Assembly: GCF_017163705.1 (NCBI RefSeq)
Contig: NZ_JAFIWB010000036.1
Location: forward strand, 1-39,699
DNA: 39,699 bases
Direction: 5' to 3'
Source of the DNA: Xanthomonas bonasiae
Lineage (GTDB): Bacteria; Pseudomonadota; Gammaproteobacteria; Xanthomonadales; Xanthomonadaceae
Shown here: positions 1 to 39,699 of the stretch, piece after piece
Numbering within the stretch: the first letter of the stretch is position 1
Layout of the letters: each line of letters begins with the position of its first letter
Program-made: the position numbers and the translations under genes
Notes under the pieces: model-generated
Databases searched by the model: none
What the model was told of the DNA's origin: nothing
What the model saw: only the letters and a program-made list of their open reading frames with translations

Positions 1-26
1 GGGGATTGGGGATTGGGGATTCGGGA
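1..26. repeat. Short heptanucleotide repeat (GGGGATT units)
   Basis: The window opens with three adjacent copies of GGGGATT followed by a degenerate copy (CGGGATG). The unit is close to the reverse complement of the CCCGATT heptamer that forms the long array at 4375-4514. The copy number may be larger because the array is cut by the window edge. The rest of the gap up to the purK stop at 159 holds no gene that I can support. Confidence 0.7.
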
Positions 27-158
27 TGAACGGCCGGCGGCGGCGGTGAAGCGCTCCGGGATTCGACGAATGACGGCTGACGCGTAGTCGCGCGTGGCGC
101 TGGCGCCCTTTCGGGCCACGCCCAGCCGCGGGGCCTGGGCGCGGCACCCTCGGCCCGC

Positions 159-1306
159 TCAACCCTGCGCGCGCAGGGTCTCGATCACCGGCGCGACCTG
201 GTCGCCGCGCTGCAACTGCGCGCCGACCGTCTGCAGCGCCTGCGCCAAGGCGGCCGGCGTGTCCTCGCGCAGCGTGGCGTGGCCGACCTTGCGGCCCTCG
301 CGCGCGTCCTTGCCGTAGTCGTGCCAATGCCCGCCAGGCTGCGCCAGCACCGGCACGGCGTCGGGCATCTGCCCGATCCAGTTGAGCATGCAGGCATGGC
401 CGAGCATGTGCGTGGACCCCAGCGGCAGGCCCAGCACCGCGCGCAGGTGGTTCTCGAACTGCGAGGTCTCCGCGCCTTCGATGGTCCAGTGGCCGGAGTT
501 GTGCACCCGCGGCGCCATCTCGTTGGCGAGCAGTTCGCCGTCGCGGCAGAACAGTTCCAGCGCGAACACGCCCACGTACTGCAGGCGCTCGGCCAACGCC
601 TGCGCGTGGGCGATGGCGGCCCGCTCCAGCGCGGCATCGGCCTGCGCCGGGGCCAGGCTGGCCGACAGCACCCCCTGCACATGCCAGTTCTCGGTCAGCG
701 GCCAGGTGCGGAACTCGCCGTCGCGGCCGCGCACCGCGACCACGCTGATCTCGCGCTGGAACGGCACGAAGGCTTCCACGATCAGGCCCACGCTGGCCGC
801 CTGCGCGCCCAGCGCGGCCCACGCCGCATCGGCATCGGCCGCGGACTTGATCCGGAACTGGCCCTTGCCGTCGTAGCCCAGGCGCCGGGTCTTGAGAATG
901 CACGGGGTGCCGACCTGCGCCAGCGCCGCGTCCAGTTCGGCGCGGCTTCCGATCGCGGCGAAATCGGGCACCGGGATGCCCAGTTCGCGGAACAGGGTCT
1001 TTTCGGCCAGGCGATCCTGCGCCACCGCAAGCGCGCGCGGGTTCGGGAAGACCGGCACCTGCCCGGCCAGCCATTCGGCACTGGCCGCCGGCACGTTCTC
1101 GAAATCGAAGGTGGCCACGTCGACCCTGGCCGCGAACGCGGCCAGCGCCGCCTCGTCGCGGTAGTCGCCGACCTGCAGCGGCGCGACCTGCCCGGCGCAG
1201 GCGTCGGCCACCGTATCCAGCATCACGAAGCGCAGCCCCAGCGGCGCACCGGCCACGGCCATCATCCGCGCCAACTGGCCGCCGCCCAGGATTCCGACAG
1301 TGGTGC

Positions 1307-1310
<4 letters not shown>
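159..1310 (-). CDS. purK: N5-carboxyaminoimidazole ribonucleotide synthase PurK
   Basis: This is the ATP-grasp enzyme of de novo purine synthesis that carboxylates aminoimidazole ribonucleotide with bicarbonate and ATP to give N5-CAIR. The 383-residue protein begins with the nucleotide-binding [12 protein letters not shown] motif near residues 7-18. It carries the central [13 protein letters not shown] segment and the C-terminal [18 protein letters not shown] stretch typical of PurK. Length matches the family. It is the distal gene of a purE-purK pair: its ATG overlaps the purE stop by four bases (ATGA), so translation is probably coupled. Cytoplasmic. Assignment is secure. Confidence 0.97.
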
Positions 1311-1810
<500 letters not shown>

Positions 1811-1868
1811 GGCCGTCCCCTGCCTTAAAGACGTATTCTAGCCGTCTTCCACGCAAGACGAAGACCGG

Positions 1869-2138
1869 ATGGATCGCAAACTGCTCGACCTGCTGTGCTC
1901 GCCCGACACCCGCCAACCGCTGGCCCTGCTGGATGCGCGCGGCCTGGAGGCGCTGAACCGCGCCATCGCCGCCGGCGGCGTGCAGCGCGCCGACGGCAGC
2001 CCGCAGGCGCAAGCGCTGCGCGAGGCGCTGATCACCCGCGACCGCAAGCAGCTGTTCCGCGTCGACGACGGCATCCCGGTGCTGTTGGCCGAAGAAGCGA
2101 TCGGCACCGCCCAGCTCGCCGACTTCCCCGGCAAATGA
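1869..2138 (+). CDS. Trm112/YcaR-like small protein
   Basis: An 89-residue protein starting LLDLLCSPDTRQPL and ending in the family hallmark FRVDDGIPVLLAEEA. Relatives in the Trm112/UPF0434 family are small zinc-ribbon proteins; eukaryotic Trm112 activates several methyltransferases, while the bacterial role is poorly defined. Here the usual CPxC knuckle is reduced to a single cysteine (Cys10), and about 25 extra residues lie between the two conserved ends, so zinc binding is doubtful. The stop overlaps the nadC start (ATGA at 2135-2138), suggesting translational coupling. The function here is unknown. Confidence 0.85.
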   Translation: MDRKLLDLLCSPDTRQPLALLDARGLEALNRAIAAGGVQRADGSPQAQALREALITRDRKQLFRVDDGIPVLLAEEAIGTAQLADFPGK

Positions 2139-3013
2139 GCGGCGCCGCGGCGCCGCTGCAGCCGCCGGCGCAGGCATCGATCGACGCCGACGTGGCACGC
2201 GCGTTGGCCGAGGACATCGGCAGCGGCGACGTCACCGCCGCGCTGCTGCCCGACCGCGCCGACAGCGCCTACCTGCTGTGCAAGCAGGACGCGGTGATCG
2301 CCGGCCGGCCCTGGTTCGACGCCTGCCACCGCGCGCTCGACCCGCAGGTGCGGATCGACTGGCGCATCGCCGAAGGCGAACGCGTCGCCGCGGGCACCGT
2401 GCTGGCGCTGCTGCACGGGCGCAGCCGCGCGCTGGTCAGCGCCGAGCGCGCCTCGCTGAACTTCCTGCAGACCCTGTCCGCGACCGCGACCGCCACCGCC
2501 GCCTACGTGGCCGCGGTCGCCGGCACCGGCGCGCGCATCCTCGACACGCGCAAGACCCTGCCCGGCCTGCGCCTGGCGCAGAAGTACGCGGTGCGTTGCG
2601 GCGGCGGCAGCAACCACCGCTTCGGCCTGTACGACACGGTGATGCTGAAGGAAAACCACATCCACGCCGCCGGCTCGCTGAGTGCGGCGGTGCAGGCCGC
2701 GCGCGCGCAATGGCCGGACCTGCCGCTGGTGGTCGAGGTGGAGACGCTGGCGCAACTGCGCGAAGCCTTGACGGTGGGCTGCGACCGCATCCTGATCGAC
2801 GACTTCGATGCGGCGCAGCGCCGCGAAGCGGTGGCGATCGCCGCGGCCGCGCCGTTCCACCGCGCGATCCCGCTGGAGGTGTCCGGCGGCGTCGACCTGG
2901 ACGGCGTGCGCGCGATCGCCGCCGACGGCGTGGACTGCATCTCCATCGGCGCGCTGACCAAGCACGTGCAGGCGGTGGATCTGTCACTGAAGCTGGGACC
3001 GCCGCCGCACTGA
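2135..3013 (+). CDS. nadC: Nicotinate-nucleotide diphosphorylase (carboxylating) NadC
   Basis: NadC (quinolinate phosphoribosyltransferase) converts quinolinate and PRPP to nicotinate mononucleotide, CO2 and pyrophosphate in de novo NAD synthesis. From the ATG at 2135, which overlaps the preceding stop, the protein has 292 residues, the normal length. Visible signatures are ALAEDIGSGDVT at the N-terminus, ILDTRKTLPGLR, the KYAVRCGGGSNHRFGLYD active-site segment, MLKENHI, and the C-terminal LEVSGGVDLDGVRAIAADGVD phosphate-binding region. The open frame continues upstream to 1895, but that part is only a shadow of the Trm112-like gene. Cytoplasmic. Confidence 0.96.
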   Translation: MSGAAAPLQPPAQASIDADVARALAEDIGSGDVTAALLPDRADSAYLLCKQDAVIAGRPWFDACHRALDPQVRIDWRIAEGERVAAGTVLALLHGRSRALVSAERASLNFLQTLSATATATAAYVAAVAGTGARILDTRKTLPGLRLAQKYAVRCGGGSNHRFGLYDTVMLKENHIHAAGSLSAAVQAARAQWPDLPLVVEVETLAQLREALTVGCDRILIDDFDAAQRREAVAIAAAAPFHRAIPLEVSGGVDLDGVRAIAADGVDCISIGALTKHVQAVDLSLKLGPPPH

Positions 3014-3078
3014 CTTCACGGCCACGGCCACGCCGCTCTGCGACGCTGCACGCATCCCCCTATTCACCGAGTTCGCCG

Positions 3079-4176
3079 ATGGCCCGCCCCTGGTTCGCGT
3101 TGTTGTGTGCCGCCGCCCTGTTTCCCGCCGGCCGCGCGGCTGCCGCGGAGGTGTGCGACCTGCCGCCGCGCTTCGGCCTGACGCCCGCCGCCGTCGCCAT
3201 CGTGCGCACCGCCTGCAACGAGCACCGCCTGTGGTGGCGGCCGTTCATCGATCGCGACGGCCGACTCGCCGGCCTGCGCGTGACCGAGGCCGAGCGCAGC
3301 TATCTCGCCGATCACGGCATCGAAGCCTGGCAGCGCGTGGCCGCCTATTGGCGCGACAGCGGCACGCTGGGCGCGATGGGCGGCAGCGACGGCGCCGCCA
3401 GCTGCCAGCAACTGGACGGCTCGCGCTACCGGCAGGCGGACTGCCGCGCGTTCATCGTCGACAACCCGTGGTCGGCGGCGTTCGTGTCCTGGGTGATGGT
3501 GCGCGCCGGCGTCGGCGGCTTCCGCACCTCGGTGCGGCACATCGACTACATCCGCGCCGCCTACCAGGCCGGTGCCGACGGCCTGCCCTACCGTTACGCC
3601 GACCCGCAGCAGGACAAGCCCGCGCCGGGCGACCTGCTGTGCTTCCTGCGCGGGCGCAAGCAACCGCTGGGCGCGGCCGGGCTGCGCGAGGCGCTGGCGC
3701 GCGGCGGCGCGCTGCCGTGGGAATCGCATTGCGACATCGTGGTCGCGGCCAACGTCGGCGGCGACCACACGCTGTACCTGATCGGCGGCAACGTGCTCAA
3801 CGCGGTGACCATGCGCAAGCTGCCGCTGGACCGCGCCGGCCGCCTGCAGCTGGAGGCGCCGCTGGCGCAGGACCAGGCCGGCGACGACGGCGCCGGCCTG
3901 GAGTGCACGCCCGGCCGCGAAGAGCTGTGCGACTTCAATCGCCAGGACTGGGCGGCGCTGCTGCAGCTGCAACCGCAGGCGCAGTTGCAGCCGCCGGTGA
4001 CGCCGGGCGTCGTTCCCGCCGTGGATCCGGCCGCGCCGCCGGCCACCGCGCCGATGGTGCCACCGCCGGCATCCGGCACGGCGCCAGCCGCACCGGCCGT
4101 ACCGACCGCACCGTCCCCCGCAGCGGCGACACCGGGGGCACAACCGTCGGCGACCGAACCGCTGCCGGAACGCTAG
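3079..4176 (+). CDS. Secreted DUF2272-domain protein with Pro/Ala-rich tail
   Basis: A 365-residue protein with an N-terminal signal peptide (about residues 1-22, ending AAA-AE). The body matches what I know of DUF2272, a family of predicted NlpC/P60-like cysteine-hydrolase fold: NPWSAAFVSWVMVRAGV carries the region around a possible nucleophile, although an alanine-phenylalanine pair sits where a cysteine is expected; HCDIVV is a later conserved histidine segment. The last 70 or so residues are low-complexity proline/alanine/threonine. Start chosen at ATG 3079 because the upstream frame is nadC shadow. It is 65 bases after nadC. Cell-wall amidase activity would be inference only. Confidence 0.75.
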   Translation: MARPWFALLCAAALFPAGRAAAAEVCDLPPRFGLTPAAVAIVRTACNEHRLWWRPFIDRDGRLAGLRVTEAERSYLADHGIEAWQRVAAYWRDSGTLGAMGGSDGAASCQQLDGSRYRQADCRAFIVDNPWSAAFVSWVMVRAGVGGFRTSVRHIDYIRAAYQAGADGLPYRYADPQQDKPAPGDLLCFLRGRKQPLGAAGLREALARGGALPWESHCDIVVAANVGGDHTLYLIGGNVLNAVTMRKLPLDRAGRLQLEAPLAQDQAGDDGAGLECTPGREELCDFNRQDWAALLQLQPQAQLQPPVTPGVVPAVDPAAPPATAPMVPPPASGTAPAAPAVPTAPSPAAATPGAQPSATEPLPER

Positions 4177-4258
4177 CGTTCTATCGAATGCTTGCGGCCT
4201 TCAGGATCCGTACCGGCTCGCCTCGATCCATCGGTCGCAGCAGGCTTTGTCGGTGAGG

Positions 4259-4284
4259 CCTGTCGCGACTGAAGTCGCTCCCAC
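4259..4284 (-). repeat. REP-like GTAG-family element, variant copy
   Basis: Read on the minus strand this begins GTGGGAGCGACTTCAGTC and continues GCGACAGG. The stem is GCGACT pairing with AGTCGC across a two-base turn. It is a variant of the GTAG-type REP element of Xanthomonadaceae, with GTGG in place of GTAG, and is closely related to the pair at 27577-27644. It lies between the DUF2272 gene and the heptamer array. Confidence 0.7.
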
Positions 4285-4374
4285 AAGAGGCCTTGAGTCG
4301 CACACGAAAACGTCGCGCTCGCGATCGGCGCTCCTTCGAACGAATCCCAGCCACGGCCCCAGCTCCAGCCCAGC

Positions 4375-4514
4375 CCCGATTCCCGATTCCCGATTCCCGA
4401 TTCCCGAGTCCCGATTCCCGAGTCCCGAGTCCCGAGTCCCGAGTCCCGAGTCCCGAGTCCCGATTCCCGAGTCCCGAGTCCCGAGTCCCGAGTCCCGAGT
4501 CCCGAGTCCCGAGT
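4375..4514. repeat. Tandem array of 20 heptanucleotide units (CCCGATT/CCCGAGT)
   Basis: Exactly 20 uninterrupted 7-bp units, each CCCGATT or CCCGAGT. In order the sixth base reads T T T T G T G G G G G G T G G G G G G G, so units 1-4, 6 and 13 are CCCGATT and the rest CCCGAGT. The only variation is this T/G position, which is the pattern expected from slippage or unequal exchange plus one ancestral substitution. Because 7 is not a multiple of 3 the array stays open in several frames on both strands, producing spurious ORFs. It lies between the DUF2272 gene and the DUF3301 gene, 48 bases before the latter's ATG, so length changes could alter the spacing of upstream signals. Confidence 0.95.
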
Positions 4515-4562
4515 CCCCAACCAAGCATTGCCGCTCCACCCCGCGTCTCGCTACAGTGACGC

Positions 4563-4907
4563 ATGCCTAGCCTGATCCTGTTGATGATTGCCGGCGCCGC
4601 GGTGTTCGCGTTCTGGAACGCGTCGCGCGCCGCCGCCGAACGCGCCGAGAGCCTCGGCCGCAATGCCTGCAAGGCCGCCGATGTGCAGTGGCTGGACCAG
4701 AGCGTGCACGGCACCGGCCTGCGCCTGCGGCGCCTGCCCAGCGGCTGGCTCGGCTTCGAGCGGACCTTCCGCTTCGACTATTCCTACGATGGCATCGATC
4801 GCCACAGCGGTCGCCTGGTGCTGCTCGGCGATCAGCTGATCGCCTTCACCGGGCCCTCGGTGGCCACGGTGACGGCGCTGCACGAAGGCCGTGCGCCGCG
4901 CGAGTGA
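4563..4907 (+). CDS. DUF3301 small membrane-anchored protein
   Basis: A 114-residue protein with one N-terminal hydrophobic helix (about residues 3-18) followed by a soluble domain. The pattern RNACKAADVQWLDQSV, LRLRRLPSGWLGFERTFRFDYS and GRLVLLGDQ fits DUF3301, a short uncharacterised family of gamma- and betaproteobacteria with a conserved aromatic-rich beta domain. It would sit in the inner membrane with the domain in the cytoplasm or periplasm; orientation is not clear. Its start is 48 bases after the heptamer array. No function can be assigned. Confidence 0.8.
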   Translation: MPSLILLMIAGAAVFAFWNASRAAAERAESLGRNACKAADVQWLDQSVHGTGLRLRRLPSGWLGFERTFRFDYSYDGIDRHSGRLVLLGDQLIAFTGPSVATVTALHEGRAPRE

Positions 4908-4982
4908 GGCGCTGCCTCGTCGTTCGCGAAGTCGTTCCGCAAGGGCTCCCGCAGGACAGACAAGATGTTCTGCACGCATGTC

Positions 4983-5006
4983 GGTCGCGCCTGAAGGCGC
5001 TCCTAC
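4983..5006 (-). repeat. REP-like GTAG element, single copy
   Basis: On the minus strand this reads GTAGGAGCGCCTTCAGGC followed by GCGACC. The stem is GCGCCT pairing with AGGCGC. It is a GTAG-type REP copy between the DUF3301 gene and the sspB stop, in a 253-base convergent gap that otherwise shows nothing I can support. In this position it may protect or end the convergent transcripts. Confidence 0.75.
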
Positions 5007-5160
5007 AGGGCCTCGATCCAACCTGGCCTTGGCGCGCGCGAACCGTGGCGAATGGTGCGCAGCGCCTGGCGATGCGCGCGATCCGCCGGGCATCGATGCC
5101 GCCAGCGGATCGGACGATCGCTCCGGCCACATGCGCGCCGGCGCGGGTCCGACGTCGCCG

Positions 5161-5595
5161 TTACTTCACCACGCGCAGATGCGGGCGCTTGCCGCCGGTG
5201 CCGTCGTCGGAACCGCTGGGGCGCGGCGGCGGGGTGTCGTCGCCCGGCGGCTCGGTGGCGCCGTGGATATCGTCCGGCAGCGCCATGCCCTGCCCGGTTT
5301 CGCGCGCGTACACCGCCAGCACTGCGGCCATCGGCACCTGCACCGGATAGCTGACGCCGCCGAAGCGCGCAGTGAAGCTGACCCCGTCGTTGTCGATCTG
5401 CAACCGCACCACCGCGCGTTCGGCGATGTTGAGCACCACCCGGCCGTCCTTGACCGCGCTCGGCGGCACCTGCACGTTGGGCAGGCCCGCATCCACCAGG
5501 ATGTGCGGGGTCATGCCGTTGTCGTTGATCCACTCCACCAGCGCCCGCAACAGGTACGGGCGATGGCTGGTCATGCGGGAAATATCGTCGGTCAT
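5161..5595 (-). CDS. sspB: ClpXP specificity-enhancing factor SspB
   Basis: SspB delivers ssrA-tagged and some other substrates to the ClpXP protease. The 144-residue protein has the N-terminal substrate-binding domain (SHRPYLLRALVEWINDNGMTPHI, LNIAERAV, FTARFGGVSYPVQVPMAAVLAVYARE). A flexible acidic/proline linker follows, and the protein ends in RPHLRVVK, matching the C-terminal ClpX-docking tail of the family. It is downstream of sspA on the same strand, 79 bases apart, the usual sspAB order. Cytoplasmic. Assignment is secure. Confidence 0.95.
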   Translation of the reverse strand: MTDDISRMTSHRPYLLRALVEWINDNGMTPHILVDAGLPNVQVPPSAVKDGRVVLNIAERAVVRLQIDNDGVSFTARFGGVSYPVQVPMAAVLAVYARETGQGMALPDDIHGATEPPGDDTPPPRPSGSDDGTGGKRPHLRVVK

Positions 5596-5674
5596 GCGCC
5601 AATTCTACGCGTCGGCACGCAATGGCGCCGGCGCAACGCGGGAAAAACCGGATGCGCCACGCGCGGCCGGAACA

Positions 5675-6310
5675 TCAGGCCGGCAGGTCGCGCAGCTTCT
5701 TTTCCTGATCCGTCAGGCTGCGGATGAAACCGGGATTGCGGAAGATGCGGTTGCCGTAGTCCTCGATCGCCTTGCCGTCCTTGGGCAGCGGAATGTCCAG
5801 CGCCTGCAGGCGCCAGATGATCGGCGCCATCGCGCAATCGGCCAGGCTCATTTCCGGATTGAGGAAGAACTTGCTGGCCTTGAACAGCGGCACCGACGCG
5901 GTCAGCAGCTCCTTGAGCCGCTTGCGCCCGGCCTCGGCCTGGGCCTTGTTGCCGAGCTGGATCGCCTGCACCTGCGGCACCCAGTCGTGCTCGATGCGCA
6001 GCATGGCCAGGCGCAGGCGCGCGCGCGACAACGGATCGACCGGCATCAGCGGCGGATGCGGATAGCGCTCGTCCAGGTATTCGCTGACCACGGAGGCGGC
6101 GTACAGCACCAGCTCGCGCTCCACCAGGGTCGGCACCGAGTGGTAGGGATTGAGATCGATCAGGTCTTCGGGAGGATTCTGCGGATCCACCGCCACGAAA
6201 TCGTAGGTCACGCCCTTTGCGGCGAGCACCAGACGGACGCGGTGGCACAGCACATCATCCGTGGAAGAAAACAACGTCAAGGTATTTCGCATACGCACAC
6301 TCGCCGCCAT
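5675..6310 (-). CDS. sspA: Stringent starvation protein A SspA
   Basis: A 211-residue glutathione-S-transferase-fold protein that in E. coli binds RNA polymerase and supports transcription during starvation and stress; it lacks transferase activity. The surface-pocket motif PHP falls at residues 84-86, the same numbers as in E. coli SspA. The N-terminal thioredoxin-like domain (TLFSSTDDVLCHRVRLVLAAKG) and C-terminal helical domain are complete. The start at 6310 is supported by a GGAG eight bases upstream. It is co-oriented with and downstream of petABC, an arrangement common in proteobacteria, but a 170-base gap makes separate transcription likely. Confidence 0.95.
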   Translation of the reverse strand: MAASVRMRNTLTLFSSTDDVLCHRVRLVLAAKGVTYDFVAVDPQNPPEDLIDLNPYHSVPTLVERELVLYAASVVSEYLDERYPHPPLMPVDPLSRARLRLAMLRIEHDWVPQVQAIQLGNKAQAEAGRKRLKELLTASVPLFKASKFFLNPEMSLADCAMAPIIWRLQALDIPLPKDGKAIEDYGNRIFRNPGFIRSLTDQEKKLRDLPA

Positions 6311-6480
6311 TCAAGGCTCTCCGACGACCGGAATCCGCCGGCCGCATCGATGCCGCCAACACCCTGCTGACGGTCATCACGGCCCCTGAGTGTGCAACCC
6401 TCGCTCGCAAAAGCCAATAGGATGAACAGGGGATCGGGTCAGCAACGATGCAGACAACGCGCCGGCACTGCGGCCGACGC

Positions 6481-7227
6481 TCAATGCACGTCCTTCCAGT
6501 ATTCCTTCTTCAGCAGATAGGCCAGGAAGGTCAGCAGCGCCAGGAACAGCACCACCCACACGCCCAGGCTCTGCCGCTTCAGCGCGGCCGGTTCGCCGGC
6601 GTATTCGAGGAAGTTGCTGATGTCGCGGACCGTCTGGTCGAACTGCGCCGGCGTCTCCCTGCCCGGCGAGGCCAGTTGCAGCCGCTCCACCGGCTTGTCC
6701 ACGCCGGGCTGCTCGGCCTTGCCGTAGATCGGCTGCTGCAGGCCCTGCAGCTCCCACAGCGGATTGGGCATCGAGGCGTTGGCGAACAGCTTGTTGTTCC
6801 AGCCCAACGGGCGCGACTGGTCCAGATAGAACGACTTCAGGTAGGTATAGACCCAGTCGGTGCCGCGCACGCGCGCGATCAGGCTCAGGTCCGGCGGCGC
6901 CTTGCCGAACCACTTGGTCGCCGCATCGTGCGGCATCGCCGCCTCGATGTGCTCGCCGACCTTGGCGCCGGTGAAGTTGAGGTTGGCCATCACCTCGTCC
7001 TCGCTCAGGCCCAGGTCCTCGGCCATGCGCGAGTAGCGCAGGTATTTCAGCGAATGGCAGCCGGAACAGTAGTTCATGAACAGCTTGGCGCCGCGCTGCA
7101 GCGAGGCACGGTCGCCGAGATCGTTGCCGGCCTGCTGGGTGGCGCCGCCCTCGGCGGCCAGCGCCGAGGCGGACAACAGCAGCGCGGAGGCGAAGCAGGC
7201 CAGAACGGACATCAGGCGCTTGCTCAT
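6481..7227 (-). CDS. petC: Ubiquinol-cytochrome c reductase, cytochrome c1
   Basis: The membrane-anchored c-type cytochrome of complex III, passing electrons from the Rieske protein to soluble or bound cytochrome c. The 248-residue protein has a signal peptide (residues 1-24), the covalent heme site CSGCH near residue 54, the axial-methionine region NASMPNPLWELQG, and a C-terminal transmembrane helix (GVWVVLFLALLTFLAYLL) followed by a short lysine-rich tail. It lies last in petA-petB-petC. A strong GGAGG seven bases before its ATG lies inside the 50-codon ORF at 7224-7376, whose stop overlaps this start (ATGA). Confidence 0.96.
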   Translation of the reverse strand: MSKRLMSVLACFASALLLSASALAAEGGATQQAGNDLGDRASLQRGAKLFMNYCSGCHSLKYLRYSRMAEDLGLSEDEVMANLNFTGAKVGEHIEAAMPHDAATKWFGKAPPDLSLIARVRGTDWVYTYLKSFYLDQSRPLGWNNKLFANASMPNPLWELQGLQQPIYGKAEQPGVDKPVERLQLASPGRETPAQFDQTVRDISNFLEYAGEPAALKRQSLGVWVVLFLALLTFLAYLLKKEYWKDVH

Positions 7228-7376
7228 AGGGATCCCTCCGCCATCGCACCGAACAGGGAGCCGAGCGCCTGCCGGCCCCAGAACACGATCTGCCCCAACG
7301 GCAGCAGGTAGCTCATGGCGGACAACAACGCGACGCTCGCGGAGCAGGCCAGGACGGCAATCACGGGCTTAGTCAT
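7224..7376 (-). CDS. Chimeric 50-residue ORF between petB and petC
   Basis: A 50-codon ORF whose ATG lies eight bases inside the petB end and whose TGA overlaps the petC ATG. Residues 1-20 (MTKPVIAVLACSASVALLSA) resemble the petC signal peptide: the first 60 bases match the petC start at 44 of 60 positions in an ungapped hand alignment. Residues 22-45 (SYLLPLGQIVFWGRQALGSLFGAM) resemble petB around YVLPWGQMSFWG: 55 of 72 bases match. It would encode one hydrophobic segment and an amphipathic tail. Its own ribosome-binding site is weak, so it would depend on coupling to petB. It may be a duplication remnant or a real small bc1-associated membrane protein. I do not recognise it as a known family. 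Confidence 0.6.
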   Translation of the reverse strand: MTKPVIAVLACSASVALLSAMSYLLPLGQIVFWGRQALGSLFGAMAEGSL

Positions 7377-8631
7377 GGGTGGTCACCCGCTCCGGCACCG
7401 GCTTGGTCCGGTCCAACGTGGTCCAGACCGGCATGGTCAGGAAGAATCCGAAGTACAGCACGGTCAGCACGCGCCCGATGATGGTCTCGCTGGCATCGGT
7501 GCCGGGACCGGAACCGATCACCCCGAGCCAGACGAAGCACACCGCCAGCACGCCCAGCATCACCCTGGAGATCCAGCCGCGGTAGCGGATCGACTTGACC
7601 TTGGCGCGGTCCAGCCACGGCACCAGGAACAGGATCGCGATCGCCGAGAACATCACCAGCACGCCGCCCAGCTTGTTCGGCACCACCCGCAACATCGCGT
7701 AGTACGGCGTGTAGTACCACACCGGCTTGATGTGCTCGGGCGTGACCAGGCGGTTGGCCTCGGTGAAGTTGTCGTGCTCCAGGAACAGGCCGCCGAACGC
7801 GGGCACGAAGAAGATGATGAAGGCGCCGATCAGCAGCAGGAAGCCGACCCCGACCAGGTCCTTGACCGTGTAGTACGGGTGGAACGGAATGCCGTCGGCC
7901 GGCTTGTTCGGATCCCAGCGGTTGCCCTTCGGCCCCTTCTTGATCTCCACGCCGTCGGGGTTGTTGGAACCGACCTCGTGCAGCGCGCCCAGGTGCAGCA
8001 CCACCAGCAACAGCAGTACCAGCGGCAGCGCGATCACGTGCAGCGCGAAGAAGCGGTTGAGGGTGGCGTCGGACGGCAGGTAGTCGCCCATGATCCACTC
8101 GGTCAGGCCGTTGCCGATCACCGGGATCGCGCCGAACAGCGAGATGATCACCTTGGCGCCCCAGAACGACATCTGCCCCCACGGCAGCACGTAGCCCATG
8201 AAGGCCTCGGCCATCAGCACCAGGTAGATCAGCATGCCGAGGATCCACACCAGCTCGCGCGGCTTCTTGTAGCTGCCGTAGAGCAGCCCGCGGAACATGT
8301 GCAGGTACACCACGATGAAGAACAGCGAGGCGCCGGTGGAGTGCATGTAGCGGATCAGCCAGCCCCACTCCACGTCGCGCATGATGTACTCGACCGAGTT
8401 GAACGCCTCGGCCGCGCTGGTCTTGTAGTGCATCGTCAGGAAGATGCCGGTGACGATCTGGTTGACCAGCACCACCATCGCCAGCGAACCGAAGTAGTAC
8501 CAGAGGTTGAAGTTCTTCGGCGCGTAGTACTCGCTGACGTGCTTGCGGTAGAACGGCATCAGCCCCGGCGCGCGCTCGTTGACCCAGTCGAACACGTTGC
8601 CCGCGGTGCGGGTAAGGAGATTGTCGGCCAT
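7369..8631 (-). CDS. petB: Ubiquinol-cytochrome c reductase, cytochrome b
   Basis: The diheme, membrane-embedded core of complex III, holding the quinol-oxidising (Qo) and quinone-reducing (Qi) sites. The 420-residue protein has eight helices. Heme ligands are the histidines in RYMHST and YVVYLHMFRG-type helix B (14 apart, seen as MHST...YLHMF) and in FFALHVIA...VVLHLGALH of helix D, which are 15 apart rather than 14. The Qo cd-segment is GYVLPWGQMSFWGA, and the Qo loop motif reads PVWY in place of PEWY. It starts 3 bases after the petA stop and overlaps the small ORF downstream by eight bases. Confidence 0.97.
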   Translation of the reverse strand: MADNLLTRTAGNVFDWVNERAPGLMPFYRKHVSEYYAPKNFNLWYYFGSLAMVVLVNQIVTGIFLTMHYKTSAAEAFNSVEYIMRDVEWGWLIRYMHSTGASLFFIVVYLHMFRGLLYGSYKKPRELVWILGMLIYLVLMAEAFMGYVLPWGQMSFWGAKVIISLFGAIPVIGNGLTEWIMGDYLPSDATLNRFFALHVIALPLVLLLLVVLHLGALHEVGSNNPDGVEIKKGPKGNRWDPNKPADGIPFHPYYTVKDLVGVGFLLLIGAFIIFFVPAFGGLFLEHDNFTEANRLVTPEHIKPVWYYTPYYAMLRVVPNKLGGVLVMFSAIAILFLVPWLDRAKVKSIRYRGWISRVMLGVLAVCFVWLGVIGSGPGTDASETIIGRVLTVLYFGFFLTMPVWTTLDRTKPVPERVTTHD

Positions 8632-8634
8632 GGC

Positions 8635-9258
8635 TTACGCTGCCCCCTTCGCGGACGAACTGGGATCGACGCCGATGATCAGCGTGTTGTCGTCCTGATA
8701 GTGATGCGGGGGCACCAGCAGGTTGATCGGCGCAGGCACGCCCTGGAACACGCGGCCGGCCATGTCGAAGCGCGACTTGTGGCAGGGGCAGAAATAGCCG
8801 CCCTTCCATTCCGGATCGTAGGGTTCGGGGCGGATCTCGGCGACCATCTCCGGCGAGCAGCCCAGGTGCGTGCACAGCCCGACCAGCACCGAGATGTCGG
8901 GCTTGATCGAACGGCCCTCGCCCTTGATGTAGGCCGGCTGCTGGTCGGTGACCTCGGACTTGGGGTCCTTGAGCCGCCCATCCAGCGTCGGCAACGCATC
9001 CAGGATCGCCTTGGAACGCTTGACGATCCAGATCGGCTGACCGCGCCACTCCAGGATCAGGCGCTGGCCTTCCTGCAACGCGCTGATGTCGGCGGTGACC
9101 GGCGCACCGGCCAGTTTGGCCTTGGCGCTGGGGTTCCAGGACTTGATGAAAGGAACCGCGACGAAACCCGCACCCACCGCGCCCACCACCGCCGTGGTGG
9201 CGGTGAGAAAGCGGCGGCGTCCTGCATTAACAGAATCGTTGACCCCATCGTTGGCCAT
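8635..9258 (-). CDS. petA: Ubiquinol-cytochrome c reductase, Rieske iron-sulfur subunit
   Basis: The Rieske 2Fe-2S protein that takes the first electron from ubiquinol. The 207-residue protein has a twin-arginine signal (GRRRFLTATTA, about residues 13-23) leading into an uncleaved transmembrane anchor (VVGAVGAGFVAVPFI). The cluster ligands are in CTHLGC and CPCHKSRFD, supplying two cysteines and two histidines, with a disulfide pair. A lysine follows CPCH where many homologues have glycine. First gene of the operon; GGAG six bases before the ATG supports the start. Confidence 0.96.
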   Translation of the reverse strand: MANDGVNDSVNAGRRRFLTATTAVVGAVGAGFVAVPFIKSWNPSAKAKLAGAPVTADISALQEGQRLILEWRGQPIWIVKRSKAILDALPTLDGRLKDPKSEVTDQQPAYIKGEGRSIKPDISVLVGLCTHLGCSPEMVAEIRPEPYDPEWKGGYFCPCHKSRFDMAGRVFQGVPAPINLLVPPHHYQDDNTLIIGVDPSSSAKGAA

Positions 9259-9299
9259 CCGGCACTCCGATTTTTTGATTGGGTAGCATTAGGCTGCCA

Positions 9300-9323
9300 G
9301 CGGTTCGGTGGGGGTCGAACCGC
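9300..9323 (-). promoter_or_regulatory. Stem-loop in the petA leader
   Basis: Perfect 8-bp stem GCGGTTCG/CGAACCGC with an 8-base loop, within the untranslated leader between the predicted petA promoter and ATG. If transcription starts about seven bases after the -10, the hairpin lies very near the 5' end of the mRNA, where such structures often stabilise transcripts. It is not followed by a T-run on the minus strand, so it is not a classical terminator. Confidence 0.45.
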
Positions 9324-9337
9324 ATAAAATCCACTGC

Positions 9338-9367
9338 AGTGTAGCGGAACCCTTAACGCGCAGACAA
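9338..9367 (-). promoter_or_regulatory. Predicted sigma-70 promoter of petABC
   Basis: On the minus strand, -35 TTGTCT (bases 9367-9362), an 18-base spacer, and -10 TACACT (bases 9343-9338). Each box matches four of six consensus positions. It lies 80 bases before the petA ATG and directly after the end of the lytic transglycosylase gene, the only intergenic space available for a petA promoter. Confidence 0.5.
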
Positions 9368-9396
9368 TGCATCGTCGCGACGGCAACGAGAATGCC

Positions 9397-10353
9397 TCAA
9401 TGCGCCGTCGCCAGCACGCCGCGGTAGCGATCGGCGAGCACGCCGACGCGCTGCACGTAGCGCTGGGTCTCGCTGTACGGCGGCACCCCGCCGTGTTTGT
9501 CTACCGCGCCTTCGCCGGCGTTGTAGCCGGCGGCGGCCAGGGTCAGGTTGCCGTTGAAGCGCTTCAGCAGCCAGGCCAGGTACTGCACGCCGCCGCGGAT
9601 GTTCTGCGATGCATCGAACGAATCGCTGACCCCGAAGCGGCGCGCGGTCGGCGGCATCAGCTGCATCAGGCCCTGCGCGCCGGCACGGCTCAGCGCCATC
9701 GGGTTGTAGGCCGACTCGGCATGGATGATCGCGCGCACCACCGCCTCGTCGACCCCGTACTCGCGCGCGGCGGCGGCGATCTCGCTCTGGTAGGCGGTGG
9801 TGTTCAGCCGCACCGCACCGAAGTTCAGGCCGGGGTTGGCGCAGGCGTAGCAGGTCTCGATGAAGCTGTAGCGGATGGTGCGCACCGCGCCGAGGCTGGC
9901 GACCTGGGTCGGCCGTGCGCTGGTGTAGTGGCGCACGCCGTCCTTCATATAGGAATAGACCTGGCCGCTGACCACCCGCCGCGGCGCGGTACCGGTCATG
10001 GCAGGCACGGGGGCCACACTCTTCGGCGCCACGCTGGCGGCGACCGGCGTCGGCGCCGCGGCCGGCGTGCTGATGATGGTGGCCGGGGCGCCGGACTGCG
10101 GCGCGGCCAGGGTGACGACACCGCGATTGGACGCACGCTCGGTGGAGACTGCGGCAACCGCGGGCGCAGCACGTGCGGCGCGGCGGTCGGGCACATAGCT
10201 GCCAACCACGCTGCAACTGGCGCCGGCCACGCGCTTGCTGACGTAGCTGGGTACGCCGTCGCCACCGATGCATTTGTATAGGGTGCCCGCGCTGGCCGGC
10301 ATTGCCGACAGCGTTGCGATTGCCAGCCCCAGAAGCCCCACCATCCCCTTCAT
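9397..10353 (-). CDS. Secreted lytic transglycosylase (SLT/Slt70-like domain)
   Basis: A 318-residue protein with signal peptide (residues 1-22), a short DUF4124-like segment after it (TLYKCIGGDGVPSYVSKR), an alanine/proline-rich linker, and a C-terminal SLT lysozyme-like domain from about residue 185. The catalytic glutamate is Glu213 in IIHAESAYNP, followed by the family motifs GAQGLMQLMP, NIRGGVQYL and AGYNAGEGAV. Such enzymes cleave peptidoglycan to 1,6-anhydromuropeptides in the periplasm. The start at 10353 gives a clean signal peptide; the frame stays open upstream to 10728 over the WYL gene, which I treat as shadow. Confidence 0.9.
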   Translation of the reverse strand: MKGMVGLLGLAIATLSAMPASAGTLYKCIGGDGVPSYVSKRVAGASCSVVGSYVPDRRAARAAPAVAAVSTERASNRGVVTLAAPQSGAPATIISTPAAAPTPVAASVAPKSVAPVPAMTGTAPRRVVSGQVYSYMKDGVRHYTSARPTQVASLGAVRTIRYSFIETCYACANPGLNFGAVRLNTTAYQSEIAAAAREYGVDEAVVRAIIHAESAYNPMALSRAGAQGLMQLMPPTARRFGVSDSFDASQNIRGGVQYLAWLLKRFNGNLTLAAAGYNAGEGAVDKHGGVPPYSETQRYVQRVGVLADRYRGVLATAH

Positions 10354-10469
10354 GGCGGCGAGTGTCCCAACTTCGCCGGCGCTTGCCAAGTGCGCGGCGA
10401 CGGCAGCGGGACCGGCCGCCCGTTTCCATGCGAGCCGCGCGGCGCGCCCGGCCGGCTCGATCGGCCCGC

Positions 10470-11435
10470 TCACTCGGCCGCGCCCGGCAACTGCGCCAGC
10501 AGCTCGCCCAGCATGGCACGCAGCCCGGCGGTCACCGCCGCGTCGGCCTGCAGCGACACGAAGGGCACGCCCAGGGTCAGCAACTGCGCCGCCAGCCACG
10601 GCAATCCGTCGGCCAGCATCGACAGCCGGCAATAGCCGTCCTGCTCGGCCTCCAGGGTTCCGCACCAGGACGGAATGCGCGGCCCCAGGTCGCCCATGCT
10701 GCCGCGCAGGCGCACGCTCAGCCCGCACTGCAGCGGCAGCGGGCTGTGCCGGATCGCGTCGCGCACCATCGCGGCCGGATCGCGCGGCGGCAGGCGCAGC
10801 GCGATCGTCTCGCCCGGCTGCAGCGGCGGCACGATGCGTTCGGCGCGGAACGTCCGCCAGTCGGCACGCTCGCGGTCCCAGCCCAGCAGGTACCAGCGGC
10901 GCCCGTAGTTGACCAGGCGCAGCGGCTCGATCAGGCGCTGGCTGCGGCGCCCGGCATGGTCGCAGTAGCCGAAGCCGAGCAGGCGCCGATCGCGGCAGGC
11001 GCTGGCGATGCCGGTCAGCACCTGGGTGTCCGCCGCCGGCTCCTCACCCAGCGACAGGGTGACCGCCTGCAAGGCCCCGGCGCGCTGCCGCACCCGCGCC
11101 GGCAGCAGCGGGTCGAGCTTGGCCAGCACCCGCAGCGCGGTGTCCTCCAGGCCGCCCATGCTGGCGGCGGCCGCACGCAGTGCCACCGCGACCGTCACCG
11201 CCTCGTCGTCCTCGAACAGCAGCGGCAGCATCTGCGCACCGGCCGCCAATCGGTAGCCACCGCCAACGCCTGACGAGGCCTGCACCGCATAGCCCAGGGC
11301 GCGCAGGCGCTCGATGTCGCGGCGCAGGCTGCGCCGGTCCACGCCCAGGCGCTCGGCCAGCTCCGCGCCGGCCCAGACCCGGCGGGTCTGCAGCAGGCCG
11401 ATCAGGCGCAAGGTGCGGGAGGCAGGGGAAGCCAT
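10470..11435 (-). CDS. YafY-type transcriptional regulator with WYL domain
   Basis: A 321-residue DeoR-like helix-turn-helix regulator. The N-terminal HTH (RTLRLIGLLQTRRVWAGAELAERLGVDRRSLRRDIERL) is followed by a WYL ligand-sensing domain with the diagnostic RWYLLGWD at about residues 203-210 and a C-terminal WCX-type extension. It is divergent from the glutathione S-transferase gene at 11511, with a perfect inverted repeat between them, so it probably controls that gene and itself. Such pairs commonly respond to small electrophiles or metabolites, but the ligand is not known here. Confidence 0.9.
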   Translation of the reverse strand: MASPASRTLRLIGLLQTRRVWAGAELAERLGVDRRSLRRDIERLRALGYAVQASSGVGGGYRLAAGAQMLPLLFEDDEAVTVAVALRAAAASMGGLEDTALRVLAKLDPLLPARVRQRAGALQAVTLSLGEEPAADTQVLTGIASACRDRRLLGFGYCDHAGRRSQRLIEPLRLVNYGRRWYLLGWDRERADWRTFRAERIVPPLQPGETIALRLPPRDPAAMVRDAIRHSPLPLQCGLSVRLRGSMGDLGPRIPSWCGTLEAEQDGYCRLSMLADGLPWLAAQLLTLGVPFVSLQADAAVTAGLRAMLGELLAQLPGAAE

Positions 11436-11444
11436 GGCGCACGG

Positions 11445-11471
11445 TATTGCGGACAGAATCCGTCCGCAATA
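11445..11471. promoter_or_regulatory. Perfect 10-bp inverted repeat, probable WYL-regulator operator
   Basis: Arms TATTGCGGAC and GTCCGCAATA are exact reverse complements separated by seven bases. The repeat fills most of the gap between the divergent regulator (start 11435) and glutathione S-transferase (start 11511). In each direction the element contains TTGCGG 17 bases before a weak -10-like hexamer (TAGCGC on plus, TACCGT on minus), so a protein bound here would cover both putative promoters. Confidence 0.65.
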
Positions 11472-11510
11472 GCGCCTAGCATGGCCGCTCGATCACCGAG
11501 GAGAGCCGCC

Positions 11511-12131
11511 ATGCCCATCGCCGACCGCCATGTGACCCTGTACCACAACCCCAAATCCCGCTCCAAAGGCGTGCTGATCCTGCTCGAGGAACTGGGCGCC
11601 GACTACACGCTGGACCGCATCGACTTCGCCAGCGGCGCGCAGCTGGAACCGGCGTACCTGGCGATCAACCCGATGGGCAAGGTGCCGGCGATCGACCACG
11701 CCGGCGCGGTGGTCACCGAACAGGTGGCGATCTACCAATACCTGGCCGATCTGTACCCCGAAGCCGGGCTGGCGCCGGCGATGGGCGATCCGCGCCGCGG
11801 CCCCTACCTGCGCTGGCTGGCGTTCTACGGCTCGGCGTTCGAGCCGGCGGTGATCGACCGCGCGCTCAAGCGCGAGGCGCCGCCCCGGGCGATCTCGCCG
11901 TATGCCGACTGCGACACGGTGATGGGCGTGGTCGACGACCAGCTGGCGCGCGGCGACTACCTGCTCGGCGACCGCTGCACCGCGGCCGACGTGCTGTGGG
12001 GCAGCGCGCTGGGCTGGATGATCGGCTTCGGCCTGGTCGATCCGCCGGCGCCGACCCGCGCCTATGTCGAACGCATGGCGGCGCGGCCGGCGGTGCAGCG
12101 CGCGCAGGCGATCGATGCCGGAAGCGCCTGA
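11511..12131 (+). CDS. Glutathione S-transferase family protein
   Basis: A 206-residue two-domain glutathione S-transferase. The thioredoxin-like N-terminal domain (VTLYHNPKSRSKGVLILLEELGADYTLDRIDF) includes the cis-proline and gamma-glutamyl-binding segment GKVPAIDHAGAVVTEQVAIYQYLADLYP; the all-helical C-terminal domain ends with the N-capping-like TAADVLWGSALGWM. The start at 11511 follows a GAGGAG. A second ATG at 11481 has no good ribosome-binding site. The divergent WYL regulator suggests inducible detoxification of an unidentified electrophile. Confidence 0.88.
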   Translation: MPIADRHVTLYHNPKSRSKGVLILLEELGADYTLDRIDFASGAQLEPAYLAINPMGKVPAIDHAGAVVTEQVAIYQYLADLYPEAGLAPAMGDPRRGPYLRWLAFYGSAFEPAVIDRALKREAPPRAISPYADCDTVMGVVDDQLARGDYLLGDRCTAADVLWGSALGWMIGFGLVDPPAPTRAYVERMAARPAVQRAQAIDAGSA

Positions 12132-12229
12132 CGCAGCGGCATCTTCCCAGCGGGCAATCGGCACCGTACCATCTCGCCGCAGCTCAGCCGGGAAGCGCCG
12201 GCCGCCACCGTCACCAAGGAAGGAAACGC

Positions 12230-13300
12230 ATGCAAAAGACTCTCATCGCGATCTTGATCGTGGCGCTGTGCGCCGTAGGCGGCGGTTGGGCCTACACCGC
12301 ATGGAAGGGGCAACAGACCGCCGCCGTCGTGCCCGCGACGCTGCCCCCGCCGGCCAAGCCCGCGGCCAAGGGCGCCTCCGCCGATGCGGTCGCCGATGCC
12401 GCCGCCGGCAATGCGGTCGATGCGCAGCAGGGTCCGCAGCCGGAGGCGGCCAAGGACGCGACGACCGAGGAACCGAAGGCCGAGGGCGTCAAGTTCACCT
12501 ACGAATACGTGCCGCCGCGCGATCCGGCGCTGCAGGAAGCGTACGACTTCTCGGTCAAGATCGACATCCTGCATCGCCTGCCCGAGGTCAACGCGATGGA
12601 CGGGCTGCTGATGCTGCCCGGCCCGCTGCACCTGATCACCGCCGAGTGCAAGCAGACCAACGCCTTCTATTCGCCGACCAAGCACGAGCTGGTGCTGTGC
12701 TACGAAATGGTGGAGATGCTGATCAAGATCGGCGCCAGCCTGGGCGAGCAGAACCAGGACGACAGCTTCAGCGCGCGCTTCCTGCTGGCGAACACCCGCT
12801 TCATCATGCTGCACGAATTCGGCCATGCGCTGATCGACATGCTGAGCCTGCCCAGCACCGGCCGCGAGGAGGATTCGGCCGACCAGCTCGCCTCGTCGCT
12901 GATGCTGATGTTCATGGCCCCCAACGAGTCGCCCGGCGACCTGGCCGAGAACCTGCGGCTGGCCGGCCTGTTCTTCGTGCTCAACACCAAGGAGCAGTAT
13001 GGCGCGGCCGACTTCGCCGACGAGCACTCGCTCGGCCAGCAGCGCTTCTACAACCTGATGTGCATGCTGTACGGACGCGACCCGGGCAAGTACCTGCGCC
13101 TGGTGACCAGCGGCATGCTGCCCGAGGATCGCGCCCAGCGCTGCCCCACCGAGAGCAGCCGCATCACCACCGCCTGGGCCAAGCTGCTGCTGCCGCACAT
13201 CGCGCCCAAGTACCAGATGAGCGGCGAAGAAGCGCAGAAGCGCTACGAAGAGGCGAAGCGCAAGCAGGAAGAGAACGCCGAGTCGCCTTACGTGCGCTGA
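12230..13300 (+). CDS. DUF4344 putative zinc metallopeptidase, membrane-anchored
   Basis: A 356-residue protein with an N-terminal signal-anchor (residues 3-24), an alanine/proline-rich linker to about residue 90, and a domain resembling DUF4344. It has the zinc-binding motif HEFGH at residues 195-199 and a downstream [10 protein letters not shown] segment that could supply the third ligand, as in gluzincins. The C-terminus is charged ([16 protein letters not shown]) and probably helical. AAGGAAGG just before the ATG supports the start. It should act in the periplasm; the substrate is unknown. Confidence 0.75.
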
Positions 13301-13346
13301 GGCGCCTTCCGCGGCAGCGCGCCGCTCGCGGTGCCGGCGCGGCGCG

Positions 13347-13367
13347 GGGACGGCGGCGGGCCGTCCC
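13347..13367 (+). terminator. GC-rich hairpin after the DUF4344 gene
   Basis: Stem GGGACGG (13347-13353) pairs with CCGTCCC (13361-13367) across a seven-base loop. No T-run follows, so as an intrinsic terminator it is weak. It is the clearest structure in the 193-base gap between the metallopeptidase gene and miaB. Confidence 0.3.
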
Positions 13368-13493
13368 GCCGCGAAACGCCTTGCGCGGCGCCGGTTCGCC
13401 GCCGCCCGCCGCGGCAGTGCCGGTTCCCGATACAATGATCGGCTGATCGCAGCCATCGCCGGCCGCGCCCGCAACCCGTCTGGAGTAAGCGCC

Positions 13494-14960
13494 ATGCCCG
13501 GGACGCCAGCCCCCGTTTCGCCGATCGCGGCTCCCGCCGCGAGCGCCCCTGCCCTGTTGCCGCTGCCTGCCGCCCGGCCCGCGGCGCCTGCGGTGGTACG
13601 CGGCAAGCTGTACATCAAGACCCACGGTTGCCAGATGAACGAGTACGACTCGGCCAAGATGGCCGACGTGCTCGCCGCCGCCGAGGGCCTGGAACTGACC
13701 GACAACCCCGAAGAAGCCGACGTGGTGCTGGTCAACACCTGCTCGATCCGCGAGAAGGCGCAGGAGAAGGTGTTCAGCCAGCTCGGCCGCTGGAAGGCGC
13801 TGAAGGCCGGCGGCAAGCCGGTGATCATCGGCGTCGGCGGCTGCGTGGCGTCGCAGGAGGGCGAGGCGATCGTCAAGCGCGCGCCGTACGTGGACCTGGT
13901 GTTCGGCCCGCAGACCCTGCACCGGCTGCCGGAGCTGATCCGCGCGCGGCGCGAGTCGGGCAAGTCGCAGGTGGACATCAGCTTCCCCGAGGTCGAGAAG
14001 TTCGACCGCCTGCCGGAACCGCGCGCCGAAGGCCCGTCGGCGTTCGTGTCGATCATGGAAGGCTGCTCCAAGTACTGCTCGTTCTGCGTGGTGCCCTACA
14101 CCCGCGGCGAGGAGATCAGCCGGCCGTTCGAGGACGTGCTGGTGGAAGTGGCGCAGCTGGCCGCGCAGGGCGTGCGCGAGATCAACCTGCTCGGCCAGAA
14201 CGTCAACGCCTACCGTGGGCCCTACGCCGACGCCGAGGCCGGCGAGGAGCCGCAGTACGCCGACCTGGGCCTGCTGATCCGCAGCATCGCGCAGATCGAC
14301 GGCATCGGCCGCATCCGCTTCACCACCTCGCATCCGCTGGAGTTCAGCGATTCGCTGGTGGACGCGTATCGCGACGTGCCGCAGCTGGCCAACTACCTGC
14401 ATCTGCCGGTGCAGGCCGGCAGCGACCGCATCCTCAGCGCGATGAAGCGCGGCTATACCGCGCTGGAATTCAAGCAGAAGATCCGCAAGCTGCGCGCGGT
14501 GCGCCCGGACATCTCGATCAGTTCGGACTTCATCGTCGGCTTCCCCGGCGAGACCGACGCCGACTTCGACAAGACCATGAAGCTGATCGAGGACGTGGGT
14601 TTCGACCAGAGCTTCTCCTTCATCTACTCGCGCCGCCCGGGCACGCCCGCGGCGGACCTGGAAGACGACACTCCCGACGCGGTCAAGCACGCGCGGCTGG
14701 CGCGGCTGCAGGCGCACATCAACGCGCACTCGCTGCAACTCTCGCGCGACATGGTCGGCAGCGTGCAGACAGTGCTGGTCGAAGGCCCGTCGAAGAAGAA
14801 CCCGGCCGAACTCACCGGTAAGACCGAGAACATGCGCTCGGTGAACTTCCCCGGACACCCGCGCCTGGTCGGCCAGTTCGTCGAGGTGGCGATCACCGAG
14901 GCGCTGAGCAACTCGCTGCGCGGGCGCCTGGTGACTGCCGAGCAGGCCCCCGGCGCGTAG
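13494..14960 (+). CDS. miaB: tRNA-2-methylthio-N6-dimethylallyladenosine synthase MiaB
   Basis: MiaB is a radical-SAM enzyme that adds the methylthio group to i6A37 in tRNAs. The 488-residue protein has an N-terminal MTTase domain with Cys46 ([10 protein letters not shown]), Cys83 ([12 protein letters not shown]) and Cys117 (GGCVASQ) for the auxiliary cluster. The radical-SAM cluster CSKYCSFC has Cys191, Cys195 and Cys198, and a C-terminal TRAM domain follows. About 35 alanine/proline-rich residues precede the conserved KLYIKTHGC start, more than in E. coli; GGAG before the ATG supports this start, although a shorter form is possible. Confidence 0.96.
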
Positions 14961-14969
14961 CGCGCAGGT

Positions 14970-14992
14970 GCGCGCCGCGGCGGCCGGCGCGC
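14970..14992. terminator. Hairpin between convergent miaB and XRE regulator
   Basis: Stem GCGCGCCG (14970-14977) pairs with CGGCGCGC (14985-14992), loop of seven bases. It lies 10 bases after the miaB stop in the gap shared with the convergent regulator gene. There is no T-run on either side, so it may be a rho-independent-like or mRNA-end-protecting structure. Confidence 0.4.
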
Positions 14993-15035
14993 GTGACGCT
15001 GCCAGGCCTGCGCGACGCCAGGCCCGGCAACGGCG

Positions 15036-15830
15036 CTATGACGCCCGGCCGCGCCGGTTGCCGCCGGCGCGCGACGACGCGCCGGCCACCGGCGCATCCG
15101 CCACACGCAGGCTGTCGGCGATCGAGAACACCCATGGCCGCATCGCCGCCAGCATGCCGACGCTGCGCCGGCGTTCGCGCGGCAGGCTGACGTCCGCGTC
15201 GGCCGCCTCGCGGAACTCGACCACCAGCCGCTCCAGCTTGCGCCGCAACGCGGCGATCGACGCATCGCCCAGTTCGCGCACTTCCAGCGCCAGTAGCGCC
15301 TCCTGCGCGGCGAATGCGTCCTGCATGAATTCGCGGCTGGCCGCGCCCAGGTACCGCGCCCGCACCGGGCCGTCGTCGCGCCAGGAGAAGTCGCGCGCGA
15401 CCCGCAGCCGCACGCGATCGCCCGGCAGCAGCTCGATCAGGCCGACGCCGTCCAGGCGCGCCAGCAACTGCAGCAGTTCGGCAGGCGCCATCGCGTAGTC
15501 CGCCGCGATCGCCTCGCTGCGCCAGCCCTGGCACAACAGGTGGAACACCATCATCAGGCGCGGCGCATCGGCCAGCGCTTGTTCCTGGCGCAGGGTCAGC
15601 AGGCGGCGCGATTCGCGGGTGGCGCTGGCGGCGCGCGCCAGTTCGAAGAAATCGATCTCCAGCACCTCGCAGATTCGCTCCAGGCGATCCAGGTCCATGC
15701 GGCCGGTCGACAGGATGCGCTTGATCGTCGGTTCCGACACGCCGACCGCGGCCGCCAGGTCGGCATAGCGCCAGCCGCGCTCCTTCAGCAGTTGCTTCAG
15801 CGCAACGAGCAAACGTTCGCGTTCGAGCAT
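15036..15830 (-). CDS. XRE-family helix-turn-helix regulator
   Basis: A 264-residue DNA-binding protein. An N-terminal XRE HTH (WRYADLAAAVGVSEPTIKRILSTGRMDLDRLERICEVLEID, about residues 17-57) is joined to a long C-terminal part with a possible second winged-helix (APAELLQLLARLDGVGLIELLPGDRVRLRVARDFSWR) and an arginine-rich tail. The start is set at ATG 15830 where the HTH protein begins; the frame is open to 15935. It is divergent from the FAD-oxidase/methyltransferase pair with a 161-base gap, so it may regulate them. The effector is unknown. Confidence 0.82.
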   Translation of the reverse strand: MLERERLLVALKQLLKERGWRYADLAAAVGVSEPTIKRILSTGRMDLDRLERICEVLEIDFFELARAASATRESRRLLTLRQEQALADAPRLMMVFHLLCQGWRSEAIAADYAMAPAELLQLLARLDGVGLIELLPGDRVRLRVARDFSWRDDGPVRARYLGAASREFMQDAFAAQEALLALEVRELGDASIAALRRKLERLVVEFREAADADVSLPRERRRSVGMLAAMRPWVFSIADSLRVADAPVAGASSRAGGNRRGRAS

Positions 15831-15991
15831 GGACGCGGCATCCTGTGGAATGCGACGCAAGGTATCACAAAGCAATACTTCGATTTTCATAGTTGCGCAA
15901 GGCGATACCGGACGGCATGGTCGCCCGGCCTTCACCTTGATCGCCGCCCATCCTCCCCGACACGCTCCCGTGCGAACACCTGCTCAACGAC

Positions 15992-17344
15992 GTGCATTCG
16001 CGGCTCAATGCCACGCCGGTACGCCTGATGACGCCGACGACGGTGCCCGACGCCGCCGAGATGGTGCGCGCCTGCGCCCGCGCCGGCCGCAGCCTCATCG
16101 CCGCCGGCGCGCGCCACGCGATGGGCGGGCAACAGTTCCTGTCGCACGGCCAGGTCCTGGACACCTCGGCGCTGGACCGGGTGCTGGCCTTCGATGCCGA
16201 GCGCGGTCTGCTGACCGTCGAGGCCGGCATCCGCTGGCCGGCGCTGCTGGACTGGCTGCGCCGACACCCGGGCAACACGCGCGGCTGGACCATCCGGCAG
16301 AAACAGACCGGCGCCGACGACTTCAGCCTGGGCGGCGCCTTCGCCGCGAACGTGCATGGCCGCGGCCTGCGCTATGCGCCGTTCGTCGAGGATGTCGAGT
16401 CGGTGCGGCTGATCGATGCGGCGGGGCGCAGCGTCGACGCAAGCCGCGAGCGGAATCCACGCCTGTTCGCCCTTGCTGCCGGCGGCTATGGACTGTTCGG
16501 CCTGGTGGTGCAGCTCACCCTGCGTCTGACCCCGCGCCAGGTGCTGCAGCGCCGCGTCCGCCTGCTGCGCGTGGCCGGCCTCGCCCAGGCCTTCGAGCAA
16601 GCGATCGCGGCCGGTGCATGCCATGGCGATTTCCAATTCGCCATCGATCCGGCCAGCGACGACTTCCTCGATCTGGGCGTGCTGTCGTGCTATTACCCGG
16701 CGCCGGGGCAGCCGATCGACGCGCCATCGCACCTGAACTCCGCCGACTTCGCCGCCCTGCTGCTGTTGGCGCATACCGCCCCGTCGCGCGCCTTCGACGC
16801 CTACGCCGCGTTCTACCTGGGCACCGATGGCCAGCGCTACCACTGCGACAGCCAACAGAGCGGCGTCCATCTCGGCGACTACCACGGCGCGGTCGACCGG
16901 GCGCTGGGCCATCGCGGCTCGGAGATGATCACCGAGCTCTATGTGCCGCGCGCCTGCCTGGCCGGGTTCATGGCGCGCGCCGCCGCAAGCCTGCGCCGCT
17001 GCGCCGCGCAGCCGATCTACGGCACGGTGCGACTGGTCGAGGCGGACCCCACCAGCGTGCTGTGCTGGGCACGGCAGAATTGGGCCTGCATCGTGTTCAA
17101 CCTGCATGTCCACCACGATCCGGTGGGCATTGCCGCCGCGAGCGAGGCATTCCGCGCGCTGATCGACGATGCGCTGCACTTCGGCGGCAGCTATTACCTG
17201 ACCTATCACCGCTGGGCCACGGTCGACCAGTTGCAGGCCGCGCATCCGCGCATCGACGCATTCCTCGCCGCCCAGCGCGAATGCGATCCGCACGGCCTGT
17301 GGCGCAGCGACTGGTACCGCCACATCGCCGCGCTGCGCAGCTGA
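15992..17344 (+). CDS. FAD-binding PCMH-type oxidoreductase (GlcD-like)
   Basis: A 450-residue flavoprotein of the FAD-linked oxidase group. The N-terminal PCMH domain has VARPGRSLIAAG-like SLIAAGARHAMGGQQF, the FAD-binding GADDFSLGGAFAANVHGRG and the YAPFVEDVESVRLIDAAGR segment; a C-terminal cap domain ends with the conserved CDPHGLWRSDWY. A GTG at 15992 is the first usual start after an in-frame stop about 55 bases upstream, but conserved-looking residues (LLND) precede it and no good ribosome-binding site is visible, so the start is uncertain. Followed one base later by the methyltransferase gene. Substrate unknown. Confidence 0.8.
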   Translation: MHSRLNATPVRLMTPTTVPDAAEMVRACARAGRSLIAAGARHAMGGQQFLSHGQVLDTSALDRVLAFDAERGLLTVEAGIRWPALLDWLRRHPGNTRGWTIRQKQTGADDFSLGGAFAANVHGRGLRYAPFVEDVESVRLIDAAGRSVDASRERNPRLFALAAGGYGLFGLVVQLTLRLTPRQVLQRRVRLLRVAGLAQAFEQAIAAGACHGDFQFAIDPASDDFLDLGVLSCYYPAPGQPIDAPSHLNSADFAALLLLAHTAPSRAFDAYAAFYLGTDGQRYHCDSQQSGVHLGDYHGAVDRALGHRGSEMITELYVPRACLAGFMARAAASLRRCAAQPIYGTVRLVEADPTSVLCWARQNWACIVFNLHVHHDPVGIAAASEAFRALIDDALHFGGSYYLTYHRWATVDQLQAAHPRIDAFLAAQRECDPHGLWRSDWYRHIAALRS

Positions 17345-17345
17345 C

Positions 17346-18227
17346 ATGGCGCGCCTCTCCACCGCACAGGTGCTCGCCGCGGCGGCCGTGCTACAAGCGC
17401 GCACTGGCGCCGATGGCTCGGCGTGGAATGCGCGCGTGGCCGAGGCGTGCCTGCGGCACGGCGGCGGGACCGGCGCGCGCCTGCTGCATGCGCTCGGCAC
17501 GCGCAAGGGACGCGGCCTGCTGCGGCTGCTGGAAGACGCCATGCTGCCGGGGATCACCGCACACTATGCATGGCGCAAGCGCCGCATCCGCGCCTGGGCC
17601 GAACAGGCCTGCGCCGATGGAACGCGACAGGTCGTGATCCTCGGCGCGGGCTTCGATGGGCTGGGCACGGAACTGGCTGGCGGCGCCGCGCAGCCACGGG
17701 TCTATGAAGTCGATCTGGCGCCCACGATCGCGCTGAAACGCCGCGCCCTGGCGTCGTTGAGGTTCGACCGGCCGCGCCTGCACTTCGTCGCGTGCGATCT
17801 GGCGCAGGCGGCGTTGCCAGTCGCGCTCGTCGGCGCGCCGCAGTTCGATCCCGACGCGGCCACGCTGGTGATCGCCGAAGGCGTTGTGATGTACCTGCCC
17901 ATCCCGGCGGCGCTCAGGCTGCTGCACGGACTGGCCGGGTTGCTGCGGCAGGCGCGCTGCATCGCCACCGCGATGCAGACGCGCGCCGACGGCCGCGCGG
18001 ATTTCGTCCTGGCACGCCCCTGGCTGCGCCATTGGCTGCGCTGGAACGGCGAGCCGTTCCGTTGGGGATGCAGCAGCGCGGCGTTGCCGGGGGCGTTGCG
18101 GCGCGCCGGACTTGCGATGGACACATTGGCGGACCCCGACGACCAGGCCGACCCGGATCCGTGTCCGGGAGAATGGCTGTTCGCCGGCGCCATCCTGCCC
18201 GGCCCACGGCCTGCCCTTGGCCGCTGA
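17346..18227 (+). CDS. Class I SAM-dependent methyltransferase (LCM-like)
   Basis: A 293-residue protein. After an N-terminal helical region (AHYAWRKRRIRAWAEQA) comes the SAM-binding motif VVILGAGFDGLGTEL at about residues 97-111, an acidic VYEVDLAP strand end and CDLAQ, then VIAEGVVMYLP, the pattern of the leucine-carboxyl-methyltransferase-like (PpmA/TylF-distant) group. It begins one base after the FAD-oxidase stop, so the two are surely co-transcribed and may act on the same small molecule. The target could be a carboxylate or hydroxyl; this is inference. Confidence 0.82.
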   Translation: MARLSTAQVLAAAAVLQARTGADGSAWNARVAEACLRHGGGTGARLLHALGTRKGRGLLRLLEDAMLPGITAHYAWRKRRIRAWAEQACADGTRQVVILGAGFDGLGTELAGGAAQPRVYEVDLAPTIALKRRALASLRFDRPRLHFVACDLAQAALPVALVGAPQFDPDAATLVIAEGVVMYLPIPAALRLLHGLAGLLRQARCIATAMQTRADGRADFVLARPWLRHWLRWNGEPFRWGCSSAALPGALRRAGLAMDTLADPDDQADPDPCPGEWLFAGAILPGPRPALGR

Positions 18228-18349
18228 CGCACGTGTTCGCCAGCGCCTGCATGCCTGCCCTCGTCTGGCCCTTCACAGCCCCGCGCGCTACGCTTCTCTC
18301 CCCTGTCCAACGACGCAGGCGTCGCCTCGCGCGCCGCGTACGACCTTCG

Positions 18350-19336
18350 ATGACCATCCCCGCACAACGCGATTTCACCCTGGAACCCGCCGACACCGAA
18401 CGCCTGGCCAACCTGGCCGGGCCGTTCGACGCGCACCTGCGCCAGATCGAACTGCGCCTGGGCGTGGAGATCTCCAACCGCGGCAACGTGTTCCGGATCA
18501 CCGGCCCGTCCGCCGCGGTCGCCGCCGCCGAGGTGCTGCTGCAAGCCCTGTATGCCGAGGCCGACAGCGTCGTGTTCGACGACCAGGCCATCCACCTGCG
18601 CCTGAACCAGGCCAATGTCGACCGCGTCGCGCAGCGCGCCTACGAACCGCAGGAAGTAGCGATCAAGGTCAAGCGCGGCACCGTGCGCGGCCGCGGCGCC
18701 AACCAGGCCAAGTACCTGCACCAGATCGCCAGCCACGACATCAATTTCGGCGTCGGCCCGGCCGGCACCGGCAAGACCTTCCTGGCGGTGGCCAGCGCGG
18801 TCGAGGCGCTGAACGAATCGCGCGTGCAGCGGCTGATCCTGGTGCGCCCGGCGGTGGAAGCCGGCGAGAAGCTCGGCTTCCTGCCCGGCGACCTGAGCCA
18901 GAAGGTGGATCCCTATCTGCGCCCGCTGTACGACGCGCTGTACGAGATGCTCGGCGTGGAGAAGGTGATCAAGCTGCTGGAAAAGAACGTCATCGAGATC
19001 GCACCGCTCGCCTACATGCGCGGGCGCACGCTCAACGACGCCTACGTGATCCTGGACGAGGCGCAGAACACCACCATCGAACAGATGAAGATGTTCCTGA
19101 CCCGGCTGGGCTTCGGCTCCACCGCGGTGGTCACCGGGGACCTGACCCAGATCGACCTGCCCAAGCACGTCAAGTCCGGCCTGCGCGACGCGATCGAGGT
19201 GCTGCACGAGGTCGAAGGCGTCAGCTTCACCTTTTTCGAGGCGCGCGACGTGGTGCGCCACCCGCTGGTGGCGCGCATCGTCACCGCCTACGAAAAGCGC
19301 GACCTCATCGACAAGGCGACCGGCCCGGCCGCGTGA
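18350..19336 (+). CDS. ybeZ: PhoH-family ATPase (YbeZ)
   Basis: A 328-residue PhoH-like P-loop ATPase, cytoplasmic, linked to RNA and ribosome quality control with YbeY. An N-terminal KH-like segment (VFRITGPSAAVAAAEVLLQ) precedes the ATPase. Walker A is GPAGTGKT at about residues 136-143; Walker B is YVILDEAQNTT; VVTGDLTQIDLP follows as the sensor region. Start at ATG 18350 agrees with family length; the frame runs open upstream over the methyltransferase gene. In many proteobacteria miaB, ybeZ, ybeY and ybeX are adjacent; here ybeZ is 3.4 kb from miaB. Confidence 0.95.
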   Translation: MTIPAQRDFTLEPADTERLANLAGPFDAHLRQIELRLGVEISNRGNVFRITGPSAAVAAAEVLLQALYAEADSVVFDDQAIHLRLNQANVDRVAQRAYEPQEVAIKVKRGTVRGRGANQAKYLHQIASHDINFGVGPAGTGKTFLAVASAVEALNESRVQRLILVRPAVEAGEKLGFLPGDLSQKVDPYLRPLYDALYEMLGVEKVIKLLEKNVIEIAPLAYMRGRTLNDAYVILDEAQNTTIEQMKMFLTRLGFGSTAVVTGDLTQIDLPKHVKSGLRDAIEVLHEVEGVSFTFFEARDVVRHPLVARIVTAYEKRDLIDKATGPAA

Positions 19337-19890
19337 CCCGGCGCTGGCCCGGCGTTGCACTGACCGCCCTGCTCGGCACGGCCTGCAGCCCTTGCGGCCT
19401 GGCCCAGACCCGAGCGGCGATTCCGGCGACGCCACAGCGTATCGCCCTCGCCCAGGCCATGGCGCCCCCATGCCTGTCGGTCAGGGTCGAGCAGGCGACC
19501 ATCAGCCTGCCCGGCGCGGAACTCGAACGCGTCGCCGATGCGCGGCACACCTCTGCCGCCATGCCGAAAGACGAAGAGCGACAGCGGCTGGCCTGGATCG
19601 CCGGAGGGCGTGCACAGGCGCTGTTGGCCGCCACCAGCGACGCACGCGACCGCTTCGGCTGCGCCGTGGTCGAAAAGGCACGGGTGCCTTCCGATGCCTT
19701 GTATCTGGTGGGCCAACTGCTCGAACGCGGGCAGGCTGCCGTTTGGACGAACGCGCCGCCGGGCCTGGCGCCGGCGATCGAGGTCGAGCGCAGCGACCCG
19801 CACTGCCAGCAGGGCCCGATGGGCAGCGTTCTCTACCGCGTCGCCGGCGGCGGACCGCCATTGCTGATGCTGATCGAATGCGTCACCTGA
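19333..19890 (+). CDS. Hypothetical secreted protein
   Basis: A 185-residue ORF starting at a GTG that overlaps the phoH stop (GTGA), so it is translationally coupled to it. The N-terminus is basic then hydrophobic (RRWPGVALTALLGTACSPCGLAQ), a signal peptide with a possible lipobox around Cys18 or Cys21. The rest has no motif I recognise: IALAQAMAPPCLSVRVEQATISLPG, ERQRLAWIAGGRAQALL, DRFGCAVVEKA and a C-terminal LLMLIECVT. Four cysteines in the mature part could form disulfides. GC and codon use look like the neighbours. Real but function unknown. Confidence 0.65.
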   Translation: MTRRWPGVALTALLGTACSPCGLAQTRAAIPATPQRIALAQAMAPPCLSVRVEQATISLPGAELERVADARHTSAAMPKDEERQRLAWIAGGRAQALLAATSDARDRFGCAVVEKARVPSDALYLVGQLLERGQAAVWTNAPPGLAPAIEVERSDPHCQQGPMGSVLYRVAGGGPPLLMLIECVT

Positions 19891-20024
19891 TCCCGCGGTA
19901 GCGGCGACCGCCGACAGCGTCCTGGAACCGCGGCATCGGTCGCCAACTGGACCGCGTCCTGCATCCGCTCAAGCCTGGGCGCAACCGGCTTACACTGCCG
20001 CCACGTATGCACTGGGGGAGTGCC

Positions 20025-20891
20025 ATGTTCCGTTGCCGTTCGCTGCTGTTCGCCTGCCTGCTGGTCGTGTTCGCAAGCGCGGCGCCCGCCAAACCGAAAG
20101 CACCGCCGGCGCGCGCCTACGTCGAGACCAGCTATCTGGTCGCGCCGAAAACGGTGGGCGATTTCGCCCTTATCCGCAGCAAGTACGATCCCGCCGCCAA
20201 GTTGGCTGGCGCCGGCTTCCACTACGCATTGGCGGACCAGCCGGCACTGGTGATCGATGTCTTCGTGTATCCGGCTGGACGGCTGGATCCTGCCAAGGCC
20301 ATCGCTGACGGCATGGTGGCGTTCCGCGCCGACCTGGCAGCGGCAGTGTCCCAAGGCGCCTATACGCAATTGCGCGAACTGGGCGATGAGCCGTTCGCGC
20401 TGAACGGCGACGCCGCACCGTCGCCCCAGGCGGACAACGACGCCGATGCGGCGGTGCTCGCGGCCATCGCCCAGTCTGAACGGGTCCACGGCCAGAAGCT
20501 GCGGCTGGACATGCATCGGACCTCGACGGACATGCCGTTGTTCTCCAACGGCTACCTGTTCTACAAGCAGCTTTACTATTTCAAGGTCCGCGTGTCCGCA
20601 GCACAGGAACGCATCGCGCGGGACAGCTTCGACGCGCTCGCCGACCAGGCCGCGCGCGCGCTCGTGCCGGCCATCCACGTGGCCAACGTCGGCGGCTGCG
20701 CGGACGCGACCATCCACATCGACGTGAACGATACGCCCGAGCAGAGCGCCGTGGCACTGGTCCGCCAGGCCACGACGCACATGGGCTTCAACTGCCATGG
20801 CTCGGTCAAGGACGCGGGCATCGATGGGCAAGCTGGCACCGCCGAGGTGATCGAAATCGCCTACACCGCCGACGACTGGAAGTCGCGGTGA
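20025..20891 (+). CDS. Hypothetical secreted protein
   Basis: A 288-residue protein with a clear signal peptide (FRCRSLLFACLLVVFASAAPA). GGGGGAG before the ATG at 20025 selects it over the earlier ATG at 20007. The mature protein contains TVGDFALIRSKYDPAAKLAGAGFHYAL, LVIDVFVYPAGRL, LFYKQLYYFKVRVSA and a C-terminal GGCADATIHIDVNDTPEQSAVALVRQ. It resembles lipid-binding or beta-rich periplasmic domains only vaguely; I do not recognise a family. It stands between phoH and ybeY, with 134 bases before it and 56 bases before ybeY. Confidence 0.7.
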   Translation: MFRCRSLLFACLLVVFASAAPAKPKAPPARAYVETSYLVAPKTVGDFALIRSKYDPAAKLAGAGFHYALADQPALVIDVFVYPAGRLDPAKAIADGMVAFRADLAAAVSQGAYTQLRELGDEPFALNGDAAPSPQADNDADAAVLAAIAQSERVHGQKLRLDMHRTSTDMPLFSNGYLFYKQLYYFKVRVSAAQERIARDSFDALADQAARALVPAIHVANVGGCADATIHIDVNDTPEQSAVALVRQATTHMGFNCHGSVKDAGIDGQAGTAEVIEIAYTADDWKSR

Positions 20892-20947
20892 CGCGCCGCA
20901 CGCGCGATACTGTCGGCTCCTGTCCGCTCTGAAATGCCGGTATCGCC

Positions 20948-21433
20948 ATGACCAAAGGTCCGGTCCACCTCGACGTCGGCGTCAGCTACGCCCTGCCCCG
21001 CGCCGGATTGCCGGCGGCGGCGAGCTTCCGCAAGTGGGTGGCGGCGGCGCTGAAGGGCCGCATCCGCGAGGCCGACCTGGCGATCCGCCTGGTCGACGAC
21101 AAGGAAGGCCGCTCGCTCAACCACCACTACCGCGGCAAGGACTACGCCACCAACGTGCTCAGCTTCCCGGCCGAGCTGCCCGAAGGCCTGCCCAAGGGCG
21201 TCAAGCTGCCGCTGCTCGGCGACCTGGTGATCTGCGCGCCGGTGGTGGCGCGCGAGGCCGCCGAACAGGGCAAGCCGCTCAACGCCCACTACGCGCACCT
21301 GACCGTGCACGGCGTGCTGCACCTGCTCGGCTGGGACCACGAGGACGACAAGGAGGCCGATGCGATGGAGCAGCTGGAGCGCGAGATCCTGGCCGACCTG
21401 GGCGTGGGCGACCCCTACGCCGGGGAACGCTGA
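20948..21433 (+). CDS. ybeY: Endoribonuclease YbeY, 16S rRNA maturation
   Basis: A 161-residue zinc-dependent endoribonuclease that helps process 16S rRNA and remove defective ribosomes. The zinc site is [11 protein letters not shown] with His121, His125 and His131; the upstream [13 protein letters not shown] and [12 protein letters not shown] segments are family signatures. Length is normal. The ribosome-binding site is poor, and a 7-bp inverted repeat ends just before the ATG. It follows phoH in the usual order but is separated from it by two unknown secreted-protein genes. Confidence 0.95.
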
Positions 21434-21442
21434 CGCCTGTCG

Positions 21443-21458
21443 CGCGCGGCGCGTTTTT
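21443..21458 (+). terminator. Weak intrinsic terminator after ybeY
   Basis: A short stem CGCG-CGG-CGCG is followed directly by TTTTT, ten bases after the ybeY stop. The stem is only four base pairs, though the flanks CTGTCG and CGACAG also form an inverted repeat around it. It would end the ybeY transcript before the membrane-protein gene at 21487. Confidence 0.4.
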
Positions 21459-21486
21459 CGACAGCTGACGAGCAAGGGGGACACGG

Positions 21487-21957
21487 ATGTTCGAACCAGC
21501 ACCAGCCACACAGGTGGAAACCCGCCCAGGCCCAGCGCGATGGCATGGCCTCGCCGCGGCCCTGTGGGGCATCGGCCTGACCGCCTCCGTCTATCTGGGC
21601 CTGATCCGTCCGGCACCGCTGTTCGCCGGCAGCGGCAGCCTGCCCGAACCGTTGCTGCCCTGGTTGGGCGCACTCGCGCTGCTGGTGCTGGCGACCACGC
21701 CCAGCGCCTGGCGCTGGTTCTACCTGCGCCGGCGGCAAGCGCGGGTCGGCGGCCCGGTGCGCGTCGCCGCCCACACCGGACGGGTCGCGCTGCTGTGTCC
21801 GCTGTCGATCGGCGCGTGGCTATGCTGCCGCCACTTGAACACCCAGCTCGACAGCGGCGGCACGCTCGCTGCGCTGTCCGTGCTGTACCTGGCCAGCGCG
21901 CTGCTGACCCTGTCCAGCGCGCGGCACTGGCTGGTCAAGCGCTGGCGCGGGCGCTAA
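21487..21957 (+). CDS. Hypothetical membrane protein
   Basis: A 156-residue integral membrane protein with four hydrophobic stretches (about residues 22-41, 57-73, 97-113 and 126-143) and a strongly basic C-terminus (KRWRGR). AAGGGGG lies before the ATG. The loop between helices 2 and 3 (RRRQARVGGP) is basic and probably cytoplasmic, which would put both ends in the cytoplasm. I recognise no family; it stands between ybeY and the next secreted protein. Confidence 0.7.
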   Translation: MFEPAPATQVETRPGPARWHGLAAALWGIGLTASVYLGLIRPAPLFAGSGSLPEPLLPWLGALALLVLATTPSAWRWFYLRRRQARVGGPVRVAAHTGRVALLCPLSIGAWLCCRHLNTQLDSGGTLAALSVLYLASALLTLSSARHWLVKRWRGR

Positions 21958-22016
21958 CGTTGCCGCGCGGCCGCTGCGCCGCAACTCCCCCGCTTTCCGG
22001 CCCGAGGTCCAGCGCG

Positions 22017-22601
22017 TTGATCCGTCCATCGTTGCTTCTGTTCGCACTCGCGGCCGCGCTGCCCGCTGCGGCCGCTCCCGCACCCGCCCCTGCACCCGCC
22101 ATCGACCTGCCGGCGCTGCTCGAATGCCGCCAGCGCGTGGCCGATTTCGCCGCGCTGGGGCCGCTGCTGGCCGATCCGCTGAAAGCCGTCGCGCAGGGCT
22201 GGCGGCCGCTGCCGCAGTCCAACCTGTTCATGCGCGAATACGAACTGGTGCGGCCGATCCAGGTGTTCGGCCACAGCACCACGCGCATCGCCGTCGCCGG
22301 CGCCAGCGTGATGGCGATCCTGGACCTGCCCGATCCGCGCCCGCTGGCCAAGCAACTGCAGCTGGAAGCGGCGGTGGACACGCCGGACAAGGCGATGTTC
22401 GGCCGCGAGCTGGTCAGCCGCGACGTGACCGATCCCAAGACCGGCGAGCCGATGATCGAATCGATCATCCTCAGCCTGTCCACGGTGAAGTCGCACCCCG
22501 GCCAGACCCTGGCCGGTTGCAGCTACAGCCTGGACCTGCCGGAGGACCCGGACGCGCCGCCGGCGCCGGACCCGCTGCACACGCCCGCCAGCGGCGGCTG
22601 A
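22017..22601 (+). CDS. Hypothetical secreted protein, TTG start
   Basis: A 194-residue ORF. The best start is TTG 22017, with GAGG eight bases upstream, giving a signal peptide (IRPSLLLFALAAALPAAAA). The mature part (LPALLECRQRVADFAALGPLLADP, LVRPIQVFGHSTTRIAVAGASVMAILDLPDP, LVSRDVTDPKTGEPMIESIILSLSTV) has an even beta-strand-like pattern, a proline-rich tail, and two cysteines far apart. Homologues are known to me only as hypothetical exported proteins of Xanthomonadaceae. It lies upstream of corC. Confidence 0.65.
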   Translation: MIRPSLLLFALAAALPAAAAPAPAPAPAIDLPALLECRQRVADFAALGPLLADPLKAVAQGWRPLPQSNLFMREYELVRPIQVFGHSTTRIAVAGASVMAILDLPDPRPLAKQLQLEAAVDTPDKAMFGRELVSRDVTDPKTGEPMIESIILSLSTVKSHPGQTLAGCSYSLDLPEDPDAPPAPDPLHTPASGG

Positions 22602-22662
22602 ACCCGCCCCCGCGCGCGCCGCCGCGGCCGCCGCCGGCGTCGCGGCTCTGTCCCATTGGCCC

Positions 22663-22671
22663 TGCTAGACT
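22663..22671 (+). promoter_or_regulatory. Possible extended -10 promoter of corC
   Basis: TGCTAGACT contains an extended -10 (TG, one base, TAGACT) 42 bases before the corC ATG. No good -35 is present 17-18 bases upstream, as is common for extended -10 promoters. It lies in the only gap (112 bases) before corC. Confidence 0.35.
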
Positions 22672-22713
22672 TGTGCACATCGCCCGGCAGACCGGGTGCC
22701 GTATCCATAGAAC

Positions 22714-23595
22714 ATGTCAGAAGACGACTCTAGTAGCTCCCCTCAGGAAACCCACGAAAAACGCCGCGGCTGGCTGGAACGCCTGAGCTCGGTTTTCTCC
22801 GGCGACCCGCACACCCGCGACGACCTGGTCGAGGTGCTGCGCGACGCCCAGCACGACGGGCTGATCGCCGCCGACACCTTGCGCATGATGGAAGGCGCGC
22901 TGTCGGTGTCCGAACTCACCGTCGGCGATGTGATGGTCTCGCGCTCGCAGATGGTGTCGCTGTCGGCGGAGGCGCGCTTTCTCGACCTGATGAAGCAGGT
23001 GGTCGAATCCGGCCATTCGCGCTTCCCGGTGCATGGCGAGAACAAGGACGACATCCTCGGCATCCTGCTGGCCAAGGACCTGCTGCGCGGCGTGGTCGCC
23101 GACCACGGTCCGGGCACGGTGCGCGAGCTGCTGCGCCCGGCGGTGCTGATCCCCGAGTCGAAGAAGCTCAACGTGCTGCTCAAGGAGTTCCGGCTCTCGC
23201 GCAACCACATGGCGATCGTGGTCGACGAGTACGGCGGCGTCGCCGGCCTGGTCACCATCGAGGACGTGCTGGAGCAGATCGTCGGCGAGATCGACGACGA
23301 GCACGACGATGCCGAGGACGAAGCCTCGCTGATCGCCGCGCAGGCCGACGGCCAGTACGTGGTCGACGCGCTGACCCCGATCGAGGATTTCAACGAACGC
23401 TTCGGTGCCGACTTCTCCGACGACGACTACGACACCGTCGGCGGCCTGGTCACCGAGGCCATCGGCCACCTGCCGGAAACCGGCGAGGAGCTGACCCTGG
23501 GACGCTTCGCGTTCCGCGTGGCGCGCGCCGACGCGCGCCGGGTGCAGGCCTTCCACGTCACCATCCTGCCGCCCGACCCGCAGGAAGACGCTTGA
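22714..23595 (+). CDS. corC: CorC/YbeX family CBS-domain protein
   Basis: A 293-residue soluble protein of the YbeX/CorC group, linked to magnesium/cobalt resistance and, in E. coli, to ribosome homeostasis. It has paired CBS domains (about residues 70-190: VGDVMVSRSQMVSL to EYGGVAGLVTIEDVLEQIVGEIDDEHD) and a C-terminal CorC_HlyC domain (DFNERFGADFSDDDYDTVGGLV). It has no membrane segment, unlike the larger HlyC/YfjD relatives. It ends with TTGA overlapping the DUF4105 gene start, so translation is coupled. Confidence 0.94.
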   Translation: MSEDDSSSSPQETHEKRRGWLERLSSVFSGDPHTRDDLVEVLRDAQHDGLIAADTLRMMEGALSVSELTVGDVMVSRSQMVSLSAEARFLDLMKQVVESGHSRFPVHGENKDDILGILLAKDLLRGVVADHGPGTVRELLRPAVLIPESKKLNVLLKEFRLSRNHMAIVVDEYGGVAGLVTIEDVLEQIVGEIDDEHDDAEDEASLIAAQADGQYVVDALTPIEDFNERFGADFSDDDYDTVGGLVTEAIGHLPETGEELTLGRFAFRVARADARRVQAFHVTILPPDPQEDA

Positions 23596-24896
23596 TCGCC
23601 CGCCCGCTGTCGCGCTGGCCGGCACGCGGCTGGCCGCAATGGCTGCTGGGCACGCTGCTGGCCTGCTACGCGGCGTTCGCGTTCGCGCAGGCCAGCGACG
23701 CGGACCTCGCGGCACCGCCCGCGCTGGTGCCCGCCGCCGCCGCAGCGCCCGTCGCCGGTCTGCCCAGCGACGATGCGTCGGCACCTGCGCCGCGCATCGG
23801 CGTGGCCACGATGCAGCCGGGCGAGGTGTTCTTCGAACGCTTCGGCCACGATGCGATCGTGGTGGTGGATCCGCGCAGCGGCCAGGCCACCTCGTACAAC
23901 TTCGGCTTCTTCGATCCCAGCGAGCCCGACTTCGTCAGCCGCTTCGCCGCCGGCGACATGATGTATTACCTGGTCGCCCTGCCGCTGCAGGACGACCTGG
24001 CGCAGTACCGCGACGCCGGCCGCGGCGTGGACATCCAGTGGCTGGACATGGAACCGGCGCAGGCACGCGCGCTGCAGCAGGCGCTGGCCTGGCGCGCGCG
24101 GCCGGAAAACGCGCGCTACCGCTACGACTACTACACCGCCAACTGCGCCACGATGGTCCGCGACGCGCTGGACCGTGCGCTGGGCGGCACGCTGCATGCG
24201 CAGCTGTCGGGGCGTTCGCGCGGCAACACCTATCGCAGCGAATCGGTGCGGCTGGCCTCGCCGGCGCCATGGATGTGGCTGGGCTTCGACCTGGGCCTGG
24301 GCCCGTTCGCCGACAAGCCGCTGTCGCGCTGGGAAGAGGCGTTCGTGCCGATGCGCCTGGCCGAGAGCCTGGGCGAGGTACGCAACAGCGCCGGGCGCCC
24401 GCTGGTGCAGTCGCGCCAGCAGGTGCTGCCGCAGCGGCTGGCGCCGGAACCGCAGGAACAGGCGCGGCACTGGTGGCCGTGGCTGCTGGCCGGGCTGCTG
24501 GTCGCCGTCGGGGTGGTCGCGCTGGCGCGGCGGCCGCGCTGGCTGGCGGCGCTGGCGCTGCCGTTCTGGCTGCTGTGCGCGCTCGGCGGCGGCGTGCTGC
24601 TGTACCTGTGGGGCTTCAGCGACCACCGTGCGGCCTGGGCCAATCGCAACCTGCTGCTGCTCGACCCGCTGTGCCTGCTGCTGGTCGGCGGCGCCATCGC
24701 GCAGCTGCGCGGTCGCCCGCCCGGACGCTGGTTCGGCCTGGTGTTGTGGCTGGTGGTCGCCCTGGCCGGCGCGGCCTTGCTGATCCATTGGCTGTCGATG
24801 CTGCAGCCGCAATTCAACCTGCAGTGGATCGCCCTGCTGCTGCCGGTGCACGCCGCGCTGGCCTGGACGTTCACGCGGCGCCGCTTGCAGCGCTGA
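23592..24896 (+). CDS. DUF4105 membrane protein
   Basis: A 434-residue protein beginning with a TTG that overlaps the corC stop. After a signal peptide and an alanine/proline linker, the DUF4105 domain (MQPGEVFFERFGHDAIVVVD, SYNFGFFDP, RYDYYTANCATMVRDAL) occupies about residues 70-260. The NC in YTANCATMVRD is the nucleophile-like position of this predicted cysteine-hydrolase family. The C-terminal 150 residues hold several transmembrane helices. In E. coli the apolipoprotein acyltransferase gene lnt follows ybeX; here this unrelated gene takes that place. Function unknown. Confidence 0.8.
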   Translation: MIARPLSRWPARGWPQWLLGTLLACYAAFAFAQASDADLAAPPALVPAAAAAPVAGLPSDDASAPAPRIGVATMQPGEVFFERFGHDAIVVVDPRSGQATSYNFGFFDPSEPDFVSRFAAGDMMYYLVALPLQDDLAQYRDAGRGVDIQWLDMEPAQARALQQALAWRARPENARYRYDYYTANCATMVRDALDRALGGTLHAQLSGRSRGNTYRSESVRLASPAPWMWLGFDLGLGPFADKPLSRWEEAFVPMRLAESLGEVRNSAGRPLVQSRQQVLPQRLAPEPQEQARHWWPWLLAGLLVAVGVVALARRPRWLAALALPFWLLCALGGGVLLYLWGFSDHRAAWANRNLLLLDPLCLLLVGGAIAQLRGRPPGRWFGLVLWLVVALAGAALLIHWLSMLQPQFNLQWIALLLPVHAALAWTFTRRRLQR

Positions 24897-24921
24897 TCCC
24901 GCCCGCACACCATTGCTGCCC

Positions 24922-25914
24922 ATGGCCACCGTCCCCGCCAATCCCGCCTGCGTCATCAACTGCGTGCACTACGACGGCCACGGCCGCCGCCACGACATCG
25001 CCTTGGAGCAGATCAGCGACGTGCTGGCCGGCGACGACGGCTTCGTCTGGGTCGGCATGTACGAACCCGCCGACCACGTGCTGCAGCAGCTGCAGGACGA
25101 ATTCCAGTTGCACGACCTGGCGATCGAGGACACCCGCAAGGCGCACCAGCGGCCCAAGGTCGAGGCCTACGGCAATTCGCTGTTCCTGGCCGTGCACACC
25201 GCGCAGGTGATCGACGAGCGCATCGTCTACGGCGAGACCCACGCCTTCCTCGGCGCGCGCTTCCTGCTGACCGTGCGCCACGGCGCCTCGCTGCCGTACG
25301 CGCCGGTGCGCGAACGCCTGGAGCGCGAGGCGGCGCTGATGCAGCTCGGCCCGTCCTACGCGCTGTACGCGGTGCTGGACTACATCGTCGACAACTACCA
25401 GCCGATCCTGGACGAATTCCGGCAGAGCCTGGAGCGGCTGGAGAAGGACATCTTCGCCGAGGCCTACCGGCGCGACACCGCGATCCGCCTGTACGAACTC
25501 AAGCGCGAGCTCAACCAGATGCGCCTGGGCGTGGCGCCGCTGCAGGACGTGCTCGCCCACCTCAAGCGCAACCCCGGCCCGCTGATTCCCGACGAAGTGC
25601 GGCTGTACGTGCGCGACGTGCTCGACCACGCGGTGCGTACCAACGAGGCGATCGACACCCTGCGCGAGATGCTCGGCACCGCGCTGAGCGTGAACCTGTC
25701 GCTGGTGACCCTGGCCCAGGGCGAGACGGTCAAGCGCCTCGGCGCCTGGGCCGCGCTATTGGCCGCCCCGACCCTGATCACCAGCTGGTACGGCATGAAT
25801 TTCAAGCAGATGCCGGAACTGGAATGGCCCTGGGCCTACCCGCTGATGATCGGCGGCGTCGGCGTCGTCTGCCTGGGGCTGTATCTGGCGTTCAAGCGGG
25901 CGCGGTGGCTGTGA
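24922..25914 (+). CDS. corA: CorA magnesium/cobalt transporter
   Basis: A 330-residue CorA-type divalent-cation channel. The long cytoplasmic domain (ALEQISDVLAGDDGFVWVGMYEPAD...) leads into two C-terminal helices. The pore signature GMN is at about residues 291-293 (TSWYGMNF), followed by the MPELEWPWAYP loop and a basic C-terminus. Start taken as ATG 24922 rather than the TTG nine bases earlier. It is 25 bases after the DUF4105 gene, next to corC, so two metal-related genes lie close together. Confidence 0.95.
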   Translation: MATVPANPACVINCVHYDGHGRRHDIALEQISDVLAGDDGFVWVGMYEPADHVLQQLQDEFQLHDLAIEDTRKAHQRPKVEAYGNSLFLAVHTAQVIDERIVYGETHAFLGARFLLTVRHGASLPYAPVRERLEREAALMQLGPSYALYAVLDYIVDNYQPILDEFRQSLERLEKDIFAEAYRRDTAIRLYELKRELNQMRLGVAPLQDVLAHLKRNPGPLIPDEVRLYVRDVLDHAVRTNEAIDTLREMLGTALSVNLSLVTLAQGETVKRLGAWAALLAAPTLITSWYGMNFKQMPELEWPWAYPLMIGGVGVVCLGLYLAFKRARWL

Positions 25915-25934
25915 GCCGCCGCGGTGCGGCGGCG

Positions 25935-26096
25935 GGAATGGGGAAACGGGAATCGGGAATGGGAAGAGCGTTGCGTCGCTGACCCACGCTCGCCGGCCTA
26001 TTCCGAGTCACAGGCGCAAAGCCGTGAACTCATCGCAGAAGGGAAAGGCGCGTAGCGCTGCTTTTCCGATTCCCTACTCCCCATTCCCGATTCCCA
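25935..26096. repeat. Heptamer-type repeats arranged as an inverted repeat
   Basis: The gap between convergent corA and the aldehyde dehydrogenase gene holds GGGAAT-type repeats at both ends. The 16-base arm at 25948-25963 (GGGAATCGGGAATGGG) has its exact reverse complement at 26080-26095. The units resemble the 7-bp unit of the array at 4375-4514. About 115 bases separate the arms; such a structure could act as a bidirectional terminator for the two convergent genes. Nothing else is supported in this gap. Confidence 0.75.
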
Positions 26097-26099
26097 GCC

Positions 26100-27464
26100 T
26101 CACCCAACATATACCGACTTGATATTCATGAACTCATGAATCCCATGCTCGGCCAGTTCGCGGCCGAAGCCGGAGCGCTTGATGCCGCCGAACGGCAGGC
26201 GTACGTCGCTCTTGACGATGGCGTTGACGAAGGCCGCGCCGCACTGCAATTGGCGGGCGACGCGCTCGCCACGGGCGCGGTCGGCGCTCCACACGCTGCC
26301 GCCCAGGCCGAAGCTGGTGTCGTTGGCCACGCGCACCGCCTCGGCTTCGTCGGCCACGCGCAGGATCGCGGCGACCGGGCCGAACAGTTCCTCGTCGTAG
26401 GCGGGCATGCCCGGCACCACGTGATCCAGGATCGAGGCCGGATAGCCGGCGTGGGTGCCGGTGTCAGGGGCGCCGCCTAGCAGCGCCGTGGCGCCCTTGG
26501 CGATGCTGGCCTGCACCTGCTTGTGCAGTTCGTCGCGCAGGTCCTGCCGGGCCATCGGCGCCAGCGTGGTCGCCTCGTCCTGCGGATCGCCGAGGCGGCG
26601 CTCGGCCGCCGCGGCGACGAAACGGCGCACGAAGTCGTCGGCGATCGCCTCCACCACCACGAAGCGCTTGGCCGCGATGCAGGTCTGCCCGGCGTTGTCG
26701 AAACGCGACTTCACCGCCGCAGCCACGGTGATGTCCAGATCCGCGTCGTCCAGCACCACGAAGGCGTCGCTGCCGCCGAGTTCCATCACGCACTTCTTCA
26801 GCTGATCGCCGGCGTTGGCGGCGATGGAACGGCCGGCGCGCTCGCTGCCGGTCAGCGTCACCGCGGCGATGCGCGCGTCGCGCAGCACCTCGGCGGCCTG
26901 GTCGTTGTCGATGTGCAGCACGTCGAACACGCCATCGGGCACGCCCGCCGCGGCGAGTGCCGCATGGATCGCATCGGCGCAGCGCGGCACGTTGCTGGCG
27001 TGCTTGAGCAGCGCCACGTTGCCGGCCATCAGCGCCGGCGCCAGGAAGCGGAACACCTGCCAGATCGGGAAGTTCCACGGCATCACCGCCAGCACGCAGC
27101 CCAGCGGCTCGTAGCGCACGTAGCTGCGCTGCGCATCGGTGGCGATCGGCTGCTCGCGCAGGTAGTCGGCGGCGTGCTCGGCGTAGTAGTCGCAGGCATC
27201 GGCGCACTTGTCGACCTCGGCCAGCGCCTCCTTGCGCAGCTTGCCCATCTCCGCGGTCATCAGCCGCTGGATCTCCTCGCGGCGCGCGCGCAACTGCACG
27301 CCAACCTGCCGCAACAGCGCGCCGCGCTTTTCCAGCGGCGTCTGCGCCCATGCGGGAAAGGCCTGCGCGGACGCGGCAAGGCGCCGCTCGACGGCGGCGG
27401 CATCCATCAGCTCCAGGCTGTATTCGACCTGGCCGGTGGCGGGATTGACGGTGTCGTAAGGCAT
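26100..27464 (-). CDS. NAD(P)-dependent aldehyde dehydrogenase, succinate-semialdehyde type
   Basis: A 454-residue aldehyde dehydrogenase most like the Sad/YneI group (succinate semialdehyde to succinate). Catalytic residues: Cys262 in DNAGQTCIAAKR, general base Glu229 in MELGGSD, and the cofactor region around Lys154 (ALLKHASN). The start at 27464 is chosen because CAGGAG lies eight bases upstream and the conserved TVNPATG follows; an upstream ATG in the frame is weaker. It is downstream of potI on the same strand and would finish putrescine breakdown through GABA. Oxidation of 4-aminobutanal itself is also possible. Confidence 0.87.
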   Translation of the reverse strand: MPYDTVNPATGQVEYSLELMDAAAVERRLAASAQAFPAWAQTPLEKRGALLRQVGVQLRARREEIQRLMTAEMGKLRKEALAEVDKCADACDYYAEHAADYLREQPIATDAQRSYVRYEPLGCVLAVMPWNFPIWQVFRFLAPALMAGNVALLKHASNVPRCADAIHAALAAAGVPDGVFDVLHIDNDQAAEVLRDARIAAVTLTGSERAGRSIAANAGDQLKKCVMELGGSDAFVVLDDADLDITVAAAVKSRFDNAGQTCIAAKRFVVVEAIADDFVRRFVAAAAERRLGDPQDEATTLAPMARQDLRDELHKQVQASIAKGATALLGGAPDTGTHAGYPASILDHVVPGMPAYDEELFGPVAAILRVADEAEAVRVANDTSFGLGGSVWSADRARGERVARQLQCGAAFVNAIVKSDVRLPFGGIKRSGFGRELAEHGIHEFMNIKSVYVG

Positions 27465-27576
27465 CGCGACGGACTCCTGGAAAAAGTCCACCCAGCCTAG
27501 CGCCGCGAAGGTTGCGGCGGCGTGGCGATGCGGCGACCGCGATGGACCGCAGCGTTCTGCGGCGACGGCGGCTCTG

Positions 27577-27644
27577 GTAGGAGCGGCTTCAGCCGCGACC
27601 GGACGTCACCGGTAACGCCCGGTCGCGGCTGAAGCCGCTCCTAC
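27577..27644. repeat. Inverted pair of GTAG-type REP elements
   Basis: The left copy (27577-27602) begins GTAGGAGCGGCTTCAGCC and ends CGACCGG; the right copy (27619-27644) is its exact reverse complement, 26 bp, with a 16-base spacer. Each copy has its own inner stem-loop, GCGGCTTCAGCCGC. The GTAG at the outer ends matches the family called SMAG in Stenotrophomonas, thought to be mobilised by RAYT transposases. It lies between potI and the dehydrogenase gene and may separate their transcripts. Confidence 0.9.
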
Positions 27645-27661
27645 AGAAAAGCAGCACTCCG

Positions 27662-28507
27662 CTAACCGCCCTGCTGCAGCGCCAACTGGATGTCGCGCTG
27701 GCGGCGCTTCTCGCTGCGCGCCATCAGCCACCAGCCGACGAAGGCGGCGATCGACACCGCCAGCACCATCAGCGTGGCCAGCGCGTTGATCTTCGGCTTC
27801 AGCCCCATCCGCACCGAGGAGAACACGGTCATCGGCAGCGTGGTCGAGTTGGGCCCGGCGACGAAGTTGGCGATCACCACATCGTCCAGCGACAGGGTGA
27901 ACGCCAGCAGCCAGCCGGACACCAGCGCCGGGGCGATGATCGGCAAGGTGATCAGGAAGAACACCTTGAGCCGGTTCGCGCCCAGGTCCATCGCCGCCTC
28001 TTCCAGCGAGCGGTCCAGCTCCTGCAGGCGCGAGGACACCACCACGGTGACGAAGGACAGGGTGAAGGTGACGTGCGCGGCCCAGATCGCGGTCACGCCC
28101 TTGGGCGGGATGCCGATCAACCCGCCCATCGATACCAGCATCATCATGATCGACAGGCCGATGATCACCTCCGGCATCACCAGCGGTGCGGTCACCAGCG
28201 CGCCGAACAGGCTCTTGCTGGGAAAACGGCGGAAGCGGGTCATCACCATCGCCGCCAGCGTGCCGATCACCATCGACCCGGTGGCGGTCCAGAACGCCAC
28301 CTTCAGGCTGATCCACGCCGCCTGCAGGATCTGCCGGTCGCGCAGCAGCTCGCCGTACCACTTGGTGGAGAACCCGGCCCACACCGTCGCCAGCTTGGAG
28401 GCATTGAACGAGTACACCATCAACAGCAGGATCGGCAGGTACAGGAAGGCGAAGCCGCCGGTCAGCACCGTCCAGCGCAGCACGCGCCCGCCGCGCAGCG
28501 CGCTCAT
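27662..28507 (-). CDS. potI: Polyamine ABC transporter permease PotI
   Basis: A 281-residue inner-membrane permease of the binding-protein-dependent type with about six helices. The EAA loop (LEEAAMDLGANRLKVFFLITLPIIAP) that contacts the ATPase is at about residues 170-195; SLDDVVIANFVAGPNSTTLPM matches PotI/PotC. Start at ATG 28507 overlaps the potH stop by four bases. It forms the channel together with PotH. The 3' end is followed by a REP pair. Confidence 0.94.
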   Translation of the reverse strand: MSALRGGRVLRWTVLTGGFAFLYLPILLLMVYSFNASKLATVWAGFSTKWYGELLRDRQILQAAWISLKVAFWTATGSMVIGTLAAMVMTRFRRFPSKSLFGALVTAPLVMPEVIIGLSIMMMLVSMGGLIGIPPKGVTAIWAAHVTFTLSFVTVVVSSRLQELDRSLEEAAMDLGANRLKVFFLITLPIIAPALVSGWLLAFTLSLDDVVIANFVAGPNSTTLPMTVFSSVRMGLKPKINALATLMVLAVSIAAFVGWWLMARSEKRRQRDIQLALQQGG

Positions 28508-29472
28508 GCCTGGCCGCCCTCGAGCTGGCGTTGCTGGTAGCGGTTGAAGATCAGGATCGGCACCATCAACAGCGCCAGCATCGCGATCGCCACCGCCGAG
28601 GCCGCCGGCCAGTCGCGGTTGTTGAAGAACTCGCCCCACAGCACCCGGCCGATCATCAGCGTGTCCGGCCCGCCGAGCATTTCCGGGATCACGAACTCGC
28701 CCACCGCCGGGATCATCACCAGCATGCAGCCGGCGACGATGCCCGGGCGCGACATCGGCAAGGTGATGGTCGCGAACGCCTTCCACGGCCGCGCCCCCAG
28801 ATCGTAGGCGGCCTCGAGCAGGCGGTGGTCCTGCTTGACCAGCGTGGCGTACAGCGGCAGCACCATGAACGGCAGATAGCAGTAGACGATGCCGATGTAG
28901 GCGGCGATCGGCGTGTACAGGATGCGCAGCGGCTGCTCGATCAGCCCCAGCGCCAGCAGCGCGCGGTTGAGCACGCCGTTGCTGTCGAGGATGCCGATCC
29001 AGGCATAGACGCGGATCAGGAACGAGGTCCACGACGGCAGCACCACCAGCATCATCGCGATGTTGCGTGCCGACGGCGACATGCGCGCGATCACGTAGGC
29101 CATCGGATAGCCGATCAACAGGGTCAACAGGGTGGAGATCCCGGCGATCTTGATTGAGCCCCAGTAGGCTTCGATGTACTGGTTGTCGCGCACCAGCGCC
29201 AAATAGTTCTGCAGGGTGAACTTCAGCGTCAGCACGCCGTCCTTGTAGTCCAGCAGATCGCTGTACGGCGGGCTGCTGATCGCCTGTTCGGCGAAGGAGA
29301 TGCGCAGCACGATCAGGAACGGGATCGCGAAGAACAACAGCAGCCACAGGTACGGAGCGGCGATCACCAGCCAGCGCGCGCCGGGCAGGCGCCGCTTGCG
29401 CAGGCGCTGCAGCAGCGTGCGCGGCGACGCCGCGGGTTGCGCGGCAGGTGCGGCGGCGGCGGGCGCGCTCAT
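28504..29472 (-). CDS. potH: Polyamine ABC transporter permease PotH
   Basis: A 322-residue permease partner of PotI. After a basic, alanine-rich cytoplasmic N-terminus come six helices and the EAA loop (LLEAAYDLGARPWKAFATITLPMSRPGI). The motif MIPAVGEFVIPEMLGGPDTLMIG is characteristic of PotH/PotB. The start at 29472 overlaps the potG stop (ATGA); the open frame before it is potG shadow. potG, potH and potI are therefore chained by overlaps. Confidence 0.94.
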   Translation of the reverse strand: MSAPAAAAPAAQPAASPRTLLQRLRKRRLPGARWLVIAAPYLWLLLFFAIPFLIVLRISFAEQAISSPPYSDLLDYKDGVLTLKFTLQNYLALVRDNQYIEAYWGSIKIAGISTLLTLLIGYPMAYVIARMSPSARNIAMMLVVLPSWTSFLIRVYAWIGILDSNGVLNRALLALGLIEQPLRILYTPIAAYIGIVYCYLPFMVLPLYATLVKQDHRLLEAAYDLGARPWKAFATITLPMSRPGIVAGCMLVMIPAVGEFVIPEMLGGPDTLMIGRVLWGEFFNNRDWPAASAVAIAMLALLMVPILIFNRYQQRQLEGGQA

Positions 29473-30629
29473 GCGGTCAGCACCACGCCGTCGTTGTCGC
29501 CCCACCACACCCACACCGCATCGCCCCAGGTGAGGTTGTCGCTGGCCCAGCGCTGCCGGTTGGCGAAGTTGGCCATCAGCTTGAAGCCGCTGGGCAGGCG
29601 CACGTGGTAGACCGAATGGCTGCCGAAGTAGGCGATGTCCTCGATCGTGCCCTGCGCCTTGTTGTGCGCCTGCGCCGGCGCGTCCTTGCCGATGCCCAGC
29701 TTCTCCGGGCGCACCGCGAACGAGACCGGCTGCCCGGTGATGCCGGTGATGCCGTGGCCGACGTAGATGCTGTCGGGAAACGCGCCGGTGCGCAGGGTCA
29801 CGTAGTCCGGCAGGTCCTCGTCGATGACCGCGTCGATCAGGTTCACCGAGCCGATGAACTCGGCGGCGAAGCGATTGGCCGGCTGCTCGTAGATCTCGTC
29901 CGGAGTACCGACCTGCTGGATCCAGCCGGCATCCATCAGCGCGATGCGGGTGGCCATGGTCATCGCCTCCTCCTGGTCGTGGGTGACCATCACGCAGGTC
30001 ACCCCGGAGGTTTCGATGATGCCGACCAGCTCCAGCTGCATCTGCGAGCGCAGCTTCTTGTCCAGCGCGCCCATCGGTTCATCCAGCAGCAGCAGTTTCG
30101 GCCCCTTGGCCAGCGAACGCGCCAGCGCCACGCGCTGCTGCTGGCCGCCGGACAGCTGGTGCGGCTTGCGCTTGCCGAGCTTGCCCAGCTGCACCAGTTC
30201 CAGCATCTCGCCGACGCGCTTGGCGATGGCCGCGCGCGACAGGCCGTCCTGCTTCAGCCCAAACGCGATGTTCTGCTCCACCGTCATGTGCGGGAACAGC
30301 GCATAGGACTGGAACATCATGTTGAGCGGGCGCTCGTACGGCGGCAGGCCGTCCAGCGGCTGGCCGTCGAGCACGATGCGGCCGCGGCTGGGTTGCTCGA
30401 ATCCGCCCAGGCAGCGCAGCAACGTGGACTTGCCGCTGCCGGAGCCGCCGAGCAGCGCGAAGATCTCGCCCTTGCGGATGTCCAGGTCGACATCGTCGAG
30501 CGCGACGAAACCGTCGAACTCCTTGCGCAAGCCGGCGATGGACAGGTAACCGCTGCCCTTGGCCGGCGGCGCCGCGGCCGCCGCGATCGCCATCGGCGGA
30601 AGATCGGATCTCGCTTCGCTCAACGCCAT
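29469..30629 (-). CDS. potG: Polyamine ABC transporter ATP-binding protein PotG
   Basis: A 386-residue ABC ATPase of the polyamine importer. Walker A is GGSGSGKST at residues 61-69; Q-loop QSYALFPHMTV; signature LSGGQQQRVALARSLA; Walker B LLLLDEPMGALD; H-loop VTHDQEEAM; a C-terminal TOBE-type domain from about residue 300 (VRPEKLGIGKDAP). GGGGAG precedes the ATG. It is first of the potGHI set and has its own upstream promoter-like sequence, separated from potF by the efflux operon. Confidence 0.95.
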   Translation of the reverse strand: MALSEARSDLPPMAIAAAAAPPAKGSGYLSIAGLRKEFDGFVALDDVDLDIRKGEIFALLGGSGSGKSTLLRCLGGFEQPSRGRIVLDGQPLDGLPPYERPLNMMFQSYALFPHMTVEQNIAFGLKQDGLSRAAIAKRVGEMLELVQLGKLGKRKPHQLSGGQQQRVALARSLAKGPKLLLLDEPMGALDKKLRSQMQLELVGIIETSGVTCVMVTHDQEEAMTMATRIALMDAGWIQQVGTPDEIYEQPANRFAAEFIGSVNLIDAVIDEDLPDYVTLRTGAFPDSIYVGHGITGITGQPVSFAVRPEKLGIGKDAPAQAHNKAQGTIEDIAYFGSHSVYHVRLPSGFKLMANFANRQRWASDNLTWGDAVWVWWGDNDGVVLTA

Positions 30630-30698
30630 CTGTTGCTCCCCGTGGAAGACACCGCGGCGCGCGTTCGCCGATGCTGCCGGGATTGCGCGGCCGACCCC

Positions 30699-30704
30699 AG
30701 TGTA
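30699..30704 (-). promoter_or_regulatory. Possible -10 of a potGHI promoter
   Basis: TACACT on the minus strand, about 70 bases before the potG ATG, in the 114-base gap after the outer-membrane-factor gene. The -35 region is poor (ATCGCC at 17-base spacing). The identical -10 hexamer occurs upstream of petA in this window. It suggests that potGHI need not depend on read-through from the efflux operon. Confidence 0.35.
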
Positions 30705-30743
30705 GCCGCGGCCACCGCATCGGCGATACCGCGGCGCAGGCGT

Positions 30744-32240
30744 CTATTGCGCCGCTGGCGGCCTCTGCGCGGGCGGCGGCGCCCAGCCCAGGCCCAGGCT
30801 CTTCTGCAGCGCCACGTAGCGCAACAGCACCTGGGTCCGCGCCTGCACTGCACTGTCCTGCGCCGAGGCCTGCTGGCGCTGCACGTCCAGCGCATCGATC
30901 AGCGACGAGGCGCCGGCCGCATAGCGCTGCTGCAGCAGCGCCGCGGAACGGTCCGCCGAGGCTTCGGCCTTGGCCGCGGCCAGCGCCTGCTGGCGCGCGG
31001 CGCCGAACCGGGCGAGCGCGCTGTTGGCATCCTGCAGCGCCGCCAGCACGGTGCCTTCGTAGGCGGCCAGGCGCGCGGCGTTGCCGGCGCGTGCCTGTTC
31101 GACCTTGGCCCTGGTCGCGCCGAAATCGAAGATCGACCAGCGCAGGAACGGCGCGACCACGCTGTTGATCGCATCGCTGCCGAGGTCGCCCGGCGAGGTC
31201 GCGGCCATGCCGATGTTGCCGAGCAGGGTGACCTGCGGGAAGTACGCGCTCAGCGCCTGTCCGATCTGCGCCGACGAAGACGCCAGCTGGCGTTCGGCGC
31301 GGCGCACGTCCGGGCGGCGGCGGATCAACGCACCCGCATCGTCCACCGGCACCACCGCCGGCAGCGTCGGCAACGGCCGGTCCGCGGCCAGCGCGGCGTC
31401 GAGCGCGCCCGGCTCGCGGCCGATCATCAGCGCCAGTTGGTCCAGCGCCTCCTTCGCCTGCGCCTGCAGGTCCGGCAACACCGCTTCCTGCTGCTGCAGC
31501 TGCGCCTGCGCGCGCTCTACCTGCAGGTCGGCATCGGCGCCGCGCTCGCGGCGCTGCCGGGTCAGTTGCAGGGTCTGCCGCGCCGCGTCCAGATTGCGCT
31601 CGGCAATGGCGATGCGCTCGCGGGTGCCGCGATAGCCCAGGTAGGCCTGGCCCACTTCGGCGGCGAGCTGCACCTGGGTATCGGCCAGTTCGGCCTCGTC
31701 GGCCTGCGCATCGGCCAGCGCGCCTTCGCTGGCGCGGCGGCGGCGGCCGAAGAAATCCAGTTCCCAGCTGGCATCGAAGCCGACGCTGTACAGCTGCGCA
31801 TGCGGATCGATGGACAACGGCTGGCCGCTGACGGCGGCCACGCTGCCCAGACCGTCGACCAGCGCGTCCGGCGCCCTGGCGTTGAGATAGGCGGCATTGG
31901 CGCCGACGCTGGGCAGCTGTTCGGCATGGCGCTGCTGCACCAGCGCGCGCGAGGCGCGCAGCTTGGCCTGCGCGGCGCGCAGGTTCGGGCTGTTCTGCAG
32001 CGCCTGTTCGACCAGCGCGTTCAACTGCGGGTCCTGCAACGCCTCCCACCAGCGCTGCGGCGGCGGCGCCGGCACCACCCCGGCCGCCGCGGCGACCGCG
32101 TCGGCGCGATGCAGCTGCGGCTGTGCCTGCGCCGCCTCGGCCACCGGCGGCGGCTTCACGTAGTTCGGGCCGAGCACGCAGGCCGACAGCAGCAGCGGCA
32201 GCGCGGCGGGGACGAGCACACGGGAAAAACGCTGAGCCAT
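30744..32240 (-). CDS. Outer-membrane efflux lipoprotein (NodT/OprM family)
   Basis: A 498-residue TolC-type outer-membrane factor. The lipoprotein signal ends at LLLSAC with Cys21, followed by VLGPNYVKPP, the start typical of the NodT/OprM group. The body is two repeated alpha-barrel units rich in Q/A/L heptads (LVEQALQNSPNLRAAQAKLRASRALVQQ and later RRRPDVRRAERQLASSSAQIGQALSAYFPQVTL). GAGG before the ATG at 32240. Third gene of the emrA-emrB-OMF operon, seven bases after emrB. Confidence 0.92.
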   Translation of the reverse strand: MAQRFSRVLVPAALPLLLSACVLGPNYVKPPPVAEAAQAQPQLHRADAVAAAAGVVPAPPPQRWWEALQDPQLNALVEQALQNSPNLRAAQAKLRASRALVQQRHAEQLPSVGANAAYLNARAPDALVDGLGSVAAVSGQPLSIDPHAQLYSVGFDASWELDFFGRRRRASEGALADAQADEAELADTQVQLAAEVGQAYLGYRGTRERIAIAERNLDAARQTLQLTRQRRERGADADLQVERAQAQLQQQEAVLPDLQAQAKEALDQLALMIGREPGALDAALAADRPLPTLPAVVPVDDAGALIRRRPDVRRAERQLASSSAQIGQALSAYFPQVTLLGNIGMAATSPGDLGSDAINSVVAPFLRWSIFDFGATRAKVEQARAGNAARLAAYEGTVLAALQDANSALARFGAARQQALAAAKAEASADRSAALLQQRYAAGASSLIDALDVQRQQASAQDSAVQARTQVLLRYVALQKSLGLGWAPPPAQRPPAAQ

Positions 32241-32247
32241 GGAATCC

Positions 32248-33831
32248 TCAATGCATCGCAAGCGGAGCGCCGCCCTTGGGCAGCGGTTTGAGCAGCAGCC
32301 CCAGCGGAATCGTGCACACCACGATCACCCCGAAGATCCAGAACAGGTCGTTGTAGGTCATCACCAGCGCCTGCTGCTGCACCATGCGCGCCAGCTGCGC
32401 CACCGACTGCATCGCCGCGCCGGCGCCGGAAGCGGACTGCAGCTGCGCGGCCAGGCCGTGCAGGTAATCCTGCGCCAGCGGCGAATTGGCACTGGTGCCG
32501 CTGCCGATCATCTGCGTGTGGAACACCATGCGCCGCTCCTGGAAGGTGGAGATCAGCGCCAGCCCGATCGAGCCGCCCATGTTGCGCGCGGCGTTGAACA
32601 GCCCGGACGCATCGCCGGCCAGTTCCGGCGGGACCGACGAGATGGCGGCCTGGTTCAGCGACATCATCGCCAGCGCCAGGCCGCAGCCCTGCAGCAGCTG
32701 GCCGATCACGAAATGCATGCCCACAGAATCGGCGCTGAGGCGCATGTTGACGAAGCAGGCGATGGCGAAGCAGCTCAGCCCGCCGATCACCAGGATGCGC
32801 ACGTCCACGCGCATCAGCATCTTCGGCATCAACGGCATCAGCAGCACCGTCGGCACGCCGGACAGCAGCACCACGTAGCCGGACTGCTCGGTGTTGTAGC
32901 CGGAGATCGTGGCCAGGAACTGCGGGATCATGTACATGACCCCGAACAGGATCATGCCCACCGCCATCACCATCACGAACACCGCGCTGAAACTGCGCTG
33001 CAGCAGGATCGACAGGCGGATCACCGGCTGCCGGCTGACGAACTGCGAGGCGACCAGGGCGACGAAGCCGACCAGCGAGAGCAGGCTCAGCAGCACGATC
33101 TCCGAGGATTCGAACCAGCGCTCGCGCTGGCCTTCCTCCAGCACCACGGTCAGCGCGCCGAGCCCGGCGGTCAGCCCGAAGATGCCGAGCCAGTCGGCGT
33201 CGAGCAGCCCGCGCAGGTTCATGCGCTCGTGCGGCAGGCCGAGCAGCAACAGCGCCACCAGCCCGGCGCAGATCGGCACGTTGATGAAGAACGCGTAGTG
33301 CCAGCTGACGTTCTCGGTCAGCCAGCCGCCGAGCAGCGGCCCGATCACCGGACCCAGGATCACGGTCATGCCGAACAGCGCGGTGCCCATGGTCTGCTGC
33401 GCCGGCGGCAGCCGCGTGGCGACGATGGTCAGCGCGGTGGGGATCAACGCACCGCCGGCGAAGCCCTGGCCGACGCGGCCGAGGATCATCATGGTCAGGC
33501 TGTTGGACAGCCCGCAGACCACCGAGAAGAAGGTGAACAGCAGCGCGCAGATCAGCAGGAAGTTGCGCAGCCCCAGGGTGCGCACGAACCAGCCGGTCAG
33601 CGGGATCATCACGATCTCGGCGACCAGGTAGGCGGTGGAGATCCAGGTGCCTTCGGTGCCGCTGGCGCCGACCTCGCCCTGGATGGTCGGCAACGCCGCG
33701 TTGACGATGGAGATGTCCAGTGTCGCCATGAACGAGCCGATGGTGCCGGCCGCGACCGCCAGCCACGCGCCGGCGTCGGCTTTCTGCTGTGCGCCGGCAC
33801 CCGCCGCCGGCGCAGCGGCGGCCTCGTTCAC
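32248..33831 (-). CDS. emrB: EmrB-type DHA2-family MFS efflux permease
   Basis: A 527-residue, 14-helix drug:proton antiporter of the DHA2 family. The motif-C region ILGPVIGPLLGGWLTENVSWHYAFFINVPI, the acidic ATLDISIVNAALPTI in helix 1 and VGQGFAGGALIPTALTIV are diagnostic. The ATG overlaps the emrA stop by four bases. With EmrA and the outer-membrane factor it forms a three-part pump spanning both membranes. Substrates are not predictable from sequence; relatives export hydrophobic acids, uncouplers and aromatic antibiotics. Confidence 0.94.
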   Translation of the reverse strand: MNEAAAAPAAGAGAQQKADAGAWLAVAAGTIGSFMATLDISIVNAALPTIQGEVGASGTEGTWISTAYLVAEIVMIPLTGWFVRTLGLRNFLLICALLFTFFSVVCGLSNSLTMMILGRVGQGFAGGALIPTALTIVATRLPPAQQTMGTALFGMTVILGPVIGPLLGGWLTENVSWHYAFFINVPICAGLVALLLLGLPHERMNLRGLLDADWLGIFGLTAGLGALTVVLEEGQRERWFESSEIVLLSLLSLVGFVALVASQFVSRQPVIRLSILLQRSFSAVFVMVMAVGMILFGVMYMIPQFLATISGYNTEQSGYVVLLSGVPTVLLMPLMPKMLMRVDVRILVIGGLSCFAIACFVNMRLSADSVGMHFVIGQLLQGCGLALAMMSLNQAAISSVPPELAGDASGLFNAARNMGGSIGLALISTFQERRMVFHTQMIGSGTSANSPLAQDYLHGLAAQLQSASGAGAAMQSVAQLARMVQQQALVMTYNDLFWIFGVIVVCTIPLGLLLKPLPKGGAPLAMH

Positions 33832-35030
33832 GGCGTGCCCTCGCCCTGCTTGCCTTCCTGCTCGACCCGTTCCTTGGCGTCCTTGGCCGCGCGCGTATCC
33901 ACCGTGACCGTCGCCGACATGCCCGGCACCAGCACCTTGCGCGCCTCGGCGCCGGCCTTGAGCCGGATCCGCACCGGCACCCGCTGCACCACCTTGGTGA
34001 AGTTGCCGGTGGCGTTCTCCGGCGGCAACAGCGCGAACTGCGAGCCGGTGCCCGGCGCGATGCTCTCAACCACGCCGTCCAGCGCGACCCCGGACAGCGC
34101 ATCGACCTCGATCCGCGCCGGCTGCCCGGGCCGCATCAGCCCGACCTGGGTTTCCTTGAAGTTGGCGCTCAGGTACAGCGCATCGACCGGCACCACGCTC
34201 ATCAGCCGGGTGCCGGCGGCGACGAACTGGCCGACCTGCACGGTCTTGTCGCCGATGCGGCCGTCGATGCGCGCGGTCAGCCGCGTATCGTCCATCGCCA
34301 CCTGCGCCTGGTCGGCGTCGGCCTGCGCCTGCTGCAGCCCGGCGCGGGCCTGGTCGAGCTGCGCGCTGGCGCCCTGCACCTGGCTCTCGGCAGCGACGAC
34401 CTGGGCCTTGGCCGCGTCGTATTGGGCCTGGGCGCGGTCGCGATCGTGGACGATGCTCTCGTAGTGCTCGTGGGTGTCGGCGCCGGACGCGGCTAGTGGC
34501 GCGAAGCGCTTGGCCTCGCCCTGGGCGAAGCGCAGGCTGGCCGCGGCCGCGGTGACCTGGGTGCGCGCCTGCAACAGCGTGGCGCGCTGCGCCTGCAGCC
34601 CGGCCTCGGCGGCGGCGATGTCGGCCTGGCGGACCGCGACCACGGCCTGCGCCTGCTGCTGCGTGGCGCGGTAGCTGCGCTCGTCGATCTGCAGCAGCGG
34701 CTGCCCGGCCTTGACCGTCTGGTTGTCGCCGACGAACACGCCGGTCACGTAGCCGTTGACCCGCGGCGCCACCGCCACCGCATCGGCCTGCAGATAGGCA
34801 TTGTTGGTTTCCTGCAGGTAGCGGCCGGTGGTCAGGTAATAGACCAGCCACGCCACCAGGCCGATCGCCACCACAAGGCCGATCAGCAGCAGCGTCCATT
34901 TCACCTTGGGATTCTTCAGCGGCGCCGGCTTGTCGGGCTGCTTGGCGTCGTGCTGGGCCGGCGCGGCCCGCGCCTCGTCCGAAGCCGCCTGTGGTCGCGT
35001 CTGCGCGGGATCTGGGTCGTGGGTGCTCAA
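33828..35030 (-). CDS. emrA: EmrA-type membrane-fusion (HlyD) periplasmic adaptor
   Basis: A 400-residue adaptor joining EmrB to the outer-membrane factor. A single anchor helix (WTLLLIGLVVAIGLVAWLVYYL, near residue 50) precedes the barrel-sandwich domain (TNNAYLQADAVAVAPRVNGYVTGVFV), a long coiled-coil hairpin and the lipoyl/beta-barrel return (LTARIDGRIGDKTVQVGQFVAAG). I choose TTG 35030 as start because the conserved adaptor begins shortly after it and AGGA lies upstream; no better ATG is available. It opens the efflux operon behind a palindromic sequence. Confidence 0.88.
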   Translation of the reverse strand: MSTHDPDPAQTRPQAASDEARAAPAQHDAKQPDKPAPLKNPKVKWTLLLIGLVVAIGLVAWLVYYLTTGRYLQETNNAYLQADAVAVAPRVNGYVTGVFVGDNQTVKAGQPLLQIDERSYRATQQQAQAVVAVRQADIAAAEAGLQAQRATLLQARTQVTAAAASLRFAQGEAKRFAPLAASGADTHEHYESIVHDRDRAQAQYDAAKAQVVAAESQVQGASAQLDQARAGLQQAQADADQAQVAMDDTRLTARIDGRIGDKTVQVGQFVAAGTRLMSVVPVDALYLSANFKETQVGLMRPGQPARIEVDALSGVALDGVVESIAPGTGSQFALLPPENATGNFTKVVQRVPVRIRLKAGAEARKVLVPGMSATVTVDTRAAKDAKERVEQEGKQGEGTP

Positions 35031-35140
35031 AGTCGCAGGTTCCTGGGGGTTGGGACCATCGTCGCCGGTGCGCTTGACGGTGCGGGGACAGCAACGCACT
35101 GCGCGCGGCGCGCTCACCACACGGTGGCGTACGGCGGACT

Positions 35141-35156
35141 GTACAAGTGTCTGTAC
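35141..35156 (-). promoter_or_regulatory. Palindromic operator-like site upstream of emrA
   Basis: GTACAAGTGTCTGTAC has inverted GTACA/TGTAC arms around a six-base centre, a form used by many TetR-type repressors. It overlaps a possible minus-strand promoter: -35 TCGACT, 18 bases, -10 TACAGT, about 105 bases before the TTG start. No regulator gene lies next to the operon, so the repressor would be encoded elsewhere. Confidence 0.45.
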
Positions 35157-35310
35157 CGGCGAGTCGAGATCGTGTGAGTGCGACTGGCGGTGGCGTTCAG
35201 GCGCCCTGCAAGCGGCTCCTCGGCACGATCCTCGCCCGCTGCAACGATGGCCAATGGGGGTGGCCAGGCGCATCGCGTGCAGGGTGCTGTCAGGCCTTCC
35301 GCTTGCGCCG

Positions 35311-35496
35311 CACCCTCGCCCCTCCCCGTCTCCCGTGGGAGAGGGGCTAAGGCACAGCACCGGCTGTTCCTTCTCCCACCGGGAGAAGGTGGCCCGCAGG
35401 GCCGGATGAGGGTACGGGCGCCGCCTCGTACGCCCAATTCGGCGAGGCGCTTCGCGCCGTACCCTCACCCCTACCCCTCTCCCGTGGGGAGAGGGA
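35311..35496. repeat. Composite intergenic repeat of hairpins
   Basis: Between the potF2 stop and the emrA promoter lie several short hairpins. One is TCTCCC/GGGAGA around 35329-35342. A perfect 9-bp stem CCTTCTCCC/GGGAGAAGG is at 35369-35389, and another, CCCTCTCCC/GGGAGAGGG, is at 35475-35495. A longer imperfect inverted repeat (GGTACGGGCGCC to GGCGC..GCCGTACC) joins 35411-35463. The motif set (CACCCCTACCCCTCTCCC, GGGAGAAGGTGGCCC, GGATGAGGGTACG) is a widespread proteobacterial intergenic repeat that often yields spurious translated ORFs. Confidence 0.8.
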
Positions 35497-35518
35497 CATC
35501 ATTTTGCTGCGACGTCGC

Positions 35519-36649
35519 TCAGCGCCCGGTCTTCAGCTCGGTCCACAACCGCGTGTACTGGCGGTCCACTTCCGGCGGCATCACCGCCAGTGCGAACAGC
35601 TTGGCCTGCACCTCCGCCGGCGGGTAGATGGTGCGGTCGCCGCTGATCGCCGCATCGATCAGCGGGATCGACTTGGGCACCGCGTTCGGATAGCTGACGA
35701 AGTTGGTGTTGGCCGCGGCCACTTCCGGGGTCAGCAGGTAATTGATGAACTGGTAGGCCTGCTCCGGATGCTTGGCGTCCTTGGGGATGGCCAGCATGTC
35801 GAAGAACTGCAGCGCGCCTTCCTTCGGAATCGAATAGGCGATGTGCACGCCATTCTTGGCCTCCTCGGCACGGTCGCGCGCCTGCAGGATGTCGCCCGAC
35901 CAGCCCACCACCAGGCAGGTGCTGCCCTTGGCCAGCGCGTCGATGTACTGCGAGGAATGGAAATTCTGGATGTAGGGGCGGATTTCCTTGAGCTTGGCCG
36001 CGGCCTTTTCGATCACCTTCGGGTCGGTGCTGTTCGGGTCCTCGCCCAGGTAGTGCAGCACCGTCGGCACGATCTCCGAGGCGGTGTCGAGGAAGGTCAC
36101 CCCGCAGTCCTTGAGCTTGGCCAGGTTCTCCGGCTTGAACACCAGGTCCCAGCTGTCGACGACGTCGGTGCTGCCGAACGCGGCCTGGATCTTGTCCACG
36201 TTGTAGCCGATGCCGGTGGTGCCCCACAGGTACGGCACCGCGTAGGTGTTGCCCGGATCCTGCTGCGCGATGCGCTGCATCATCGCCGGGTCCAGATTGG
36301 CCAGGTTGGGGATCTTGCTCTTGTCCAGCGGCAGGAACACGCCGGCCTGGATCTGCCGGCCGAGGAAACTCAGCGACGGCACCACCACGTCGTAGCCGCT
36401 GCCGCCGGCCAGCAGCTTGGCTTCCAGCACCTCGTTGCTGTCGAACACGTCGTAGGTGACGTGGATACCGCTATGCCGCTCGAAGCCGGGCACGGTGCCT
36501 TCGGCGATGTAGTCCGACCAGTTGTAGACGTTCAGTTGCTTCGCATCGCCGCCGCCCGCCGCTTCCGCCGCGCCGTCCTGCCGGCCCGATCCGCCACAGC
36601 CCGCCAGGCACAGCACCGCCACCATCCCCGCTATCGCTCGCCGCTTCAT
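35519..36649 (-). CDS. potF: Polyamine ABC transporter substrate-binding lipoprotein, PotF copy 2
   Basis: A 376-residue polyamine-binding protein close to E. coli PotF. The signal ends in a lipobox (LCLAGC, Cys18), so it is a lipoprotein instead of a free periplasmic protein. The mature domain begins LNVYNWSDYIAEGTVPGFE, with Trp44 matching the aromatic box tryptophan of PotF; TASEIVPTVLHYLGEDP, VGWSGDILQARDRAEEAKNG and PKEGALQFFDMLAIP contain the other expected ligand positions. ATG 36649 follows GGAG. It lies 161 bases after potF1. Confidence 0.94.
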   Translation of the reverse strand: MKRRAIAGMVAVLCLAGCGGSGRQDGAAEAAGGGDAKQLNVYNWSDYIAEGTVPGFERHSGIHVTYDVFDSNEVLEAKLLAGGSGYDVVVPSLSFLGRQIQAGVFLPLDKSKIPNLANLDPAMMQRIAQQDPGNTYAVPYLWGTTGIGYNVDKIQAAFGSTDVVDSWDLVFKPENLAKLKDCGVTFLDTASEIVPTVLHYLGEDPNSTDPKVIEKAAAKLKEIRPYIQNFHSSQYIDALAKGSTCLVVGWSGDILQARDRAEEAKNGVHIAYSIPKEGALQFFDMLAIPKDAKHPEQAYQFINYLLTPEVAAANTNFVSYPNAVPKSIPLIDAAISGDRTIYPPAEVQAKLFALAVMPPEVDRQYTRLWTELKTGR

Positions 36650-36687
36650 CGTCGTCTCCATGCCGCCCGTTGCGGGCAGCGGTTGGC

Positions 36688-36753
36688 GGGACGCCGCGCT
36701 GGCGCGCGTCCCGGTGGTCCTCCCCTTTGGCGGCCGCGCGCGCGGCGCGGCCG
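36688..36753 (-). promoter_or_regulatory. Two strong hairpins between potF1 and potF2
   Basis: 36731-36753 is a 9-bp stem CGGCCGCGC/GCGCGGCCG with a five-base loop. 36688-36712 pairs GGGACGC with GCGTCCC and an inner GCGC with GCGC, with one bulged C and a two-base turn. Both are in the 161-base gap between the paralogues and neither has a T-run on the minus strand. A third small stem, GCCCG/CGGGC at 36665-36677, lies just before the potF2 ribosome-binding site. Confidence 0.5.
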
Positions 36754-36810
36754 TACTGCGTGCAGGCGCCGCGCCGAAGCGCGGCACCATGGACCACGGA
36801 CGCGACCGGC

Positions 36811-37935
36811 TCAGCGGCCGGTCTTGATCTCCGTCCACAGGCGGGTATACAGCTTGTCCACCTCGGGCGGGTTGATCGAATAGGTGAACATCTTCGCCGC
36901 CACCTCCGGCGGCGGATAGATGGTCGGGTCGTTGCGGATCGCCGCATCCACCAGCGGCGTCGCCTTGGGCACCGGATTGGCGTAGTGGATGAAGTTGGAG
37001 TTGGCCGCGGCCACCTCCGGCGTCAGCAGGTAGTTGATGAATTTGTAGGCGTTCTCCGGATGCTTGGCATCCTTCGGGATCGCCAGCATGTCGAACCACT
37101 GCGGCGCGCCTTCCTTGGGGATCGAATAGGCCACTTTCACGCCGTTCTTGGCTTCCTCGGCGCGGTCGCGCGCCTGGATGATGTCGCCGGACCAGCCCAC
37201 CGCCAGGCAGGTGCTGCCGTTGGCCAGCGAGGTCACGTACTGCGAGGAGTGGAAGTTCTGCACGTACGGGCGGATGCTCTTGATCAGCGCGGCGGCCTTC
37301 TCGATCTTGGCGCTGTCGGTGGTGTGCGGATCCTCGCCCTGGTAGTGCAGCGCGATCGGGATCAGGTCCGACGGCGTGTCGAGGATGGTGACGCCGCAAT
37401 CCTTGAGCTTGGCGATGTTTTCCGGCTTGAACACCAGGTCCCAGCTGTTGGCGATGTCGGTGCTGCCGAACGCGGCCTTGACCTTGTCCACGTTGTAGCC
37501 GATGCCGGTGGTGCCGACCATGTACGGCACGCCGTACTTGTTGCCCGGATCCTGCTGCGCGATGCGCTGCATGATCTCCGGATCCAGATTGGCCAGGTTC
37601 GGGATCTTGCTCTTGTCCAGCGGCAGGAACACGCCGGCCTGGATCTGCCGGCCGAAGAAGTTCAGCGTCGGCACCACCACGTCGTAGCCGCTGCCGCCGG
37701 CCAGCAACTTGGTCTCGACCATCTCGTCGCTGTCGAACACGTCGTAGGTGACCTTGACCCCGCTGGCCTTCTCGAACGCGGGCACGGTGTTCTCGGCGAT
37801 GTAGTCCGAATAGTTGTAGACGTTGAGGACCTGGTCCTCGCCCGCCGCGGGCTTGCCGCCTTCGCCGCCGCCGGAACCGCCACAGGAGGCGAGCAGCGCC
37901 GCAGAGAGGGAAAGGGTGAGCAGTCGCAGCTTCAT
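36811..37935 (-). CDS. potF: Polyamine ABC transporter substrate-binding lipoprotein, PotF copy 1
   Basis: A 374-residue paralogue of the next gene, with long identical blocks such as GVFLPLDKSKIPNLANLDP, EEAKNGV and INYLLTPEVAAAN. The lipobox is LASC with Cys18. At the ligand box it has Tyr42 (NVYNYSDYIAEN) where the other copy and E. coli PotF have Trp, and TPSDLIPIALHYQGEDP with Asp where the others have Glu. VGWSGD and WFDM are kept. GGAG precedes the ATG at 37935; the open frame to 37977 lacks support. It lies downstream of spuC. Confidence 0.94.
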   Translation of the reverse strand: MKLRLLTLSLSAALLASCGGSGGGEGGKPAAGEDQVLNVYNYSDYIAENTVPAFEKASGVKVTYDVFDSDEMVETKLLAGGSGYDVVVPTLNFFGRQIQAGVFLPLDKSKIPNLANLDPEIMQRIAQQDPGNKYGVPYMVGTTGIGYNVDKVKAAFGSTDIANSWDLVFKPENIAKLKDCGVTILDTPSDLIPIALHYQGEDPHTTDSAKIEKAAALIKSIRPYVQNFHSSQYVTSLANGSTCLAVGWSGDIIQARDRAEEAKNGVKVAYSIPKEGAPQWFDMLAIPKDAKHPENAYKFINYLLTPEVAAANSNFIHYANPVPKATPLVDAAIRNDPTIYPPPEVAAKMFTYSINPPEVDKLYTRLWTEIKTGR

Positions 37936-38034
37936 TGCAGGTCTCCGCAGGTCCATGGGGAAGATCGGAAGATACACGCCGCGGCGTCGCGCGGACGGGT
38001 CCAGGCCAACCGGCCCAGACTAACCAGCGCCGGC

Positions 38035-39399
38035 CTATTTGCCCAGCGCCTGGGCGGTGTCCTCCAGCGCCAGCCAGGCCTTGTCGAACAGCTCGTCGAC
38101 CTGGGCGCGGCTGAGGATCAGCGGCGGCGACAGCAGCATCGCATCGTTGGTCGCGCGCAGGATCAGGCCGCGGCGCAGCGCATGGTCGCGGCACAGCGCG
38201 CCGACCTTGCCGCGGTCGGGGAAATAGTGCCGGCGCGGCTTGTCCGGGACCAGTTCCAGCGCGCCGATCATGCCGACGATGCGCGCCTCGCCGACCAGCC
38301 TGTGCTCGCCCAGCTCGGCCCAGCGCTGCGCCAGGTACGGCGCGATCTCGCTGCGCGCGCGTTCGACGATGCCCTCGTCCTGCAGCAGGCGCAGGTTCTC
38401 CAGCGCCACCGCGGCGCACACCGGATGCCCCGAATAGGTGCAACCGTGCGCCAGCTCGCCACCCTGCTCCTTCAGCACCGTGGCCACGCGCTTGCCGAAC
38501 ATCGCCGCGCCGAGCGGGATGTAGCCAGAGGTGATGCCCTTGGCGATGGTCATCACGTCCGGCTGGAACCCGAAGTGCTGCGCGCCGAACCATTCGCCGG
38601 TGCGGCCGAAGCCGCAGATCACTTCGTCGGCGACCAGCAGCACGTCGTAGCGGCGGCAGATGCGCTCGATCTCCGGCCAGTAGCTGCGCGGCGGGATGTA
38701 GACGCCGATCGCGCCCATGATCGGCTCGCCGATGAACGCGGCCACGCGTTCCGGCCCCAGTTCCAGGATCTTGTCCTCCAGCCGGCGCGCGGCCAGCAGG
38801 CCGTATTCCTCCGGATCCAGGTCGCCGCCGTCGCCGAACGGGTATGGCGGGTCGATATGGTGGATGTCGGGAATGGGCAGTCCGCCCTGGCGGTGCATGC
38901 CCTTCATCCCGCCGAGGCTGGCGCCGGCCATGGTGGTGCCGTGGTAGCCGTCGTGGCGGCCGATGAAGATGCTCTTCTGCGGCTGGTCCTGCACGGCCCA
39001 GAAGTGCCGCACCAGGCGCAGGATGGTGTCGTTGGCCTCGGAGCCGGAGTTGGTGAAGAAGGCATGGTCGAGGTCGCCGGGGGTGAGTTCGGCGAGCTTG
39101 GCGGCGAGGCGGATGGTCGGCTCGGTGGTGCACTGGAAGAAGCTGTTGTAGTACGCCAGCTGTTCCATCTGCCGCGCGGCGGCCTGACCGAGTTCCTTGC
39201 GCCCGTAGCCGACGTTGACGCACCACAGCCCGGCGAAGGCGTCGAGCAGCTGGTTGCCGTCGGCATCCCAGACATAGGCGCCGGCGCCGCGGGTGAGGAT
39301 GCGCGTGCCTTTCTGGGCCAGCGCGGCGTTGTCGTTGAACGGGTGCAGGTGATGCGCCGCATCCAGGTCCTGCAGGGCCCGCGTTTCTATCCGATCCAT
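38035..39399 (-). CDS. spuC: Putrescine-pyruvate aminotransferase SpuC (class III)
   Basis: A 454-residue PLP-dependent omega-aminotransferase. It matches P. aeruginosa SpuC throughout: HHLHPFNDNAAL, LLDAFAGLWCVNVGYGR, FTNSGSEANDTILRLVRHFW, FIGRHDGYHGTTMAGASLGGMK, ADEVICGFGRTGEWFG and the PLP lysine in IAKGITSGYIPLGA. It moves the amino group of putrescine to pyruvate, giving 4-aminobutanal and alanine. GGAG lies six bases before the ATG. It is the first gene of the pot locus and lies 99 bases before potF1. Confidence 0.93.
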   Translation of the reverse strand: MDRIETRALQDLDAAHHLHPFNDNAALAQKGTRILTRGAGAYVWDADGNQLLDAFAGLWCVNVGYGRKELGQAAARQMEQLAYYNSFFQCTTEPTIRLAAKLAELTPGDLDHAFFTNSGSEANDTILRLVRHFWAVQDQPQKSIFIGRHDGYHGTTMAGASLGGMKGMHRQGGLPIPDIHHIDPPYPFGDGGDLDPEEYGLLAARRLEDKILELGPERVAAFIGEPIMGAIGVYIPPRSYWPEIERICRRYDVLLVADEVICGFGRTGEWFGAQHFGFQPDVMTIAKGITSGYIPLGAAMFGKRVATVLKEQGGELAHGCTYSGHPVCAAVALENLRLLQDEGIVERARSEIAPYLAQRWAELGEHRLVGEARIVGMIGALELVPDKPRRHYFPDRGKVGALCRDHALRRGLILRATNDAMLLSPPLILSRAQVDELFDKAWLALEDTAQALGK

Positions 39400-39412
39400 G
39401 TCGACTCCATGC

Positions 39413-39573
39413 TCTGGTGCTGTGTCTGGTGGTGCTGTGCTGTTGCTGTGTTCCTGCTGCCGCTCTTGCTGTCGCCTTCGCCTTGGCTTTCGCTGTCGCT
39501 TTGCCCTTCGCTTTTGCTGCGGCTGTTGCTTCCGCCTTTGCCTTTCGCTGTTGCTGTTGCTTTCGCCTTTGAC
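39413..39573. repeat. Degenerate hexamer low-complexity tract
   Basis: A run of imperfect GCTNTTGCY/GCTTTCGCC-type hexamers upstream of spuC. On the minus strand it is purine- and AGC/AAAGC-rich and would read as a lysine/alanine/serine/glutamine repeat in every frame. Repeated AAAGCN and ACAGCN units account for it. It looks like an expanded and decayed short tandem repeat. The frame open across it from 39692 to 39387 is not a convincing gene. Confidence 0.75.
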
Positions 39574-39605
39574 TTACCGGGTTCCCTTCCGAAGCGGCGG
39601 CCATG

Positions 39606-39680
39606 GCGGGGAAAAACCCCGCAGGGGCGGCGCACATGGATGTGCGCCGTTCGCGGCAGGGGCAGGATGCCCCTTCCGCG
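39606..39680. repeat. Cluster of three hairpins at the window end
   Basis: Three perfect stems in a row: GCGGGG/CCCCGC around AAAAA (39606-39622), CGGCGCACAT/ATGTGCGCCG (39628-39649), and GGGGCA/TGCCCC (39659-39673), the last extended by CGCGG/CCGCG at 39652-39680. They flank the low-complexity tract and are probably part of the same dispersed intergenic repeat. The region continues beyond the window. Confidence 0.7.
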
Positions 39681-39699
39681 AATCCCCGTCATGGACGCG

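What the first reader, a model, noticed from the sequence alone, without database searches (positions are those of the whole stretch)
7224..7376. Chimeric mini-gene made of petC-like and petB-like pieces inside the bc1 operon
A 50-codon ORF fills the gap between petB and petC exactly, overlapping petB by 8 bases and petC by 4. Its first 20 codons match the petC start at 44 of 60 bases and codons 22-45 match the petB LPWGQMSFWG segment at 55 of 72 bases (hand, ungapped counts). A partial duplication that stays open and coupled to both neighbours is unexpected for decayed DNA. It could be a small membrane subunit carrying a copy of a Qo-site helix (with W changed to L), or a leader that couples petC translation.
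Basis: partly seen in the sequence, partly recalled or inferred. Interest (0 to 1): 0.8.

Follow-up and report, generated by a model that had tools for sequence, protein, structure and literature searches.

The report
Newborn chimeric gene in respiratory operon
A tiny 50-codon gene built from copied pieces of its two neighbours sits inside a bacterial respiratory-complex operon, has stayed intact in nine related species under selection on its protein, and may be a recently born small membrane protein.

Summary
A 50-codon ORF (7224-7376, minus strand) fills the petB-petC gap, overlaps petB by 8 bases and petC by 4, and matches petC at 44/60 and petB at 55/72. It does not look like decayed DNA. 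Homologs occupy the same junction in 9 of 20 held genomes of its genus, always 50 codons with the same overlaps; no other sampled genome had a match at E 1e-13 or better. Selection is purifying: omega 0.22-0.49 in six tree/model combinations, omega 1 rejected in each. Two relatives in the carrier clade lack it cleanly. The insert is explained by copying: petC codons 1-19, petB codons 144-169, and, less surely, about 13 bases of the petB 3' end. Genus genomes without it start petC at the ATG that starts the mini-gene. Predicted product: an uncleaved one-helix membrane microprotein with a copy of the helix-C end and cd1 helix of the cytochrome b Qo site. Best guess: a clade-specific, dispensable accessory or assembly modulator of cytochrome bc1. 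That role is inferred; translation is not shown.

The parts
7224..7376 (-). Chimeric mini-gene, 50 codons plus TGA stop
   Evidence: homologs in 9 of 20 genus genomes, this one included
7320..7376 (-). petC-derived part: codons 1-19 (signal-peptide start of cytochrome c1, cleavage region not copied)
   Evidence: 41 of 57 nt against petC codons 1-19, next best place 26; 0 of 2000 shuffles
7242..7319 (-). petB-derived part: codons 20-45, copy of petB codons 144-169 (end of helix C, cd1 helix)
   Evidence: 59 of 78 nt, next best place 43; PDB profile match
7228..7240 (-). Tail: probable diverged copy of the petB 3' end before the start codon, read in another frame; holds the Shine-Dalgarno-like site for petC (GGAGGG 7234-7239)
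   Evidence: 12 of 13 nt in G009, 9 in G006 and G014, 7 in G007, 6 in the other five including this genome; SD energies
7369..7376 (-). 8-nt overlap petB stop / mini-gene start (ATGACTAA); the petC start in the 11 genus genomes without the mini-gene
7224..7227 (-). 4-nt overlap mini-gene stop / petC start (ATGA)
7369..8631 (-). petB, cytochrome b (420 aa), upstream neighbour and donor
   Evidence: PF00033 E 3.4e-69
8125..8202 (-). Donor segment in petB (codons 144-169)
7377..7389 (-). Probable donor of the tail: petB 3' end
6481..7227 (-). petC, cytochrome c1 (248 aa), downstream neighbour; its first 57 nt (7171-7227) are the other copy of the signal-peptide start
   Evidence: PF02167 E 1.7e-26
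8635..9258 (-). petA, Rieske protein, gene before petB (identity by sequence and place, recalled; no family search run)

Best explanation
A young protein-coding gene, born in one clade of the genus by a duplication inside the bc1 operon. Shown: two clear copied pieces and a probable third, exact and conserved coupling to both neighbours, and selection on the amino-acid sequence. Most economical birth route (inferred): tandem duplication of about 880 bp from petB codon 144 to petC codon 19, then a deletion inside the second petB copy, leaving 149 bp. How it likely works (inferred): ribosomes ending petB restart at ATGACTAA and make a 50-residue peptide; the petC signal core, without its cleavage region, acts as an uncleaved anchor (N inside, C outside), so the copied cd1 segment faces the periplasm, the side it occupies in cytochrome b; ribosomes then restart at ATGA for petC. 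Made next to PetB and PetC, the peptide most likely packs on the bc1 complex as a small dispensable accessory or assembly modulator. My odds: functional protein-coding gene 0.85; bc1-associated protein 0.5-0.6.
For: 9 of 9 copies keep 50 codons, ATG, TGA, both overlaps and a 149-bp insert, while two nearby intergenic gaps of the same 9 genomes vary (169-174 and 68-79 bp). Omega of codons 4-49 is 0.22-0.49 over three trees and two codon-frequency models, 2dlnL 11.9-45.2, and 0.24-0.34 in 9 of 9 leave-one-out runs. Of the other five frames four hold stops (17, 2, 8, 4) and the one open frame has omega 0.96. A neutral simulation keeps all nine tips open in 55 of 2000 runs. No sign of ongoing gene conversion: mini-genes are not closer to their own petC or petB than to those of other species. 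12 of 46 columns are invariant, several with synonymous changes (C11, P26, G28, L41, A44). Hydropathy fits one helix within residues 4-24 with one N-terminal positive charge.
Against: Constraint is far weaker than in PetB (omega 0.03) or mature PetC (0.04), and about that of the petC signal peptide (0.22). Two species in the carrier clade lack the gene, so it is probably dispensable. With position-independent codon frequencies omega rises to 0.41-0.49, and one antisense frame (8 stops, treated as missing) also gives 0.42 with 2dlnL 12.5, so part of the signal may be compositional. G017 has lost Q29 and W33, and six of nine copies have lost W27. The invariant count is what a uniform omega of 0.29 predicts (247 of 1000 runs reach it), and a neutral model with a slower clock reaches it too (396 of 1000). 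Site heterogeneity is marginal (2dlnL 7.4).
Confidence: 0.6

Rival explanations
1. Translational-coupling spacer. The insert persists because petC now takes its ribosome-binding site and restart from the end of this ORF, so the frame must stay open; the peptide itself is a harmless by-product whose only constraint is to stay a tolerable hydrophobic segment.
For: Stop-start overlap kept in 9 of 9; the SD-like site for petC lies in the mini-gene tail and is about as strong as or stronger than the one before the mini-gene (-8.2 to -10.9 against -8.2 or -8.3 kcal/mol); the tail codons 46-49 show no constraint (omega 1.1, only 4 codons); the overall constraint resembles that of a signal peptide; coupling by termination-reinitiation at overlapping stop-start codons is documented (PMC6728339, title and start of abstract in a listing).
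Against: Does not by itself predict amino-acid constraint in both copied parts (omega 0.24 and 0.31, 2dlnL 22.4 and 13.4), nor invariant P26, G28, F32, G34.
Confidence: 0.3
2. Neutral relic of a duplication, open by chance in GC-rich DNA.
For: Clade-limited and absent from two species of the clade; some copies lose conserved residues.
Against: Omega below 1 in all six tree/model combinations; only 55 of 2000 neutral simulations stay open in all nine; no length change although the tree of the mini-gene is about 1.0 substitution per site long.
Confidence: 0.06
3. Structured RNA element (attenuator or regulator) rather than a protein.
For: None beyond its place in the operon.
Against: Folds no better than shuffled sequence (z +1.56); covariation term -0.19 with 3 of 43 pairs changed on both sides; no Rfam match in the window at gathering score.
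Confidence: 0.02

Closest known systems
Small membrane subunits of respiratory oxidases (CydX of cytochrome bd, CcoQ of cbb3)
   Same: Short hydrophobic protein that belongs to a respiratory complex (passages of PMC10903887); CydX tolerates many substitutions (abstract of PMC6005532), as this ORF seems to.
   Different: Those belong to oxidases; this one sits in the bc1 operon, was found in one clade only, and is a visible chimera of its neighbours. Complex membership is untested here.
Subunit IV (fbcQ) of Rhodobacter sphaeroides cytochrome bc1
   Same: A lineage-specific supernumerary protein with one resolved transmembrane helix on a bacterial bc1, the role guessed here (passages of PMC10041115).
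   Different: Subunit IV is 124 aa, encoded outside the operon and without homology to supernumerary subunits of other species; no relation to this ORF is claimed.
Cytochrome b, cd1/Qo-site region (PF00033)
   Same: Residues 20-45 are homologous to the end of helix C and the cd1 helix; by the PDB table offsets residues 20, 28 and 34 fall at yeast positions 129, 137 and 143 (Qo pocket and F129L, G137R, G143A from passages of PMC6467933).
   Different: 26 residues only; no histidine, no ef loop, no quinone site of its own.
Small membrane proteins possibly derived from signal sequences (idea in PMC10903887, passages seen)
   Same: The helix here is a copied cytochrome c1 signal-peptide start without its cleavage region.
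   Different: There it is a suggestion; here both donors and the ancestral junction can be read.

Membership tests
Cytochrome b (PF00033) | Match above Pfam gathering score (27.2 bits) | tested here: not met
   Window protein: 0 families. 4 of 9 copies match at E up to 1; of the three shown with scores, L008 (29.0) and L009 (30.1) pass and L007 (17.6) does not.
Cytochrome b (PF00033) | Multi-helix heme-binding core with histidine ligands | tested here: not met
   50 aa, no histidine in any of 9 copies.
Small membrane subunit of a respiratory complex (CydX/CcoQ-like kind) | Under about 60 aa, one hydrophobic helix | tested here: met
   50 aa; best 19-residue mean hydropathy in the first 32 residues 1.93-2.16 in 9 of 9. 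Hydropathy only; no topology predictor was run.
Small membrane subunit of a respiratory complex (CydX/CcoQ-like kind) | Encoded within the operon of the complex and kept by selection | tested here: met
Small membrane subunit of a respiratory complex (CydX/CcoQ-like kind) | Physically part of the complex | not testable with these tools
R. sphaeroides bc1 subunit IV | 124 aa, gene outside the bc1 operon | tested here: not met
   50 aa, inside the operon; paper passages.
Translational-coupling leader | Stop overlaps downstream start, with a ribosome-binding site | tested here: met
Translational-coupling leader | Peptide sequence itself unconstrained | tested here: not met
   omega 0.22-0.49
Pseudogene | Disrupted frame or neutral change | tested here: not met

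The most novel reading that the evidence does not exclude
A supernumerary subunit of cytochrome bc1 caught soon after birth: the operon made a fourth subunit out of itself, joining the membrane anchor of cytochrome c1 to a copy of the Qo-pocket wall of cytochrome b, which now binds its parents and tunes assembly or Qo-site turnover.
Probability: 0.3. Interest if true: 0.82.

Novelty: new variant of a known kind. Interest (0 to 1): 0.6.

Why it matters
How small membrane proteins and extra respiratory subunits arise is an open question; PMC10041115 (passages) says it is unclear why bc1 complexes recruited supernumerary components. Here both donors, the ancestral junction, the clade of origin and probable clean losses are visible together, so gene birth can be followed almost step by step, and whether a copied active-site segment acts on its parent enzyme becomes a simple test.

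Tried and rejected
RNA element: not supported. Gene conversion as the cause of conservation: own-genome identities are not raised. Wider occurrence: 395 family, 398 order and 369 class genomes searched with the profile (samples overlap and include genus members); matches at E 1e-13 or better came only from the 9 carriers (9, 4 and 1 of them were in the three samples with a hit). In one search, 375 of 395 genomes match at 1e-7, because PetB itself matches at residues 19-45; the match list was cut, so not every row was seen, and a strongly diverged mini-gene below PetB level could be missed. A plasmid search found 16 records with partial matches at cytochrome b, no carrier. NCBIfam: no family for the window protein. 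The invariant-column count as a test of specific residues: not decisive. Folding energies at the petC start: no clear difference between carriers (-18.6 to -27.7) and four genomes without the mini-gene (-22.7 to -27.9).

Loss or never gained: a tree with the nine carriers as one clade is rejected by the AU test for the operon+ssp genes (p 0.004), gyrB (0.0007), valS (0.0001), these combined (6e-40), rpoB (6e-21) and rpoB+operon (3e-14). But the gene trees disagree strongly: rpoB puts G006 outside the carrier clade, which alone would reject one clade there, and places G001 as first branch of the rest. Recombination between species is thus common, and spread of the insert by recombination is an alternative to loss, for G001 more than for G010. 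A two-step origin cannot be told from a single template-switch event.

Literature: ten searches. Among the rows listed I saw no paper on an extra gene between petB and petC, judging by titles and starts of abstracts; only the open-licence library was searched and long result lists were cut.

Full report
Observation. The minus strand reads petA, petB, a 50-codon ORF, petC (petB and petC confirmed by Pfam; petA by recall). The ORF (7224-7376) shares ATGACTAA with the end of petB and ATGA with the start of petC. Codon shuffles never reached the match of either part in this genome (0 of 2000 each).

Where else. The protein was searched in 60 related genomes and in the 20 held genomes of the genus, and as a nine-row profile in 395 family, 398 order and 369 class genomes (overlapping samples). 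Copies occur in 9 of 20 genus genomes (G000, G004, G006, G007, G009, G012, G014, G015, G017); no other genome gave a match at E 1e-13 or better. All nine are exactly 50 codons with ATG and TGA. The petB-petC distance is +141 in 9 of 9 carriers and -8 in 11 of 11 genus genomes without it, an insert of 149 bp. Protein identity to the window copy falls to 60%.

Ancestral state. In the 11 genus genomes without the mini-gene, petC itself starts at the ATG that overlaps the end of petB by 8 bases. So the mini-gene start stands where the petC start stood. In carriers petC has a second start 149 bp on.

Anatomy of the chimera. Codons 1-19 match petC codons 1-19 at 27-46 of 57 nt in the nine. In the five genomes scanned for other places, the match is clear in G000, G007 and G014 (next best 24-26); in G006 the margin is only 27 against 25, and in G009 another place scores 30 against 29, so in these two the petC match is not above background. 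Codons 20-45 match petB codons 144-169 at 54-65 of 78 nt (next best place at most 43 in the same five). The last 13 bases before the petC ATG match the petB 3' end at 12/13 in G009, 9/13 in G006 and G014, 7/13 in G007 and 6/13 in the other five, the window included; the origin of the tail therefore rests mainly on G009. If accepted, the three pieces cover 148 of the 149 bases. A tandem duplication followed by a deletion, or one template-switch event, gives this product.

Age and losses. The operon+ssp tree places the carriers in one clade of 11 species (ultrafast bootstrap 100) with G006 first (71 for the rest) and G001 (70) and G010 (97), which lack the gene, nested inside (rooted on G035). 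gyrB (87) and valS (100) also give this 11-species clade (rooted on the other nine genus genomes, an assumption). rpoB gives a 10-species clade with G001 as first branch and puts G006 in the other group. AU tests reject the carriers as one clade in each of six data sets, though conflict between genes shows much recombination. Simplest reading: one gain and two clean losses, G010 firmer than G001; the direct repeat at both ends of the insert would make exact loss easy (inference).

Selection. With a codon model on the operon tree, omega is 0.29 for codons 4-49 (2dlnL 37.4), 0.24 for the petC part, 0.31 for the petB part and 1.1 for the 4-codon tail; yardsticks are petC signal peptide 0.22, mature PetC 0.043, PetB 0.031. 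With free branch lengths, three trees and two frequency models omega is 0.22-0.49, and omega 1 is rejected in all six (2dlnL 11.9-45.2). Leaving out any one genome gives 0.24-0.34; the six L/V-type copies alone 0.25, the three W-type copies 0.11. Controls in the other five frames: stops 17, 2, 0, 8, 4 and omega 0.79, 2.28, 0.96, 0.42, 2.73, with 2dlnL 1.3, 14.3, 0.03, 12.5, 20.4; the 0.42 frame is antisense with 8 stops (set to missing), a warning that composition can feign some of the signal. A two-class model improves the fit marginally (2dlnL 7.4). Neutral simulations stayed open in all nine tips in 55 of 2000. Two nearby spacers change length in the same nine genomes, the insert does not. 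Mini-genes are not closer to their own petC or petB than to those of other species, so conversion does not explain the constraint. RNA structure is not supported.

What the peptide looks like. Residues 4-24 hold one hydrophobic stretch (best 19-residue hydropathy 1.93-2.16), with one positive charge in the first four residues and net charge 0 (eight copies) or +1 (G007) from residue 34 on. The petC cleavage region is not copied, so the peptide should stay anchored (inference; no signal-peptide predictor was run). Residues 20-45 align to cytochrome b at yeast 129-154 (offsets from the table). PMC6467933 (passages) describes the Qo pocket as cd1 helix 138-149, the end of helix C 125-134 and the ef loop; the copy thus covers cd1 and part of the helix-C end. 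P26, G28, F32 and G34 are invariant in nine copies; W27 is kept in three, L or V in six; G017 has R at 29 and 33. C11 is invariant with two codons, while petC of G014 and G009 has G or V there (read).

Expression (inferred). An SD-like site precedes the mini-gene inside petB (-8.2 or -8.3 kcal/mol in carriers) and another precedes petC inside the mini-gene tail (-8.2 to -10.9). Overlapping stop-start pairs are reported to couple translation (PMC6728339, title and start of abstract in a listing).

Verdict. A clade-specific small gene made from its neighbours, under purifying selection on its protein, probably dispensable, most likely a small bc1-linked membrane protein. Translation, topology and binding are not shown.

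Noticed in passing
4375-4517: Tandem array of a 7-base unit (CCCGAGT), 20.4 copies at 96% match, in and beside overlapping open frames that are probably not genes.
   Followed up: no
39456-39570: Imperfect array of 12/18/24/25-base pyrimidine-rich units near the window end.
   Followed up: no
L181 (rpoB region of G006) and the gyrB loci L193-L212: rpoB of G006 groups with species that lack the mini-gene, and gyrB splits the carrier clade by a long branch: signs of recombination between species of the genus at housekeeping genes.
   Followed up: partly
7344-7346 (codon 11 of the mini-gene): Cysteine 11 of the mini-protein is invariant in nine copies although neighbouring residues change and petC itself varies there; lipidation, disulfide or metal roles untested.
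   Followed up: no
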